NCBI GenBank assembly: GCA_902570155.1 | Contig: CACFXU010000001.1 | Location: forward strand, 62,001 to 126,000 | Length of the DNA stretch: 64,000 nt | Reading direction: 5' to 3' | DNA from: an uncultured Alphaproteobacteria bacterium | GTDB lineage: Bacteria; Pseudomonadota; Alphaproteobacteria; HIMB59; GCA-002718135 | The notes under the pieces: generated by a model | Told to the model about the DNA's origin: nothing | Databases searched by the model: none | What the model saw: the letters and a program-made list of their open reading frames with translations, nothing else | Program-made: the position numbers and the translations under genes | Shown here: in pieces, positions 1-64,000 of the stretch | Layout: the number at the start of each line of letters is the position of its first letter | How positions within the stretch are numbered: the first letter of the stretch is position 1

Positions 1-80
1 GTATGAAATTTTATAAAAAAAATAAAAATGATTTATTGTTTAAACCAATGCCTAGATTAAGAGTAAGAAGTGTATTATAA
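1..80 (+). CDS. 3' end of an unidentified gene (partial)
   Basis: An open frame enters from the left edge and stops at TAA (78-80). The visible 25 residues are basic and end in PMPRLRVRSVL. An ATG at 3-5 lies in this frame, but the gene probably starts outside the window. The piece is too short to assign to a family. It runs in the same direction as the EVE-domain gene 40 bases downstream. Confidence 0.4.
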   Translation, partial: MKFYKKNKNDLLFKPMPRLRVRSVL

Positions 81-120
81 ATTTAATCTTGTAAATAATT
101 TAAACTAAAGAAATATTAAA

Positions 121-525
121 ATGAAATACTGGTTATTGAAATCTGAACCTGATGCATGGTCTTGGGATAACCAAGTCAAGGAGGGTGCATCTATGTGGGA
201 TGGAGTCCGAAATTATCAAGCTAGAAATAATTTGAAAGAGATGAAAAAAAATGATTTATGTTTTTTTTATCATTCAGTTACAGAAAGAAGTATTGTTGGT
301 ATTGTTAAAGTGGTAAAAGAATTTTATCCAGATCCTACAGATAAAACAGGCCGTTTTGTTGTAGTTGATGTTAAGGCAACAAAAAAACTAAAAAACCCAG
401 TCTCCCTTGATCAGATAAAAGAAAACAGTAAGTTAAAAGATATTGCACTTGTTAAACAAAGTAGACTCTCTGTAATGCCTTTAAAAAAAACTGAATGGGA
501 AATAATAATTAAAATGTCAAATTAG
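121..525 (+). CDS. EVE-domain protein (PUA-like fold)
   Basis: The 134-residue product is a single EVE domain, a PUA-like fold related to YTH that is thought to bind modified bases in DNA or RNA. It starts with the family signature MKYWLLKSEPDAWSW and has the typical WDGVRNYQARNNL segment near residues 25-40, then a FFYHS strand near 47-51. Length is normal for stand-alone bacterial EVE proteins. Next to acs it looks like a conserved housekeeping gene rather than part of the defence island, although a second EVE-like region occurs in the McrB-like protein at 13443. The cellular substrate is unknown. The family call is secure; the function is not. Confidence 0.9.
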   Translation: MKYWLLKSEPDAWSWDNQVKEGASMWDGVRNYQARNNLKEMKKNDLCFFYHSVTERSIVGIVKVVKEFYPDPTDKTGRFVVVDVKATKKLKNPVSLDQIKENSKLKDIALVKQSRLSVMPLKKTEWEIIIKMSN

Positions 526-580
526 CTTAAAAAAATAATTATTTGTTGATATTTAAATAAATTAGAATTACTCTCGTATT

Positions 581-2503
581 ATGGAAATTAAAAAAGAATG
601 GCTTGAACATGCAAAGGTTAATGAAGATAAATATTCTTCAATGTATGATAATTCTCTTCAAAACAATGATAAATTTTGGGCAGATCAAGCACAAAGAGTC
701 GATTGGATTAAAAAATTTACAAAAATAAAAGACATAAAATATTCTAAAGATGATGTTAACATTAAATGGTTTGAAGACGGCAATCTTAATGTATCCTATA
801 ATTGTATAGATAGGCATGCTAAAAATAATCCTGATAAAGTTGCTATAATTTGGGAAGGTGACGATCCAAATGAAACAAAAAAAATAACCTACAGAGACCT
901 TCTAACAAATGTATCAAAAGCAGCAAATGTACTAAAAAAAATTGGAGTAAAAAAAGGTGATCGAGTAACAATATACTTAACAATGATACCTGAGTTGGCC
1001 TACATTATGTTAGCCTGTGCAAGAATTGGAGCAGTTCACTCAATAATATTTGGAGGCTTTTCTGCAGAGTCGATAGCAGGTAGAATAAAAGATTGTAAAT
1101 CAGAATATGTAGTAACAGCAGATGAAGGAGTTAGAGGTGGAAAAACTATTCCTTTGAAATTAACTACCGATAAGGCACTAGAAACATGTCCGGATGTTAA
1201 AAAATGTTTAGTTGTTAAAAGAACAAATAAGGAGATAGAGCTAAAAAAAGATAGAGATATATTTTATGATGATATTTTAAAAGATGCTGATAGTTTTTGT
1301 GAACCAGAAGTCTTAAACGCTGAAGATCCTTTATTCATTTTATATACCTCTGGGTCAACTGGTAAGCCTAAAGGCGTAATGCATACAACGGGTGGTTATA
1401 TAGTTTATGCTTCAATGACACATGAGTATATCTTTAATTACAATGATGGAGATATATACTGGTGCACTGCAGACATAGGTTGGATTACTGGTCACAGTTA
1501 TATAATTTATGGCCCGCTTGCTAATGGTGCTACAACTTTAATGTTTGAAGGTGTTCCTAATTATCCTGACTTCTCTAGATTTTGGCAAATAGTTGATAAA
1601 CATGAAGTAAACATATTTTACACAGCCCCTACTGCTATTAGAGCTTTAATGAGAGAAGGTGATAGTTTTGTAACAAAAACTAACAGATCATCATTAAAAC
1701 TTTTAGGTACAGTCGGTGAACCAATAAATCCAGAAGCTTGGAAGTGGTACTATGAAGTACCCGGTAATTCTAAATGTCCAATTGTTGATACTTGGTGGCA
1801 AACAGAAACAGGGGGAATTTTAATTTCTCCTCAAACTGGTGCTATAAAATTGAAGCCTGGTTCTGCTTCAAAACCTTTTTTTGGAATTGAACCTTGCATA
1901 GTTGATAAAGAAGGAAATGAACTAGAAGGTGAATGTGAAGGTATGTTATGTATGAAACGATCATGGCCAGGTCAAATGAGAACCGTTTACGGAGATCATA
2001 AAAGATTTATTGATACTTATTTTTCACAATTTAATGGTAAATATTTTACAGGTGATGGATGTAAGAGAGATAAAGATGGATATTATTGGATTACAGGTAG
2101 AGTAGATGATGTAATAATTGTATCTGGGCATAATTTAGGCACTGCTGAAATAGAAAGTGCTTTTGTATCTCATAAGGATGTTTCTGAAGCTGCAGTAGTG
2201 GGCTATCCTCATGACGTTAAAGGCAATGGTTTATATTGTTATGTATCTCTCAAAGTTGGCGTTGATTCTTCAGATGATTTAGTATTAGATTTAAAAAAAA
2301 CTATTAGAGAAAAAATTGGCCCTATTGCTACGCCAGACTTTATTCATATAACCGCTGGACTACCAAAGACAAGATCTGGAAAAATTATGAGACGAATTTT
2401 AAGAAAAATTGCCTCAAATGATTTTGAAAATTTAGGAGATACTTCAACATTGGCAGATCCATCTGTTGTAGATAATTTAATTAAAAAAAGACAAAATAAA
2501 TAA
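581..2503 (+). CDS. acs: Acetyl-CoA synthetase
   Basis: This 640-residue AMP-forming ligase makes acetyl-CoA from acetate, ATP and CoA. The adenylate-forming core motif [11 protein letters not shown] lies near residue 253. The acetate-pocket motif TWWQTETGG lies near 405-413. The C-terminal motif [12 protein letters not shown], near residue 600, carries the Lys that is acetylated to switch the enzyme off in characterised homologues. The length matches the family (about 650), and the N-terminal ACAS_N region starts at the chosen ATG. The gene converges on tdk with a 7-base gap. Acetate scavenging fits an oligotrophic marine heterotroph. Confidence 0.97.
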
Positions 2504-2510
2504 AAACAAA

Positions 2511-3062
2511 CTATCTTGGCTCCCAGTGCTTCAGACACCTGGGCTCATAAATATTTGCAGCTCCTACTTGAGTTCTCTCGCCGCCCTCTATTTTTCTATA
2601 CGTTTTTGTTGCCTCAAGACCACAAACATTGCAAAAACCATAAATTTTTACAATTTTATCAGATAGGCCTAGAAGCATTGAAGATGTTTCCCAAGGCTTT
2701 CCTCTTGAGTCTTGATCTAGACCCGCACAAACAACATCTATCCCTTTATTCAAAATAATTTCAACATTATCTAGTGTATGCTTTGTCTCCATAAACTGAA
2801 TTTCATCTAAGAATACCATATCAACCTCACTTTTTTCAAAAGTAAATTTTTTTAAAGTCGTGGGCCAATCATTCATAGCATAGCATTCATGACTCAAATC
2901 ATTATGAGTAATGATTTTTTGATTTGAATATCTGTCATCTAAACTTGGTTTGATTACTATAATTTTTTTGTTTTGGTGTTTAGCCCAAAGTATTCTTTTT
3001 AATAATTCACTTGTTTTACCAGCAAACATTGCTCCAACAATTGTTTCAAGATTACCTCGCAT
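2511..3062 (-). CDS. tdk: Thymidine kinase
   Basis: A 183-residue type II thymidine kinase that phosphorylates thymidine to dTMP in the salvage pathway. The Walker A loop GAMFAGKT is at residues 10-17 and the Walker B-like DEIQF near 86-90. The zinc-binding cysteines are visible as CNVCG near 143-147 with a further Cys near the C-terminus (EPRCLKHW). Full length for the family. It is transcribed leftward, converging on acs and diverging from rsmB. Confidence 0.96.
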   Translation of the reverse strand: MRGNLETIVGAMFAGKTSELLKRILWAKHQNKKIIVIKPSLDDRYSNQKIITHNDLSHECYAMNDWPTTLKKFTFEKSEVDMVFLDEIQFMETKHTLDNVEIILNKGIDVVCAGLDQDSRGKPWETSSMLLGLSDKIVKIYGFCNVCGLEATKTYRKIEGGERTQVGAANIYEPRCLKHWEPR

Positions 3063-3132
3063 AACTCAATATATTTTATTTTTGATATTTATTATATAAT
3101 TAATTTCAATAAATAATAGATTATTAAACATC

Positions 3133-4401
3133 ATGATTAAAGGTGAAAAAGTAAGATTCGATATTCATAATATTTTATTTTCGATCTATAAATTTAATAA
3201 TACATTAGAAAATACATCTATTAAAAAAATAATTAATAAACATAAAAAAGAAGATGTATCTTTCATATTTAATGTAACCTTAAGCTCTATGAGGCTTCAT
3301 ATACATAGCTTAAAAATATTGAAAAAATATATAAAGAAAAAATTAAGAGATCATGAGAAAATTTTATTAATCAGTGCTATAACTCAAATTGTATTTTTAA
3401 ATTTTAAAGAATATGCTGTTATAAATTGTTCAGTTGAAATTTCAAAAAAACTAAAACTCTATCCAGCACTTATAAATGCTAGCTTAAAGGCGATAGCAAA
3501 AAATAAAAAAAAATTAAAAAATATTAAAATTAGTTATAATGATTTGCCTCTATGGTTTAGAAAAAGGACAACCTCTTTAACAATACATGAAAAAAAACAA
3601 TTTCTTGAAAATTTTTATAAAGAACCAGATGTTCATATAGTTTTTAAAAATAAGGAGAAATTGAATAAATTTGATGAGGGTTTAATTAAAACGAGTAGCA
3701 CATCAGGTTTTTTAATAGATAAAAAGGAAATAGAAGGTAAAAAATCATTTATAAGGGGTGATTGGTGGGTACAAGATTTCTCTTCCTTCTTTCCAATAAA
3801 TAGTATTGAATTTAGAAATCAAGACTTAAAGTTACTGGATGCTTGTGCTGCACCTGGAGGAAAGGCATTTCAGCTTCTATCAAAAAACTTAAAAGTTACA
3901 CTTAATGATAAAAGCAAAAGAAGAATACAAACTCTTAATTCTAATTTAAATCGTCTTAAATTTAATCCAAAAGTATTAAATAAAGATTTTATTAAATTTG
4001 ATAAAAATGAAAAGTTTGATTTCATTATAATTGATGCTCCTTGTTCAGCTATTGGAACAATAAGGAAAAATCCTGAAATATTTTTTAAAAGTAAAATTCC
4101 TGATTTTGATGGACTTAATAATTTACAACAAAATATGTTAGAGAAAGCTGCTCTTTTATTAAATGTAGGTGGAAATATACTTTATATGACTTGTTCTTTT
4201 ATAAAAAATGAGACTTTTGACCAGATTAATAAGTTCCTTAAAAAAAATAATAATTTTTTAGTTGCAAATTTTATATTAACAGAAGAAAATTACAATTTTT
4301 CAAAATTTGTAAAAAAGAATCTGATGATCACAATCCCAGATAAAATATTGAATAATAATATAGATGGATACTTTGCTGCATATCTTAAAAAAATAAAATG
4401 A
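3133..4401 (+). CDS. rsmB: 16S rRNA m5C methyltransferase, RsmB/Sun type
   Basis: A 422-residue RsmB/NOP-family protein, predicted to methylate a cytosine of 16S rRNA (C967 in E. coli). The N-terminal ~130 residues resemble the NusB-like RNA-binding domain. The SAM motif LDACAAPGGKAFQL lies near residue 236. The two conserved cysteines are in DAPCSAIG (near 305) and MTCSF (near 350). It overlaps the heparinase-like gene by 4 bases (ATGA). The order rsmB, heparinase-like, purH is common in alphaproteobacteria. Confidence 0.93.
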   Translation: MIKGEKVRFDIHNILFSIYKFNNTLENTSIKKIINKHKKEDVSFIFNVTLSSMRLHIHSLKILKKYIKKKLRDHEKILLISAITQIVFLNFKEYAVINCSVEISKKLKLYPALINASLKAIAKNKKKLKNIKISYNDLPLWFRKRTTSLTIHEKKQFLENFYKEPDVHIVFKNKEKLNKFDEGLIKTSSTSGFLIDKKEIEGKKSFIRGDWWVQDFSSFFPINSIEFRNQDLKLLDACAAPGGKAFQLLSKNLKVTLNDKSKRRIQTLNSNLNRLKFNPKVLNKDFIKFDKNEKFDFIIIDAPCSAIGTIRKNPEIFFKSKIPDFDGLNNLQQNMLEKAALLLNVGGNILYMTCSFIKNETFDQINKFLKKNNNFLVANFILTEENYNFSKFVKKNLMITIPDKILNNNIDGYFAAYLKKIK

Positions 4402-5930
4402 TTTTATTAATTAAAAAATTAATTTTTGTTTTTATTATTTTCAAATTTAAGTCAAATAAAAAATTATCATATAATGATTTGAATTTTAGAAAAATTGATT
4501 ATACAAATTATGATCAAGTAAAGTCATATATTTTCAAAAAAAATTTTTACAATAATAATAATAAAAATATACATAGCTTTGATTTTTTGAACTTTTCAAA
4601 TAAGTTGGGAGGTAAAATTGGTATAAATTTATCAAAAGAATCTATTTTTGGATGGTTTCAAATTAATAAGAATAAATTAGTTTTTCCATGGATAGATGAT
4701 TTACAGTCAAAAAGACTTATTAATCTCTTATATAATTATGAATATATAAATTCATCATCCAGTCAAAAAGATAAAAAAAAACTAGACTCAATAATTTATT
4801 TTCATATTCGAAGAGTTTTATTTGATTTTAACAACAAAAAAATTACTCAAATAACTTCATTTGATATTGTTGGATATTTATTATCATGTTTCATAACCGA
4901 AAGAATAAAAAATAAAAATATAGAATATGCAAAATTTATTTGTGTTAATCAAGTTGATAAATTGGGGATGCATAAAAGTTACAATGTACTGGAGCATTCA
5001 AAATTTATAAATAACTTAATTGAAATTAAAAATATCTTTCTTTTTTATAAATATAAAGAAGCAAATATTTTTGATGAATTAATATTGAAGATGACTTCTG
5101 TTTTAAATGAATATTTTCATAAAGATGGGTCCATTCCTTTGTTTAACGGCGCTAATAATATTTATACAAAAGAAATTTATAACTCTTTAAATAAGGAAAA
5201 GTTTTTAAAAAAAAGAATATTTGCGAATGTAGATAACGGTATTGCGTTTTATGCTGATAAAAATAAGAAGGTTTTTTTTGATGTAGTTCAACCGAACAAA
5301 GATATGATAAGTTCTAATCTAAGTGCAGGTACTTTATCTTTGGAATTAAGTGGTTTTGGTGAAAAAATATTTACGAATTGTGGTGCATCTGAAAATTTTG
5401 GTAAAAATCCAGAATACCTAAGATATAGCGCAGCACATTCTACTATTATCTTACAAAATACAAACATTAGCGAGATAAAGGAAGGTAATCCTCACATAAA
5501 ATTTCCTCAATCAGTAGTCTTTAGAAGAGAAACTAACACAGGTGAAGAAATATTTGAAGGTTCACATAATGGATATTTAAACAAATTTAAAAAAATAATT
5601 AAAAGAAAATTAATTGTATATAAAAATTTTGATAAGTTGGAAGGTGAAGATAGCCTTATTTCTTATAAAGGCACAGCTAAGAGATTAGTTTACCACATTA
5701 GGTTTCACTTAGGTCATGGAATCGTATTTAATTTTACAAATAGTAAAAAAAATATAATTTTAAAAACAAGTTTAAATAATATTTGGTTATTTAAAAGTGA
5801 TATGGAATTAATTGTAGAAGACAGTATAATAGTTGACAATAATAGCACTAAACCAACTAAACAAATTGTTATTAAAGGTATATTGTCTGATAAAAAAATT
5901 ATAAGAAAATGGTCATTAGAAAAAATTTAA
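4398..5930 (+). CDS. Heparinase II/III family protein
   Basis: A 510-residue protein whose C-terminal half matches the heparinase II/III C-terminal (beta-sandwich) domain. It shows an AHSTIILQNTNISEI segment near residues 348-362 and a conserved NGY..KFKKIIKRKLI stretch near 390-405. The N-terminal part looks like the usual helical region. The first ~20 residues are hydrophobic and basic and could be a membrane anchor or secretion signal. It starts 4 bases inside rsmB and overlaps purH-N by 22 bases, so translation is probably coupled. In alphaproteobacteria this gene sits between rsmB and purH, and its real substrate there is unknown. Polysaccharide lyase activity is family-level inference only. 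Confidence 0.8.
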   Translation: MILLIKKLIFVFIIFKFKSNKKLSYNDLNFRKIDYTNYDQVKSYIFKKNFYNNNNKNIHSFDFLNFSNKLGGKIGINLSKESIFGWFQINKNKLVFPWIDDLQSKRLINLLYNYEYINSSSSQKDKKKLDSIIYFHIRRVLFDFNNKKITQITSFDIVGYLLSCFITERIKNKNIEYAKFICVNQVDKLGMHKSYNVLEHSKFINNLIEIKNIFLFYKYKEANIFDELILKMTSVLNEYFHKDGSIPLFNGANNIYTKEIYNSLNKEKFLKKRIFANVDNGIAFYADKNKKVFFDVVQPNKDMISSNLSAGTLSLELSGFGEKIFTNCGASENFGKNPEYLRYSAAHSTIILQNTNISEIKEGNPHIKFPQSVVFRRETNTGEEIFEGSHNGYLNKFKKIIKRKLIVYKNFDKLEGEDSLISYKGTAKRLVYHIRFHLGHGIVFNFTNSKKNIILKTSLNNIWLFKSDMELIVEDSIIVDNNSTKPTKQIVIKGILSDKKIIRKWSLEKI

Positions 5931-6508
5931 AACAGAAATACGCCCTAATATCAGTATTTGACAAAAAAAATTTACGGTATCTTTGTAGTAATTTAAATAA
6001 ATATAATTATAAATTTATTTCAACCGGTTCAACTGGCAATTATATAAGAGGAATGGGCTTTAAATGTAGGGATATTTCTAAAATAACTAAATTTAAAGAA
6101 ATGTTTGATGGAAGAATTAAAACATTAAATCCATTAATATATAGCTCTTTACTTTATAAGCGGGAAAATGAGTTTCATAAAAAACAATTTCTATCATTAA
6201 AAGTTCCTGAGATTGATATTGTTATTGTAAATTTGTATCCTTTTCATAAATACCTAAAAAGAAAAGGTATTAATGATATAATTGAAATGATTGACATCGG
6301 TGGACCAAGTTTATTGAGAGCTGCTGGTAAAAACTTTAGATATATTGCCCCTATTATGGATATTAAGGACTACAAAAAATTAATTAGTAATTTAAAAAAA
6401 AATAATGGGGTGACTGACTTTTCTTTTAGAAAAAAAATGGCTCATAAAATTTATAAAAGCACCTCTGGTTATGATAAAATAATTTCTGATTGGTTAGATG
6501 AAAGTTAA
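5909..6508 (+). CDS. purH: IMP cyclohydrolase domain of PurH (N-terminal half, separate gene)
   Basis: A 199-residue MGS-like/IMP cyclohydrolase domain, catalysing the last step of IMP synthesis. Visible family motifs are ALISVFDKKNL near the start, STGSTGNYIR near residue 37, MFDGRIKTLNP near 64 (normally GR(V/I)KTLHP), VNLYPF near 106 and MIDIGGPSLLRAAGKN near 126. PurH is normally one bifunctional protein of about 510-530 residues. Here the frame closes at TAA (6506-6508) exactly at the linker between the two domains. The second domain is read from its own ATG at 6498 in another frame. A single indel or sequencing error is the alternative to a real gene split. Confidence 0.88.
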   Translation: MVIRKNLKQKYALISVFDKKNLRYLCSNLNKYNYKFISTGSTGNYIRGMGFKCRDISKITKFKEMFDGRIKTLNPLIYSSLLYKRENEFHKKQFLSLKVPEIDIVIVNLYPFHKYLKRKGINDIIEMIDIGGPSLLRAAGKNFRYIAPIMDIKDYKKLISNLKKNNGVTDFSFRKKMAHKIYKSTSGYDKIISDWLDES

Positions 6509-7415
6509 AAATAAAAAAATCATACTAAGATATGGTGAGAATCCTAATCAAAATGCTTACTTAATTAACAGTCAAAAGAGTTCTATTTTTAATTATCAAA
6601 TGAACGGTAAAGTTATAAGTTATAATAATTTAATTGATCTTGATAGTGGTCTAAAATGCTTGGCAGAGTTTAGAGAGCCCACATCTATAATTATTAAGCA
6701 TACTAATCCTTGTGGCGTTGCTTCATCTGACAATATTACAAATGCTTTTATTAAATCTTACAAAAGTGATTCTAAAAGTGCTTTTGGGGGGATAATTTTT
6801 TTAAACAGAAAAGTAGATTTACAAGTAGCAAAACAAATACACAAAAATTTTTATGAAATGGTTGTTGCGCCTAATTTTGATAAAAACGCATTAAATATTT
6901 TAAAACAAAAGAAAAAGTTAATTTTATTAAAAATACCAAAAATTAAAAAACAAAATATTGAATACAAATCTACTCTTTTTGGCGACCTGTATCAAACTAA
7001 AGATTTGACTCCTATTAATAACAGATTTCTTAATTTGGTTTCATTAAAAATAGCGTCATCAAAATCAATTGATGATTTAATATTTTCACTCAAAGTGGCT
7101 AAACATTTAAAATCAAATGCTGTAGTCTTGTCAAAAAATAAACAAACTTTGGGTCTGGGGCATGGTCAAACAAACAGATTTGATGCACTCAACTCTGCAA
7201 TAAAAAATATGAACAAATATTTTAAAACTAAATCATTTGTTTGTGCTTCGGATGGTTTTTTTCCATTTACAGATAGTATAAAATTACTCAATAAAAATGG
7301 TTGTAATATTGTAGCTCAACCAAAGGGCTCAATAAATGATAAAAAAATTATTTCTTTTTCTATAAAAAATAAAATTTCACTATACTTTATTAAAAATAGG
7401 CTTTTCAAACATTGA
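6498..7415 (+). CDS. purH: AICAR formyltransferase domain of PurH (C-terminal half, separate gene)
   Basis: A 305-residue AICAR transformylase domain, which formylates AICAR using 10-formyl-THF. It begins just before the classic LRYGENP(H/N)Q motif and carries the catalytic KHTNPCGV near residues 67-74, DSKSAFGG near 90 and SDGFFPFTDSI near 252. It ends in the usual RLFKH-type tail. With the upstream half the total is 504 residues, equal to a complete PurH. ATG 6498-6500 overlaps the upstream stop (ATGAAAGTTAA), a typical coupled arrangement. A TAG lies directly upstream of this ATG in the same frame, so any fusion would need a frame change inside these 11 bases. Confidence 0.88.
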   Translation: MKVKNKKIILRYGENPNQNAYLINSQKSSIFNYQMNGKVISYNNLIDLDSGLKCLAEFREPTSIIIKHTNPCGVASSDNITNAFIKSYKSDSKSAFGGIIFLNRKVDLQVAKQIHKNFYEMVVAPNFDKNALNILKQKKKLILLKIPKIKKQNIEYKSTLFGDLYQTKDLTPINNRFLNLVSLKIASSKSIDDLIFSLKVAKHLKSNAVVLSKNKQTLGLGHGQTNRFDALNSAIKNMNKYFKTKSFVCASDGFFPFTDSIKLLNKNGCNIVAQPKGSINDKKIISFSIKNKISLYFIKNRLFKH

Positions 7416-7567
7416 GTGATAAATATAAAATTCCAGATTATATAAAGATCTTGATTAAGAATAATCCCAAAATAATTTCTGGTAGGAAAAATTTTAATTT
7501 CTACCAATGGAGAATAGCTAAAACGTTAGATTTAGTAAAAAAATATATTAGTTCAAAAAAGAGTTAA
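7412..7567 (+). CDS. Small basic protein of unknown function
   Basis: A 51-residue frame opens at TTG 7412, overlapping the end of purH by 4 bases, and stops at 7567. The product is basic, with YKIPDYIKILIKNN near the start and FYQWRIAKTLDLVKKYI near the end. It is predicted helical, without a signal peptide. The position directly behind purH and the protein-like composition argue for a real gene. The non-ATG start and small size keep this uncertain. I do not recognise the family. Confidence 0.4.
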   Translation: MSDKYKIPDYIKILIKNNPKIISGRKNFNFYQWRIAKTLDLVKKYISSKKS

Positions 7568-7636
7568 AAAATTAATTATTTGGTAAATTGATTTAGACTG
7601 GTTTACTGAAAGAGTAAATTGATATAGATACAGATT

Positions 7637-8239
7637 ATGAACAAGCCAAATCTTTTTTTCCCTACGCCTGTTTGGACATTACAATTAGATAATTATCAGT
7701 CAATTAATGAACAAATGTATAAATTTATTAAAATTACTCAATCAAAAGATCATGAAGGAATTAATAAAAGTAATATTAAGGGTTGGCATTCAAAAGACTT
7801 TAATATGCAAGAAAATGAACCTAAAAATTTTATAAAATTTATATTGCCAGCTATTGAACAAGTAATCACTGATATGAATTGGGAAAAACAAAAACAGTCA
7901 ATTAATATAAATAATATGTGGGCAATAATAAATACCGGCGGCTCTGCAAATTTAAGACACCAACATGGTAATAGCACAATAAGTGGAGCATATTATGTTC
8001 GTGCTCCAAAAAACTCAGGAGATATTGTTTTTTATGATCCAAGACCAGCGCCTGTTTATACATATCCGAAGGCAATGAATCCTAATTTACTTAATGCTCA
8101 GGTAAATGGAATAAGTCCCAAAGAAGGAGCGTTAGTGTTATTTCCAAGCTATCTTGATCATTCAGTAAATGAGAATCTTTCCAATGAAGAAAGAATTGTA
8201 ATAAGCTTTAATATTACAATTCAAATTAAATCGAATTAG
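7637..8239 (+). CDS. Putative 2OG-Fe(II) oxygenase (TIGR02466-type)
   Basis: A 200-residue protein matching the small dioxygenase family that begins with a FFPTPVW motif (residues 7-13 here). It has RHQHGNSTISGAYYVR in the middle, FYDPRP after it, and GALVLFPSYLDHSV followed by ERIVISFN near the end. The two His-containing segments and the Arg are the expected iron and 2-oxoglutarate ligands. The family is widespread in marine bacteria and their phages; substrates are unknown. It is the first gene of the accessory cassette that separates purH from the tRNA-Gly island. Confidence 0.82.
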   Translation: MNKPNLFFPTPVWTLQLDNYQSINEQMYKFIKITQSKDHEGINKSNIKGWHSKDFNMQENEPKNFIKFILPAIEQVITDMNWEKQKQSININNMWAIINTGGSANLRHQHGNSTISGAYYVRAPKNSGDIVFYDPRPAPVYTYPKAMNPNLLNAQVNGISPKEGALVLFPSYLDHSVNENLSNEERIVISFNITIQIKSN

Positions 8240-8248
8240 TCAATTTTC

Positions 8249-9010
8249 TTAAACTTTATTCTTAGAAATAGTATCCCAAGCCTCACCAGTTTCCATTTCT
8301 TTTAGTGTCCATTGACCATAGGCTAAACTATTAAATATATTGTAGTCAATTACGGGGCGTTCAATATCTTCAATTTTACTTATGTTTTTAAGTGATACAT
8401 CGGTAAAATATGAAGGAACACCATTTAACATTGCCATAAAACCTGCTGTAGATTGTAAACTAATAAAAGCCCATGCATCTTTTAATAAAATTTTTAAAGG
8501 TACTTTGGAAAACTTATTATGCAAAATAATTTTTCTATCTGTATATCTTTTTACTAGTTTTGTTGTATCTTCTGCCCAAGTAGGAACGTTATAGACGTTT
8601 TTCATTGCATCTGAAGGTTCAGACAAAATAATATAACTTCCATTTTTCTTTTGTTCAAGTATTTCAAGGTTAAGTTTTTTTAATCTATCGTTTGGATATT
8701 TACCGACACCATTGTGAATAAAATTATTATAAACTATTCTGAAATATCCTTCCAAGTTAATTACATTTGTACGATTATTTTCAAAAGATCTTTTTGATTG
8801 ATTGAAATAACCATGATCCATATAATAATAATTCTTAGATTTCCTAATAACCTCAAGAGTGCCTCTAAGAACACCATATGTGGCAATTGTTTTATTAAAA
8901 TCTTTAAAATTATTTACGTGACATAAAAGTGAATCTGATCCCTTAGCAAAGTTGTAACATAGAGTTTTGTTAATACTGTGATCTGTATAAATAACAATAG
9001 GTTTTTCCAT
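8249..9010 (-). CDS. Glycosyltransferase/capsule-type protein of unknown specificity
   Basis: A 253-residue soluble protein. The pattern of a YYMDHGYFNQS segment near residue 63, a central IILSEPSD strand and a late STAGFMAMLNGVPSYF motif resembles the C-terminal half of capsule/Kdo-type glycosyltransferases, where a conserved Ser/Thr-rich loop and Gly-(V/K)-P motif follow the nucleotide-binding strand. Similar short proteins occur in marine phages and hypervariable islands, to my recollection. It is only half the length of a normal GT-B enzyme, so it may be a divergent or partial transferase. Function is inferred weakly. Confidence 0.5.
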   Translation of the reverse strand: MEKPIVIYTDHSINKTLCYNFAKGSDSLLCHVNNFKDFNKTIATYGVLRGTLEVIRKSKNYYYMDHGYFNQSKRSFENNRTNVINLEGYFRIVYNNFIHNGVGKYPNDRLKKLNLEILEQKKNGSYIILSEPSDAMKNVYNVPTWAEDTTKLVKRYTDRKIILHNKFSKVPLKILLKDAWAFISLQSTAGFMAMLNGVPSYFTDVSLKNISKIEDIERPVIDYNIFNSLAYGQWTLKEMETGEAWDTISKNKV

Positions 9011-9086
9011 TAAAAAATATAAGATAATTTAATATTTATAATTATAATTTTTTCTGTTATTTTCATATTAAAATAATTTAATTTTT

Positions 9087-9848
9087 ATGTACAGTGTTCT
9101 ACAAAATAAAGAAAATATCAAATTTAGATTTGATAAATTTCCCTATGTAATTATTGATGATGCTTTGCCTACAGATATTTATAAAAAATTAAGTGAGAGT
9201 TTTCCAAAGCCTGAAAAAATAATTGGTAATAATGAATATAAAGAGAATGTTGCTTATAGATATAATGCTTTGAATAGCCTTGGAGATAAAGAAATATCAG
9301 AGGAGTGGAAGGAGTTTATAAAATTTCATACTAGTTATGATTTTCTTGAAGAATTTTATGATATTTTTGGTGACTCAATAAAAAAAATTTATAAAGTTCA
9401 AAAAGAAAGATTGTTTACAAAAGATAATATTGGAGTAAGATTTGAAAAAAACAATCATTTTAACTTAGATTGTCAGTTTGTAATAAACACACCTACAAGT
9501 GGAGATACCTCTGTTATCGAACCACATTTAGATAATCCTGTAGAATTCTATGCTGCTCTTTTGTATATGAAAGATGTGGATGACAACTCAGAGGGTGGAA
9601 ACCTTACCACTTATGATTTTAAAGATAAGCCAAGTTTTTATGGAAAATCTAGAATCAGAGAAGAGAAGGTAAATCTCATTGAAGAGATAGAATATAAACA
9701 AAATAGATTAGTAATGTTTTTAAACTCTCCATATTCTATTCATGGAGTAACAAAAAGAAGTAAAACAAATTTTTATAGGAAATATATAAATATTATTGGT
9801 GAATTTAATTTTGAATTATTTGATTACAGAAATTTTTTAGAGAAGTAA
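9087..9848 (+). CDS. 2OG-Fe(II) oxygenase (prolyl-4-hydroxylase-like)
   Basis: A 253-residue protein with the double-stranded beta-helix signature. HLD (in IEPHLDNPVEFYAALLYM, near residue 147) supplies the HxD iron ligands, EGGNLTTYDF follows near 170, and the distal His is in SPYSIHGVTKR near 217. A basic residue after it would bind 2-oxoglutarate. It resembles the 2OG-FeII_Oxy_3 group found in glycan biosynthesis loci and phage genomes. The substrate is unknown. It lies alone on the plus strand between two minus-strand genes. Confidence 0.75.
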   Translation: MYSVLQNKENIKFRFDKFPYVIIDDALPTDIYKKLSESFPKPEKIIGNNEYKENVAYRYNALNSLGDKEISEEWKEFIKFHTSYDFLEEFYDIFGDSIKKIYKVQKERLFTKDNIGVRFEKNNHFNLDCQFVINTPTSGDTSVIEPHLDNPVEFYAALLYMKDVDDNSEGGNLTTYDFKDKPSFYGKSRIREEKVNLIEEIEYKQNRLVMFLNSPYSIHGVTKRSKTNFYRKYINIIGEFNFELFDYRNFLEK

Positions 9849-9850
9849 CC

Positions 9851-10699
9851 TTAATTATCCCTTTTGTTGTTATCAGCAATTTGATTTGCTGCCATTGCAC
9901 TTCCACTTTCCTGAGAATTATAATCTGTTTTAAAATTTGATACATCACTTAAATATTTTCCTTGTAAGGGTATTTTAAATATTTTATCAGATAGTTTACG
10001 AGTTATTACAACGAGAAGTATGTTTCTTCCTAATTTAGTTTTTGCAATATCAATCATTTTTTCAAATTTAGAATCATTTCTATTAGGTTTAATTTGTTCA
10101 AATAATATTGAGAGATTTTCATCATTCAGTCTTAGTTCAGACCCATTTCTATTTGCCAGAGAAATCTTAATAATTTGATAATTATTTGATGCTGCTAAAT
10201 CGGCAAAAAAAATAGGATTAAAATTATAAAAACCATGATTTATCCAATCTATAAAAGGAAGTATGTTTAACATTATGCCATTTAATTTTGTTAAATTATG
10301 AAAATTTAAAAATAATGCATATTGATTGAAAACATGCTCTCCTGTTCCATTATTTATAACAAGATCGTATTTTTCGCTATAACTATATGTTTCCAAAATA
10401 TTTTTATTAAGATCAAATTGTAAACTATTATATGCACCATTAATATCAATAGATTTATATTCTTTAAACCCAACTGATTTGAAGTAATCTTCTGTAGTAA
10501 AAGATTGAGAACTTGATAAGTTATTTAAATTTTTTTTTTGAATGCTGTTTATTGTCTTATTATTATCCACTAAGTTTTTAATAAAAATATCGTTAATTGA
10601 AGAAGTTTGAGAACCTAAATCAACAGCTTTTGGATTGTTACTTGAAATAACATTCCTACACTCAATAACATTTAAAGCGGCAACTGGATTAAAAGTCAT
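9851..10699 (-). CDS. SAM-dependent methyltransferase-like protein
   Basis: A 282-residue protein with a recognisable class I methyltransferase core. There is a VDLGSQ motif I-like strand near residue 27, a YKSIDINGAYNSLQFDLN strand (acidic end of beta-2) near 82, and a YDLVINNGTGEHVFNQ motif near 110. No clear homologue can be named. It ends 3 bases from the plus-strand oxygenase and belongs to the accessory cassette. The substrate could be a sugar or small molecule; this is inferred only from context. Confidence 0.55.
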   Translation of the reverse strand: MTFNPVAALNVIECRNVISSNNPKAVDLGSQTSSINDIFIKNLVDNNKTINSIQKKNLNNLSSSQSFTTEDYFKSVGFKEYKSIDINGAYNSLQFDLNKNILETYSYSEKYDLVINNGTGEHVFNQYALFLNFHNLTKLNGIMLNILPFIDWINHGFYNFNPIFFADLAASNNYQIIKISLANRNGSELRLNDENLSILFEQIKPNRNDSKFEKMIDIAKTKLGRNILLVVITRKLSDKIFKIPLQGKYLSDVSNFKTDYNSQESGSAMAANQIADNNKRDN

Positions 10700-10764
10700 A
10701 ATATTTAATATTTATTAATTAATTTTATATCTATAATAAATTTGCTATACTAAAATAAATAGGC

Positions 10765-11352
10765 ATGAACAAGTATTCTGAATATTATTATGAAGTTATT
10801 GAAAAGTATAAGTTATTTCATGAAAAAGGGTTTGAAAAAGATAATATGAAAACACCTGGTGAAAGTACATTTTTAGGTTACTCCCTATCAAGATGGATTT
10901 TAAAAATTAAAGAAATTATTAAAATTAATAAGTGTGACTCATTAATAGATTTTGGTTGTGGTAAAGGATTTTTATATAAAAATAAATTTACAATTAATGA
11001 TCAAGAATATCATAACTTACTAGATTGTTGGAAAATAGATGATGTTTATTTATATGACCCAGGGGTTAAAGAATTCTCGGTCTATCCAGTTAGAAAATTT
11101 GATGGTTTAATTTGTACTGATGTTATAGAGCATATCCCAGAAAACGACGTTCTAGAGTTCATAGATAATTTGTTTAGATTATCCAATAAATTTATATTTT
11201 TGGTTATTGCAACTATACCTGCTACAAAATTTTTTGATGATGGAAATAACATTCATTTGTGCCTAAAAAATAAGGAGGAATGGGGAAAAATATTTTTAGA
11301 ATTTGAAGCTAAATACCCACAAATTAATCAATATGTATATTTCAATGAATAA
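10765..11352 (+). CDS. Class I SAM-dependent methyltransferase
   Basis: A 195-residue methyltransferase. Motif I is LIDFGCGKGFLY near residue 55, followed by the post-strand FDGLICTDVIEHIPENDV near 110, where the DVIEHI segment is characteristic. A later strand reads FIFLVIATIPA near 142. A conserved-looking HLCLKNKEEWGKIF helix closes the domain. It is typical of small methyltransferases in surface-polysaccharide islands and marine phages. The substrate is unknown. The gene points right and converges on the FkbM-type gene. Confidence 0.75.
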   Translation: MNKYSEYYYEVIEKYKLFHEKGFEKDNMKTPGESTFLGYSLSRWILKIKEIIKINKCDSLIDFGCGKGFLYKNKFTINDQEYHNLLDCWKIDDVYLYDPGVKEFSVYPVRKFDGLICTDVIEHIPENDVLEFIDNLFRLSNKFIFLVIATIPATKFFDDGNNIHLCLKNKEEWGKIFLEFEAKYPQINQYVYFNE

Positions 11353-11368
11353 TAAAGAGTTTGTAAAT

Positions 11369-12175
11369 CTAGTTTTTTTCAAAGAATAAATCTTTACTAT
11401 TTTCTATCTCATTAAACTCAATTAATTTTTTACTACCAGGGCTATTGCCATACTGATCATATATTTTATTATAACCAAATTTAGATAAATATTTCAAAAT
11501 ATCTAAAATATTATGTTTTCGACATTCAATAATAATTTTGGGCATAAAATTTTCAATCATTTTTTCTGCACCAAAGATAACATTTAAATCTTCACCTTCT
11601 GTATCTATTTTTAATCCGCTCAAATTAATTTTGTTATTTGAAAATTTTAAACTATCAAGCTTAATTGCTTTTGTATTTACACCCTCATTCCCTATTTTGC
11701 CGCCTTTGGATAAATATGACCAATATTGAGATGTCTTTATATCAAACTTTACTATCTTATCGTTATCTGAAACTGCTAAATTAAATAATGAGGCATTTTT
11801 ATTATTAAAATTATTTAATCTTAGGTTAGTAATAATTCTATGATAATTAAGAGTAAAAGGTTCAATTGATATCAAGTGGTTTTTGTTATTACTAACCAAC
11901 GCTGCTACTGTATATAAGCCAGTATGTGCTCCAACATCTATGTAGACACCTTCTTCTTTCGACCAGTCGCACCATTTATCTAATGTGAAGTCGGAATAAT
12001 TATCATCCCAAAACCTTTCTGATATTGATGTGTCATCGCTATTAATAACTAGCATATCAAAACTTATATTGTTTCTCTCAATTCTAAATATTCCTGAAAC
12101 TGGTGTTTTTTTTATAGGTTTGCTTTTTAAATTTTTTTTTATCTTTTCAGCTTCAATATTCTTATCTATGAACAT
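11369..12175 (-). CDS. FkbM-family methyltransferase
   Basis: A 268-residue FkbM-type O-methyltransferase. The motif YIDVGAHTGLYTVAAL near residue 75 binds SAM. ISIEPFTLNYHRIITNLRLNN and the LKIDTEGEDLNVIFGAEKMI segment are the family's other hallmarks. Such enzymes methylate sugar hydroxyls and are frequent in O-antigen and capsule clusters. It lies 5 bases downstream of the glycosyltransferase-like gene on the same strand, so the two may form a small operon for glycan synthesis and methylation. Confidence 0.85.
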   Translation of the reverse strand: MFIDKNIEAEKIKKNLKSKPIKKTPVSGIFRIERNNISFDMLVINSDDTSISERFWDDNYSDFTLDKWCDWSKEEGVYIDVGAHTGLYTVAALVSNNKNHLISIEPFTLNYHRIITNLRLNNFNNKNASLFNLAVSDNDKIVKFDIKTSQYWSYLSKGGKIGNEGVNTKAIKLDSLKFSNNKINLSGLKIDTEGEDLNVIFGAEKMIENFMPKIIIECRKHNILDILKYLSKFGYNKIYDQYGNSPGSKKLIEFNEIENSKDLFFEKN

Positions 12176-12180
12176 AGTGT

Positions 12181-13065
12181 TTAGTTATTATTATGAATTA
12201 AATGTGAGTTAAGGTGTTTAATAAATTTTTTTCTCCCACCCTTTAAATGTAAAAAATAAGTGTTTTTTTGAATAATATGGAAATAATTACTAAAGTTAAA
12301 ATTAGCATTAGCATATTTTAAATCTAAGCTGGCAAAATTGTAATGATCTTCATTAAAAAAACTATATTTTATCCCTTTATATTCATATAAAGAAGAATTA
12401 CCTATGTTGTTTGGAAATTTATCAAGTAGATAAAAAAATAAATACTGATCACCCCACCAATCTTCTAAATCAATTTTAGTGTGTTTTAATTTTGTATTTT
12501 TATTAATTATTTCTTTATTTTTTATAACCTCAGTATAAGATGATAAATATAAATTTGCGAAATTTTCTATTTTTTTTCTACTATTGTTGTTAATTAATAA
12601 AAAACCTGCATTTACTGGAAATTTTTTTCTATGTATCCAATTGTTTGCAATTGTAACTCCTACATCAAAACTTTTATCACTAATATGATTGTAGTTTTTT
12701 ATCGCAATAAGATCAGTATCAAAAATATATATTTTTTTGAACTCATAAAATTTTAGAATTATATGATAGTTAAATAAAACTTTGTAGGTCATAATCTTAA
12801 ATTTTGAATATGGTAAATAAATAATTTTTGTATTGTGAGAAGATTTGAGTTGTGAAATATCTAAATTAGTAAAAATAAATAGCATTGCATTATTGTTGTA
12901 TTTCTCATGAGAAAGTATGAAAGTGTCTAAAATAGCTAAATTTTCTTTTGTAAATTTTTCATAAACAAACATTGTTATTACCGCTTCTTCAAAAGAATAA
13001 TCTTCTTTTTTTATTTCAATATTTTGAAAAAATTTATTTAAATTTTCAAAGGCTGTTTCAAACAT
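12181..13065 (-). CDS. GT-A type glycosyltransferase-like protein
   Basis: A 294-residue protein. IYIFDTDLIAIKN near residue 115 holds a DxD-like DTD expected to bind metal and nucleotide-sugar. KFPVNAGFLLINN near 150 matches the product-strand region of GT8/nucleotide-diphospho-sugar transferases (conserved NaG segment). A late HLKGGRKK near residue 278 resembles the terminal HxxGxxKPW motif of GT8 enzymes. There is no signal peptide, so it is probably cytoplasmic. Operonic with the downstream FkbM methyltransferase. The sugar donor and acceptor cannot be predicted. Confidence 0.65.
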   Translation of the reverse strand: MFETAFENLNKFFQNIEIKKEDYSFEEAVITMFVYEKFTKENLAILDTFILSHEKYNNNAMLFIFTNLDISQLKSSHNTKIIYLPYSKFKIMTYKVLFNYHIILKFYEFKKIYIFDTDLIAIKNYNHISDKSFDVGVTIANNWIHRKKFPVNAGFLLINNNSRKKIENFANLYLSSYTEVIKNKEIINKNTKLKHTKIDLEDWWGDQYLFFYLLDKFPNNIGNSSLYEYKGIKYSFFNEDHYNFASLDLKYANANFNFSNYFHIIQKNTYFLHLKGGRKKFIKHLNSHLIHNNN

Positions 13066-13220
13066 TAAATTTTACTTTAACTATAAATATTATCTTTTTT
13101 GAACTAAAAAAAGATCTCTTTTAAAAAAAGTTTGTTTATTTAGCTTAATAATTTTGAATTCTTCTAACTCAAATTATCAAATCAATTTATTGATTGCTTA
13201 TAAAGCGGCAGAAACGTTTT

Positions 13221-13266
13221 AGCGTACGAAGGGTTTCGAACCCTCAACTTCAACCTTGGCAAGGTT
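13221..13266 (-). repeat. Decayed copy of the tRNA-Gly 3' half (outer att site)
   Basis: 46 bases match the 3' part of the intact tRNA-Gly (20618-20663) at 42 positions. The anticodon stem-loop (AACCTTGGCAAGGTT on the plus strand) is perfect. The four mismatches fall in the T arm and acceptor strand. The 5' half of a tRNA is absent, so it cannot be a working tRNA. It marks the left end of the island and is more diverged than the copy at 17455. Confidence 0.85.
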
Positions 13267-13442
13267 GGGTTCAAGGATTAATATTTCCTTTTAAAAATTG
13301 GCAATTTACAATACCTTACTATATTTCTGCCACAACTGAGTCACACTAACTATTCCTTAAGTAGCCTTAGTTTCTGGGCATAAGGATGTGAAATATTTTT
13401 TAGGTATACTCATTAAAGGGCAGAGGATATATTGAGTAAGTT

Positions 13443-15446
13443 ATGAATGAGTTTAGAAATATATTACAAAATATATTTGATAATTATTTATTAGATTATC
13501 AAGGACCTTTTGGCAGTGATAAAACCTCCTACAAAGCTTTTTATAAAGTTCAAGATTGGATTAAAGAAAATGCAACAAGTAATAGAGAAGAATTAAATAT
13601 TAAATTCAGTGTTGGTAAAGGAAACTGGACTCAAGTGCCATGGTTTGCAATTTTAAATTCTAAGGAAGCTAAAGATACAAGAAATGGATTTTATATTGTT
13701 GCATTATTTCAACACTCCATGGAAGGTTTTTATTTAGGAATTGGGCAAGGAGTAACAGGGCCAAATGAAAAATATGGCAACAAAGGTGGTGCTGAATATT
13801 TAAAAGAAAAAACAGAAGAAGTAAAAAGGGAAATTGGAGGTTTATTAGATAGTTCATTTACTTTTACAGAAAATATTGACCTTAAAGCAACTGGTGGTGT
13901 AGCTATGGGTTATGGTCCAGGCTTATGTTTTCAAAAATATTATAACAAAGAAAATATACCTAATGATGAAAATATTTTAAAAGATATTAATAACTTGATT
14001 GATGTATATGATAAAATTTTAGAAAATAATATTTCTTCAAATCTATCTAAAAAATCTAATGAAAAGAACTCATGGGTTTTATCTGCAGGAAGAAATGCAG
14101 AATTTTGGGAAAAATTTCAAAACGAACAAATTATTAATATTGGCTGGGATAAACTTGGCAATCTAGCTAAGTTTAAAACTAAGAATGACATAGCTCAAAA
14201 AATTAAAGAATTATACAGAGAAGGGGATGAAGCGGAACCTAGAAATCAGGCTTTAACTTGTTATGAATTTGCAAAAGATATTACTATTGGAGATTTTATT
14301 TATATAAAAAAAGGCTCCTCTAAACTTTTAGGTGTTTGTGAAGTAATCAGTGATTATATTTACGATGAAACTCAAGGGCTTCATCCGCACATAAGAAAAG
14401 TTAAATGGCTTGTAATTAAAGATTTTGATATTCAAAGCGAATTAGGACATACTATTGCTCTTAAAACACTTACTAATTTTACAAGATATCCTGATACAGT
14501 AAAAAAATTTGAACAATTTTATTTTATGCAAGAGAGTACATCTAAAGAAATAGTACAGGAACTGGGTGATTTAGATGAATATAAAAGAACAGCTGAAAGC
14601 TTACTTATTGATACATTTTTTTCATCAAGTGAATTTATTAGAATTTTAAATAATTTGAGAGATAAAAAAAATATTATAATTCAGGGAGCACCTGGTGTTG
14701 GAAAAACTTTTATTGGAAAAAAATTAGCACAATGTTTAGCTAATTCAGAAATGAATATTCAGAGTTTAGTGTTACATGAAAATTATTCCTATGAGGAATT
14801 TGTTATGGGTATAAGACCAGATAAAGATGGAAAATTTATACTATCAAATGGAGTGTTTTACGATTTTTGTCATCGTGCAATAAAAAATCCAAACGAGAAA
14901 TTTATATTACTTTTAGATGAAATCAATAGAGCAAACATTACTAAAATATTTGGAGAATTATTGGTTCTTATTGAGAACAATAAAAGAGGCCCAAAAAATG
15001 CAGTTAAACTAATCTATAAACCTGAAGAAAACTTTTATGTTCCTGAAAATTTTTACATTATAGGGTTAATGAATACTGCAGACCGTTCTCTTAAAGTTGT
15101 TGATTACGCTCTAAGAAGAAGATTTAGTTTTTATACTTTTGAACCAGATTTTGAAAATCCAGAATTTAAAAACTTTCTTATAAAGAAAAAAGTTAATATA
15201 AATACCGTCGATAAAATTATTAGAAACCTAAGCAAGGTTAACCAAAAAATTTCGGATGACAGTTTTGAACTTGGACCAGGGTATTGTATTGGGCATAGTT
15301 TTTTTTGCCCTGAAGATAATAAAGATTCTTATGAAAATGATTGGTATGAAAATATCATCAAAAATCAAATCTTGCCTCTTATAGAAGAATATTATTTTGA
15401 TAAACTTGATACAATAGACGAAATTCGTGAGGATTTATTATCTTGA
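13443..15446 (+). CDS. mcrB: McrB-like restriction protein: MrcB_N + EVE-like + AAA+ motor
   Basis: A 667-residue protein with three parts. Residues ~1-190 match the MrcB_N domain (SYKAFYKVQDWIKENA, then a GKGNWTQVPWFAI strand). Residues ~210-350 look like an EVE/PUA-type reader (SWVLSAGRNAEFWEKF, later IGDFIYIKKGSSKLLGVCEV). Residues ~395-660 are an AAA_5/McrB motor with Walker A GAPGVGKT at 415-422, LLLDEINRAN near 490 and the McrB signature MNTADRS near 543, followed by the arginine-rich ALRRRF. McrB motors hydrolyse GTP and, with McrC, cut DNA with modified cytosine (type IV restriction). Two candidate recognition domains are present. mcrC overlaps by 4 bases. Confidence 0.9.
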   Translation: MNEFRNILQNIFDNYLLDYQGPFGSDKTSYKAFYKVQDWIKENATSNREELNIKFSVGKGNWTQVPWFAILNSKEAKDTRNGFYIVALFQHSMEGFYLGIGQGVTGPNEKYGNKGGAEYLKEKTEEVKREIGGLLDSSFTFTENIDLKATGGVAMGYGPGLCFQKYYNKENIPNDENILKDINNLIDVYDKILENNISSNLSKKSNEKNSWVLSAGRNAEFWEKFQNEQIINIGWDKLGNLAKFKTKNDIAQKIKELYREGDEAEPRNQALTCYEFAKDITIGDFIYIKKGSSKLLGVCEVISDYIYDETQGLHPHIRKVKWLVIKDFDIQSELGHTIALKTLTNFTRYPDTVKKFEQFYFMQESTSKEIVQELGDLDEYKRTAESLLIDTFFSSSEFIRILNNLRDKKNIIIQGAPGVGKTFIGKKLAQCLANSEMNIQSLVLHENYSYEEFVMGIRPDKDGKFILSNGVFYDFCHRAIKNPNEKFILLLDEINRANITKIFGELLVLIENNKRGPKNAVKLIYKPEENFYVPENFYIIGLMNTADRSLKVVDYALRRRFSFYTFEPDFENPEFKNFLIKKKVNINTVDKIIRNLSKVNQKISDDSFELGPGYCIGHSFFCPEDNKDSYENDWYENIIKNQILPLIEEYYFDKLDTIDEIREDLLS

Positions 15447-16486
15447 GCGCAACAATTCCTGTCAGAAATATTTATTATCTCTTTTTATATGCTTGGAATA
15501 AATTTCAAGAAGGAAAATCGCTAGAATTAAATTTAGAAGACAGCCCTGATATTCCAAATTTGTTCTCTAATATATTTGTGAATTCATTAAAAAGGTTAAT
15601 AAAAAGAGGTCTTTATAAAAACTACAAGTCTGAAATTAATGAATTACAATACATAAAAGGAAAAATAAATTTTCCTATTAGTATAAGAAATAATTTTGAG
15701 AATAGAGGAAAAGTATTTTGTGAGTTAGACAGTTTATCAATTGATTCTATACCTAATAAAATAATAAAAAAAACTCTTTTGGAATTACTATCAAATAAAA
15801 ATTTAAAACTTAAATTGAAACAGAATATTAAAATAATTCTAAAGTACTTTGATGAATGTAACGCTCCAGAAACATTAAATAAATATTTTAGTCAATTAAA
15901 ATTAAACAATAGTAACTATTATTATAAATTTCCAATTAACCTGTGTGAATTGATTTATAAAATCCAGCTTCCTACTAGTCAGAAAGGGAGTTTTTTATTT
16001 AAAGATGTTCTTGAGGATGAGATTATAATGTCTGATATTTTTGAAACTTTCGTGAGAAATTTTTATGATATCGAACAAAATAAATTTAAAGTATCAAGAG
16101 ATAAGTTTAAATGGGATTTAATTGCTGAAAGTGGAACCCTTGATTTAATTCCTATGAACATTACTGATATTACGCTAAGAAGTTCAAATAAAACTATAGT
16201 AATTGATACAAAATACTACAAAAACCCTCTTACAACTAGTCAGTATGGAAAGAGTCAAATCAGGCAAGACCACCTAAGACAAATAACATCCTACTTAATG
16301 AATTTTGAAAATAGAGATGGTCCAGACTCAAAAGCTGATGGTATATTATTGTACCCAGAAGTTAAACATCAGGAAAAACTTCATGAGACTTTTCAGTTTC
16401 GAGGGCATAAAGTTTCAATACATAGTTTGAATCTAAATCAAGACTGGCAATCAATCCATAATGATTTGATGGATTTAATTCACTAA
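15443..16486 (+). CDS. mcrC: McrC-like nuclease subunit
   Basis: A 347-residue McrC-family protein, the nuclease partner of McrB. The N-terminus has IPVRNIYYLFLYAWNKF, typical of the family. A middle YIKGKINFPISIRNN segment near residue 72 is also conserved. The C-terminal PD-(D/E)XK nuclease is visible as TLDLIPMNITDITL followed by IVIDTKYYK near 250-258, then a Gln-rich helix (RQDHLRQITSYLMN). It starts within the last codons of mcrB (ATGA-type overlap, with a TTG start at 15443), so translation is coupled. Confidence 0.88.
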   Translation: MSATIPVRNIYYLFLYAWNKFQEGKSLELNLEDSPDIPNLFSNIFVNSLKRLIKRGLYKNYKSEINELQYIKGKINFPISIRNNFENRGKVFCELDSLSIDSIPNKIIKKTLLELLSNKNLKLKLKQNIKIILKYFDECNAPETLNKYFSQLKLNNSNYYYKFPINLCELIYKIQLPTSQKGSFLFKDVLEDEIIMSDIFETFVRNFYDIEQNKFKVSRDKFKWDLIAESGTLDLIPMNITDITLRSSNKTIVIDTKYYKNPLTTSQYGKSQIRQDHLRQITSYLMNFENRDGPDSKADGILLYPEVKHQEKLHETFQFRGHKVSIHSLNLNQDWQSIHNDLMDLIH

Positions 16487-16493
16487 TAAAAAT

Positions 16494-17294
16494 TTATAGT
16501 TTAGCGCCTTGCTCTAAATATGCACAATTTTCGCAGTAAGGATTTCTACTTGGTGTTTCTTTAGACTCAAGAGTGCCTTTCATTTCGATTATTTTATCTT
16601 CTATCCAACTAGTATTGGATTCATAATCAATAAGTGTGATGGTGAAGTTCATTTTAGCATCAAAACTATTTTTTGTTTTAATACCGTTGCATACCATGAA
16701 GTAAGTTGTGTTAGAAACTTCAAAGCCCATTTTTCTTAATATGTGAACATAGATATCCATTTGCATTTTATAACCTTGGTGATACCGACTAGCTAAGTAG
16801 CTTTCTCTTTCTACATCGTATTTAGATGACTGAGCTTTGTAATCAGCGACTACGAGTTTGTTTGTATCCAAATCAAACCACACATCATCAACACCACCTT
16901 GTAAAATTAAATTTGTCTCTTCATCATGATAAGATATCCCGCCCTTAAGAGAATCTCTCCACTTATCTATATCTTCATGTTGATAAGGAATAAAATTTAA
17001 ATTGTAATTTTTGAATATTGGATGAGGCTTATTCCTTTCTCGATAAAAATCAAATTCCTTTTTTAACAAATCATCTACAGTGGTATTAAGAGACCAGCCT
17101 GGCATACTGGGCTCTTGTAAACCCTTAACTCTATCTAAATAAAAACAACGTTTACAATCTATAAAGTTAGAAAATTTAGAACGACTAATTTTAAATTTTT
17201 CATTCTGTCCTGGTAAATAAATTGAGGTTTTTCTTGTTCGCAATCCTTTAGCTTCAGCTAACTCTCCCTTATTATTTTTTTTTATACTTACCAT
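16494..17294 (-). CDS. Cas4/RecB-like PD-(D/E)XK nuclease with Fe-S cysteines
   Basis: A 266-residue stand-alone nuclease. SKFSNFIDCKRCFYLDRVKG near residues 39-59 supplies two Cys, and NPYCENCAYLEQ near 250-262 supplies two more, the layout of a Cas4/AddB-type Fe-S cluster. The catalytic core is GGVDDVWFD near 133, VVADYKAQ near 149 and a Gln/Tyr helix (YHQGYKMQMDIYVHIL) near 169. No cas genes or CRISPR array are nearby. It converges on mcrC with an 7-base gap and is the third gene of the module. It may add a nuclease step to the McrBC response or be independent; this is inference. Confidence 0.75.
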   Translation of the reverse strand: MVSIKKNNKGELAEAKGLRTRKTSIYLPGQNEKFKISRSKFSNFIDCKRCFYLDRVKGLQEPSMPGWSLNTTVDDLLKKEFDFYRERNKPHPIFKNYNLNFIPYQHEDIDKWRDSLKGGISYHDEETNLILQGGVDDVWFDLDTNKLVVADYKAQSSKYDVERESYLASRYHQGYKMQMDIYVHILRKMGFEVSNTTYFMVCNGIKTKNSFDAKMNFTITLIDYESNTSWIEDKIIEMKGTLESKETPSRNPYCENCAYLEQGAKL

Positions 17295-17370
17295 CTTTAA
17301 TTAAATTATAACAATATTCCCAAAAAGGTTAAGGGAGTTATGTTTATTACTATAGATAAAATAAATTTCT

Positions 17371-17387
17371 GTCACACTGGTGTCACA
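17371..17387. repeat. Short inverted GTCACAC/TGTCACA motif near module 1 right end
   Basis: GTCACAC (17371) and TGTCACA (17381) sit close together 68 bases left of the inner tRNA fragment. A GTCACACT also occurs at 13340-13347, 74 bases right of the outer fragment. Similar spacing from each att copy suggests a recombinase arm-type site. The motif is short, so chance cannot be excluded. Confidence 0.3.
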
Positions 17388-17454
17388 ATAAGGATTTAAA
17401 ATTAAAAAGTTTTGAAAAAAACTTAACAGACAAAAGAGAGGGTTTGTGGGGTTT

Positions 17455-17505
17455 ATTGGAGCGGGCGAAGGGATTCGAACCCTCGACTTCAACCTTGGCA
17501 AGGTT
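17455..17505 (-). repeat. Perfect 51-base copy of the tRNA-Gly 3' half (inner att site)
   Basis: These 51 bases are identical to 20613-20663, covering the CCA end, acceptor 3' strand, T arm, variable loop and anticodon stem-loop of tRNA-Gly(GCC). Identity stops exactly at the 5' edge of the anticodon stem, as expected for a tyrosine recombinase that crosses over in the anticodon loop. The rest of the tRNA is missing. Confidence 0.95.
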
Positions 17506-17572
17506 ACCGAGTACGAACGATCACCACAAATTCCTAAGTAATGAATATCTTATTTTCCCATAATTGAACACA

Positions 17573-17592
17573 AACTACTGCACAACTACTGC
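17573..17592. repeat. ACTACTGC doublet near left end of module 2
   Basis: The sequence AACTACTGCACAACTACTGC is a tandem doublet of AACTACTGC with one or two spacer bases. A closely related doublet lies at 20571-20590 near the other end of the same module. Paired repeats at both ends fit recombinase arm-binding sites. Confidence 0.45.
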
Positions 17593-17642
17593 ATGAACTT
17601 GGTTCTATTGATAGTAAAGGTGTTTAATGTTAAGCTGAAATT

Positions 17643-17726
17643 ATGGTTTGTAAATTAAAACCTCTAAAGATAATGAGTCTCTGGAATCTGAAGGATAAAG
17701 ATTTTACTCCACGGTCAGTGAGTTGA
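17643..17726 (+). CDS. Possible 27-residue leader peptide before the restriction genes
   Basis: An ATG at 17643 opens a 27-codon frame (starts MVCKLKPLKIMSLWN, stop TGA 17724-17726), 7 bases upstream of the restriction-modification start. No strong ribosome-binding site is seen. It could be a leader or simply a chance frame in the 440-base gap 17295-17733, which otherwise holds the tRNA fragment and the doublet repeat. Reported with low confidence. Confidence 0.15.
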   Translation: MVCKLKPLKIMSLWNLKDKDFTPRSVS

Positions 17727-17733
17727 TTAAGAT

Positions 17734-19551
17734 ATGAATAGGTTTGAAATAATAGAAAAAATTGGGAAAAATTTTTTTGTTACTAATTTAGAAACCGGTG
17801 AATTTAGTTACAGGAAAGCATTAAAAAATGTGGGTAAGTCTATTGATGATAAACTAATTTTATCTAACAAAAAAACAAAACACTCTGATTTAGATATTAG
17901 ATTTGAAGCTAATGGTGTTAGTGTTTTAGTTGAGACAAAAAAAGATTTTGATAAAACCTCTCTAGAGGGTTCACTGATACAGTTGCAAGCTTATGTAAAT
18001 TACGAAAAAGTTTTAACAGGAAATAAATTAATTGCTATATTGGCAAATACCCAAGATGACAGAATAAAAGTATGGTGGGGTAGCGATTTAACAATTGATG
18101 AATCTCATCAAATAAAAAATCAATATAAATTAAAATCTTTTGAAGAATATGCTGATATATATCTGGGAACAAAAAATGATAGGGAGCAGGTTTTAAAAAG
18201 CACTTATTATCTTAACGAACTACTTCACAAATACGGGATAAATGAAAAAATAAGAAGCCAATTTGTAGGCACTTGTTTGCTGGCACTAAAAAATGGATTA
18301 TCTTATGAAAACTTAACTGCAAAACAAATAGTTGCTGGAATTGAAGAGGTCATAATACGTTTATTAAATACTGATTTAAATAAAGCTTTCAAACTAGGAA
18401 TTTTGAAAGATAGAGTTTTAGAGTCTCAAGATGTTCGATCCTTAACAAAAGAGGGTCTTCAGGATATTTTAAGGTTTATCGAAAAAAGTATTTTACCATA
18501 CATCAATGACAAAAGTACCATGGGTCAAGACATATTAAATTTATTTTTTACAACGTTTAATAAATATGTTGGTAAGGCAGATAAAAATCAAGCTTTCACA
18601 CCAGATCACATTGTGCATTTTATGTGCCAAGTATTAGGAATTAATAGAAATTCAAAGGTCTTAGATCCATGTTGTGGAAGTGGAGCTTTTCTAGTTAGGG
18701 CTATGACAGAGGCAATGGATGATTGTTCAAATGAATCAGAGAGAGAGGTATTTAAAAAGAAAAATATCTTTGGAATTGAATATGAAGAAAATGCTTTTGG
18801 TTTATCAACAACTAATATGCTTATTCATAGTGATGGAAATTCAAACATCAGACAAGGTAATTGCTTTGAGATGAATAAATTTATTGAAGAAGCAAATATT
18901 AATATTGTTTTAATGAATCCACCTTTTAATGCTCAACGCAAGCATTGTAATCCCCCATATGTTAAAACGTGGGATAGCAAAATAAAACAGGATCCTTCGA
19001 AAGGTCTTCATTATGTTGATTATGTTATGTCTTTGGTTAAGACTGGAAAATTAGCTGTATTACTTCCAATGGCATGTGCAATAGGTAACTCAGGTGATAT
19101 TAGAAAGTTTAAAGAAAAGATATTAGAAGAACATACTTTAGATGCAGTTTTTTCTTTACCGCCAGATGTATTTCATCCTGGCGCCAATGCAAGTGTGTGT
19201 TGTATGGTTTTCGAACTAGGCAAACGTCATGAAAAAACAAATAAAGAAACTTTTTTTGGATATTATAGAAATGATGGTTTTTTTAAAAAAAAAAACTTAG
19301 GTAGAATTGAAAAAAATAAACCAGGATCAAATGAGGGTATTTGGGCGGACATAGAATCAAGGTGGTTAAATCTTTATAAAGATAGAAAAACAGTTACAGG
19401 AATTTCCATAACTCATAAGATAACAGCTAGCGATGAATGGCTTGCGGAAGCATATATGGAAACAGACTACTCTACTTTAGAAAAAAAAGATTTTATAAAA
19501 ACAATCAAGAAGTTTGTAGCACATCGATATACAGAGGATGATGATAATTAA
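17734..19551 (+). CDS. BcgI-like restriction-modification subunit A (nuclease-methyltransferase fusion)
   Basis: A 605-residue fusion. The N-terminal ~110 residues form a PD-(D/E)XK nuclease: HSDLDIRF (Asp52/Asp54) then VLVETKK (Glu67-x-Lys69). The C-terminal part is an N6-adenine methyltransferase of HsdM type, with motif I VLDPCCGSGAF near residue 309 and catalytic NPPF at 395-398. The length and order match BcgIA, the A subunit of the type IIB enzyme BcgI, which cuts on both sides of its site and methylates adenine. The absence of a separate HsdR motor supports this over type I. It overlaps the specificity gene by 14 bases. Confidence 0.85.
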   Translation: MNRFEIIEKIGKNFFVTNLETGEFSYRKALKNVGKSIDDKLILSNKKTKHSDLDIRFEANGVSVLVETKKDFDKTSLEGSLIQLQAYVNYEKVLTGNKLIAILANTQDDRIKVWWGSDLTIDESHQIKNQYKLKSFEEYADIYLGTKNDREQVLKSTYYLNELLHKYGINEKIRSQFVGTCLLALKNGLSYENLTAKQIVAGIEEVIIRLLNTDLNKAFKLGILKDRVLESQDVRSLTKEGLQDILRFIEKSILPYINDKSTMGQDILNLFFTTFNKYVGKADKNQAFTPDHIVHFMCQVLGINRNSKVLDPCCGSGAFLVRAMTEAMDDCSNESEREVFKKKNIFGIEYEENAFGLSTTNMLIHSDGNSNIRQGNCFEMNKFIEEANINIVLMNPPFNAQRKHCNPPYVKTWDSKIKQDPSKGLHYVDYVMSLVKTGKLAVLLPMACAIGNSGDIRKFKEKILEEHTLDAVFSLPPDVFHPGANASVCCMVFELGKRHEKTNKETFFGYYRNDGFFKKKNLGRIEKNKPGSNEGIWADIESRWLNLYKDRKTVTGISITHKITASDEWLAEAYMETDYSTLEKKDFIKTIKKFVAHRYTEDDDN

Positions 19552-20536
19552 TTTTTCAAAACTATCAGATATTTTTGAGATTGTTTATGGGGTAAATTTA
19601 GAACTTTATGAATTAGAACAAGTATCAGCCAAAGAAGGGATTCCGTTTGTAAGCAGAACTTCACAAAATAATGGTGTTTCAGCTTATGTAATGAAAATAG
19701 ATGATCTCGAACCAAATCCTGGACACACTTTATCAGTTGCTGGTGGTGGATCAGTTTTAGAAACATTTTATCAATCAAAACAATTTTACAGCGGTAGAGA
19801 TTTATATTACTTAAAACCCATATCCTCTCTAAGTGAAAAGGAAATGCTAATTTATTGTACTCTAATATATGAGAACAAATATAAATTTAGTTATGGTAGA
19901 CAGGCAAACAAATCTCTAGGGGATTTGAGGTTACCAAGTATTGATGAGGTAAAAAAAATTGCAAGAAATATTGAATATCCAAAAACTCCAATAACTAAAT
20001 CAAAATCATCTAATAGTGTTTCACTAAAAAAAGACGAATGGAAAAGTTTTTATGTTCATGAAATTTTTAAAGTAATTAGAGGTGTAAGTTCTGTAAATTT
20101 AGATTTGTCAGAAATTAAAGATGAAAATTACAACCTTTTATATTTAAGACCATCAAATAATTATAATTTGATTGGAGGTTTCTTAGATAAAAAAACGAAC
20201 AAAGAAACTATTTTTCCAAGAGGATCCCTTGTCATGGGTAATACAGGTGAGGGAAGTCATACATATTGTTACATAGCAAGTGAGGAATTCATACCAAATA
20301 ATAATTTATCTGTGCTTCAATTTAAAGATGGTAATAAAAATATATATCATAAACTTTTTTTAATACCCATTATTGAACATAATCGCTATAGATATGCGTA
20401 TGGAAGAATACCTAGTAATACTAGGTTTTTAAATTCAAAATTAAAGTTACCTGTAGACAGTAAAAGTTCAATAGACTGGGTGTTTATGGAGAACTATATA
20501 AAAACTCTACCTGGTAGTAATTTTAAATTTAACTAA
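19538..20536 (+). CDS. BcgI-like specificity subunit B
   Basis: A 332-residue S-type subunit with two target-recognition domains. The first half contains YGVNLELYELEQ, FVSRTSQNNGVSAYV and the conserved FYSGRDLYYLKP...YGRQANKSLGDLRLP. The second half repeats the plan with FKVIRGVSSVNLDLSEI and YAYGRIPSNTRFLNSKLKLP. The twin layout implies a bipartite DNA target. Length is close to BcgIB (about 340 residues). It is translationally coupled to the upstream fused subunit. The recognition sequence cannot be read from the protein. Confidence 0.85.
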   Translation: MMIINFSKLSDIFEIVYGVNLELYELEQVSAKEGIPFVSRTSQNNGVSAYVMKIDDLEPNPGHTLSVAGGGSVLETFYQSKQFYSGRDLYYLKPISSLSEKEMLIYCTLIYENKYKFSYGRQANKSLGDLRLPSIDEVKKIARNIEYPKTPITKSKSSNSVSLKKDEWKSFYVHEIFKVIRGVSSVNLDLSEIKDENYNLLYLRPSNNYNLIGGFLDKKTNKETIFPRGSLVMGNTGEGSHTYCYIASEEFIPNNNLSVLQFKDGNKNIYHKLFLIPIIEHNRYRYAYGRIPSNTRFLNSKLKLPVDSKSSIDWVFMENYIKTLPGSNFKFN

Positions 20537-20570
20537 GAATTATCAAGCATAATTAATAAACTTTATCTAT

Positions 20571-20590
20571 ACTACTGCGTAACTACTGCG
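20571..20590. repeat. ACTACTGC doublet near right end of module 2
   Basis: The sequence ACTACTGCGTAACTACTGCG is a tandem doublet differing from the one at 17573-17592 mainly by CA to GT/GC in the spacer. It lies 22 bases left of the tRNA-Gly identity block. It is interpreted as the second arm-type site of the module. Confidence 0.45.
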
Positions 20591-20614
20591 CAATGATCAG
20601 GATTTAAAGATAAT

Positions 20615-20689
20615 TGGAGCGGGCGAAGGGATTCGAACCCTCGACTTCAACCTTGGCAAGGTTGCGCTCTACCCCTGAGCTACGCCCGC
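20615..20689 (-). tRNA. tRNA-Gly (anticodon GCC), CCA encoded
   Basis: The minus strand folds into a complete cloverleaf. Acceptor GCGGGCG pairs with CGCCCGC, the D arm is GCTCAGGGGTAGAGC, the anticodon stem-loop is AACCTTGCCAAGGTT with GCC at 20655-20657, the T arm is CGAGGGTTCGAATCCCTTCG, and the discriminator T is followed by encoded CCA. It lies 54 bases downstream of the blh stop on the same strand. This gene is the integration target of the island on its 3' side. Confidence 0.97.
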
Positions 20690-20743
20690 TTATACTACAC
20701 AATTACCACGTTGAATTTATAAGTCAATATTAGAGAAAATGAT

Positions 20744-21562
20744 TTATTTAAATCTTCTTCTGTAGACAATATCGACAAGTAACATATGAGGAAGTGTTAA
20801 GGCAGCAAGTCCAATGAAAATTACTTTTAATATCGACTCATATAATGATAAATTTTGAACTAAATAGTAAACAATTCCTAAAGCTCCAATCCAAGAAATT
20901 ACTGTAAAAATTATTGTGGAGTAAATAACAAAGTATTTGTTTTTTAGATTTAAATAAATATTTTTAATCAAATGTTTTAAATGTTTGTAAGTATGAAAAA
21001 AACAGAAATATATTGCAAAACTTAGTAATGCATCAAAAAAATAAAAGATTAGTAAAAGAAATAGAATCTCAATAATTCCTTTTCGTAATTTCTTTTCGAA
21101 GAAGGACAAATAAATAAAATATATTATAGATAATAATGTTAAAAAATATGGTATGAAAAAATATTTTTGGATTGAATAAATATTATTATTTGTCAGATAT
21201 TCAAATATCAAAAAAGATTGATCTTCGTTGAAAAATACTATTCCGAAAATAATAGTCATTCCGTAAGTAAAGCTTATAGAATACCTATATTTATTTATTT
21301 TAAAATTTGTCCAATCACATAATCCAAAATGGGCAATAGTCATTATAATAAAAATCGTTAGCGCAATAATAGGAAAATATAACCAAAATAAAATGACTAG
21401 AAAAAATAAAATTAGGTAGTAAAATATAAATTGTAGAAATTGAATTCTGTTACTAAAACCTACTAAAGAAGCAACTGCACCATCAAATGAACCATGTGGA
21501 AGGCCAATGAAAAAAATTAATAAAAAAGATATAATATTTAAAATTGTAAGGTCGGCTAACAT
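20744..21562 (-). CDS. blh: Beta-carotene 15,15'-dioxygenase, Brp/Blh family
   Basis: A 272-residue integral membrane protein with about eight hydrophobic segments. It cleaves beta-carotene into two retinals, the chromophore of proteorhodopsin. The conserved histidines expected to hold iron are seen in GLPHGSFDG near residue 21, IAHFGLCDW near 80, FFHTYKHLKH near 190 and LTLPHMLLVD near 256. It is the last gene of crtI-crtB-crtY-blh with a 1-base gap after crtY. No rhodopsin gene lies in the window, so the retinal user is presumably elsewhere. Confidence 0.95.
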   Translation of the reverse strand: MLADLTILNIISFLLIFFIGLPHGSFDGAVASLVGFSNRIQFLQFIFYYLILFFLVILFWLYFPIIALTIFIIMTIAHFGLCDWTNFKINKYRYSISFTYGMTIIFGIVFFNEDQSFLIFEYLTNNNIYSIQKYFFIPYFLTLLSIIYFIYLSFFEKKLRKGIIEILFLLLIFYFFDALLSFAIYFCFFHTYKHLKHLIKNIYLNLKNKYFVIYSTIIFTVISWIGALGIVYYLVQNLSLYESILKVIFIGLAALTLPHMLLVDIVYRRRFK

Positions 21563-21563
21563 A

Positions 21564-22646
21564 TTATTTGAATAATACTTTTATAAAAGGAAGTTTGGGC
21601 ATACTATTTATAATTTTTATTTTAGTTAGTAAATTTGATTCACCCATCATAAAGCTTTGGAATTCATTTCCATTTAGATTAGATGCAAGCTTTATAAATG
21701 ACTTTCCATCTTCTCTGTTGTTTTTTAAAAAATTAATAAAAACTTTATCCATTTTTCTTTCTAAAAAATTATGGATATTTGCATAGTTTTTGTTTGAATT
21801 TTTTAACAATTGGATTTGTTTTATAAGAAATGAAAATGCATATCCAGTAGAGGGCTTGCACGCGCCTCCTCTAATACCAATATTGAAAATATTAGAATTA
21901 ACTGATCTTTTTTCCCCTGCAAAAAACATCGGTATTACTCCTTTTTCTGAACTATGTTCTTTAAAATTATTAATATTATTTTTCTTTAAATAATCATTTA
22001 TTTTTTCTCTATACCAAGAGCTGTGAAAAACTTCTTTTGAAAAGACTGTCGATTCAACAAGCGCTTTATTGTGACTAAAAGGTAGGACGTATATAAAATG
22101 TAAAAGATTATTTTCTTCCGTAAAATGCATCAAGGTTAATTTATCTTCATTAAAGGTATTATCTGCAACAGTAATTTTAATTCCAAAAAAATGTTGTAAT
22201 AATTCATCTTTTTTTTCTTTTACTGATCGTGAATCATATATATTTTTGGCGTAATATATTTTGTCATCAGCAGTAATTATTTTAAAATAATTTTGTTCAG
22301 GAAAATATTGTACAACTTGTTTATTTATGATTTCTAATTTATTTTTTGTTTTTAAGCAAAATTTTTTCCAAGTTTGAAAACTAATGACACAATAAGGTTT
22401 ATCTAGGCTTGTATGTGTTACGTCGGTATTTTTGTTACCAATAGTCCATTTGTACCATTTTTTTTCAATAATTTTTTCAAATGGCCTCATCCAATCTGTT
22501 AACCAAAAACCAAAAATATTATCTCTTTTGTTTATATCTTCACTTTCAAATGCAATAATTTCGTTATATTTATCTCCGTAAAGAATTTTATTTACCGCCA
22601 AACCACTAGGGCCTAAACCAATTATTGCGGCTTTATAGATTTTCAT
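21564..22646 (-). CDS. crtY: Lycopene beta-cyclase
   Basis: A 360-residue flavoprotein that cyclises both ends of lycopene to give beta-carotene. The N-terminal dinucleotide motif IIGLGPSGLAVNKIL (residues 8-22) binds FAD. A middle FWLTDWMRPFEK segment and the late IGIRGGACKPSTGYAFSFL near residue 270 are typical of CrtY. It overlaps crtB by 14 bases and is followed by blh after one base, so the cluster is tightly coupled. Confidence 0.93.
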   Translation of the reverse strand: MKIYKAAIIGLGPSGLAVNKILYGDKYNEIIAFESEDINKRDNIFGFWLTDWMRPFEKIIEKKWYKWTIGNKNTDVTHTSLDKPYCVISFQTWKKFCLKTKNKLEIINKQVVQYFPEQNYFKIITADDKIYYAKNIYDSRSVKEKKDELLQHFFGIKITVADNTFNEDKLTLMHFTEENNLLHFIYVLPFSHNKALVESTVFSKEVFHSSWYREKINDYLKKNNINNFKEHSSEKGVIPMFFAGEKRSVNSNIFNIGIRGGACKPSTGYAFSFLIKQIQLLKNSNKNYANIHNFLERKMDKVFINFLKNNREDGKSFIKLASNLNGNEFQSFMMGESNLLTKIKIINSMPKLPFIKVLFK

Positions 22647-23514
22647 TTGGGAGATTATCTCTAATTTTTTGATACTTAAGTTTCATAAAAGGGATAAAAA
22701 TAAAAAGTAAAATTGATTTAACTGTAATTAAAGATTTTTCTAATGAGTTTAAATATACCCTTTCTCTTAAATATTTTTTTTTATTGGATTTTATCTTAGT
22801 GCCAATACCTCTATAAATATTAGCCGCAATGAATATGCCAAGTCTGGTAGATAGTGGGATATATTTTAAACCAACAAAACCATTTTCATAAAACTTATCT
22901 GAAAGATCTATTACTTCATGAATTGCATTTGATATTTTTTCATCTTTTTCTAAAACTTTGTTATGAAGATCAGTTAAATTTTTTAATGATATATCGGGTA
23001 TCAAATTAGCAGGTAAATATATTCTTTTCATTTTAGAATCTTCATAAACATCTCTTGCTATGTTTGTTAGCTGCATTCCAATGCCTAAATCAATTGCGGA
23101 TCGTGCTGCCTTTTTGTGTTTTACTCCTATAATTTTAGACATCATTAATCCAACAGTACCAGCAACGTGATAAGAGTATTTTATAAGTTCTTCCTTGTTT
23201 TGAATTCTTATTTTTTTCTGATCTAAAATTAACCCCTCTATTAAATCTATAAAAATTAAATTGTTTATTTCATTTTTTTTCAAAAAAATATTTACTTTAT
23301 TATTTTTATTAGTCCTTATTTCTTCAATTGAATTTTTGAGAAAGATAGTTTGATCTTCGCTATATTTATCAGCAATATCATCAAAATATCTACAAATTGA
23401 ATAAAGAGTACCAGCATTTTTTTTGTAAATTTTTGGTAAAAAAAAACTTGCCCAATAAAAACTTTTGCCTTCCTTTCTAAGATCAGCAGATGAATTGAGC
23501 TTTAAATCAATCAT
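22633..23514 (-). CDS. crtB: Phytoene synthase
   Basis: A 293-residue trans-isoprenyl synthase that condenses two geranylgeranyl diphosphates into phytoene. The first Asp-rich motif is seen in YSICRYFDDIADKYSED near residue 45 and the second in QLTNIARDVYEDSKMKRIYLP near 150. Length is normal. The start codon overlaps the crtI stop by one base (TAATG type). The GGPP synthase (crtE) needed to supply substrate is not in the window. Confidence 0.95.
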   Translation of the reverse strand: MIDLKLNSSADLRKEGKSFYWASFFLPKIYKKNAGTLYSICRYFDDIADKYSEDQTIFLKNSIEEIRTNKNNKVNIFLKKNEINNLIFIDLIEGLILDQKKIRIQNKEELIKYSYHVAGTVGLMMSKIIGVKHKKAARSAIDLGIGMQLTNIARDVYEDSKMKRIYLPANLIPDISLKNLTDLHNKVLEKDEKISNAIHEVIDLSDKFYENGFVGLKYIPLSTRLGIFIAANIYRGIGTKIKSNKKKYLRERVYLNSLEKSLITVKSILLFIFIPFMKLKYQKIRDNLPNENL

Positions 23515-24992
23515 TATTTTTTTAATTCAGCCTTAATTATGTGTTCAACAACTTTAGCTGATGAAAGAACTCCTGGTATTCCAGCACCTGGATGAGAACC
23601 TGCTGCTGAAAAATATAGATTTTTAATTTTTTTATCTTTGTTGTGATACCTAAACCAAGCTGACTGTGTAAAGATAGGAGCTATAGAAAAACCAGCTCCG
23701 TGCATAGAATTGTAATCATTTTTAAAATCTTTAGGGTTCATCCAAAAAACATCTGTGATACTCTTTTCTAAATCTGGCATAATTGTTTTTGATAATTCTT
23801 TAACTATCTTATTTTTAAGACTTACTGATTCAACATCCCAATCGATTTTGCCTTGTAAGTTGGGTACTGGGCATAGAACATAAAAACTATCACAACCTTC
23901 TGGAGCAAATGACTTGTCTGTTGCAGTAGGCCTGTGAATGTATAAAGAAAAATCATCAGATAAAATTTTATTTTTAAATATATCATGAAGTAAAGATTTA
24001 AATCTTTCAGTCATCCAAATAGTATGATGGGCAACTTTATGGTATTGTTTTTTTGTACCAAAGAAAAGCACAAAAAGACCCATTGAATACAATAAGTTTT
24101 TTTCTTTTAATAAAGGTCTTCTTAAATTTTGTTTTTTTAAAAGTTTGGAGTAAACCATGGGTGGATCAGCATTACAAACAACTACATCTATATTGGAAAT
24201 TTCTTCATTGTTTGTTAATATTTTTGTAATCCTATTATTTTCAACAATAAATTCTTTTGCCTCTGTATTTGTTTTAATTTTAATACCACAATCAATCATT
24301 AATTTTTTTAATTCAGATACGATTTTGCCAGTTCCGCCCATGCAAAAAAATACTCCCCATTTTCTCTCTAAATAATGAATCAAAGCGTAAATAGACGTTG
24401 TTGTATGTGGATCACCTCCAACTAAAAGTGGATGAATTGAAAATGCTTTTCTAAGATATGGATTTTTTAGATAACTATTTACAAGTTGAGATACTGTGAA
24501 ATAACTTTTCAAAATTATCAAATTAGGAATAACTCCTAACATTTTAAAAAAAGAAATAAATGGTTTGTCAGCTAATTGTGTAAACCCTACATCAAATATT
24601 TTTTTTGATTGATTTAAAAGTTTATAATATCCTTTTATATCTTTCTTATCAAATTTACTAATTTCTATGTTAGTTTTTTCGACTGTAGAACAATAATCAA
24701 AAGTTTTGCCATCATGAAAATAGTATCTATACCAAGGTTCAAGAGGAACAAATTTCAAATAATTCTCTCTTTTTTTTCCAAACAAACTAAATAATTCATC
24801 AAAAAGAAATGGTGCTGTTATGACAGTTGGTCCAGCATCATGTTTAAAACCATTCACTTCAAAAACTCTTGCTCTTCCTCCAAGCTCATCTAGTTTTTCA
24901 ATAATTGTTGTATCATAGCCTAATTTTTTTAATCTTAAACTAATCGCAATACCTCCAAAACCACTTCCTATAACTACTGCTTTTTTTCCCAT
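23514..24992 (-). CDS. crtI: Phytoene desaturase
   Basis: A 492-residue FAD-dependent desaturase that converts phytoene to lycopene. The N-terminus has VVIGSGFGGIAISLRLKKLG (residues 6-25), then EKLDELGGRARVF and GFKHDAGPTVITAPFLFDELF. The C-terminal GSHPGAGIPGVLSSAK is the typical CrtI tail. It is the first gene of the operon. The 57 bases between its start and prdX hold both divergent promoters. Mutant or natural variants of this family differ in the number of desaturations, which cannot be judged here. Confidence 0.95.
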   Translation of the reverse strand: MGKKAVVIGSGFGGIAISLRLKKLGYDTTIIEKLDELGGRARVFEVNGFKHDAGPTVITAPFLFDELFSLFGKKRENYLKFVPLEPWYRYYFHDGKTFDYCSTVEKTNIEISKFDKKDIKGYYKLLNQSKKIFDVGFTQLADKPFISFFKMLGVIPNLIILKSYFTVSQLVNSYLKNPYLRKAFSIHPLLVGGDPHTTTSIYALIHYLERKWGVFFCMGGTGKIVSELKKLMIDCGIKIKTNTEAKEFIVENNRITKILTNNEEISNIDVVVCNADPPMVYSKLLKKQNLRRPLLKEKNLLYSMGLFVLFFGTKKQYHKVAHHTIWMTERFKSLLHDIFKNKILSDDFSLYIHRPTATDKSFAPEGCDSFYVLCPVPNLQGKIDWDVESVSLKNKIVKELSKTIMPDLEKSITDVFWMNPKDFKNDYNSMHGAGFSIAPIFTQSAWFRYHNKDKKIKNLYFSAAGSHPGAGIPGVLSSAKVVEHIIKAELKK

Positions 24993-25049
24993 TGTTAATT
25001 TTGTAATTGTATTTAAATACCTTATTTCTTAATAAATATAATATTATTT

Positions 25050-25562
25050 ATGCTTACAAAGACAGATTTATTTGAATTACTTAGTGTAAAAAATAAAGAT
25101 TTTCAAATTTATGATCACGATCCTTTGTTTACTGTTGAAGATTCAGAAAATCTAAGAGGTGAAATTAAAGGTGCACATACAAAAAATTTATTTTTAAAAA
25201 ATAAAAAAAATAATTTTTTTCTTTTAAGTTGTGATGAAAATGCAAAGGTTGATTTAAAGCAATTTTCTAAATCTATCGATGCTAAGAATTTATCATTTGC
25301 TAATGCTGAATATTTAGAACAATTTTTGGGTATAAAGCCAGGATCAGTCTCACCATTTGCCCTTCTTAATGACAAAGATAATGTTGTTGAGTTTTATTTA
25401 GATGAAAAACTTTTTAACAGCGAAATAATTAACTTCCACCCCCTAATTAATACCACGACTATAAGCATAAAGACATCAGGGTTTATAAATTTCCTCCTTG
25501 AAAATAATAAAAAAATTCATATTTTTTCTCTAGATAGTTATAGTATAGTCAAATCTTTATGA
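25050..25562 (+). CDS. prdX: Prolyl-tRNA deacylase (PrdX/YbaK family)
   Basis: A 170-residue YbaK/ProX-type editing protein that hydrolyses mischarged tRNAs such as Ala-tRNA(Pro). It shows the family pattern YDHDPLFTVEDSENLRGEIKG near residue 22 with the conserved KNLFLK.KK strand after it, and LGIKPGSVSPFALLND near 94. The length is normal for PrdX. The ATGA overlap with the thioredoxin gene (25559) suggests an operon prdX, thioredoxin-TPR, LON-domain protein. Confidence 0.88.
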   Translation: MLTKTDLFELLSVKNKDFQIYDHDPLFTVEDSENLRGEIKGAHTKNLFLKNKKNNFFLLSCDENAKVDLKQFSKSIDAKNLSFANAEYLEQFLGIKPGSVSPFALLNDKDNVVEFYLDEKLFNSEIINFHPLINTTTISIKTSGFINFLLENNKKIHIFSLDSYSIVKSL

Positions 25563-26425
25563 GTGAAAATTTAAATATAATCGATGTTACTGAAACAGAG
25601 TTTAATGATCAGGTTATTGAGGCTAGTGAAAATAAATTAATTGTTGTTGATTTTTGGGCTCCTTGGTGTGGTCCTTGTAAACAATTAACACCAATTTTAG
25701 AAAAAATAATATCAAAATCAGGAGATAAAATCACTTTAGTAAAAATTAATATTGATGAAAATCAACAAATTGCTGCACAATTAAGAATTCAATCAATTCC
25801 TACAGTTTATGCATTTAAAGATAAGCAAATTGTTAATGCATTTCAGGGTGTTATTCCTGAAAGTCAGATTATCGAATTTATTGAAAAATGCTTAGGATCC
25901 AAAATTAATGAAGACTTCACTGAATTCTATAATGAAATAAAAAATGCAATGGCTGAAAATAAATTTGAAGAAACTAAAGATACACTCCTAGAATTTATTT
26001 CTAAAAACTCAGATGAAATTAGAGGTATTTGTTTTTATTTGGAGTGTTTGATCGAGCTTAAACAATTTGAGGAGGTTGATGCGTTCATTAACTCATTAGA
26101 AAAAGATGTGCAAGAAAAGGATGAGGTTAAACAGGTTTTAAAGAAGATGAAAATTGTGAAAAATAATTCATCCGGACCAAATATAAATGAGTTACTTGAT
26201 AAGCTTGAGAGTGAGCCAGATAATATCGATTTAATTTTAGAAATATCAGATAAATATTTTTCATTGAAAGAATATGAAAATGGAATGGATTTGCTTCTAA
26301 AAAATTATCCGAAAAATAAGGATAATATAAAAAATAAGATGGTAGAATTTTTTGCTGTTCTTGGAAATAATGATCAAGTTACTATTCAATATAGAAAGAA
26401 ACTTTCACAACTAATGTTTTCATAA
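25559..26425 (+). CDS. Thioredoxin-TPR co-chaperone (CnoX/YbbN-like)
   Basis: A 288-residue protein. Residues ~1-110 are a thioredoxin domain with an intact FWAPWCGPCKQLTP active site near 32-45 and the cis-Pro in IQSIPTVYAF. The rest is helical with TPR-like repeats, as in YbbN/CnoX, which holds unfolding proteins under oxidative stress. Unlike E. coli YbbN (SxxC), the CxxC motif is complete, so it could be redox-active. It lies between prdX and the LON-domain gene, a common alphaproteobacterial arrangement. Confidence 0.9.
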   Translation: MSENLNIIDVTETEFNDQVIEASENKLIVVDFWAPWCGPCKQLTPILEKIISKSGDKITLVKINIDENQQIAAQLRIQSIPTVYAFKDKQIVNAFQGVIPESQIIEFIEKCLGSKINEDFTEFYNEIKNAMAENKFEETKDTLLEFISKNSDEIRGICFYLECLIELKQFEEVDAFINSLEKDVQEKDEVKQVLKKMKIVKNNSSGPNINELLDKLESEPDNIDLILEISDKYFSLKEYENGMDLLLKNYPKNKDNIKNKMVEFFAVLGNNDQVTIQYRKKLSQLMFS

Positions 26426-26426
26426 T

Positions 26427-27020
26427 ATGGAAATCCCCATCTTTCCTTTAAACGGCGCTGTCCTTTTTCCGGGTACAAGCTTGCCTCTAAATATATTTGA
26501 AAAGAGATATCTTGAGATGGTGGACTACGCTCTCTCAAAGGAAAGGTGCATAGGCATGATACAATCTGATAAAAAAAATAAACTCTATAATATTGGTTGT
26601 ATTGGAAAAATTCATAGTTTTAGTGAAACTACGGATGGACGATATTTAATTAGTCTGCAGGGCACTAATTGTTTTAAAGTTAAAAAAGAATTAGAAAAAA
26701 AATATAGGTTTAGGTTGGTTGAAGCTGAAATGTTAGATTTTGATGAAGATAAAAATATTATAAATGAAAAACAAAAAAATAATCTTTTAGATAAGTATAG
26801 CCAATATATTAAAGTTAAAAAAATTAACTTAAACTTAGAAGAGATTCAAAATATTGATTTTAATCAAATTATTAAGTTTATAGCAATGATATCCCCTTTT
26901 AGCGACATTGAAAAACAGGCTCTTTTGGAAACAAAAAATTTAAGTGATTTTTTTAAAAAACTTCAATCTATTTTAGAGCTTGAGATCGTTGAAGATAATA
27001 ATAATAAAACTATTAATTAA
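26427..27020 (+). CDS. LON substrate-binding-domain protein
   Basis: A 197-residue protein beginning with the Lon N-terminal (PUA-like) domain signature IPIFPLNGAVLFPGTSLPLNIFEKRY. Further conserved points are CIGMIQ near 44 and GCIGKIHSF near 60. No AAA+ or protease domain follows, so it is not Lon itself. It probably binds unfolded or specific protein substrates. It directly follows the thioredoxin-TPR gene with a 1-base gap. Confidence 0.9.
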   Translation: MEIPIFPLNGAVLFPGTSLPLNIFEKRYLEMVDYALSKERCIGMIQSDKKNKLYNIGCIGKIHSFSETTDGRYLISLQGTNCFKVKKELEKKYRFRLVEAEMLDFDEDKNIINEKQKNNLLDKYSQYIKVKKINLNLEEIQNIDFNQIIKFIAMISPFSDIEKQALLETKNLSDFFKKLQSILELEIVEDNNNKTIN

Positions 27021-27034
27021 CACCCATCGCAAAA

Positions 27035-28195
27035 TCACTTATCTGATTTTTTTAATTTTTTACTTTTCTCAATTAAATTGATAGCTGAAAATCTTGCATG
27101 ATTAAAAATTGTATGGTCTGATTTAAAGACACTATCAACTTTATCAGTAATTTGATACAGTCTATAAGCTTTGAAAAAATTATCTTTCTGAAATTCTTTA
27201 CAAAATATTTCATCTCCTAATTCCAAACCTAGAGAATTATATTTTTTAACAAGATTATGTATACTTTCTACATCTTGCATGCCTAGATTCCATCCTTGTC
27301 CTGCAATTGGATGAAATGAGTGGGCTGAATCTCCTAAATAAATAGTTCTATTCTCAAAAAATTTAGAGTTTAAATGAGCTTCTAAAGGAAAGGTCTGTTT
27401 GGTTATAATTTTTTTTATCTCACCTATACTTCCCTGTGTCTTTTCATTTAGAATAGAAATAATATTATTATCATCTAAAGAAAGTAAAGAATTTATAAAT
27501 TCATTAGTGTTTGTCCAAACTATGGAACTCTGAAACTGATTTTTATTTTTTTGCATTGGCAAGATTGCAAGAGGTCCATTGTTAAAGAAAAACTCGTAAG
27601 CAGTGTTATTATGATTCTTTGAATGATAAAAGTTTATTACAATTGCTTTTTTTTTATAATCTTTTCTATAAATTGGTGTTTTAAAAATTTTTCTTATTGA
27701 GCTATTTTTCCCATCACACGCAAATAAAATATTTGTATTAACATAGAAATTATTTTGCTTGGCTATTATCCTATCGCCTTGATAAAATATATCTTTAACG
27801 GAAACATTGTTAAAAATTTCTACATTTTTTTGTTTTTGTAATTTTTTATACAAGCACTTAAGTATAAACTCGTTTTTAACTATATATCCAAGATTAGATT
27901 TTCTTCTTTGGTTGTCAAAATAAATTTTGTTTGATTGATTTCTGTCAATTATCTGAATATTCTTTATTGGTTCTGCGTAATTACCAATTTCATTCCAAAT
28001 ATTTATTTCTTCAAGAAATTTTTTTGTACCCTCTGAAATTGCTGTTGTTCTTTTGTCTAAAATATTTTTAGGATTAAATTTAGCGTTTTGCTCTAAAACT
28101 ACAACTTTATTGCCAAGTTTAGAAAGTGAGTATGCTGCAACAGCCCCTATCAGACCTCCTCCTATTATATTGATGTTTGATTGAATTTCTTTCAT
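27035..28195 (-). CDS. FAD-dependent ubiquinone hydroxylase, UbiH/UbiL type
   Basis: A 386-residue class A flavoprotein monooxygenase that hydroxylates the ubiquinone ring. The FAD motif INIIGGGLIGAVAAYSLSKLG is near residues 8-28. A DKRTTAISEGT motif typical of UbiH/UbiF/UbiL lies near 48. The second FAD motif YLGDSAHSFHPIAGQGWNLGMQD lies near 286-308. The regiospecificity (C1, C5 or C6) cannot be assigned because alphaproteobacterial homologues vary. It converges on the LON-domain gene and diverges from ftsK. Confidence 0.88.
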   Translation of the reverse strand: MKEIQSNINIIGGGLIGAVAAYSLSKLGNKVVVLEQNAKFNPKNILDKRTTAISEGTKKFLEEINIWNEIGNYAEPIKNIQIIDRNQSNKIYFDNQRRKSNLGYIVKNEFILKCLYKKLQKQKNVEIFNNVSVKDIFYQGDRIIAKQNNFYVNTNILFACDGKNSSIRKIFKTPIYRKDYKKKAIVINFYHSKNHNNTAYEFFFNNGPLAILPMQKNKNQFQSSIVWTNTNEFINSLLSLDDNNIISILNEKTQGSIGEIKKIITKQTFPLEAHLNSKFFENRTIYLGDSAHSFHPIAGQGWNLGMQDVESIHNLVKKYNSLGLELGDEIFCKEFQKDNFFKAYRLYQITDKVDSVFKSDHTIFNHARFSAINLIEKSKKLKKSDK

Positions 28196-28242
28196 AATTT
28201 TCTTCGAATTACCATAATCTAAATGTATTACAATCTAACTAT

Positions 28243-30474
28243 ATGTTCAAGTATGGTTCAATTAGAAATTTTGTTGTTAAATTTACAGTAGGAATAATTT
28301 TATTTGGATTTGGCCTTATTTATATTACCAGTCTTTACTCATACTCAACAAATGATCCTGGTTTTGGTCAATTAAATTACAATATTAATGACAGCAATAT
28401 TGAAAATCTTATAGGTTTTTTTGGCGCTTATTTATCAAGTTATTCATTAATTTTTATTGGGAACCTAAGTTATTTATTGGTGTTTTTTATAATACTGGAA
28501 GGTGGTAAATTATTTTTAGGTATTACTAGCAGGTTTATAATTTTGAAATTTTTGTCAAACCTTGCAGGAATAATTCTTATTAATATTTCCATAAGATCAT
28601 TTGATATAACCTTTTTAAAAACAGGTTTAGTTTCACAGTTCCTAGTTGATTTATTTACAAGTATAAATTTAAATCTTTTAGAAAATATTTTTGTGTATTT
28701 TATTCTAAATTTTATACTTTTAGTATTTGGTATAGTTTTAATATTCTTATCTTTTAGAATAAATTTTTCTTGGATAAATAATTTATTTTCTTTCTTAAAA
28801 GTTTTTAAATATTTTAAATTTTTATTTTCTGTATTTGGTTTGTTTAAATATATAAGTTTTAGAAAAAGAATTACAAAAAAAACATTAAGAAGCGAGCCAA
28901 CAATTAAGAAAAGAAATTATGTTAATTTAAGAAAAAAAAGTAATAGTCCTAAAACTAATAAACAAATGGAGCTAGATAATTTTAGCTTTAGTCTTCCATC
29001 TAAAAATTTACTTTCGAAATCTAATTTTAAAAATAATAAAAATAGAGAATTAGAAAAAACAAACACAGATGCTGCTATTAAGTTAGAGAAAACATTATCT
29101 GAATATGGTGTTGATGGAAAAATAGTTGGTTTTAGCAGTGGTCCAATTGTAACATTATTTGAATTTATTCCAAATGCAGGAATAAAATCAAGTAAAGTAA
29201 TAGGTTTGTCTGATGATATTGCTAGAGCAATGTCTTCTATTTCTGCTAGAATTTCAACTCAACCTGGAAAGACAAGCTTAGGTATCGAAATACCAAATAC
29301 TAAAAGAGATAGTGTTTTATTTGGAGATTTGATTGAAGAAGACGAATTTGAAATTGAAAATGATTCCCTTACTCTTGCATTAGGAAAAGATATATCTGGA
29401 AAAAGTATTTTCGCAAATTTAGAGCGAATGCCACATCTCTTAATTGCAGGTACAACTGGCTCTGGCAAATCAGTGGGTATAAACACTATGATACTAAGTA
29501 TACTCTATAAATTCAAACCTAATGAATGTAAGTTAATTTTAATAGATCCTAAAATGTTAGAATTAAGCATTTATGAAGACATTCCTCATTTGTTGACGCC
29601 TGTAGTAACTGATCCAAAAAAGGCAGTCTTTGCTCTTAAATGGGTAGTTAGAGAAATGGAAAATAGGTATAAGTTAATGAGCTCATTAAATGTAAAAAAT
29701 ATAGATTCTTATAATGATAAAGTTTTAAGAACTATTTCGTCCGGAAGAAAACTGTTTAGAGAGGTTCAAACAGGCATAGATGATGATACAAGGATGCCTA
29801 TTATTGAAAAACAAGAAATTCTTCTTGAAAAAATGCCATTTATTGTTGTGGTGATTGATGAAATGGCGGATTTAATGATGGTGGCTGGAAAAGAAGTTGA
29901 GTCATTAGTTCAAAGATTAGCACAAATGGCAAGAGCATCTGGAATTCATTTAATTACAGCTACACAAAGACCTAGTGTTGACGTAATTACAGGAACAATA
30001 AAAGCAAATTTTCCTAGTCGTATTAGTTATAAAGTATCAAGTAAATTTGATAGCAGGACAATACTTAACGAAATGGGTGCAGAACAATTATTGGGTAGCG
30101 GTGACATGTTGTTTTTAGAAAATGGCGGTATAATAAAGAGGTTGCATGGTGGTTTTGTGTCAGAAAATGAAGTTGAAAAAGTTGTTAATTATATAAAACA
30201 ACAGGCTACATTTGATTATAAAAAAGAAATATCATTATCAGAAGAAGAATTAAATATTTCAAATTCAGACGATTTAATTTCTAATAATAATGATGATCTA
30301 TATGGTAAGGCAGTTGATATAGTTATTAAACAACAAAAAGTTTCAACAAGCTATATTCAAAGATATCTTCAGATCGGTTATAACAGGGCCGCAAGAATAG
30401 TAGAGAAGATGGAAGAGGATGGTATCATAAGCGCAGCAAATAACGCAGGTAAAAGACATGTTCTTAAAAAATGA
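28243..30474 (+). CDS. ftsK: DNA translocase FtsK
   Basis: A 743-residue septal DNA pump that clears chromosome termini and activates XerCD recombination at division. Four or so membrane segments fill residues 1-190. A short basic linker follows. The RecA-like motor has Walker A AGTTGSGKSVGINTM near residue 405 and Walker B FIVVVIDEMADLMM near 540. The C-terminal winged-helix gamma domain (VSTSYIQRYLQIGYNRAARIV, near 700) reads the polarity sequences. The linker is short compared with E. coli FtsK. The end overlaps lolA by 17 bases. Confidence 0.97.
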   Translation: MFKYGSIRNFVVKFTVGIILFGFGLIYITSLYSYSTNDPGFGQLNYNINDSNIENLIGFFGAYLSSYSLIFIGNLSYLLVFFIILEGGKLFLGITSRFIILKFLSNLAGIILINISIRSFDITFLKTGLVSQFLVDLFTSINLNLLENIFVYFILNFILLVFGIVLIFLSFRINFSWINNLFSFLKVFKYFKFLFSVFGLFKYISFRKRITKKTLRSEPTIKKRNYVNLRKKSNSPKTNKQMELDNFSFSLPSKNLLSKSNFKNNKNRELEKTNTDAAIKLEKTLSEYGVDGKIVGFSSGPIVTLFEFIPNAGIKSSKVIGLSDDIARAMSSISARISTQPGKTSLGIEIPNTKRDSVLFGDLIEEDEFEIENDSLTLALGKDISGKSIFANLERMPHLLIAGTTGSGKSVGINTMILSILYKFKPNECKLILIDPKMLELSIYEDIPHLLTPVVTDPKKAVFALKWVVREMENRYKLMSSLNVKNIDSYNDKVLRTISSGRKLFREVQTGIDDDTRMPIIEKQEILLEKMPFIVVVIDEMADLMMVAGKEVESLVQRLAQMARASGIHLITATQRPSVDVITGTIKANFPSRISYKVSSKFDSRTILNEMGAEQLLGSGDMLFLENGGIIKRLHGGFVSENEVEKVVNYIKQQATFDYKKEISLSEEELNISNSDDLISNNNDDLYGKAVDIVIKQQKVSTSYIQRYLQIGYNRAARIVEKMEEDGIISAANNAGKRHVLKK

Positions 30475-31054
30475 ACTTTATTTATTGTATATATTAGTAA
30501 TAGTTTTTTATTTTTTTACCTTTAAAGCATATTCAGCTTCTGAAGACAAAGCAGAAGCGTTAAAGTATTTAAGTTCACTAAGTGATTTCTCTGCTTCATT
30601 CCTACAAAGTGATGGAGAAAACCTAAGTGAAGGCAGAGTATATATAGGTAAAAAAAGGGTCAGGGCTGAGTATTTTTTACCAACGAAAATTCTAATAATT
30701 TTATCTGAAAATAAAGCGATGTATTATGATTATGTGCTTGAAGAAGATGAATTTTTTAATCCAAAAAATACTAATGCTTGGTTTTTTTATGACATATTTA
30801 GAAATCCTTATTTTTTTGAAAATGCAAAAGTAGAAGTAAAGAATAATGAGCTATTACTTGAAAAAAAAGGAATTGATAATGAAGAAAATAATTTTGTTAT
30901 AAGAGTAATATTTGAGAAACAACCGTTGATATTAAGGGGAATAGAGGTGATAATTAATGATGATATTCTCAAACTGTCAATTTATAACCATAGTTACAAT
31001 GAATTTTTTGATAAAAATTTTTTTAAACTTATAAATCCTAATTTTTTAAATTAA
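30458..31054 (+). CDS. lolA: Outer-membrane lipoprotein carrier protein LolA
   Basis: A 198-residue periplasmic chaperone that shuttles lipoproteins to the outer membrane. A signal peptide with hydrophobic core LLYILVIVFYFFTF ends near residue 26 (KAYSASE). The mature part has the LolA pattern: LSDFSASFLQS..., EGRVYIGKKRVRAEYFLP and a late ...NTNAWFFYDIFRNPYFF. The ftsK-lolA order is typical of alphaproteobacteria. It overlaps the following convergent gene by 4 bases. Confidence 0.85.
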   Translation: MFLKNELYLLYILVIVFYFFTFKAYSASEDKAEALKYLSSLSDFSASFLQSDGENLSEGRVYIGKKRVRAEYFLPTKILIILSENKAMYYDYVLEEDEFFNPKNTNAWFFYDIFRNPYFFENAKVEVKNNELLLEKKGIDNEENNFVIRVIFEKQPLILRGIEVIINDDILKLSIYNHSYNEFFDKNFFKLINPNFLN

Positions 31055-31644
31055 ACTTTAATTAAAAGTTTTTCGTTTTTTGTTTGAATTTTTACTTTGG
31101 TTTTTATGGTATTCATTTTTTTTCTTATTCTTGAAAGATGGCTTTCAAGAGAATTAGTTTCAATATTTGATTTAATATTTAAGATATTTTCTTTAATAAA
31201 ATTTTTACTTGTTTCTTTCTTCCTAATTAAATAGGTTAAGATCTCTAACTCTATTTTAGTTAGGTAGCAAAAATTATCATTATCAAGATTTATAAGTTTT
31301 TCTCTATAAAGAGATAAATCATGAAACTGGACTTTTAAGTTTTGAACAAAAATCTGAATTCTGTTTTTTAATTGATTTATGGAGAGCGGGCTATTTAATA
31401 TGTTTGATTTGTTATTTAAGTTTAACTTTTTCAAATTTGAAATTATTAAACAGTTATCACTTAACTTGCTATAGTCTCTAAGATCAATATCATTGTTACT
31501 TATAATAACTATGTTTGCTTGAGATTCTTGTATATTATTTTTTATTTGATCTAATTTCATAATAGTTAATTCATAATCTGAAAGAAGAGAGGATAAAAAA
31601 TTTTGAATATTATTATTACAAAATATATTTAGTCCGTTTTTCAC
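31051..31644 (-). CDS. Atypical response regulator with winged-helix DNA-binding domain
   Basis: A 197-residue protein. The N-terminal ~115 residues have the alternating beta/alpha pattern of a receiver, but the strand where the phosphoacceptor Asp is expected reads ANIVIISNND, with Ser in the Asp place. The Lys before the Pro (KPF) is also replaced (SPLS). The C-terminal ~80 residues match an OmpR/PhoB winged helix: LTKIELEILTYLIRKKE... and SLESHLSRIRKKM near 165-180. It overlaps yggS by 4 bases. A phosphorylation-independent regulator is likely; targets are unknown. Confidence 0.7.
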   Translation of the reverse strand: MKNGLNIFCNNNIQNFLSSLLSDYELTIMKLDQIKNNIQESQANIVIISNNDIDLRDYSKLSDNCLIISNLKKLNLNNKSNILNSPLSINQLKNRIQIFVQNLKVQFHDLSLYREKLINLDNDNFCYLTKIELEILTYLIRKKETSKNFIKENILNIKSNIETNSLESHLSRIRKKMNTIKTKVKIQTKNEKLLIKV

Positions 31645-32279
31645 GATCTTTTTCCAAACAAGATTGTTCCAAGCCTAATGTATGTAGGATTAAATTGTAG
31701 TGCTTTCTCATAGTCATCACTCATTCCAATGCTTAACTCATCAATTTTATTTTCATTTGCAAGAAATTTTAATTTGTTAAAATGATAGCCTGGATCATCA
31801 TCTATCGGCGGTATACACATTAAGCCGATAATGGATAATTTCATCTCTTGTCTTAGGAAAAACAAAAAGTCTTTCGTATCTTCTGGAAAAATACCGCTTT
31901 TTGTTTTTTCTTTTCCTGTATTTACCTGAAGAAAAATTTTCTTATTTACTAGTAATTCTCTATATTTTGAGAACTCTCTTGCAATTTTTTCCCTGTCTAA
32001 AGTATGAAAAACATCAAAAAGTTGAATTGCTGGTTTTACTTTATTTGATTGAAGTGGCCCAGTTAAGTGAAGTTCTATTTTTGTGTTATCCAACTTTAGT
32101 TTTTGAAATTTTTCTTGTGCTTCTTGAACTCTATTTTCCCCAAATATATATACTCCGGCACTAATCGCCTCCAACACGCTTTTAAGTGGATGATTTTTAG
32201 ATATAGCAACAATTTTGGTGGAATTACTGCTTTTTTTTAGAAAATCGTTTATTTCATTGTATTTTTTAATATTAAACAT
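31641..32279 (-). CDS. yggS: PLP homeostasis protein, YggS family
   Basis: A 212-residue single-domain fold-type III PLP-binding protein that buffers pyridoxal phosphate. KIVAISKNHPLKSVLEAISAGVYIFGENRVQEA near residues 22-55 includes the PLP-binding Lys (in AISKNHP, normally AVSKxxP). HLTGPLQSNKVKPA near 80 and LSIGMSDDYEKAL near 178 are further hallmarks. It is near the porin gene but reads away from it. Confidence 0.94.
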   Translation of the reverse strand: MFNIKKYNEINDFLKKSSNSTKIVAISKNHPLKSVLEAISAGVYIFGENRVQEAQEKFQKLKLDNTKIELHLTGPLQSNKVKPAIQLFDVFHTLDREKIAREFSKYRELLVNKKIFLQVNTGKEKTKSGIFPEDTKDFLFFLRQEMKLSIIGLMCIPPIDDDPGYHFNKLKFLANENKIDELSIGMSDDYEKALQFNPTYIRLGTILFGKRS

Positions 32280-32342
32280 AAATCATAATGTTGTAAAAAA
32301 ACAACATTGTTTCAAAAAATATACTAAATCATTATGCTTTTT

Positions 32343-32371
32343 TTGTAATTTATTCAATTTTTAAATATTAC
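32343..32371 (+). promoter_or_regulatory. Candidate sigma-70 promoter of the porin gene
   Basis: TTGTAA (32343-32348) and TATTAC (32366-32371) are 17 bases apart, close to the -35/-10 consensus, and would give a transcript start near 32378. A strong promoter fits the porin, but AT-rich DNA yields many look-alikes. A perfect 8-base hairpin with an A6 loop lies upstream at 32287-32308. Confidence 0.4.
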
Positions 32372-32373
32372 GA

Positions 32374-32417
32374 CATTAATACAAGTATGTTTCTTGTATT
32401 TAATGAATATTCATTAA
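32374..32417 (+). promoter_or_regulatory. Overlapping hairpin and palindrome in the porin leader
   Basis: CATTAATACAAG (32374-32385) can pair with CTTGTATTTAATG (32393-32405) across a 7-base loop, with one bulged base. The same TTAATG arm is also the left half of a perfect 18-base palindrome, TTAATGAATATTCATTAA (32400-32417), which ends 4 bases before the AAGGAG ribosome-binding site. The two structures exclude each other. It may be a regulator-binding operator or an RNA switch; the sequence alone cannot decide. Confidence 0.5.
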
Positions 32418-32433
32418 CTCAAAAGGAGTAATT

Positions 32434-33483
32434 ATGAAAAAAGAACTATTAATGGGAACTGCTCTAGTTTCTACGCTTGGTGCTGCTTCAGTTGCTGAAG
32501 CTGTATCAGCTACTATGAGTGGTAACCACCAAACTGGTATGGAGTTTGATTCACCAACAGGTGGAACAGACACTAACGCCCAGATTAATGATAACAACTT
32601 TACTGTATCATTATCTGAAACTACAGACGGTGGAATGACTATTTCATCAAGCTTTAAGCTTATGGATGAAAACGGTTCTGCAGGAGATTTAGATGCTGGT
32701 TTTACTTTAGCATTCACTGATGGCTCAAAGCTAGATGTACTTAATGCTGGTAACGCATCAGGATCACATGCAATATCTGTTCCAGGATCAGCTGGTGCTG
32801 AAGGTGTAGCAACTACATCTGTTAACCAAGCACAAACTGGTTTAGATTTTATGGCTACATCAACAGTATTAGGTGTTGAGTATCATACTGCTTCTGATTT
32901 TATGGCTGATGGTATGAAAATGTCATTCTCAGCTTCTACAGACAGTGGTGCTGCTGCAACTACTACATATAGAGTTGATAGTCACTTTGCGATTGGTGCT
33001 ACTTATGTAACTGACCTAGGTGACTCAGCTGTAACTGTCGGTGGTGGTTATTCTGCTTCTGAAGGTTCAAAAACTAGTACTGCAGTAACTAATGATGATG
33101 GTGGTTTCCATGTTGGTTTAAGTGCTGTAACTGGTGACCTAACTGTTGCTGTTGGTTTTGCTGATGGTAACTTAGGTGGAGTAAACTCAGCTGCTGCTGG
33201 TGTTGGCGAAGTTGATGGTGACGTTACGAAAGCTGGTGTTAAATATGTAAGCGGCGATCTAACATTTAATGTTGGTTTTACTTCAGCTGATGCAAAAGAT
33301 AACACTGCTGGTTCAAGCGGTGGATCTGATGACTCAAAAGATGTTACTTCAGCTAGTATTTCATATGCTGTAGCTTCTGGTGTGACTGCAATTCTAGGTT
33401 ACACTTCTTTAGAAGCAAGTAATGAAGGTGCTGCTACAGACGATGGATCTGCATGGTACATCGGTGCTAATATGGCATTTTAA
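32434..33483 (+). CDS. Outer-membrane porin
   Basis: A 349-residue Gram-negative porin of the alphaproteobacterial Porin_4-like group, forming a beta-barrel channel. The signal peptide MKKELLMGTALVSTLGAASV is followed by VAEA near residue 23. The mature part is made of short amphipathic strands with GD/TVGGGYS-type turns and ends in an aromatic residue (NMAF), the usual outer-membrane insertion signal. AAAAGGAG just upstream (32421-32428) is one of the few strong ribosome-binding sites here. Base composition is visibly less AT-rich than its neighbours, as in highly expressed genes. It is flanked by a structured leader and a terminator, so it is monocistronic. Confidence 0.88.
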   Translation: MKKELLMGTALVSTLGAASVAEAVSATMSGNHQTGMEFDSPTGGTDTNAQINDNNFTVSLSETTDGGMTISSSFKLMDENGSAGDLDAGFTLAFTDGSKLDVLNAGNASGSHAISVPGSAGAEGVATTSVNQAQTGLDFMATSTVLGVEYHTASDFMADGMKMSFSASTDSGAAATTTYRVDSHFAIGATYVTDLGDSAVTVGGGYSASEGSKTSTAVTNDDGGFHVGLSAVTGDLTVAVGFADGNLGGVNSAAAGVGEVDGDVTKAGVKYVSGDLTFNVGFTSADAKDNTAGSSGGSDDSKDVTSASISYAVASGVTAILGYTSLEASNEGAATDDGSAWYIGANMAF

Positions 33484-33504
33484 TTAAAGATTTTATATCT
33501 TTGA

Positions 33505-33535
33505 AAACGGCACTTTAACGAGTGCCGTTTTTTTT
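33505..33535 (+). terminator. Rho-independent terminator after the porin gene
   Basis: AAACGGCACT (33505-33514) pairs perfectly with AGTGCCGTTT (33521-33530) across a TTAACG loop and is followed by a run of T. It lies 21 bases after the porin stop. It is the clearest intrinsic terminator in the window. Confidence 0.93.
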
Positions 33536-33575
33536 ATGTTTTACATTTAAGTCTCAATACAATAATTATAATTTA

Positions 33576-34181
33576 ATGATTTTTAATAAATTTATTTTAT
33601 TACTAATTTTGTCTTTTCTTATTTCTTGCAATAGTAATAAAAGTGAAGAAGAGATGGATGAGTTGTGGTCAAAAGCCCAAACTAGAAATGAAATTATTGA
33701 AAGATCAGGTACAAAATTTAATTCAGCAACAGACATGGATTTAGCAATGAGAGATGCTCAAACCAGACTTCAAACAGGAGGTGGTTTGTTGGGGAAGGGT
33801 GGTATTTCATTTAGTGGTATTATAAATAATGATTCAGGCAACAATAATTCCACAACGACAATTGCTATGACAGTAAACCCTTTTCTTTGGAGGGGTGCTT
33901 TAGAAACAATAGATTTTATGCCTTTAAACTCTGCAGATCAAATTGGTGGAACTATAATTACTGACTGGTATTCAACATCTGCTAATCCTAATGAGAGATG
34001 TAAGTTAAATATTTTTATTTCCGGAAAGCGACTAAAAACCGAAAATCTTAGAGTAACTTCGTTTTGTCAAGAATTTAAAGATCCTTCTTGGATAAATAAA
34101 AAAGTTGATCAAGAAGATAATATAAAAATTGAAAACGCTATATTGAATAAAGCAAAAAAACTAAAACTCCAATCAAGTTAA
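33576..34181 (+). CDS. DUF3576 lipoprotein
   Basis: A 201-residue putative outer-membrane lipoprotein. I start it at ATG 33576, where MIFNKFILLLILSFLISCNS gives a clean signal peptide with lipobox ISC. The longer frame from 33522 would run through the porin terminator and spoil the signal. The mature part contains GGISFSGIIN... and AMTVNPFLWRGALETIDFMPL, matching DUF3576 proteins that precede leuS in alphaproteobacteria. Function is unknown; the position next to leuS-lptE suggests envelope work. Confidence 0.85.
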   Translation: MIFNKFILLLILSFLISCNSNKSEEEMDELWSKAQTRNEIIERSGTKFNSATDMDLAMRDAQTRLQTGGGLLGKGGISFSGIINNDSGNNNSTTTIAMTVNPFLWRGALETIDFMPLNSADQIGGTIITDWYSTSANPNERCKLNIFISGKRLKTENLRVTSFCQEFKDPSWINKKVDQEDNIKIENAILNKAKKLKLQSS

Positions 34182-34184
34182 AAA

Positions 34185-36695
34185 GTGTCATCACGATACA
34201 ATCACAAATTAGTTGAAAAAAAATGGCAGGATATATGGTCAGACAAAAAAATTTTTCAGACTTCTAAAAATGAAAATGGTGAAAAGTATTATGTTTTAGA
34301 AATGTTTCCATATCCTTCTGGAAAGATACATATGGGGCATGTGAGAAACTATACACTGGGTGATGTAGTTGCAAGATATAAGAAAATGAAAGGTTATAAT
34401 GTTCTCCATCCAATGGGTTGGGATGCTTTTGGCCTTCCTGCTGAAAATGCTGCTTTAACTGAAAGAAAACATCCTGAAAGTTGGACATATCAAAATATTA
34501 AAACAATGAAAAAACAACTTCTGAAGATGGGGTTGTCTTTAGATTGGGAGAGAGAAATTGCAACATGCCATCCAGATTATTACAAGCATGAACAAAAGTT
34601 TTTTATTGATATGTTTAAATCTGGTCTTGCTTATAAAAAAGAAGCTGAGGTCAATTGGGACCCTGTAGACAAAACAGTTTTGGCAAATGAACAAGTGATT
34701 GATGGAAAAGGATGGAGGTCGGGAGCGCCTGTAGAAAAAAAGAAGTTATCTCAGTGGTTTTTAAAAATTAGCGAGTATTCTAATGAGCTTTTAGATGATT
34801 TAGGTAAATTAGAAAAATGGCCTAACAAAGTAAAAATAATGCAATCTAATTGGATTGGTAAATCCATAGGAGTTGAAATTGATTTTAACGTTTCAGAAAA
34901 AAATAAAAAAATAAAAGTTTTTACTACAAGACCAGATACAATTTATGGGGCTACATTTTTAGCTCTGTCTAGTGAGCATGATTTGGTTGCTGAAATATCT
35001 AAGAAAAAACCAGATTTACAGAAGTTTATTAAAGACAGTAAAGACATAAACCCTGATAAAACCAAGAGAGGATTTAATACTAATTTATTTGCTGAACATC
35101 CATTTATTGAAGGTAAAAAAATTCCAATCTTTGTGGCTAACTTTGTTTTAAAAGAATACGGTCTTGGTGCAATTTTTGGCTGTCCTGCACATGATCAAAG
35201 AGATTTGGATTTTGCAACTGAATACAATATTGATGTTATTCCGGTTGTTAAACCAATTAATATTGAGGTAGATAAATTTAAAATCAACAATAAGGCCTAC
35301 ACTGAAGATGGGATAATAATCAATTCAGAATTTTTAAATGGATTAAACATCGATGAAGCAAAAGAAAAAATAATTAATGAAATTGAAAAAAAAGGAATAG
35401 GAAAAAAGAAAATAAATTTTAAATTAAGAGATTGGGGAATTTCCAGGCAGAGATTTTGGGGTTGCCCAATACCTATTATTTATAGAGAGGACGGGGAAAT
35501 ACTTGCGGTTGAAGATGAAGATCTTCCAGTTAAACTTCCTGACATTGAGAATTTTGGTGAGACATCTAGTGCTTTAAGCAATATTTCCGGCTGGAAGGAT
35601 ACTGTCTGTCCAAAAACTGGGATGAAAGCATACAGAGAGACTGATACTTTTGATACTTTTTTTGAATCCTCTTGGTATTATTTTCGATATTGTAATGCTA
35701 GGCTAAATAAGCCGTTTGATAAAAAAGACATAGAATATTGGTTACCTGTCGACCAATACATTGGTGGCATAGAACATGCTATTTTACATCTTTTATATTC
35801 AAGGTTCTTTACTAAAGCTTTGAGAGATCTTGGTTATTTTAATTTAGATGAGCCGTTTAAAGGATTGTTTACGCAAGGGATGGTTACTCATATAACCTAT
35901 AAAAATATAAACAATGAATGGGTTGAGCCCAAAGATGTAGAAAAATATAGAGGTGGGTTCAAAGATAAAGATGGACTTGAGGTAGTAAGTGGAAAAATTG
36001 AAAAAATGAGTAAATCAAAAAAAAATGTTGTAGATCCAAATGATATTATTGACTCATATGGCGCTGATACTGCTAGATGGTTTATGCTATCAGATAGTCC
36101 GCCAGAAAGAGACTTGCAGTGGACAGAAACTGGGATAGCCTCTTCATTCAAATTTATAAATAAATTATATGAAACTGCAGACAAGCTTAATAACTATAAA
36201 TCAAATAACTCTGAAAATATTGATGTGATAGATTCTTTAAAAAGTATAATTAATGAGGTGTCAGAAAATATAGAAAATTTTCAATTTAATAAGTCTGTTG
36301 CAAAAATATATGAGTTTGTAAATATTCTTAATAACTCAGTTTTGAAAAAACATTTGTCTGAAAAGAACTTTAAATGGTCGTTGGAAAAGCTTTCAATAAT
36401 TTTACAACCATTTGTTCCACATATAAGTGAAGAGATTTGGTCAAATCTTGGGAATAAAACTTTATGTATTAGTGAAACTTGGCCAATAGAAGAGGTAAAG
36501 AAAAAAACCAGCATAAAGATTGCAATTCAAATAAATGGTAAAACTAAAGAAATTATTCAGATTGAAGATAAAATTTCAAAAGAAGAAATTTTAGACATAG
36601 TAAAAAACAATAATAAAATTAAAAAAAACTTAATTGGGAAAAATGTTATTAGAGAAATTTATGTCCCTGGTAAAATTGTAAATTTAGTGGTCTAA
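34185..36695 (+). CDS. leuS: Leucyl-tRNA synthetase
   Basis: A class I synthetase of 836 residues, full length for bacteria, that charges tRNA-Leu. The HIGH-type motif appears as [13 protein letters not shown] near residue 43 and KMSKSKKN near 607. The CP1 editing domain is present ([16 protein letters not shown] near 246). It starts at GTG 34185, 3 bases after the DUF3576 stop, and its TAA shares one base with the lptE start. Confidence 0.97.
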
Positions 36696-37180
36696 TGAAT
36701 AAAGCATTTGTTGTTTTTTTATTTTATTTTGTTGCCTCATGTGGTGGTGTTGAATTTGTTTATAAAAATGATAAAAATCTTATAAACCCACTGTATCAAA
36801 AAACAAAAGTTATTACATCTGGTGCAGATTTAAGTTTTATGAATTCATACCTACCAATGTTTTTTGGTGAAAGCAGTGAGGACGCTTACATCCTTAAAAT
36901 TAATATTAATGAGAAAAAAACTAAAAGGTCTGTGGAAACAAATCAGGCAACTTCAAACCTTAGGTATGAGTTAAGATTTAATTATACTTTAAAATCAATT
37001 AAAAAAGATTGTATAACTTATGAAAAAGAAATAGTTTCTTATTTTTCAATTATACCTAAGTCCTCAGGCTACAACTATGGTACAGATACTTCTTTAGAAA
37101 AAAAGTATGAGTTAGCAATAGATGATAACTTAAACCAATTTGTTTCTTTTTTATCTGACATAAATATAGATAGTTGTTAA
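36695..37180 (+). CDS. lptE: LPS-assembly lipoprotein LptE
   Basis: A 161-residue lipoprotein. The signal peptide [18 protein letters not shown] has lipobox VASC near residue 16. The mature part is short and alpha/beta, with a ..LRYELRFNYTLKSI strand typical of the LptE fold. The direct support is position: in alphaproteobacteria LptE lies between leuS and holA. With LptD it forms the outer-membrane LPS translocon. Sequence similarity is weak, as usual for this family. Confidence 0.75.
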   Translation: MNKAFVVFLFYFVASCGGVEFVYKNDKNLINPLYQKTKVITSGADLSFMNSYLPMFFGESSEDAYILKININEKKTKRSVETNQATSNLRYELRFNYTLKSIKKDCITYEKEIVSYFSIIPKSSGYNYGTDTSLEKKYELAIDDNLNQFVSFLSDINIDSC

Positions 37181-38118
37181 TGAAAATAGACCCAATTAGC
37201 ATACTATTAAATGAAAATTTTAGAATAGATAAAAAGATTTACTTCATAAGCGGTAATGAAAAAACGCTCATCCAGAAAATGAAAGTTTCAATTATTGAAA
37301 AATGTCAGAAAAACACAAATGCCAGAGTTACAAATATTGATACTATTAAAGAGTTTGTTGAAGAGGTTGGTTTGTTTGAAAATCATAAAATATTTTTAGG
37401 AAATGGCTGCAAAGGAATAGATGAAAAAAACTTAGAAAATATAAAAAAATCACAGGGTATTTTCATCTTTGTCGATGAAAACTCACAAAAAATTAAAAAA
37501 ATTAAAAGTCTATTTAATAAAGACAAAGATAGTTATTTGATTGATTGTTATGAGCTAGAAAAGGAATCAAAAATTAAAATTTTAAAAAAATTTTTAAGTG
37601 ATAGTGGTTTAAATATTGCGGAAGATATCTATTGGTTTTTAGTTGATAAACTAGATAATAAATATGGTTTTTTTGAAAATAGTTTAAGTAAAATCTTAGC
37701 GCTCAATGAAAAAGACTTAACATTTGACAATATTAAAAAACTGTTATCAATTAGTGACTCTGGAAAGGGAAAAATTTTTTTCAATTTATTAAAAAAGAAT
37801 AGAGAAATAGTCAGTCTATATAGAGACAAAATTGTAACCAACACAGATGTCAATGAGTTTTATTTTTACATCAAATTTCTCTGTCAATTAATTATAGAGT
37901 CAAAAAATGAGGACGAATATCAAAAAAAAATTCCCTTATATTTATTTAAAGAAAAACATAGGCTTATAGAAATTTTTAGAAAATATAATTTAAAAAAGAA
38001 AAAATTGTTAATTAGATTACTTTCTTCAACTGAAAATGTTTTGCGTAAAGATACCGACCTATCTTTAGTTTTTGGCCTCCGCTTTCTTTTAAATATTAAA
38101 AGAATTACTATTTCTTAA
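37180..38118 (+). CDS. holA: DNA polymerase III subunit delta
   Basis: A 312-residue clamp-loader delta subunit. It shows the HolA pattern of an N-terminal IYFISGNEKTLIQKMK strand-loop, then a helical region with ELEKESKIKILKKFL near 125 and a C-terminal collar domain. I use ATG 37180, which overlaps the lptE stop (TTAATG); an in-frame TTG at 37174 would add two residues. Similarity is low but gene order (leuS-lptE-holA-parB) supports the call. It converges on parB with an 11-base overlap. Confidence 0.82.
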   Translation: MKIDPISILLNENFRIDKKIYFISGNEKTLIQKMKVSIIEKCQKNTNARVTNIDTIKEFVEEVGLFENHKIFLGNGCKGIDEKNLENIKKSQGIFIFVDENSQKIKKIKSLFNKDKDSYLIDCYELEKESKIKILKKFLSDSGLNIAEDIYWFLVDKLDNKYGFFENSLSKILALNEKDLTFDNIKKLLSISDSGKGKIFFNLLKKNREIVSLYRDKIVTNTDVNEFYFYIKFLCQLIIESKNEDEYQKKIPLYLFKEKHRLIEIFRKYNLKKKKLLIRLLSSTENVLRKDTDLSLVFGLRFLLNIKRITIS

Positions 38119-38947
38119 GTCTTTTCATTAAATCATCAAGTTGGTTCAAGTCAGAATAGTACAAAGTTAGTGAACCAGATGAGCCGTTATCATTAAACTG
38201 TATTGATGTACGTAAACCTATTTTATCTGATAATTCCTTCTCTAAGTCTATTATATTTGGGTCTTTTAATGTTTTCTTTTTTTTATTATTTTTAAACTCT
38301 GATGTTATTTTTTCGGTTTGTCTTACGCTGAGTTTTTTTTCAACAATTTCATTTGCTTTATTAATTGCATCTGGAACCCCTATAAGTGCTCGGGCGTGTC
38401 CCATAGATAGCTCTCCATTTATTACCATTTCTTGAATTTTTTTATCTAACTCTAAAAGGCGTAAAATATTTGAAACATGACTTGGGCTTTTTCCAATTAA
38501 TTTTGCAAGACTTTCATTATTAATATTTTTGATGTTAACCAAACCCTTGTAAGCATTAGCCTCCTCAATAACATTTAAGTCTTCTCTTTGAATATTTTCA
38601 ATTAAAGCCGCCTCTAAAACACTGGTTTCATCAAGATCTTTGATAACACAGTCTACCTCGTGCATTCCATTTAGTTGGCATGCTCTCCACCTTCTTTCTC
38701 CTGCAATAATTTGAAATTGATTATCATCAGTTGGTTTAACAATAATTGGTTGAATTAAACCTTGGTTTTTAATTGAAGATGAAAGTTCTTTAAGCTCTTC
38801 GTTTTTGAAGTTTTTTCTTGGCTGTAAGGGGTTGGGTACGATTTGAGAAATATTAATTTTTTGGATGTTATTATTAGTTTCGTTTTTATTGTTAGTGGTT
38901 GAGAGAAGAGCTCCCAGGCCCATGCCTAGTTTGTTTTCTTTATTCAT
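38108..38947 (-). CDS. parB: Chromosome partitioning protein ParB
   Basis: A 279-residue ParB/Spo0J protein, a CTP-dependent clamp that loads at parS and spreads. The N-terminal domain has the GERRWRACQ CTP-binding motif near residue 78. The helix-turn-helix region LAKLIGKSPSHVSNILRLL lies near 145-163. A basic linker and a C-terminal dimer domain follow. It overlaps parA by 8 bases. Two parS-like sites lie about 3.4 kb away in mnmG/mnmE. Confidence 0.96.
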   Translation of the reverse strand: MNKENKLGMGLGALLSTTNNKNETNNNIQKINISQIVPNPLQPRKNFKNEELKELSSSIKNQGLIQPIIVKPTDDNQFQIIAGERRWRACQLNGMHEVDCVIKDLDETSVLEAALIENIQREDLNVIEEANAYKGLVNIKNINNESLAKLIGKSPSHVSNILRLLELDKKIQEMVINGELSMGHARALIGVPDAINKANEIVEKKLSVRQTEKITSEFKNNKKKKTLKDPNIIDLEKELSDKIGLRTSIQFNDNGSSGSLTLYYSDLNQLDDLMKRLKK

Positions 38948-39713
38948 GGTTTTTATTTTGGTTTAAAATTACTTCTTTTGCAAGCTCAATATAAGCTATG
39001 GATCCTGCAGCTTGTGTATCGTATATAAGCGCTGGTTTACCGTGGCTTGGGGCTTCAGAAATTTTAACATTTCTTGGAATAGTTGTTTTGTAAACTTGAT
39101 CACCAAAATGTTGTCTTACATCTTTCTCAACTAAAGAGCTTAGTGAGTTTCTTTTGTCCAGCATTGTTAATAATATTCCTTCGATTTTAAGATCGTTGTT
39201 GAAGTTTTGTTTTATTAATTTGATAGTTTGCATTAGCGCTGAAAGACCCTCTAGAGCAAAAAACTCTGACTGAAGAGGAATTAGTGTTGTGTTTGATGCT
39301 ACTAATGAATTGATAGTTAGCAAGCCAAGTGCTGGTGGACAGTCTACAAAAATAAAATCGAATTTATCAATTTCAGCAAAGATTGATTTAAATACAAACT
39401 CTCTGTTTTCAAAATTTGTCAACTCTACCTCGGCTGCAGCTAAGTCTGTATTTGCTCCAATTATTTTTAGACCAGGAATTAATGTTTCTTTTATACCTTC
39501 TATAAGAAGTCTCTTTTCATGTATCATTTCATAAATAGATGGTTTTCTATCATTGTAATTAAGACCAAGTCCTGTACTAGCATTTCCTTGTGGATCAGCA
39601 TCGACAATTAAAACATTTTTTTTCACAGCAGCTAATGAAGTAGCTAGGTTTATTGTTGTTGTTGTTTTGCCAACACCGCCTTTTTGGTTTGATACAGAGA
39701 TAATTTTTTTCAC
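38940..39713 (-). CDS. parA: Chromosome partitioning ATPase ParA
   Basis: A 257-residue ParA/Soj ATPase that moves ParB-parS complexes to the cell pole. The deviant Walker A KGGVGKTTTTINLA is at residues 10-23. The Walker A' DADPQGNAS lies near 40, and FIFVDCPPALGLLT near 119. It overlaps rsmG by 4 bases and parB by 8, giving the conserved mnmG-rsmG-parA-parB string. Confidence 0.97.
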   Translation of the reverse strand: MKKIISVSNQKGGVGKTTTTINLATSLAAVKKNVLIVDADPQGNASTGLGLNYNDRKPSIYEMIHEKRLLIEGIKETLIPGLKIIGANTDLAAAEVELTNFENREFVFKSIFAEIDKFDFIFVDCPPALGLLTINSLVASNTTLIPLQSEFFALEGLSALMQTIKLIKQNFNNDLKIEGILLTMLDKRNSLSSLVEKDVRQHFGDQVYKTTIPRNVKISEAPSHGKPALIYDTQAAGSIAYIELAKEVILNQNKNHE

Positions 39714-40315
39714 AGTTTTTTATATTTGTTTATTTTTAACACATATCCACCCCCCGCACTTTGACTTGGATAAAGATCGTATTCAAAGCTAAAGGATTTT
39801 TTTGCATCATATATTTCTTTCTTAACACTTCTTCCTTTTAGAAAAAGTAACGATGTATTTTTTTTGGTAAAAAACCGTGAATAATCTAATAATTTTGCTA
39901 ATGGAGCAAAGGCTCGACAGATAATAAAGTCAAATTTTTGATTTTTTATTTTTTCAACCCTTGTACAAATGGTTTTTATTTCTAAATTCTGCTCGTGTGA
40001 AAATTCTTTGATAAAGTTTATTTTTTTCATCTTTGAGTCAATCAATAATATATTTGAATGACCAAAAATATGTAAGATCACTCCTGGTAACCCTGCACCA
40101 GTACCAAGGTCTATTATTGATGCATTTTTTTTTAAAATAAATTCAGACAACTGTAATGAATCATTAATATGTCTATCCCAAGCAACATCAAGTGTTGAGG
40201 GTCCTACTAAATTGTGTATTTGGTTGCTTTTTTTTAACTTTAGTATGTAGCTATTGATTAATTCAATTTGCTTTCTGTTAAGATTGTATTTTTTTATTAC
40301 AGCGCTTTTATTCAA
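39710..40315 (-). CDS. rsmG: 16S rRNA m7G527 methyltransferase
   Basis: A 201-residue RsmG (GidB). The SAM-binding motif IIDLGTGAGLPGVIL lies near residue 66, preceded by the typical HINDSLQLSEFIL. KFDFIICRAFAPLAKLL near 128 is also conserved. It methylates G527 of 16S rRNA. It follows mnmG with a 1-base gap in the mnmE-mnmG-rsmG-parA-parB cluster. Confidence 0.95.
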   Translation of the reverse strand: MNKSAVIKKYNLNRKQIELINSYILKLKKSNQIHNLVGPSTLDVAWDRHINDSLQLSEFILKKNASIIDLGTGAGLPGVILHIFGHSNILLIDSKMKKINFIKEFSHEQNLEIKTICTRVEKIKNQKFDFIICRAFAPLAKLLDYSRFFTKKNTSLLFLKGRSVKKEIYDAKKSFSFEYDLYPSQSAGGGYVLKINKYKKL

Positions 40316-40316
40316 A

Positions 40317-42182
40317 TTATGCTGCTTTTTTATTTTTATTTTTTTTAATATATCTAAGAAGTGCTATGGTGGCCGCTGGTGTTACACCCGATATTCTTGA
40401 GGCTGCCCCAAGAGTTGGCGGTTTAATTTTCGATAATTTTTCTACAATCTCATTGGATAAGCTGCCAACTAGTTTATAATTAGTTGATTTTGGAATTGTT
40501 AAACTTTCTTCTTTTTCAAAATCTTGAATATCCGCTCTTTGTCTATCAAGATAACCGGCATATTTAGCTTCAATTTCTATTTGTTCCATTACATCATCTT
40601 CTAAGTCATTTAACTCAGGAACTATTTTTTTAAGCTTAGGGGTTGTAATATTAGAAAAGGACAGGAGGTCTATGATATTTCTTTTTTTTCCATCTTTGTT
40701 TATTTTTATCCCTTTTTTTAGAAGTGCATCTGGTGTGAATTTGTGATTTTTAACAAATTTAAAACCCTTTTTTATTCTTATAGATTTTTTTTCAAATTCT
40801 CTTTGCCTGTCTATATCAACACATCCTATATCAATTCCAAGGGGTGTAAGTCTTAAATCTGCATTATCAGCCCGAAGTAAAAGTCTATATTCGGACCTTG
40901 AAGTGAACATTCTATATGGCTCTTTAGTTCCTTTTGTAACCAAATCGTCTATCAAAACGCCTATATATCCGGAAGACCTAGGTATTATAAATTCTTTATT
41001 AGATGTTGTTTTAAGTGATGCGTTTATCCCAGCCATTATACCTTGTGCAGCTGCTTCTTCGTATCCGGTTGTTCCATTTATCTGCCCAGCAAAAAATAAA
41101 TTTTTAATTTTTTTTGTTTCAAGTGTGTGTGTTAGTTCTTGTGGGTCAATAAAATCATATTCAATTGCATAAGCCGGTTGTGTAATTGTAACATTTTCTA
41201 AACCTTTAATCGTTTTAACAAATTGCTCTTGAATTTCAGTTGGAAGTGAAGAGGATATTCCGTTTGGATATATTAAATCACTATCTAGTCCTTCTGGTTC
41301 AAGAAATATCTGATGTGATGACTTATTTTTGAATTTATGAATTTTATCCTCAATAGATGGGCAATACCTAGCTCCCATTGATTGTATTTCTCCTGAATAC
41401 ATTGGTGATAGGTTCAAGTTCTGAGCGATTATTTTATGGGTATTTTTATTAGTATGAGTAATAAAACAAGATATTTGAGGAATGTGGATATCTCTGTTGA
41501 TAAAAGAAAATGGAATGGGTTTTTTATCTGGGTGTTGTTCGTCTAAGTTATTGAAATTTATAGTTTTTTTAAGTAATCTTGGGGGCGTTCCTGTCTTCAA
41601 TCTACCTATTGAAAACTTTAGCTCTTTAAGCCTTTTTGCAAGCTTTATTGAGGGCTTATCTCCAGCTCTTCCTGCTTCTTGCTTCTCAGAACCTATTCTT
41701 ATTAACCCTTGTAAGAAAGTGCCTGTAGTTAAAACAACAGATTTGGAAAATATCTTTTTGTTATCACCTAAAACAACTCCTAGTACCTGATTTTTTGAAA
41801 CAATTAAATCTTCTACTGACCCTTCGATAATTTTAAGTTTTTTTTGTCCGGATACGAGATCATTTATAGCATTTTTATATAAAATTCGGTCTGTTTGAGC
41901 CCTTGGACCTCTTACAGCCGCACCTCTACTAGAGTTTAGCATTCTAAATTGTATACAGGATATATCAGTGGCTTTAGCCATAATTCCATCTAAAGCATCT
42001 ATTTCCTTAACAAGATGCCCTTTTCCAAGACCTCCAATTGCAGGATTGCATGACATTTCTCCTATTTTATCAATTTTATGAGTAATTAAAGCTGTTTTTG
42101 ATCCAGTTCTGGCAGATGAGCATGCTGCTTCTACGCCTGCATGCCCTCCACCGATTACAATTACATCAAATTTATTGTCCAT
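40317..42182 (-). CDS. mnmG: tRNA cmnm5U34 synthesis protein MnmG (GidA)
   Basis: A 621-residue FAD protein that with MnmE modifies U34 of tRNA. I use ATG 42182; an in-frame GTG four codons upstream would fall inside a parS-like site and has no better context. FAD motif [19 protein letters not shown] is at the start. [24 protein letters not shown] near residue 44 and the C-terminal ..AGYLDRQ and [13 protein letters not shown] segments are typical. The length matches the family. Confidence 0.95.
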
Positions 42183-42186
42183 GTCT

Positions 42187-42202
42187 CTTTTCACGTGAAA
42201 TT
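42187..42202. promoter_or_regulatory. parS-like site 1 (mnmE-mnmG gap)
   Basis: TTTCACGTGAAA (42189-42200) is the 12-base core of the bacterial parS consensus TGTTTCACGTGAAACA. It exactly fills the 18-base gap between the mnmE stop and the ATG chosen for mnmG. ParB encoded 3.3 kb to the left would bind here. Confidence 0.8.
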
Positions 42203-43487
42203 ACTTACCTATACAAAAATCACTAAATATTATATCCAAAATTTTCTCAATATCAAATTTTTGATAAATTCCATCAATATACATAATTGACCTTCTAACA
42301 TTTTCAGCAGCAATATCTATTTCTTTTAAATCTAGACTTTTAAGTAATAAAAGGGATTTATTTAGGCCTTCCATGTGTCTTTCACGTGAAAAGACTGGTC
42401 CAGAAATTGCTTTTTTCTTTAATTTTGAAGATATGGTTTTAATAAGAGGCTTAACTCCATAACCAGATACTGATGAAATGCTATGTGCCCCGCTAATTTT
42501 CTTTTTATTAGTATCATATTTTGATTTAACAAATAATTTTGATTTGATTTTACTGTAGTTTTTCTTTTCATTGTTTTTGAGAAAAACTAAATTTAAATCA
42601 GACTTTTCAGCACTCTCTAATGATCTTTCAATGCCTATTTTTTCAATTAAATTCTTATATTTTGTTATTCCAGCTGTATCAATAAATGTGTATTTATCTC
42701 CTTGTATATCTAGTGTGGAGCTAACTAAATCTGTTGTAGTTCCTGGTATATTTGTAACTATAGAAACCTCCTTGTTATTAATATAATTAATAAATGATGA
42801 TTTTCCTGTATTTGGCTTTCCAATAATAGTTATTGTAAAACCGTCATGAATTTGTCTAGATAAAGCTGATCTTTCAATAATTTTTTCGATTTGTTTATAT
42901 ATGTTCTTATTTTGTTCTTTTATATTATTATATATTTCTTTAGGAAGATCTTCGTCAGCAAAATCGATAATAGCTTCAATATCCGCCAGAAGTTTTTTTT
43001 GTTTATTTGATATTTCATTAATAAACTTATCTAAATTTCCACTTAAATTACCAATAGCTATCTTTCTTTGGTTTTCAGTTTCTGCATTAACTAAATCATT
43101 AATAGTTTCAGCTTCTAAAACACTAAGCTTATCATTCATTAGAGCTCTTTTGGTAAATTCTCCAGGCTCAGCAAGTCTGATGTTTTTTTTTAATAGGGTT
43201 TTAGTTATTTTGTTAATTACAGAAATGCTTCCATGACATGATATTTCCACCATATCCTCCCCTGTATAACTTTTTGGTGATTTAAAAAAAGTTGTGATTG
43301 TTTGATCTACAACACTCTTTCCATCCAATAAATCGTTTAATGTAGCAAAATTAGTTTTAAATTTTTTTTTAGAAGATATTGATTTAATTATTGTATGAGA
43401 GCCTTTTCCAGAAACCCTAAAAACAGCTATACCAGACTTGCCTTTTTGCGTAGCAAGGGCAAAAATTGTATCCTTTGAAGCTTTCAT
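42201..43487 (-). CDS. mnmE: tRNA modification GTPase MnmE
   Basis: A 428-residue GTPase that acts with MnmG. The N-terminal THF-binding domain has IFALATQKGKSGIAVFRVSG and GEFTKRALMNDKLSVLEAE. The inserted G domain has GKPNTGKSSFINYI near 224 and FIDTAGITK near 269. The C-terminal CIGK tail with its essential Cys is intact. The total is slightly shorter than in E. coli (454). Confidence 0.96.
   Translation of the reverse strand: MKASKDTIFALATQKGKSGIAVFRVSGKGSHTIIKSISSKKKFKTNFATLNDLLDGKSVVDQTITTFFKSPKSYTGEDMVEISCHGSISVINKITKTLLKKNIRLAEPGEFTKRALMNDKLSVLEAETINDLVNAETENQRKIAIGNLSGNLDKFINEISNKQKKLLADIEAIIDFADEDLPKEIYNNIKEQNKNIYKQIEKIIERSALSRQIHDGFTITIIGKPNTGKSSFINYINNKEVSIVTNIPGTTTDLVSSTLDIQGDKYTFIDTAGITKYKNLIEKIGIERSLESAEKSDLNLVFLKNNEKKNYSKIKSKLFVKSKYDTNKKKISGAHSISSVSGYGVKPLIKTISSKLKKKAISGPVFSRERHMEGLNKSLLLLKSLDLKEIDIAAENVRRSIMYIDGIYQKFDIEKILDIIFSDFCIGK
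42378..42393. promoter_or_regulatory. parS-like site 2 (inside mnmE)
   Basis: TCTTTCACGTGAAAAG again contains the complete TTTCACGTGAAA core. It sits inside the mnmE frame, encoding part of a FSRER segment, 191 bases from site 1. Two copies of a 12-base core this close are very unlikely by chance. Confidence 0.75.
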
Positions 43488-43561
43488 TTTTTGGGAATTA
43501 AACCCAAGACAGAATTATGTAAATAAAAAATATTAAAGTTGCGTCTTTTATAATTTAATTT

Positions 43562-44983
43562 TTATTCCAACCAGTCTACCCACCTATTAACTTGATCAGG
43601 TTTTAATACGTCGAACTGCATATTTCCTTTATTGAGAAGAAACAGATTAGCGCTTTTAAAATCATGGGCAACATTAGAACATAATGCATCCATTAAGCCG
43701 TCGCTATTAACATCGATTAATATGCTTTTATTACAATATGTGTTCCATTGAGTTGTCTCTGTTTGGACCATTTGGCCCCATATTTTAGGGTCTTGCCATT
43801 CATCAAGTGGGGGTAGTATAATATTTACATCGACCAGCTCTAGCTTGCCATTTTTGTTTTCATATACAACCCAAGCTGAGCCAGAGTAATACATTCCTAC
43901 AACCGAACTAACTACATCAAGGTCTCCATCATTATCAAAATCAAAAGATGTCATTTCTGGTACCTCTGAAAAAATAAATTTTTTTACCTTGGCTGGTTCT
44001 AATGTTTGTATTTTCTTGAACTTTCCTTTCCCATTTCCATGATAAAGAGATATGTTATGTGATTTAGGGGTTTCTTTTACAACATTTCCTTGTTGAGAAT
44101 ATTTTCTATACACTTGATTGTAGTGTGCGTTTCCAGTAACCATATCTAAATTTCCATCATTATTAAAATCTCCCAAAGTTACAGTGAAAGTTGTGTTACC
44201 TGTACATTTCTTCGCTTTGAAGTTTCCTTTTCCATCATTAAAATGACATATAGCGCCTGAAAAGTCGGTTGTTACTACATCAACATCTCCGTCATTATCA
44301 ATATCACCTGCATCAGAGCCGTGAGAAAAGCCTAGGTAAGTTGCTGTTTTTTTATCAACTAAATGTCCTGTGTGCTTAGATTGTTTCCATTTATTTGGAC
44401 CTGTTGATATGAATACATGGTTAATTGCTTTGTAAGTAAAATTACCATTGTTTAAAGCAACTGATGCATTAGGAACAAAGATATCGTCTATTCCGTCACC
44501 ATTAAAATCTTCAATGATTATTCTTTGAACATTTGATGCAAAACCATTTTTTTCAGTGTTACTATAATCAAAAACAGTTCTCATTTTTGAAAAATTAAAA
44601 GTTTCGTTTACTGAAAAGGGAAGTATTGGATTGTATATTGAGTTAATGTTTTCACAACCAACTCTTCCTTCTTTTATTTTGCCTCCACTTTGGCAAGCTA
44701 CACCAGCCCCAAAACCAACGTAGTCAAGCTTTCCATTACCATCCCAGTCTCCATATCCAGATCCTGTTTTATAAAAAACCCGAAGATCATTACTAATATG
44801 TTTTCTAAACCATGAGTTGCTTGGCAAAACATATTTACCATTCTCATTTTTCATTGTGTCGTTGATATAATGGCCAGAAAGTGTAAGTCCGAGTTTTTCT
44901 ATGTTTTTTTCAAACTGATTGGCAAATAAGTTTATTGGGAATAGGAGAATTAATAAAAAAACAAATTTTTTTTTTGAAAACAC
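43562..44983 (-). CDS. Secreted FG-GAP/VCBS-repeat protein
   Basis: A 473-residue exported protein. The signal peptide FVFLLILLFPINLFA ends near residue 21. The mature part carries at least five Asp-rich calcium-binding repeats of FG-GAP/VCBS type: DFNGDGIDDIFV, DIDNDGDVDVVT, DFNNDGNLDMVT, DFDNDGDLDVVS and DVNSDGLMDALC. These form a beta-propeller in related proteins and often mediate surface adhesion or ligand binding. It lies between mnmE and rho, where most relatives have no such gene. The function is unknown. Confidence 0.85.
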   Translation of the reverse strand: MFSKKKFVFLLILLFPINLFANQFEKNIEKLGLTLSGHYINDTMKNENGKYVLPSNSWFRKHISNDLRVFYKTGSGYGDWDGNGKLDYVGFGAGVACQSGGKIKEGRVGCENINSIYNPILPFSVNETFNFSKMRTVFDYSNTEKNGFASNVQRIIIEDFNGDGIDDIFVPNASVALNNGNFTYKAINHVFISTGPNKWKQSKHTGHLVDKKTATYLGFSHGSDAGDIDNDGDVDVVTTDFSGAICHFNDGKGNFKAKKCTGNTTFTVTLGDFNNDGNLDMVTGNAHYNQVYRKYSQQGNVVKETPKSHNISLYHGNGKGKFKKIQTLEPAKVKKFIFSEVPEMTSFDFDNDGDLDVVSSVVGMYYSGSAWVVYENKNGKLELVDVNIILPPLDEWQDPKIWGQMVQTETTQWNTYCNKSILIDVNSDGLMDALCSNVAHDFKSANLFLLNKGNMQFDVLKPDQVNRWVDWLE

Positions 44984-45030
44984 ATCTTTCTATTATTAAA
45001 AAAAAATAAAAAAAAAAGAAAAAATTATAT

Positions 45031-46287
45031 TTATTTAGTTCCCATGCTTTGGAAGAATTCGCTATTAGTTTTTGTATTTTTCATTTTATCTAACAAGAAC
45101 TCCATCGCTTCTGTGCTTCCCATTGGAGCAAGTATTTTTCTTAAAATAAATATTTTACCAAGCTCGTCTTTATCAAGTAATAGTTCTTCTTTTCTTGTTC
45201 CTGACTTACCAATATCAAAAGCTGGATAGGTTCTTTTTTGACTTAGTTTTCTATCTAGAACCATTTCACTATTACCAGTACCTTTAAATTCTTCAAATAT
45301 AACCTCGTCCATTCTACTTCCTGTATCTATTAAAGCAGTGGCAATAATTGTAAGTGATCCACCTTTTTCTACGTTCCTTGCAGCACCAAAAAATCTTTTT
45401 GGTCTTTGTAAGGCATTGGCATCAACACCGCCTGTTAATACCTTTCCACTAGATGGAACAACAGTATTATATGCTCTTCCAAGTCTGGTAATTGAATCAA
45501 GAAGGATTACAACATCGTGTTTATATTCAACAAGTCTTTTAGCCTTTTCAATTACCATTTCAGCGACCTGAACGTGGCGTGAAGCAGGTTCATCAAAGGT
45601 TGAACTAATTACCTCGCCCTTAACTGATCTTTGCATGTCTGTAACTTCTTCTGGTCTTTCATCAATTAGGAGAACAATCAGTTTAGCGTCTGGACTATTA
45701 GCGGTTATGGCATTAGCAATTTTTTGCATAATTATTGTTTTACCAGTGAAAGGTTGTGCAACAATTAATTGTCTCTGTCCCTTACCAAGAGGAGCAATAA
45801 TATCAATTATTCTTTCTGTATTATCCGGCATAGGTTTTTCTTGTTCAAGTTTGAACCTTGCTTCAGGATACAATGGTGTTAAATCTTCAAAGTTAACCCT
45901 GTTCTTAACTAAATCAGTTTCTTGACCGTTGATTTTGTTAATTTTAGTTATAGCAAAATATCTCTCTCCTTGCTTTGGAGATCTAATTTCACCTTCAACA
46001 CTATCACCCGTTCTTAAACTAAATTTTTTAATCTGAGATGGAGAAATATAGATATCATCAGGTCCTGGAAGATAATTTGACTCCGAAGACCTCAGAAAAC
46101 CGAAACCGTCTTGCATAATTTCAATAACCCCTAAACCAGTAATAATTTCACCCTCTTCAGCAATTGTTTTTAAAATTGCAAACATCAAATCTTGTTTTCT
46201 AAGAGAAGAAGGGTTTTCTATACCAAGCTTGTCTGCTTGTTTTAAAAGCTCTTGAGGTTCTTTTCCTTTTAGTTCTTGTAAATTCAT
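45031..46287 (-). CDS. rho: Transcription termination factor Rho
   Basis: A 418-residue RNA helicase, full length. The N-terminal RNA-binding domain has [26 protein letters not shown] near residues 61-86. The ATPase has [17 protein letters not shown] near 178-194 and the [13 protein letters not shown] segment. The C-terminal Q/R loops are intact. Unlike some Rho proteins there is no long insertion. It is the last leftward gene before the divergent AT-rich gap. Confidence 0.97.
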
Positions 46288-46709
46288 AATGTTGTTGGGG
46301 TAGTTTCGAAATGAAATATTTTAATAATCAAAATTGAAGTTAATGTCAAAATAATTATAAATATATAATTTATATATTTAATTGTAGTATTAGTTGTAAG
46401 GTTAAAAAGCTTAATTAATGCTTTATTATCGCATCATTCTTTATTTACCAACATATGAATAACAACCCTGACAAATACGTTAATTTAAAGAATATTGAAA
46501 AAAAATTATTATTTTTAAATAATTTGCAGTGCAATAAATTTCTAATAACTTGTTATTAATTTTGTATAATAAAAATATTAACACCCACTCTATAATATTC
46601 AGACAAGTTATTAAGTTGTTAACAACACATTTTTAAAACAAAAGAACTATTTCTTAAATTCAAATTATATTTAATAGTGTTTATAACTATAATTTTTATT
46701 AACACACTT
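46288..46709. other. Candidate chromosomal replication origin (oriC)
   Basis: This 422-base gap has no gene and is very AT-rich, notably 46345-46385. Near-matches to the DnaA box TTATNCACA, each with one mismatch, occur at 46454-46462 (minus), 46678-46686 (minus), 46696-46704 and 46708-46716 (overlapping the maf start). A perfect GTTGTTAACAAC palindrome lies at 46614-46625. It separates leftward mnmE-rho genes from rightward maf-aroE-coaE-dnaQ genes. In Caulobacter the origin lies between the gidA/parAB/rho side and the maf/aroE/coaE/dnaQ side. The AT-rich background makes single boxes weak evidence; the context is the main support. Confidence 0.5.
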
Positions 46710-47300
46710 ATGCACCAAAAATTTATATTAGCTAGTTCAAGCAAATCTAGATACAAAATATTAAAAAATGCAGGATTAAATTTCACACAAAAAAAACCAA
46801 ATTGCAACGAAGAGGATATTAAAAAAACCATTAATAGAAAAACAAAGCCTGAGATTTTTGCAAAAAAACTTTCTTATGAAAAAGCAAGAAGTGTAAGTAG
46901 ACAAAAACCTTATGCCAACAAAATTGTTTTAGGCTGTGATACCGTTATTTATCACAATGGAAAAATTTTAGATAAAGTAAACTCTATTGAGAAAGCCAAA
47001 AAAAAAATTAGGTCTCTATCAGGAAAGACACACCTAATAGTATCGGGACTAACTATCTGTCTAAATGGTTCTAAGGTTTGGGAAAATTACGAAAAAACCC
47101 ATGTTAAAATAAGAAAACTTAATAACAGCGAAATAAATACATATCTAAAAAAAACAGGTAAACAAATACTAAGCTCTGTTGGATGTTATCAAATAGAAAG
47201 CTTGGGGCCTAATATTATTGAGAGCATAAAAGGAGATTATTTTAATGTTATGGGATTACCTTTATTTAATTTACTAGATTATTTATATTCAAAAAAATGA
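46710..47300 (+). CDS. maf: Maf-family nucleotide pyrophosphatase
   Basis: A 196-residue Maf protein that hydrolyses non-canonical or surplus nucleoside triphosphates. The start is set at ATG 46710 because FILASSSKSRYKILKNAGL is the conserved N-terminus; the frame open to 46677 adds only hydrophobic residues with no support. VLGCDTVIYHNGKILDK near residue 70 and the KGDYFNVMGLPLFNLL tail are typical. The TGA overlaps the aroE start by 4 bases. Confidence 0.92.
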   Translation: MHQKFILASSSKSRYKILKNAGLNFTQKKPNCNEEDIKKTINRKTKPEIFAKKLSYEKARSVSRQKPYANKIVLGCDTVIYHNGKILDKVNSIEKAKKKIRSLSGKTHLIVSGLTICLNGSKVWENYEKTHVKIRKLNNSEINTYLKKTGKQILSSVGCYQIESLGPNIIESIKGDYFNVMGLPLFNLLDYLYSKK

Positions 47301-48079
47301 AAAAACTTTACGTGGTTGGGAACAAAGCATCTAAAAGTCTTTCACCAACAATATTTAACTATTGGTTTCGAAAATATAACATTAAAGCAAGCTACGGGTA
47401 TTTAGAGCTTACAGAAAAAAACTTTCACAATAAAATAAAAGATATTTTGGAAAAAAAAGATACGCTTGGTCTAAATGTTACCATTCCATTTAAAAACAAA
47501 ATTATAAAACATCTTGGCAAAATAGACACTCATGCAAAAAAAATTGGTGCAGTAAATTGTGTAACAAATAAAAAAACTATAAATGGAACAAATACTGATT
47601 GGACGGGATATTACAAAACCCTACCAAATATAAAACAAACTAAAAACAGGAAAGTTATTATTTTGGGTTATGGGGGCGCGTCACATGCAATTCACTATGT
47701 ATTAAAGAAGAGGGGGTTTAAGGATATTTTAATTTTCAACAGATCTAAGAAAAAAATTAAGTATTCAAAAAACACTGAGTATACAAAAAAATATAGTGAT
47801 CTTGAAACACACCTTGAAGGAGTTTTCTTAATAATTAATACCACACCAATAAACCCTATGTTGAAAAAACACTTAAAATTTATTACCAAATCAACAATTG
47901 TAAGCGACATTGTTTACAGTCCAAAAAACACTTCATTTCTCAAACAGTTTCCGAAGAATAAAAAGATTTATGGAATATCAATGTTAATTGAACAGGCCAA
48001 ACCTTGTTTTAAAATTTGGTTTGGTAAAAACCCATCTGTTGATGCAAAAATGCTTAAAGCTATTTATAAAAAAATTTAA
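47297..48079 (+). CDS. aroE: Shikimate dehydrogenase
   Basis: A 260-residue NADPH-dependent enzyme reducing 3-dehydroshikimate in aromatic amino acid synthesis. The substrate motif KSLSPTIFNYWF lies near residue 13, GLNVTIPFKNKI near 58 and GTNTDWTGY near 98. The NADP loop is VIILGYGGASHAIHYVL near 120. It shares one base with coaE (TAATG). Confidence 0.95.
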   Translation: MKKLYVVGNKASKSLSPTIFNYWFRKYNIKASYGYLELTEKNFHNKIKDILEKKDTLGLNVTIPFKNKIIKHLGKIDTHAKKIGAVNCVTNKKTINGTNTDWTGYYKTLPNIKQTKNRKVIILGYGGASHAIHYVLKKRGFKDILIFNRSKKKIKYSKNTEYTKKYSDLETHLEGVFLIINTTPINPMLKKHLKFITKSTIVSDIVYSPKNTSFLKQFPKNKKIYGISMLIEQAKPCFKIWFGKNPSVDAKMLKAIYKKI

Positions 48080-48669
48080 TGACAAAAACCATAGCAATAA
48101 CAGGCGGCATAGGATCGGGTAAATCCACCTTTTGTAGTAAATTAAAAGAAAAAGGTTTTAAAATTCACAGCTCAGATGAGCAGGTGGCCAAAATATATAA
48201 AAACCCTGAAAAAAAATTTGTTACTTATTTACGCACCATAGGTTTGTCTAAGTCCATTTCAAAAAAAAACATAGATAAAAAAATTATATCAAAGATTATT
48301 TTTGAAAATAAACAGATAAGAAAAAAGCTCGAGTTATACATATTTAAAATAGTTAGAAAAAAGAGGTCTGATTTTATAAAACAAGAAAAACAAAAAAAAA
48401 CAAAATTAATTTTTATTGATATACCATTGCTGTTTGAAAACAATTTAGAGAAACAATTCAACAAAGTAATATCGATAATAGCCTCCAAACGAGTAAGATT
48501 AGAAAGATTAAAAAAAACAAGAAAAATGACCGAAAACCAATTTAAGAATATAACTCGATCTCAAACATCAGACGTTATAAGAAAAAAGAAATCTGATTAT
48601 GTTATTTATAACAACTCGACATTAAAAGATTATAAAATTAAGATTAATAAGCTAATAAGTAAACTTTAG
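48079..48669 (+). CDS. coaE: Dephospho-CoA kinase
   Basis: A 196-residue kinase making CoA from dephospho-CoA. The P loop GGIGSGKST is at residues 8-16. The IHSSDEQVAKIY segment near 30 holds the substrate Asp, and LIFIDIPLLFEN near 110 is the family's lid-proximal strand. It is unusually Lys-rich, in line with local AT bias. It is followed by dnaQ after 8 bases. Confidence 0.93.
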   Translation: MTKTIAITGGIGSGKSTFCSKLKEKGFKIHSSDEQVAKIYKNPEKKFVTYLRTIGLSKSISKKNIDKKIISKIIFENKQIRKKLELYIFKIVRKKRSDFIKQEKQKKTKLIFIDIPLLFENNLEKQFNKVISIIASKRVRLERLKKTRKMTENQFKNITRSQTSDVIRKKKSDYVIYNNSTLKDYKIKINKLISKL

Positions 48670-48677
48670 TTAAAACA

Positions 48678-49352
48678 ATGAGAGAAATAGTAATTGATAC
48701 AGAAACCACAGGCCTTGATTATAAGACTGGTGACAGAATAATAGAGGTTGGTTGTGTGGAACTCAAAAACTATGTTCCTACAGGAAACACACTCCAATTT
48801 TATTGCAAACCAGACAGAAGTATAAGCGAAGGGGCAAAAAACATTGTGGGTCTTTCAGATGATTTTCTTAATCAACAAAAACCATTTGAAGAAAACCACA
48901 AGGAGCTCTTAAATTTTTTGAAAAACGACACATTGATAATTCACAATGCATCATTTGATTTAGGTTTTATAAATAATGAGTTGTCAATCTTAGGATTACC
49001 TCATTTAGATAATCCTGTAGTTGATACCGTTTCTCTTGCAAGAGAAGTTCTAAATACAAGAATAGCTAACCTCGACTATTTGTGCAGAAGGTTTAATATT
49101 GATTTATCAGACAGATCATTCCATGGAGCCCTGCTTGACTCTCAGCTTTTAGCTGCAGTTTATTTAGAGCTTAGAGGGGGTAAGCAGTTTTCTATGGAAT
49201 TAAACCTAAACAATGATGAAAAAAATACACAAATTAACAACAAAAACGAAACAAAAACCAAAATCATAAAGGTTAATGAAGAAGATTATTTAGCTCACAA
49301 AGAAATGTTAAAAAAACTAAAAAACCCCCTTTGGAAAAAATATAACTATTAA
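48678..49352 (+). CDS. dnaQ: DNA polymerase III epsilon (proofreading exonuclease)
   Basis: A 224-residue DEDDh exonuclease. ExoI motif VIDTETTGLD is at residues 5-14, ExoII HNASFDLGFIN near 94-104, and ExoIIIepsilon HGALLDSQLLA near 155-165, so all catalytic residues are present. A Lys/Asn-rich C-terminal tail would bind the alpha subunit. It completes the conserved maf-aroE-coaE-dnaQ string. Confidence 0.95.
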   Translation: MREIVIDTETTGLDYKTGDRIIEVGCVELKNYVPTGNTLQFYCKPDRSISEGAKNIVGLSDDFLNQQKPFEENHKELLNFLKNDTLIIHNASFDLGFINNELSILGLPHLDNPVVDTVSLAREVLNTRIANLDYLCRRFNIDLSDRSFHGALLDSQLLAAVYLELRGGKQFSMELNLNNDEKNTQINNKNETKTKIIKVNEEDYLAHKEMLKKLKNPLWKKYNY

Positions 49353-49382
49353 TATTTGAAAAAGTTATTATATTAAAATCAG

Positions 49383-49964
49383 ATGATTTACGGTGACTTA
49401 CAATTTTTTGATATTTTGATTTTTGCAGCTATTGCTGGATTTATTATTTATAGATTAAGAAGTGTTCTTGGAAAAAGAACAGGATTTCAAAAAAACATAT
49501 CTCAGCCAAAACCTCAAGAAAACAAAAAACAAGAGGATGTTCAAGAAATACCTTCTTTGATGGATAATGAGACAAAGCTTGAGGTTGTATATAAAAAAGT
49601 AAATAATTTTAATCACCGAGAGTTTCTTGATGGCGCCAAGAAAGCTTTTGAGATTATAATTTCATCTTTCAACAATGGAGATAAAAAAACACTAAAAAAT
49701 CTTGTGTCTAAAGATGTTTATTCTGCCTTTGAAAAAGCGATTGATGAAAAAACAAACAATCCAGAATCACAATTTTATTCACTTATTGTAGAGGGCATCG
49801 CAGATGCTAAAGTAGAAAATGACACAATATCAATATCGGTCAATTTTATTAGTGAACAGATGTTAAATAATGATGAGGGTTCTATTGTTAAAAATAAAGA
49901 CACTTGGACTTTTGAAAAACCAGTAAATTCTTCTAGTCCTATATGGATATTAACTCAAACTTAA
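49383..49964 (+). CDS. Tim44-like domain protein
   Basis: A 193-residue protein with one N-terminal membrane segment (FDILIFAAIAGFIIYRL, residues ~9-25), a charged linker and a Tim44-like domain (FLDGAKKAFEIIISSFNNGDKKTLKNLVS near residue 80). In alphaproteobacteria this gene follows dnaQ/secB near the origin. It is related to the mitochondrial import component Tim44, and its bacterial role is membrane-associated but not settled. Confidence 0.87.
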   Translation: MIYGDLQFFDILIFAAIAGFIIYRLRSVLGKRTGFQKNISQPKPQENKKQEDVQEIPSLMDNETKLEVVYKKVNNFNHREFLDGAKKAFEIIISSFNNGDKKTLKNLVSKDVYSAFEKAIDEKTNNPESQFYSLIVEGIADAKVENDTISISVNFISEQMLNNDEGSIVKNKDTWTFEKPVNSSSPIWILTQT

Positions 49965-49967
49965 TAT

Positions 49968-50396
49968 TTGTCCTTTAAAGAACTCAAAGACCGAATTAAA
50001 AAAAACGAGGGTTATTCTGATAAGCCTTATCAAGATCAATTAGGGTTTTTTACTATTGGTTATGGTCATCTTATTACAGAAAAAGAAAACAAATATTACA
50101 TTAAAAAATTTAAAAAAAAATATTTTGAAGAATTGTTTGAGATAGACTTTAAAAAAGCACACGAACAATATAAAAAAAAATTTTTTAAAAAAAATCACAG
50201 AACTTCAGAGAAGGAATTATTAATAGAAATGATTTTTCAACTTGGAGCAAAAGGTGTCTCCAAATTTAAGAAAATGCTTTATTTTCTAAACAAAAAACAA
50301 AGATTCATGGCATCACTAGAGATGTTAGACAGTTTGTGGTATTTGCAAACACCAGAAAGAGTAAAGAATTTAATTAAAAACTATACAAAAAAATAA
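49968..50396 (+). CDS. Phage-type lysozyme (GH24, T4-lysozyme fold)
   Basis: A 142-residue muramidase-like protein from TTG 49968. The catalytic triad is exactly spaced as in T4 lysozyme: Glu14, Asp23, Thr29 (E-x8-D-x5-T) within KNEGYSDKPYQDQLGFFT, then IGYGHLI. There is no signal peptide or membrane segment, so export would need another route. It fits tightly between the Tim44-like gene (3 bases) and smr (1-base overlap). In other alphaproteobacteria the Tim44-Smr gap is usually occupied by MltA, another murein-cleaving enzyme. This looks like replacement by a phage-derived gene. Confidence 0.85.
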   Translation: MSFKELKDRIKKNEGYSDKPYQDQLGFFTIGYGHLITEKENKYYIKKFKKKYFEELFEIDFKKAHEQYKKKFFKKNHRTSEKELLIEMIFQLGAKGVSKFKKMLYFLNKKQRFMASLEMLDSLWYLQTPERVKNLIKNYTKK

Positions 50397-50935
50397 TGGA
50401 AGAAGATTTTTTTCTAAAAAACATGAAAGGTGTGAAACCTTTTAAAAAAGATACCTCTAAAGTTAAAACGAAAACAACTAATAAAAAAAATGTAAAATTA
50501 GATAAAAAAACTAATACTAAAAATACCAGCAAAAAAACAATAACTGAACACAAAGTTAGTAGCTCAGAGTTTAAATTATCATTTGGTGAGGTTAATAAGG
50601 AGCTTAAGAGAGGAAAAATTAATATAGATAGAAGAATTGATCTTCATGGGTACGGTTTAGTCGAAGCGCATGAAAAATTTATAAGCGAGGTGAAAAAAAA
50701 CTATAACAAGAATAAAAGATGTTTGCTTATAATTACTGGAAAGGGTGTTCATAAAAAAAATCAAAATGAGCAAGACACAAATCCTAAACTTTTCTATGGA
50801 AAGATTAAAAACTCAATAATAAACTGGATAAACGAAGACAATCTTAAGAAATATATCCTAACATATCAAGATGCGGGTTTTGAACATGGGGGTGATGGAG
50901 CTCTTTTTGTCTATTTAAGAAAAAAAAAATTTTAA
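50396..50935 (+). CDS. Smr-domain protein
   Basis: A 179-residue protein with a Lys-rich disordered N-terminal half (residues 1-70) and a C-terminal Smr domain. The domain shows the hallmark IDLHGYGLVEAHEKF near 82 and CLLIITGKGVH near 109, then a late GGDGALFVYLRK. Smr domains nick DNA or RNA or act in ribosome rescue. It overlaps the convergent DUF3108 gene by 4 bases. Confidence 0.9.
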   Translation: MEEDFFLKNMKGVKPFKKDTSKVKTKTTNKKNVKLDKKTNTKNTSKKTITEHKVSSSEFKLSFGEVNKELKRGKINIDRRIDLHGYGLVEAHEKFISEVKKNYNKNKRCLLIITGKGVHKKNQNEQDTNPKLFYGKIKNSIINWINEDNLKKYILTYQDAGFEHGGDGALFVYLRKKKF

Positions 50936-51606
50936 ATTCTTTCTAACTTAAATACCCTTTTTTTGAAATGAATAAGAATTTCGTATGGAAGTAAATCATC
51001 TTTAACTAAAAATTCAATTTTTTTTAAATCATTTCTTTTATGGTCAGCCCAAATATTTACATAGTCTTCAATTTCTAAAATTATATTTCCATCCTCACTT
51101 TTGTTTTGTTTAAGTGTGTAAATTCTTCTCCCATCAATTGTTTTTGCCTCATTTTCTCCATTTAAAATATTTATAAAAGAGGTAATTGGGTCAAAATATA
51201 AATATAACTCTTCTAGGTCTACTCTAGCTATTTCTTCTTCTATAGGCTCTTGTTTTAATTCAATTAAATAATCATCAAAAGACATTTTAACTATTTTTAT
51301 TTTCTTATTAGTTTTCCAAAACTGTTTATAATTCTTGGTCTTAAATATGTTGTTTTCAATAACCCCAGCTGAAAGATAGCTTCCTTCAAATTTATATAAA
51401 GGTGAAAAAATGCCAGAATTTTTCAAATTAATTTCCGTTTGATAAATATTATCATTAATATTTAATGACCAACTAAAATTACCAATTTTTATTCCTGTTG
51501 TGCTGACTTTATATTCTGCACTAAAATTATTTGCATAGGATGTGTTAATTATAAATATAATAAAAAATACTAGAAATTTATTCAAACACAACCTCGTAAA
51601 CATCAA
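50932..51606 (-). CDS. DUF3108 periplasmic protein
   Basis: A 224-residue exported protein. A signal peptide with core LVFFIIFIINTSYA ends near residue 26. The mature part has the DUF3108 pattern FSAEYKVSTTGIKIGNFSWSL, YKFEGSYLSAG near 70 and the DPITSFINIL segment near 135. The family's role is unknown. It overlaps the ArnT-like gene by 29 bases and is probably co-transcribed with it. Confidence 0.8.
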   Translation of the reverse strand: MMFTRLCLNKFLVFFIIFIINTSYANNFSAEYKVSTTGIKIGNFSWSLNINDNIYQTEINLKNSGIFSPLYKFEGSYLSAGVIENNIFKTKNYKQFWKTNKKIKIVKMSFDDYLIELKQEPIEEEIARVDLEELYLYFDPITSFINILNGENEAKTIDGRRIYTLKQNKSEDGNIILEIEDYVNIWADHKRNDLKKIEFLVKDDLLPYEILIHFKKRVFKLERI

Positions 51607-52984
51607 GTTTTCTTTTTGTAAATTTCTGATCAGGTGAATTTATTTTTAACACCCTATATTCTTTCTCTAAATAATTAATATCTGAGGGGCTCCCAATTAA
51701 AGTAAAGTTTTCATTTATATTTTTATTAAGAGGAGATACTATTTTAAAGTGGTTTGTTATTTCATCTCCTTCTTTATGTGGCATATAGAAATTAATATCC
51801 TTATCTCTTAATTCAAAATTAAGGCTTGAAAATAAAAGCCGATCTGAAACCACTATATTTTTTACGACACCATCTGAAGAACCACTGTAAATTTTTATAG
51901 CATAATCATTTATACCACTTATTCGGTCAAAAATTTTAGACGGATAGCTCATTCCAATCATTACAAAAAGAATTAAGCAGAAAATAAAATTAAACATGTA
52001 ATTAGCTATCTTTAAAAAAGAATTATTAATTCTAATATATAAAAGAGCAAATAAAGAAATTAAAGCTGGAGCAGCCCAATTTGCATTAGCTCTTACAATA
52101 ATAGCTTCTACTAAAACAATTAAAATTATTGGCATAGAAAATATTAGAAAAATTTTTTGAATATAGTTCCATTTATTAAATCCAAATATCCCACCCAAAA
52201 CCATAAACGGGCCTAACATTAAAACTTGAATTAACAAAAATTCTAAACCTCTAATGAGATCTATTTCAATATTTCCAAAATTTGCATTATCCGAAGTATG
52301 CTGAAGTGTTATCCAGTCATTATTAAAGTTCCAAATAATATTTGGTACGATAATTACAAATACACATAAAAAGGTAAGACAAAAACCAAATAAATTATCC
52401 AAAAAAATTTTTCTAAATCTTTTATCTAATAAAATTAAAACAAATAAACAAATCACAAAATATATAGCTGCGTATTTTGATAAAAAACCTAACCCCAGAA
52501 AAATACCTAATAATATAAAATTTTTTAAACTATGTTCACCATTGATCTTAACTAATTCATTAAGTGAAAGTGTCCAAAATAATAATAAAAAAAGATCAGT
52601 ACTAATTAAAAAAGATGAAAAAGAAACAGCGGGTATAAATAAAAAAATTAAACAACCCGCGAATGAATCTTTTTTGTTTATTCCAGCGTTAATTAAAAGA
52701 TTATAAATACTCCAGGAAATCAATAAATAAACAAACGATGGGAGAAGCTTTAATGAAACAAAACTACTGCCTAATATTTCTGTATAAACTCTTATTATCC
52801 AGGGCAAAAAAGGAGGCTTCGAAAAATAACCAAAGTCAATATCTTTTGACCATAACCAATACTGTGCTTCATCACCAAACAAATTAAAGGTAGTAAAATT
52901 TAAGGCACCAATTTTTAATAAAAGTAAAAAAATAAATGATGGCAACAAAATTTTATTTAACATAATATTTTTTAAACAATTCAA
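51578..52984 (-). CDS. ArnT/PMT-type lipid-linked glycosyltransferase
   Basis: A 468-residue polytopic membrane protein with about 10-12 hydrophobic segments. The GT83/PMT signature is in the first periplasmic loop: FNLFGDEAQYWLWSKDIDFGYFSKPPFLPWI near residues 35-65, with the acidic DE pair. Relatives transfer sugars from undecaprenyl phosphate to lipid A or other envelope acceptors. It overlaps the PAP2 gene by 32 bases; a lipid phosphatase and a lipid-sugar transferase together point to lipid A or glycolipid modification. Confidence 0.85.
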   Translation of the reverse strand: MNCLKNIMLNKILLPSFIFLLLLKIGALNFTTFNLFGDEAQYWLWSKDIDFGYFSKPPFLPWIIRVYTEILGSSFVSLKLLPSFVYLLISWSIYNLLINAGINKKDSFAGCLIFLFIPAVSFSSFLISTDLFLLLFWTLSLNELVKINGEHSLKNFILLGIFLGLGFLSKYAAIYFVICLFVLILLDKRFRKIFLDNLFGFCLTFLCVFVIIVPNIIWNFNNDWITLQHTSDNANFGNIEIDLIRGLEFLLIQVLMLGPFMVLGGIFGFNKWNYIQKIFLIFSMPIILIVLVEAIIVRANANWAAPALISLFALLYIRINNSFLKIANYMFNFIFCLILFVMIGMSYPSKIFDRISGINDYAIKIYSGSSDGVVKNIVVSDRLLFSSLNFELRDKDINFYMPHKEGDEITNHFKIVSPLNKNINENFTLIGSPSDINYLEKEYRVLKINSPDQKFTKRKLDVYEVVFE

Positions 52985-54287
52985 ATAAAATTAAATTTAA
53001 AATTACAATAACAAAGCCAGCAAAAAAAATGTCACTTAAAAAATGACCGCCAGCCATTATTCTAATCAAGCCAAATACAAAACCAGCAACAAAGCTTGCA
53101 TAGAGGAAAATTATATTTTTTGTTATTAAATATAGAATTATAATTGAAAAGCCAACAGAGGCATCACCTGAAACAAAGGAGCAATTTGTTTCGCAAGCAT
53201 TGGTTATTTCAAACCACGGGGAAAAAGATTCTTTTCCACCCAATTCAACTACATCGTTTGGTCTTGCCCTACCCCAAAAATTTTTTAGTATAAGATTAAC
53301 AAAAATTAAAACACTGATAATTTGAGAAACCCATAATAAAAATATTTCCCGCATAGAAAATCTATAATTAAAAAAAATTTTATCAATTTTAAAGAAACGC
53401 CCAACTATTGGTAAAATTAAAATATAAATAAGTATTAGTGGTAACAAAATATCTCGAAACAATATTGAAGTTAAATCAAAACTTTGTAATTCAAATTGTG
53501 ATTCCCCCTTATAAAATAAAGACGATACATATAAATCTATGGATGGGCCGGCAGTCACAAACACACAACTAAAAAATAAAATTAGAATATAATAAAAAAT
53601 CTCAGAATTTTTTTCAGGAATTAAATTTGATAATTTGTATCTAGTATATTTATTTTCTATTAATTTATTTAAAACTTTAAATAATATTAAAGCTAAAATT
53701 GCTCCAGCAACAATATCTGTAAAAAAATGTGCGCCTACAATAACCCGACTAAAGGCAACAATTGAAGCTAAAAAATAAAAAAAATATTTTAATTTTGGAA
53801 GAACAGAAACTAAAATAAAACAAACTATAAATATTGTAGAAGAGTGTCCAGAGGGAAAAGAATGAAAATTTGATTCCATGGTAAAATATTGAAAACTAAA
53901 AACGTCTTCAAAATCAGTATGATTTGGTCTGGGCCTTCCTACAACATGTTTTATAATTTGAGTAATTATCCCTACTGTCAAAATATAAACAAAAGAAGAA
54001 ATAAAAAAATTAGAAAGATTTTTTACTGATTTAATTTTTATGATTTGAAGTTTGTTATTTACATAAAAAATAACAAAACCTATTATTGTAATAAAAAAGT
54101 ACCAAGACGAACTGCCAAGTTTTGTTATTTCTGAAAAAAATTCTTTTAGAAAAACTCCATTTACCCACTCACTCAAGCTTATAAAATAACTATAAAAAAA
54201 AAGATCTAAATTAAAAGTAGCAAAAATACTTAATGTAATTAATGCTAAAATAAGTAATTCAAATTTGATGGTTTTAAAAATACTCAT
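52953..54287 (-). CDS. Fused double PAP2 membrane phosphatase
   Basis: A 444-residue membrane protein with two PAP2 domains. The first (residues ~60-210) is canonical: KHVVGRPRPN, FPSGHSS and SRVIVGAHFFTD. The second (~300-440) has KNFWGRARPN and IRIMAGGHFLSD, but the middle motif reads FVSGDAS, with Asp for the catalytic His of PSGH. Single-domain PAP2 proteins have about 200-250 residues, so this is a tandem fusion. Likely substrates are undecaprenyl diphosphate or lipid A phosphates. Whether the second domain is active is open. Confidence 0.85.
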   Translation of the reverse strand: MSIFKTIKFELLILALITLSIFATFNLDLFFYSYFISLSEWVNGVFLKEFFSEITKLGSSSWYFFITIIGFVIFYVNNKLQIIKIKSVKNLSNFFISSFVYILTVGIITQIIKHVVGRPRPNHTDFEDVFSFQYFTMESNFHSFPSGHSSTIFIVCFILVSVLPKLKYFFYFLASIVAFSRVIVGAHFFTDIVAGAILALILFKVLNKLIENKYTRYKLSNLIPEKNSEIFYYILILFFSCVFVTAGPSIDLYVSSLFYKGESQFELQSFDLTSILFRDILLPLILIYILILPIVGRFFKIDKIFFNYRFSMREIFLLWVSQIISVLIFVNLILKNFWGRARPNDVVELGGKESFSPWFEITNACETNCSFVSGDASVGFSIIILYLITKNIIFLYASFVAGFVFGLIRIMAGGHFLSDIFFAGFVIVILNLILFELFKKYYVK

Positions 54288-54316
54288 TTTACAACTATTA
54301 AAAAATTAAATGAGCT

Positions 54317-55630
54317 TTACAATATAAACTTTGATAAGTCCTGACTTTTAATAAGTTCTCCCAAGCTATTTTCTACGTATTCTTTATTAATTATTATTTC
54401 TGTAGGGCCTATATCTGAGGCTGTATAACTAACCTCTTCAAGTAGTTTTTCCATTACAGTATGGAGCCTTCTAGCACCTATATTTTCTACGTTCTGATTT
54501 ATCTCTGTAGATAGAGAAGCGATGGTATCAATTCCATCTTCTTCAAATTTTAAATCAACCTTCTCTGTTCCAAGAAGTCCTTGATACTGCTTAATCAAAC
54601 TATTTTGTGTTTCAGTAAGAATAAGTTTAAAATCTTTTTTACTAAGGCTATCAAGCTCGACTCTTATAGGCAATCTACCTTGAAGCTCAGGAAGCATGTC
54701 GGATGGTTTTGATAAATGAAATGCACCTGATGCAATGAACAAAATATAATCTGTTTTTACAACACCATATTTTGTAGTAACCGCAGTGCCTTCTATTAAT
54801 GGTAATAAATCTCTTTGAACACCTTCTCTTGATACGTCCGCACCAGTTCTATCGGCCCTAGAAGTAATTTTATCTATTTCATCGATAAAAACGATACCAT
54901 TTTGTTCTACATCATCCAATGCTCTTGAATTTATTTTATCTTTATCTAAAAGTTTATCAGTTTCCTCACTTAATAAATAAGCATGAGAATCTTTGACACT
55001 CATTTTTTTCATTTTCTTTTGATTACCAAAGCCTTTTCCAAATACATCTCCTAAATTAATCATACCCATTTGAGAACCAGGCATTCCAGGTATATCCATA
55101 GTTGGTAAACTTAAATTTGCATTAGCTGAAACTGGAATTTCAACCTCATTATCATTTAGTTCACCTGATCTTAGTTTTTTCCTAAAATTATCTCGAGTAG
55201 CTGGCGTTGAACTTTTAGAAACCAAAACATCTAAAATTCTTTCTTCTGCATTTTTTTCTGCTTTTGCCTTCACCTCTTGACCCATTTGTATTTTTGTTTT
55301 TGTAATACTTATTTCAACTAGATCTCTTATTATTTGCTCAACATCTCTTCCAACATATCCAACTTCTGTAAACTTAGTCGCCTCAACTTTAACAAACGGT
55401 GCATTTGCTAACTTAGCGAGCCTTCTTGATATTTCTGTTTTTCCACAACCTGTCGGACCAACCATTAAAATATTTTTTGGTACAATTTCTTCTTTTAAAG
55501 AATCATCAAGTTGTTTTCTTCTCCATCTATTTCTTAAAGCAACAGCAACTGCCTTTTTTGCTTTGTTTTGACCAATGATAAATTTATCTAATTCAGAAAC
55601 AATTTCTCTTGGGCTAAAACTTGATTCCAT
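54317..55630 (-). CDS. hslU: HslU unfoldase
   Basis: A 437-residue AAA+ ATPase that unfolds substrates for the HslV peptidase. Walker A is [17 protein letters not shown] near residue 56, Walker [12 protein letters not shown] near 247. The pore loop GYVGRD near 90 is intact. The I domain lies between the Walker motifs, and the C-terminal tail ends SKFIL as needed to dock on HslV. It follows hslV with a 2-base gap. Confidence 0.97.
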
Positions 55631-55632
55631 AT

Positions 55633-56181
55633 TTAAAGCTCAATTGTTTCTGAAATTATATTATGGTTTGTATAAATACAAATATCTGCAGCTATATTGA
55701 GTGACTCTAAAGCAATTTCTTTAGCATTCATTTTTGTATTTTTCATTAATGCTTTAGCAGCACTATTAGCATATGGGCCACCAGAACCTATTGCAAGTAT
55801 TCCATCATCAGATTCAATTACATCACCTGTACCTGATAACAACAAACTTACATCCTTATCAGCTACGATCATCATTGCTTCTAATCTTCTTAAGTACCTA
55901 TCTGTTCTCCAATCTTTAGCTAATTCTACACAAGCTCTTTTAAGCTGATTCTTATATTGATCTAATTTTCCCTCTAATCTTTCAAATAAAGCGAATGCAT
56001 CTGCAGTAGATCCTGCAAAACCAGATATAACAGTTTCATCAACACCTAGCCTTCTAATTTTTTTAACATTGGATTTCATTACGGTATTACCAAGACTAGC
56101 CTGACCATCACCCGCAATAACGACAAGATTATCTTTTCTAATTCCTACAATAGTTGTTGATTTAATAATGTTTTTTTTCAT
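55633..56181 (-). CDS. hslV: HslV peptidase
   Basis: A 182-residue proteasome-like threonine peptidase. [10 protein letters not shown] near residues 8-17 places the mature N-terminal Thr after a short propeptide. [19 protein letters not shown] and the [14 protein letters not shown] segment near 131 are conserved. With HslU it degrades misfolded proteins. It is divergent from hisB. Confidence 0.96.
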
Positions 56182-56262
56182 TAATTGATAAGATGGCTAT
56201 TTTATTATTTTAATCAAGTAATTTGCCTAGAATAAATCATATTTCACTGATATTAGGCAAAA

Positions 56263-56850
56263 ATGCGAAAAGGTAAAGTTGAGAGAAACACTAGAGAAAC
56301 TAAGATAAGTTGTGAAATTAACTTAGATGGTGCTGGACAATCTAAAATATCAACACAAATTGGTTTTTTTGATCATATGCTGGAATTATTATCTCATCAC
56401 AGCTTGATAGATATAGATTTAAAATGTGAAGGAGACACCAATGTTGATCTTCACCATTCAGTTGAAGATACTGCTTACGCAATTGCTTTAGCTATAAACA
56501 AGGCACTAGATGATAAAAAAGGAATTAATAGATACGGCTTTTCATATGTTCCGATGGATGAATGTTTATCCAGATGTGTTATTGATTTAAGTGGAAGGCC
56601 TGAGCTTGTGTGGAATGTTAATCTTGGTTTAAAAAAAATCGGAGAAATGGACACAGAGTTATTCCATGAATTTTTTAAAGCCTTTTCAAACGAATCTAAA
56701 TGTAATTTACATATTGAAAACCTATATGGAAAAAATAATCACCATATAATTGAATCATGCTTTAAAGCCTTTGCTAAAAGTTTAAGATTTGCTGTCGAAA
56801 TAGATAACAGAAGAAAAGACATCATACCATCATCAAAGGGTACTCTTTAA
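56263..56850 (+). CDS. hisB: Imidazoleglycerol-phosphate dehydratase
   Basis: A 195-residue dehydratase of histidine synthesis, without the phosphatase domain fused in E. coli. Metal-binding His/Glu motifs are visible: [13 protein letters not shown] near residue 37, [13 protein letters not shown] near 66 and [18 protein letters not shown] near 163. It is the first gene of hisB-hisH-GNAT-hisA-hisF-hisE. Confidence 0.97.
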
Positions 56851-56856
56851 TTTTTA

Positions 56857-57486
56857 ATGAAAAAGATCACTATTGTCGATTATGGCTCAGGCAATGTTTT
56901 GTCTGCTCAAAAATCTTTTGTTAAGATAGCAAAAGACAACAATATTGAGATTGATGTTTTAATTTCAAAAAAACTAAACGATGTAAAAGATTCAACCCAT
57001 GTTGTATTGCCTGGGCAAGGAGCCTTTTCTACATGCATGAATGGTTTAAAAAAAACTGAGGGCTTGATAGATGAGCTTTGTGAATTTGCATTAATAAAAA
57101 AGAAACCATTTTTAGGTATTTGTGTTGGTATGCAAATGTTAGCCAACATAAGTGAAGAAAATGGAGATCATGAAGGCCTAGGTTGGATAGACGGTCAAAT
57201 TAAATTATTGCCTGGAGATAATTTAAAACTTCCTCATATGGGATGGAACTTGGTAATACCAACAAATTCAAAATATAATAACTTAATCTCAACTAAAAAT
57301 GACTATTACTTCGTTCACTCTTATTATTTCGAATGTGCTGATAAAGACAATATTTTGGCAGAAACTAAGTACGGAACAAATTTTGCTTCAATAGTTGGTA
57401 AAGAAAATATATATGGCGTGCAGTTTCATCCTGAAAAAAGTTCCTCCCAAGGATTAAACTTACTAAAAGAATTTATTAGAGTATGA
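56857..57486 (+). CDS. hisH: Imidazole glycerol phosphate synthase, glutaminase subunit
   Basis: A 209-residue class I glutamine amidotransferase that feeds ammonia to HisF. YGSGNVLSAQKSF is at the start, the nucleophile Cys lies in FLGICVGMQML near 88, and GVQFHPEKSS near 188 has the His and Glu of the triad. It overlaps the GNAT gene by 4 bases. Confidence 0.96.
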   Translation: MKKITIVDYGSGNVLSAQKSFVKIAKDNNIEIDVLISKKLNDVKDSTHVVLPGQGAFSTCMNGLKKTEGLIDELCEFALIKKKPFLGICVGMQMLANISEENGDHEGLGWIDGQIKLLPGDNLKLPHMGWNLVIPTNSKYNNLISTKNDYYFVHSYYFECADKDNILAETKYGTNFASIVGKENIYGVQFHPEKSSSQGLNLLKEFIRV

Positions 57487-58025
57487 ACATGTCTACACAA
57501 CTAAAAGAAAAAATTAACATTTCAGTCGACAGCATTGAAACACTTACGGATGTAGATTTAGCAGATCTTTGTAATATTACAGAACAAGCAATAAAAGCTG
57601 GAGGGGGTTTTGGTTGGTTAAGAGTTCCCACAAGAGATATTTTAATAGATTACTGGACTAAAAGAACTAATGATAAATATATTAAACTTATTGTTGGTAG
57701 ATTAAACGGTGTTATAGCTGGAACCCTTCAAATTGCATATGAAGCACCCAATATTGAGTCTAGGAAAAATATCGCACGTATAAGAAGACAGTTTGTTGCT
57801 CCCTGGGCCAGAGGTTATGGTTTGGCTAAAACAATGATTGATCACACTGAGCAAATTGCCAAAGAAGATAATATTAAATCATTACAGTTAGCTGTTAGAG
57901 AAACTCAAGATGCAGCAATAAAACTTTTTACAGGTAAAAATTATACCAAGTGGGGTGAAAACCCATACTATGCCTACATTAACGGAAGTTTTATTAAAGG
58001 CTATTACTACTATAAAAATCTGTAG
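57483..58025 (+). CDS. GNAT-family N-acetyltransferase
   Basis: A 180-residue GNAT protein. The acetyl-CoA loop appears as RRQFVAPWARGYGLAKTMIDH (about residues 99-119), where the usual V(A/H)PxxRGxG(L/I) motif is clear. LQLAVRETQDAAIKLFTGKNYTKWGE near 137-162 is the typical motif B. It is wedged between hisH and hisA with overlaps of 4 and 1 bases, so it is co-translated with histidine enzymes. The substrate is unknown. Confidence 0.85.
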   Translation: MNMSTQLKEKINISVDSIETLTDVDLADLCNITEQAIKAGGGFGWLRVPTRDILIDYWTKRTNDKYIKLIVGRLNGVIAGTLQIAYEAPNIESRKNIARIRRQFVAPWARGYGLAKTMIDHTEQIAKEDNIKSLQLAVRETQDAAIKLFTGKNYTKWGENPYYAYINGSFIKGYYYYKNL

Positions 58026-58765
58026 TGCAAATTATACCCGCCATTGATTTAAAAGATAATAAATGTGTTAGACTGTCTAAAGGTAAGGATAGCTCCAGTG
58101 TTGTGTATAATGAAAACCCAGAAAAACAAGCTATCTACTTTGAACAAATTGGCTGTAAAAAACTACATTTGATTGATCTAGACGCAGCCTTTGGTAGATC
58201 AAATGTTAATTTTGAAACAATAAAGAAAATTAGAAAATCAATCTCAATACCAATACAATTAGGGGGCGGAGTTCGAAGTTTAGATTTAGCCAAAAAATAT
58301 TTTGAAGTTGGAATAAATAATTTGATTATTGGGTCAATGTCTGTTGAAAAACCAAATGAGGTTATAATTTTATCAAATATTTATGCTGATAAAGTATATG
58401 TATCATTAGATATTCTTGAAGATAACATAATGATAAAAGGCTGGGATAAAAATTCAGGAAAAAAAATACAAGACATTCTTGATATTTATACTAACTCAAA
58501 AATTAAAGGATATGTAATTACTGATATTCAAAACGATGGAATGTTAAAAGGTTTAAATTTAGATTTTGTTAGTAATTTTATAAAAAAAATAAACTTAATT
58601 AAAGAGTTTAATAAAAAAATTATAATTGCAGGTGGTTTAACAGATTACTCTGATTTAACAAATTTAAAAAAGCTAAACACAAAAAATATTGAAGGAATAA
58701 TTTCAGGTAAATCTTTTTATGAAGGAAAGATTAATCTAGTAGAAGCGCAAAAAATTCTAAACTAA
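58025..58765 (+). CDS. hisA: ProFAR isomerase
   Basis: A 246-residue TIM barrel. [14 protein letters not shown] at the N-terminus carries the catalytic Asp, [11 protein letters not shown] lies near 48 and the phosphate-binding IQLGGGVRS near 78. The second catalytic Asp is in [13 protein letters not shown] near 162. It starts with GTG at 58025, one base inside the GNAT stop. Confidence 0.95.
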
Positions 58766-58766
58766 A

Positions 58767-59522
58767 ATGGTAAAAACAAGAATCATCCCATGCTTGGACG
58801 TTAAAGATGGAAGGGTTGTAAAGGGTATAAATTTTTTAAATTTAATTGATGCAGGGGATCCTGTTGAGCAAGCAAAACACTATTCTGATAATGGGGCTGA
58901 TGAAATATGTTTTTTAGATATTAGCGCATCATTAGAAAATAGAGATACTATGATCAATGTAGTTAAAAAAACTGCAAACGAGGTTTTTATTCCCCTTACA
59001 GTTGGTGGTGGAATTTCATCAATAGAAAATATACAAGCCTTACTTAAAGCTGGCGCAGACAAAGTTTCTATAAATTCTGCAGCAATTAAAAATCCCAATA
59101 TTATTAAAAAGGCTTCTGAATATTTTGGAAACCAATGCATTGTTGTGGCTGTTGATGCAAAAAAACACAATGATGATTGGTTTGTTTATTCTCATGGTGG
59201 GACTAAGAAAACTGACTTACTTGCTTTAAGCTGGATAGAAAAAGCGCAAGAACTAGGAGCTGGAGAAATTCTTTTAACATCAATGGACAAGGATGGCACA
59301 AAATCTGGCTTTGATAATGAACTACTGGGTAAAGTATCAGAATTTATAAAGATACCAGTTATAGCTAGCGGGGGAGTTGGAAGTCTAGATCATTTCTATG
59401 ACGGTGTAGTTAAAGGCAAAGCTGATGCACTATTAGCGGCCTCAGTCTTTCATTTTAATGAAATTAGCATTAAAGAAGTAAAGGAATACTTAAAAAGTAA
59501 AAATATAAGCATTAGAGATTAA
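58767..59522 (+). CDS. hisF: Imidazole glycerol phosphate synthase, cyclase subunit
   Basis: A 251-residue TIM barrel that closes the imidazole ring and releases AICAR, which feeds back to Pur[18 protein letters not shown] at the start has the catalytic Asp, LTVGGGISS lies near 77, and [15 protein letters not shown] near 169 has the second catalytic Asp. It lies one base after hisA. Confidence 0.97.
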
Positions 59523-59527
59523 ATTTT

Positions 59528-59800
59528 ATGAAAATTGAAGACTTAAATGAAATTATAAATAATAGAGTACAAACAAGAAAAAAAAATTCGTATACCAATA
59601 AGTTATTAAAGTTAGGGCCAAAAAAAATAGCCCAAAAATTTGGAGAGGAATCTTCAGAATTAATTATAGATTTTTTAAAAGGATCAAAAAAAAGAACAAT
59701 AGAAGAGGCAGTTGATGTAATTTACCACCTTCTTGTTTTGTTAAAATCAAAAAAAATTACTATGAATGAAATTCATAAAGAGCTTGATAAAAGAAAGTAA
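59528..59800 (+). CDS. hisE: Phosphoribosyl-ATP pyrophosphatase
   Basis: A 90-residue all-helical MazG-like enzyme for the second step of histidine synthesis. The acidic metal site is visible as KFGEESSELIIDFLKG near residue 37 and EEAVDVIYHLLVLL near 58. HisI is not fused here and is not in the window. Confidence 0.92.
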   Translation: MKIEDLNEIINNRVQTRKKNSYTNKLLKLGPKKIAQKFGEESSELIIDFLKGSKKRTIEEAVDVIYHLLVLLKSKKITMNEIHKELDKRK

Positions 59801-59805
59801 ATAAA

Positions 59806-60156
59806 ATGTATGATGAAAAAAATATTTTCGCAAAAATACTAAGAAAAGAAATACCTTGTGATAAAGTTCACGAAGATGAGTTTAGCTTATTTTTTAATGA
59901 TATTAATCCCCAAGCAAAAATACATGTTTTAGGCATACCAAAATTCCCCTGTACTACTTTCTCTGATTTTTTAAAGAATGCAGACTATGAAAATATAACA
60001 TCTTTTTTTAAGAGTGTTCAGCTAGTAATAAATAATTTAAATATTGAAAAAAAAGGTTACAGGTTGATAACAAACTCAGGAGAGGATGGTGGGCAAGAGG
60101 TTCCACATTTTCATATTCATATTTTAGCAGGAGAAAAAATTGGAGGTTTAAGATAA
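59806..60156 (+). CDS. hinT: HIT-family hydrolase (HinT-like)
   Basis: A 116-residue histidine-triad protein. NIFAKILRKEIPCDKVHEDE is the typical start, and VPHFHIHILAG near 96-106 is the HxHxH catalytic triad. HinT relatives hydrolyse adenosine phosphoramidates. It follows hisE after 5 bases, an order common in alphaproteobacteria. Confidence 0.93.
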   Translation: MYDEKNIFAKILRKEIPCDKVHEDEFSLFFNDINPQAKIHVLGIPKFPCTTFSDFLKNADYENITSFFKSVQLVINNLNIEKKGYRLITNSGEDGGQEVPHFHIHILAGEKIGGLR

Positions 60157-60157
60157 A

Positions 60158-60766
60158 TTATAGTTTTTCTCTAATAATTACATAGTTAACAATTTCATTT
60201 ACACCTTTTATATTTTTAAGAGCAAGAATCATTTCGTCTAACAGATCTGGGCGCGCCGAAATTCCCGCTATATAAATTTTACCGTTAATAGTTTCAAAAT
60301 TAAATGTAATTGCTTTAATTCCTACAGTTTTAGCGGCCACAGCTCTTGCCTGTGTATTAATCCATAAATCACTAGCATAATCTTTTAGTGTTGCTCTATT
60401 ACCAATTTCTATTTCATTTATGATTTCTTTAACCCCCTCAACTTCCCAAACTAACCTTACCGCATCAATTCTAATCTCTTGATTATCAACAAGGCCTGTT
60501 AATAAAATTCTACCCTCTAATACACTTGTGTTTATATTTACAAAAAGATTGTTTCCTGCATTTAAGAATTTAGCTGCAATATTAACCTTAATGGTTGCAT
60601 CATCTACTACGGTACCAAGAGATCTTTCTCCCTCAGCAACTACCATTGCACCGCTTCCACCTGTAGCAAGCACACCCGCAGGTGAGCATCCATAATTAAT
60701 AGACGCAAAAATCAAAAAAATGAGAACAAATAAAATTTCAATTATTTTTTTAATTTTAACAACCAT
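60158..60766 (-). CDS. BON-domain lipoprotein
   Basis: A 202-residue outer-membrane or periplasmic lipoprotein. The signal peptide core IIEILFVLIFLIFASI is followed by lipobox-like NYGC near residue 27. Two BON domains follow: DDATIKVNIAAKFLN...VEGVKEIINEIEIG (about 55-125) and a second from ..IKAITFNFETINGKIYIAGI to NIKGVNEIVNYVII. It resembles DolP/YraP, which supports outer-membrane integrity. It overlaps rsmI by 25 bases. Confidence 0.85.
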   Translation of the reverse strand: MVVKIKKIIEILFVLIFLIFASINYGCSPAGVLATGGSGAMVVAEGERSLGTVVDDATIKVNIAAKFLNAGNNLFVNINTSVLEGRILLTGLVDNQEIRIDAVRLVWEVEGVKEIINEIEIGNRATLKDYASDLWINTQARAVAAKTVGIKAITFNFETINGKIYIAGISARPDLLDEMILALKNIKGVNEIVNYVIIREKL

Positions 60767-61584
60767 TTGTAAATTTTGTTTTTATTAATTTTTGTAAATT
60801 TATGTACTATTTCGACGATGTCGGTCAAAGAAAATTTTGTAGCCATCTTTTTTAATTCTTTGCTATACAAATCAATGTTGTCAAAATCTTGATTTTTTGA
60901 TGTTTGCCTATCAATAATAGCAACAAACTCTCCTTTAATATTTTCTTTATCTTCTAGTATTTTATTTTTAACATTGCTTGGATCTCCTCTAAAAACAAAT
61001 TCATTTACCTTTGTAAGTTCTTTACATATTGATATTGTTCTTTCAGGCATCATATTTTCTAGGTACTCTAGAAAAAGAATCAATTTATGACTTGAGACAA
61101 AAAATAGACAAGTCTTTTTTTCTTGAGAAATATTCTTAACAAGATCCTCTATTTTTTTTTTAGATTTTGGAACAAAGCCAAAAAAAGCAAATTCTGATAT
61201 TGGTAATCCAGATAACTGTAAACCTGATACGATTGACGAGGGGCCAGGCAAAGACGTAACTCTTATATTATTCGCAATACAATATTGCACTAAATTATAA
61301 CCAGGATCTGAAATAAGTGGTGACCCTGCATCAGAAATTAGAACACAATTTTTACTTTTTAATATTACTTTAATTTGATCTATAATTTTATGCTCATTAT
61401 AATCGTGTAGAGCTATTAATTTCTTTTTAATGCCTAATTTATTTAGTAGTTTAAGTGAATGTTTAGGATTTTCACAAATAATGATATCACATTCTCCAAG
61501 CGTCTTAACAGCTCTATAGGTTATGTCATCTAAATTGCCGATAGGTGTTGCTACAATTGAGAGGCCATTAATAATATTATCCAT
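60742..61584 (-). CDS. rsmI: 16S rRNA 2'-O-methyltransferase RsmI
   Basis: A 280-residue tetrapyrrole-methylase-fold enzyme that methylates C1402 of 16S rRNA. LSIVATPIGNLDDITYRAV at the start, CVLISDAGSPLISDPGYNLV near 95 and SLPGPSSIVSGLQLSGLP near 124 are family hallmarks. In many proteobacteria yraN follows; here a BON lipoprotein takes that place. The start overlaps the divergent LpoA-like gene. Confidence 0.95.
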   Translation of the reverse strand: MDNIINGLSIVATPIGNLDDITYRAVKTLGECDIIICENPKHSLKLLNKLGIKKKLIALHDYNEHKIIDQIKVILKSKNCVLISDAGSPLISDPGYNLVQYCIANNIRVTSLPGPSSIVSGLQLSGLPISEFAFFGFVPKSKKKIEDLVKNISQEKKTCLFFVSSHKLILFLEYLENMMPERTISICKELTKVNEFVFRGDPSNVKNKILEDKENIKGEFVAIIDRQTSKNQDFDNIDLYSKELKKMATKFSLTDIVEIVHKFTKINKNKIYKWLLKLKK

Positions 61585-62854
61585 TATTTATATATTTATA
61601 TTTATAATTTCCTGTACTCCAGTAAATTTATCTAAACAAGATACAAAAAATACTCAAGAAACAACTATTTCTGAAAAAACAATTGAAGATAAAACTGAAA
61701 AAAAGGTAATTGAAGAAAAAAAAGAAAGCAAACAAGATAAGCAGAAAAAGATTATAGAAGATATTGTTTTAGATAAAACAATTATTGCTTTATTTGCAAA
61801 AGATGACGATAAAAAAACTACAAAACAATTCTTGAATACCTATGAGTTGGGAATTTATAATCTTGGTATAAGTGATGTTGTTATACAAATAGAATTTTTT
61901 GAAAATGAAAACGAACTAAAAAAAATTATAGAAAAAAATCTAATACCTGGTAAGATTTTTTTAGGACCAATTCAATCTAAGTATGCAAAGTTCTTAGATA
62001 ATTATTGTGCTGATGAAGTAATATTTTTTTCATACTCTTCTAAATCTTCTTTAGCAAAAAATTGTGTTTATTTAATAAATTTTTTTCCACAAAATGAACT
62101 TTCACAACTTATGTTATATTTAAACGATGATGCAAAAGTTGCTCTCCTTTATCCTGAAAATGAATATGGATATTTAATAAACAGTCTAATAGATAATATA
62201 ATTTTTCAAAGTCCAGCAATATTGGTCAACAGATCTTCATATAAAGAAGACTTATCAAATGTAAGAGAATCAATAAAAGAATTGGGAAAATATGAATTGA
62301 GAAAATATGAACTGAATAGACAAAAACAAATTCTATTCTCTAAAAAAGATGAAAAATCAAAAAAAAGACTAAAAAAACTAGAAAGATTTAAAACAACAAG
62401 CGATTACGATTTTACACATATTTTAATTGCAGATTATGGTTTGAATTTATTACAGGTTGCACCTCTTCTACCATACTACGATATAGACCCTAATATTGTA
62501 CAGTTTATGGGAACTGGAGTAATAGATGATAAAACTTTTTTCTATGAACCTTCTTTACAGGGAGCAATATTTCCAGGAATTCCTGAAACAAGAAGAATAA
62601 ATATAATTCATAATTATATAGATATATATGATGATGAATTTTTAAGAATCTCAACATTACCTTATGACTTGATAGGTTTAATTAATTTTATCTATACAAA
62701 GAAATATAAACTTGGTGATGTTATTAAATTATTAAACAATCCAAACAAAAGATTCGATGGTATTGATGGAAACTTTTATTTTAAAGATAATATGATTGAA
62801 AGAGATCTTAACATATTAAAAATAAATAGCGGAAATTCTTTTGTAATTAATTAA
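61523..62854 (+). CDS. LpoA-like penicillin-binding-protein activator lipoprotein
   Basis: A 443-residue lipoprotein with hydrophobic core IILSIIYIFIFIISC, whose Cys near residue 30 would be lipidated. A Glu/Lys-rich spacer (to ~75) leads to a periplasmic-binding-protein-type domain, with ALLYPENEYGYLINSLIDNI near 206 and a late ISTLPYDLIGLINFI. Relatives (LpoA/YraM) activate peptidoglycan synthases and lie divergent from rsmI, as here. ATG 61523 overlaps rsmI by 62 bases; a non-ATG start nearer 61583 is possible. Confidence 0.75.
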   Translation: MSSKLPIGVATIERPLIILSIIYIFIFIISCTPVNLSKQDTKNTQETTISEKTIEDKTEKKVIEEKKESKQDKQKKIIEDIVLDKTIIALFAKDDDKKTTKQFLNTYELGIYNLGISDVVIQIEFFENENELKKIIEKNLIPGKIFLGPIQSKYAKFLDNYCADEVIFFSYSSKSSLAKNCVYLINFFPQNELSQLMLYLNDDAKVALLYPENEYGYLINSLIDNIIFQSPAILVNRSSYKEDLSNVRESIKELGKYELRKYELNRQKQILFSKKDEKSKKRLKKLERFKTTSDYDFTHILIADYGLNLLQVAPLLPYYDIDPNIVQFMGTGVIDDKTFFYEPSLQGAIFPGIPETRRINIIHNYIDIYDDEFLRISTLPYDLIGLINFIYTKKYKLGDVIKLLNNPNKRFDGIDGNFYFKDNMIERDLNILKINSGNSFVIN

Positions 62855-63428
62855 TTAAAAAGTTAATCAATTTTGTTACTGCTATAGACCTATGGCTAAT
62901 TTCGTTTTTTTCTTTAGTGCTTAATTCAGCTAATGTTTTATTATAATTTTTAGGAATGAAAACTGGATCATAACCAAAACCAAATTTACCCTTAGCTTGT
63001 TCGGAAATTTTCCCATCAATTATTCCATTAAATACTATGTTGTGATTTTCTTTAGCTGTTAGGCTTATTGAAGTTTTAAAGTAAGCATTTTGTTTATTAT
63101 TTTTTTTAGTACTTTTAATAATACTTTCAAAACAAGCCTTATTACTTTTAAAATTGTTTAAAAATCTTTTAGAAAGAACGCCCGGTTTCCAATTTAAACT
63201 TTCAATGCATATTCCTGAGTCATCAGCAAAGCAAGAAATGCCAGTTTTATTAAATCCATAGTCTGATTTTATCTTTGCATTTTCTTCGAAAGATTTACCA
63301 CTTTCTTCTGGCTCTTCACTTATGTTTAGATCATTTAATGAAAGAAGTTCTAGATTAAATTTGTTAAAAATTTTTTTAATTTCAATTATTTTATTTTTAT
63401 TATTTGAAAAAAATAATAATTTCCTCAA
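62847..63428 (-). CDS. rdgB: XTP/dITP pyrophosphatase (RdgB/HAM1)
   Basis: A 193-residue house-cleaning pyrophosphatase. SNNKNKIIEIKKIF near residue 8 is the SxNxxK motif, CFADDSGICIESLN near 66 the catalytic acidic loop, and GFGYDPVFIPK near 149 the FGYDP motif. KNEISHRSIA near 173 is also conserved. It follows rph with a 1-base gap and overlaps the LpoA-like gene by 8 bases. Confidence 0.96.
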   Translation of the reverse strand: MRKLLFFSNNKNKIIEIKKIFNKFNLELLSLNDLNISEEPEESGKSFEENAKIKSDYGFNKTGISCFADDSGICIESLNWKPGVLSKRFLNNFKSNKACFESIIKSTKKNNKQNAYFKTSISLTAKENHNIVFNGIIDGKISEQAKGKFGFGYDPVFIPKNYNKTLAELSTKEKNEISHRSIAVTKLINFLIN

Positions 63429-63429
63429 T

Positions 63430-64000
63430 TTATTTCAAAGCCTCTTTTTGTTTAGAAATTATCTCTTTAACTCCAATTTTTGCTAGTGAAAACATTTCTG
63501 TAAACTGAGTATCGTTGAAAAAAAATTCTTCACCAGTAACTTGAATTTCAGATATTTCATCTGAATCACAAATTACAAAATTTGCATCTACTTGAGCTTC
63601 GGAGTCTTCCCTATAATCTAGATCCAATAATGCTTTATTTTCCACTATGCCAGTTGATACTGCCCCTATAAAGTTTTTGATAATTGGTTTTTGGAGATTA
63701 TAATTGTTCTTTAATTTTTCTATTGCCAGATATAAAGAAATAAAACCACCACTGATAGAAGCAGTCCTTGTCCCACCATCTGCTTGAATTACATCGCAGT
63801 CTACTTTAATTTGACGCTCTCCAAGATTTGAAAGATCCACAATTGATCTTAAGCTACGCCCAATTAACCTTTGTATTTCTTGCGTTCTACCTGACTGTTT
63901 TCCTTTAGCAGCCTCCCTGTCCATTCTAGTATTTGTTGACCTAGGTAGCATTCCATATTCTGCTGTAACCCAACCTTTACCAGTATTTTTTAACCAGTGA
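63430..64000 (-). CDS. rph: Ribonuclease PH (5' end cut by the window edge)
   Basis: The visible 190 residues are the C-terminal part of RNase PH, a phosphorolytic exonuclease trimming tRNA 3' ends. The frame runs off the window: LKNTGKGWVTAEYGMLPRST is readable from about 63997 down. Then follow TQEIQRLIGRSLRSIVDL, a DCDVIQADGGTRTASI phosphate-site strand and DLDYREDSEAQVDANFV. A full protein has about 238 residues, so roughly 48 are missing. rph-rdgB is a common pair. Confidence 0.95.
   Translation of the reverse strand, partial: HWLKNTGKGWVTAEYGMLPRSTNTRMDREAAKGKQSGRTQEIQRLIGRSLRSIVDLSNLGERQIKVDCDVIQADGGTRTASISGGFISLYLAIEKLKNNYNLQKPIIKNFIGAVSTGIVENKALLDLDYREDSEAQVDANFVICDSDEISEIQVTGEEFFFNDTQFTEMFSLAKIGVKEIISKQKEALK

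What the first reader, a model, noticed from the sequence alone, without database searches (positions are those of the whole stretch)
13221..20689. Two defence modules stacked in tandem at one tRNA-Gly gene, with no integrase
The intact tRNA-Gly (20615-20689) is preceded on its 3' side by two further copies of its 3' half: 51/51 identical at 17455-17505 and 42/46 at 13221-13266. Each copy closes a small module that contains only defence genes plus short ends. The graded decay suggests successive insertions at the same site, the newest nearest the tRNA. Identity stops at the edge of the anticodon stem, as for anticodon-loop-crossing tyrosine recombinases. No recombinase is encoded, so mobility must come from elsewhere (helper phage or island). 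This may be a family of minimal integrase-less defence cassettes in streamlined marine genomes.
Basis: partly seen in the sequence, partly recalled or inferred. Interest (0 to 1): 0.75.

Follow-up and report, generated by a model that had tools for sequence, protein, structure and literature searches.

The report
tRNA-docked gene cassettes lacking integrases
In a very abundant group of ocean bacteria (Pelagibacteraceae), small packets of one to a few genes line up behind a tRNA gene, each lacking the enzyme that inserts it but carrying matching DNA 'address labels' at both ends that predict which related element's enzyme moves it, so these tiny genomes appear to swap genes, including phage defences, by an integron-like route that does not use an integron.

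Summary
Across 102 genomes of the genus the same tRNA carries tandem arrays with 0-4 extra copies, always in one orientation; 99 cassettes were delimited (median 1.3 kb). Empty sites, swapped cargo and near-identical cassettes in different neighbourhoods all occur. Window module 2 is 99.6% identical over 3,182 bp to one in a species whose backbone is only 79% identical, and the identity starts and stops at the att copies. Most cassettes carry a private pair of direct repeats near both ends, matching left to right (permutation p<=5e-5): the layout of integrase arm sites. In the 64-kb window the GTCACA pair and the CTACTGC pair each occur exactly twice, at the ends of modules 1 and 2. Integrases of 5-14 kb elements at the same tRNA carry the GTCACA pair just upstream of their own start. 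Best reading: non-autonomous cassettes moved in trans by arm-matching integrases. Cargo is mostly not defence. No phage helper was found; the transfer vehicle is unknown. tRNA-Gln and tRNA-Arg carry similar arrays.

The parts
20615..20689 (-). Intact tRNA-Gly(GCC), the attachment site; its 3' half (20613-20663) is also the right att core of cassette 2
   Evidence: ARAGORN; identical 75/75 in the sister-genome loci that hold the complete gene
17455..17505 (-). att copy shared by cassettes 1 and 2: tRNA-Gly 3' half, 51/51
13216..13266 (-). Oldest recognisable att copy, left end of cassette 1 (44/51; 42/46 over 13221-13266); the anticodon-stem palindrome AACCTTGGCAAGGTT is intact
13267..17454 (.). 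Cassette 1, 4.2 kb, integrase-less
   Evidence: bounded by att copies; no integrase
17506..20612 (.). Cassette 2, 3.1 kb, integrase-less; the stretch from 17455 is 99.6% identical over 3182 bp to a cassette in G066
13329..13345 (+). Cassette 1 left arm pair GCCACAactgaGTCACA
   Evidence: one of only two such pairs in the 64-kb window, both strands, <=1 mismatch
17371..17387 (+). Cassette 1 right arm pair GTCACActggtGTCACA
   Evidence: the same kind of pair sits just upstream of 16 of 17 A1-family integrase genes checked
17575..17592 (+). Cassette 2 left arm pair CTACTGCacaaCTACTGC
   Evidence: one of only two such pairs in the window
20572..20589 (+). Cassette 2 right arm pair CTACTGCgtaaCTACTGC
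13443..15446 (+). McrB-like GTPase subunit (MrcB_N + AAA_5), 667 aa
   Evidence: Pfam 2.9e-37 and 1.6e-25; PDB McrB 9e-89
15443..16486 (+). McrC-like subunit, 347 aa
   Evidence: PF10117 5e-38; McrC model 9e-86, below its cut-off
16494..17294 (-). PD-(D/E)XK nuclease-superfamily protein, 266 aa; homologue (76% nt identity) inside the integrase-bearing element of G056
   Evidence: PF12705 1.8e-10
17734..19551 (+). N6-adenine methyltransferase of Type IIG R-M type, 605 aa; N-terminal nuclease motif inferred by eye only
   Evidence: PF02384 1.5e-33; PADLOC REase_MTase_IIG 2.9e-59
19538..20536 (+). R-M specificity (S) subunit, 332 aa
   Evidence: PF01420 1.9e-16; PADLOC Specificity_II 1.7e-49
13185..13215 (.). 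Possible remnant of the right end of a third, older element, resembling the right end of the integrase-bearing cassette in G022
   Evidence: end clustering RE9; a weak, single-pair match

Best explanation
The two modules are members of a genus-wide pool of non-autonomous integrative cassettes. A cassette consists of an attP made of the tRNA-Gly 3' half (core), flanked at each end by a private tandem pair of arm sites, plus one to a few cargo genes; most lack an integrase. A lambda/Tn916-type tyrosine recombinase, encoded by a fuller element whose arm sites match, would bind the cassette's arm pairs with its N-terminal domain and the anticodon stem-loop palindrome with its core-binding and catalytic domains. 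It would then recombine attP with the tRNA gene. The incoming 3' half completes the tRNA and the old 3' half is pushed outwards, so cassettes accrete in tandem, all in one orientation, newest next to the tRNA. The arm motif acts as an address saying which integrase can move which cassette; the shared core lets different address groups use one tRNA. Shown: att copies, one orientation, exact cassette borders between species, matched arm pairs, integrase-bearing members with the same arms at the same tRNA. Inferred: excision, circular intermediates, use in trans, and entry into new cells.
For: Arrays: 191 tRNA-Gly 3'-half copies in 92 loci, none on the opposite strand; of 79 loci with an intact tRNA and >=2.5 kb on its 3' side, 57 have 1-4 extra copies and 22 none. 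Empty site: in G083 a left-flank gene starts about 170 bp from the tRNA with nothing between. Mobility of the cassette as such: cassette 2 is 99.6% identical over 3182 bp in G066 and its right-end 386 bp 99.5% in G093, where a different cassette follows, against backbone identities of 79% and 82%; 56 non-independent cassette pairs >=95% identical between genomes, with identity falling to background at the left att in all of them and generally at the right att unless the tRNA follows in both. Arm sites: left and right ends of one cassette match better than ends of different cassettes (20.7 vs 12.9 with one per end cluster, p<=5e-5); strict tandem-pair match in 60 of 98 against 12 expected; exactly two GTCACA and two CTACTGC pairs in the window, at the cassette ends. 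Enzyme: integrases lie inside nine arrays; 16 of 17 A1-family integrases, down to about 41% identity and at other tRNAs, have GTCAC-N6/7-GTCAC 17-36 bp upstream of the start codon; catalytic residues conserved; AlphaFold gives a beta-beta-beta-alpha N-terminal domain and a fold like Tn1549 and lambda integrases. Independent replication: tRNA-Gln and tRNA-Arg arrays with their own matched arm pairs, p<=5e-5.
Against: No excised circle or integration event was observed. 38 of 98 cassettes fail the strict arm test; some are mosaics with different arms left and right, others have weaker pairs (cassette 1 itself fails the strict test because one half-site has a mismatch, though its pair is found by the motif scan). 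No integrase with CTACTGC arms was found, so cassette 2 has no identified helper. The own genome (89% complete) has no candidate helper. The vehicle between cells is unknown. Cassette 1's leftmost att has decayed outside the anticodon stem-loop, so it may no longer excise.
Confidence: 0.82

Rival explanations
1. Decayed islands (CIME-like): each cassette entered as a complete integrase-bearing island and later lost the integrase by deletion; today's modules are immobile remnants.
For: Four cassettes of the TGGAGCG arm type keep an integrase fragment of 82-130 aa from the N-terminal part. Older att copies are more decayed. Mosaic cassettes with mismatched arms exist.
Against: The same integrase-less cassettes of 0.56-3.2 kb recur at 95-99.6% identity in different species and different array contexts, with borders at the att copies; they travelled in the integrase-less form. 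Deletion probably explains their origin, not their present state.
Confidence: 0.1
2. Homologous recombination: cassettes spread by uptake of chromosomal DNA and exchange across conserved flanks or the tRNA repeats, without a site-specific recombinase.
For: Flanks are syntenic in most loci, so exchange is possible; published work reports frequent recombination in SAR11 (PMC7542561).
Against: Sequence outside the att copies falls to background immediately in cassette pairs >95% identical; the shared repeat is only about 51 bp; no copy lies in the opposite orientation; matched arm pairs would have no role.
Confidence: 0.06
3. Phage satellites: the cassettes are mobilised and packaged by a pelagiphage that integrates at tRNA-Gly.
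For: The tRNA 3'-half att is typical of phage and satellite integrases; one integrase-bearing element encodes a phage-type DNA primase. Marine satellites are known (PMC11389934, PMC10803314).
Against: No phage record or IMG/VR contig carries this att half next to an integrase, no IMG/VR contig has the A1 arm sequence, and the closest phage integrases are 24-36% identical. Most elements show no phage genes. It could still be the vehicle; it does not compete with the recombination mechanism.
Confidence: 0.1
4. Integron-type or Xer-type cassettes moved by the conserved chromosomal tyrosine recombinase.
For: The one-gene-per-cassette layout and tandem accretion look like an integron; the own genome has one conserved tyrosine recombinase.
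Against: No integron integrase at cut-off; the site is a tRNA half, not attC; matched arm pairs are not part of Xer or IntI sites; the conserved recombinase is not next to the array and shows no arm-binding domain match.
Confidence: 0.02

Closest known systems
Additive flexible genomic islands (Alteromonas fGI1; Methylophilaceae fGI-2 with repeats of the last 20 bp of tRNA-Lys)
   Same: A conserved tRNA is the insertion target; cassettes are added in tandem, leaving repeats of the tRNA 3' end; presence and absence vary between strains (PMC4119200; PMC10872708).
   Different: The passages read describe large cassettes or report only the repeats. Here: median 1.3 kb, often one gene, integrase usually absent, with private matched arm pairs and a link from arm motif to integrase family.
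CIMEs (cis-mobilizable elements) and ICE/IME accretion
   Same: No integration or transfer genes, att sites kept, tandem accretion at one target (PMC5704250).
   Different: CIMEs are described as decayed ICEs/IMEs moved in cis with a neighbour. Here no conjugation genes were recognised in what was annotated, and integrase-less cassettes spread as units among species, pointing to action in trans.
Integrons and CALINs
   Same: Tandem arrays of short gene cassettes, mostly without an integrase, moved in trans (PMC11389934).
   Different: Recombination site is a tRNA 3' half with arm sites and a lambda/Tn916-type integrase, not attC and IntI; insertion is at the tRNA gene.
Tycheposons
   Same: Marine streamlined genomes, tRNA attachment, tyrosine recombinase-based elements with swappable cargo (described in PMC10872708; the founding paper is not in the library).
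   Different: Given as 4-200 kb with their own recombinase; the window modules are 3-4 kb without one.

Membership tests
Additive flexible genomic island at a tRNA | Conserved tRNA as insertion target with repeats of its 3' end between cassettes | tested here: met
Additive flexible genomic island at a tRNA | Presence/absence and different cassettes in related genomes at the same place | tested here: met
   22 of 79 loci without an extra copy, otherwise different combinations; syntenic flanks
CIME | No integrase or transfer genes, both att sites kept | tested here: met
CIME | Derived from an ICE/IME and moved in cis by a neighbouring element | tested here: inconclusive
   integrase-bearing cassettes sit in some arrays but not in this genome; no conjugation genes recognised in the subset annotated
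Integron cassette array | attC sites and an integron integrase | tested here: not met
   site is a tRNA-Gly half; the one tyrosine recombinase of the window genome matches no integron model at cut-off
Tycheposon | Own tyrosine recombinase, element of 4-200 kb at a tRNA | tested here: not met
   no recombinase; modules 4.2 and 3.1 kb
Phage satellite (PICI, PICMI, VEIME) | Mobilised and packaged by a helper phage | not testable with these tools
   no phage att or helper found; packaging needs experiment
Lambda/Tn916-type integrase system (for the putative helper) | Arm-binding N-domain plus catalytic R-K-H-R-H-Y | tested here: met
   conserved residues; beta3-alpha N-domain in the model; fold matches to Tn1549 and lambda integrases; weak Arm-DNA-bind_4 match on another member. 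DNA binding itself not tested

The most novel reading that the evidence does not exclude
Pelagibacteraceae run an integrase-sharing cassette economy: several integrase families with different arm-site addresses use the same tRNA cores, and a much larger pool of integrase-less one- or few-gene cassettes, each tagged with one address, moves in trans between cells. Arm-site divergence goes with divergence of the integrase's first ~34 residues, so new address groups arise by changing an N-terminal domain together with its arm sites.
Probability: 0.5. Interest if true: 0.87.

Novelty: new variant of a known kind. Interest (0 to 1): 0.74.

Why it matters
SAR11 genomes are small, few prophages have been reported in them, and how they exchange accessory genes is poorly understood. 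A tRNA-based, integrase-in-trans cassette system would explain how defence systems and single metabolic genes turn over in them, and gives a sequence rule (match the arm pair at both ends) for finding mobile cassettes that carry no mobility gene and are missed by integrase-based searches. It also offers a natural data set for how tyrosine integrase arm-binding domains choose their sites.

Tried and rejected
Chance or low complexity: rejected. tRNA duplication without mobility: rejected by swapped cargo and cassette-versus-backbone identity. Assembly artefact: unlikely, since arrays recur across many genomes on contigs up to 884 kb. Phage helper: att, arm and integrase searches in IMG/VR and INPHARED gave nothing relevant; of two exact att hits one is an ordinary complete tRNA-Gly in a GC-rich contig and the other lies at the end of a 169-kb contig rich in tRNA genes. 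Relatives of the cassette-2 methyltransferase in four viral contigs are about 60% identical and say nothing on mobility. Search for an integrase with CTACTGC arms in the genus: none. Vertical inheritance of an old array: rejected for cassette 2 and the AOX, 558/580-bp and many sulfotransferase pairs. In the pooled 1285/1320-bp group, 35 of 66 pairs had cassette identity more than 2 points below flank identity; I take this to reflect two diverged sub-types pooled together, not tested. The open-access library held no paper on this locus; subscription papers could not be checked.
Full report
WHAT IS THERE. The window lies in a 1.5-Mb, 47-contig genome (89% complete). Integrase relatives from the same loci are named Pelagibacteraceae bacterium or uncultured Alphaproteobacteria with AG- numbers; I take the AG- records to be single-cell genomes, from memory of the naming. 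The tRNA-Gly(GCC) at 20615-20689(-) is followed on its 3' side by two further copies of its 3' half, at 17455-17505 (51/51) and 13216-13266 (42/46 over 13221-13266); chance gives none, and there is no other copy in the genome. Between them lie McrB, McrC and a PD-(D/E)XK protein (cassette 1), and an R-M methyltransferase plus specificity subunit (cassette 2). Neither has an integrase.

GENUS-WIDE ARRAYS. The att half was sought in 102 genomes of the genus; 92 loci of up to 20 kb were read. They hold 191 copies, all in one orientation. Of 79 loci with an intact tRNA and enough 3' sequence, 22 have no extra copy, 30 one, 20 two, 5 three, 2 four. The 99 delimited cassettes have a median of 1.3 kb; 34 are under 1 kb. 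The left chromosomal flank is syntenic in most loci and G083 shows a clean empty site. Decay of the copies rises with distance from the tRNA, weakly (rho 0.23, p 0.027).

CASSETTES MOVE AS UNITS. Cassette 2 is 99.6% identical over 3,182 bp to a cassette in G066 and its sampled 386-bp end is 99.5% identical in G093, where a different cassette follows through an intact att; backbone identity is 79% and 82%. Fifty-six pairs of cassettes from different genomes are at least 95% identical and end at the att copies; the pairs are not independent. Other recurring cassettes reach 94-99% identity between genomes whose flanks are 78-82% identical.

ARM SITES. Inside each end most cassettes carry a tandem pair of 7-10-base repeats, period about 11. 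The motif differs between groups (GTCACA, CTACTGC, GTGTCCC, GTGGGACG, TGGAGCG, TGTCGGA, GGCTACTT, TGACGCG and others) but agrees left with right. The control was to pair the left end of one cassette with the right end of others, also with one cassette per end cluster (p<=5e-5). In the window the GTCACA pair occurs exactly twice and the CTACTGC pair exactly twice, at the ends of cassettes 1 and 2. This is the architecture of lambda-like attP, where arm sites flank the core and are bound by the integrase N-domain (established knowledge).

WHO SUPPLIES THE ENZYME. PF00589 integrases lie inside nine of the arrays, in 5-14 kb elements. Six form group A1 (78-94% identical to the first). All have the GTCACA pair just upstream of the start codon, as do relatives down to about 41% identity in other Alphaproteobacteria, some at tRNA-Phe or tRNA-Arg. 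The arm motif thus follows the integrase family and the core follows the tRNA. Cassette 1 is therefore predicted to be an A1 substrate. Three further integrases form a second, more diverse group; fragments of a near relative with TGGAGCG arms differ from the integrase whose nearest arms are TGTCGG mainly in residues 1-34 (59-65% identity against 92-95% in residues 35-83). The A1 model has a beta-beta-beta-alpha N-domain, and the whole fold matches Tn1549 and lambda integrases. For cassette 2 no helper integrase was found. The own genome's single tyrosine recombinase is a conserved chromosomal gene without a recognised arm-binding domain.

CARGO. In the pool, defence is one class among several: R-M types I, II-like and III, McrBC, DndB-like, HNH and candidate systems, against sulfotransferases (the commonest), alternative oxidase with a flavodoxin-fold protein, EgtD-like methyltransferase, carbamoyltransferase, MFS and MMPL proteins and many unknowns. 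Only representatives were annotated, so no exact fraction is given.

GENERALITY. tRNA-Gln(TTG) and tRNA-Arg(ACG) carry similar arrays, and their 28 sampled cassettes again have matched arm pairs (p<=5e-5). The own genome has a second small array at tRNA-Gln.

COMPARISON. Tandem tRNA accretion (additive islands, CIMEs) is known. What I did not find described is the combination of minimal integrase-less cassettes, private matched arm pairs, and an arm motif that predicts the integrase family. The literature search was limited to open-access papers, so the novelty claim is held at 'new variant of a known kind'.

LIMITS. No recombination was observed; trans-mobilisation, circles and the route between cells are inference. 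Genomes are incomplete (53-96%). Cassettes in the same group are not independent observations.

Noticed in passing
G000:C2:51289-52342 (L235), L228-L242: tRNA-Gln(TTG) and tRNA-Arg(ACG) in this genus carry the same kind of tandem 3'-half arrays with matched arm pairs; the own genome has one at tRNA-Gln with TTGGTCAC-type arms.
   Followed up: partly
L043, L044, L053, L089 (TGGAGCG-type cassettes): Four integrase-less cassettes keep an integrase fragment (82-130 aa) beside the right att, apparently deletion derivatives of integrase-bearing elements.
   Followed up: partly
L049, L080, L054, L093: Composite cassettes with different arm motifs at the two ends; in L093 (G066) the right att is broken within GGGATTCGAA and joined to another sequence.
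   Followed up: partly
L046, L053, L059, L084, L138, L139: Some elements carry a nearly complete or complete tRNA-Gly copy, so both halves are supplied; in L138/L139 an integrase element lies between two complete tRNA-Gly genes.
   Followed up: no
L053:3106-4578 (-), also in L102: 491-aa protein of integrase-bearing elements with no Pfam hit, matching phrog_4756 (unknown function); by eye it has polymerase-like motifs (DFSTMSLRLLY, IHDSF), a guess.
   Followed up: no
L225:2423-3553 (-) = G000:C3: Single conserved tyrosine recombinase (376 aa here, 365 in most relatives), far below XerC/XerD cut-offs; its role in these genomes is unclear.
   Followed up: no
L042, L044, L058, L100 and others: Recurring 1285- and 1320-bp single-gene sulfotransferase cassettes and 558/580-bp cassettes with an 86-99 aa protein of unknown family are the commonest units; why SAR11 trades them is unexplained.
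   Followed up: no
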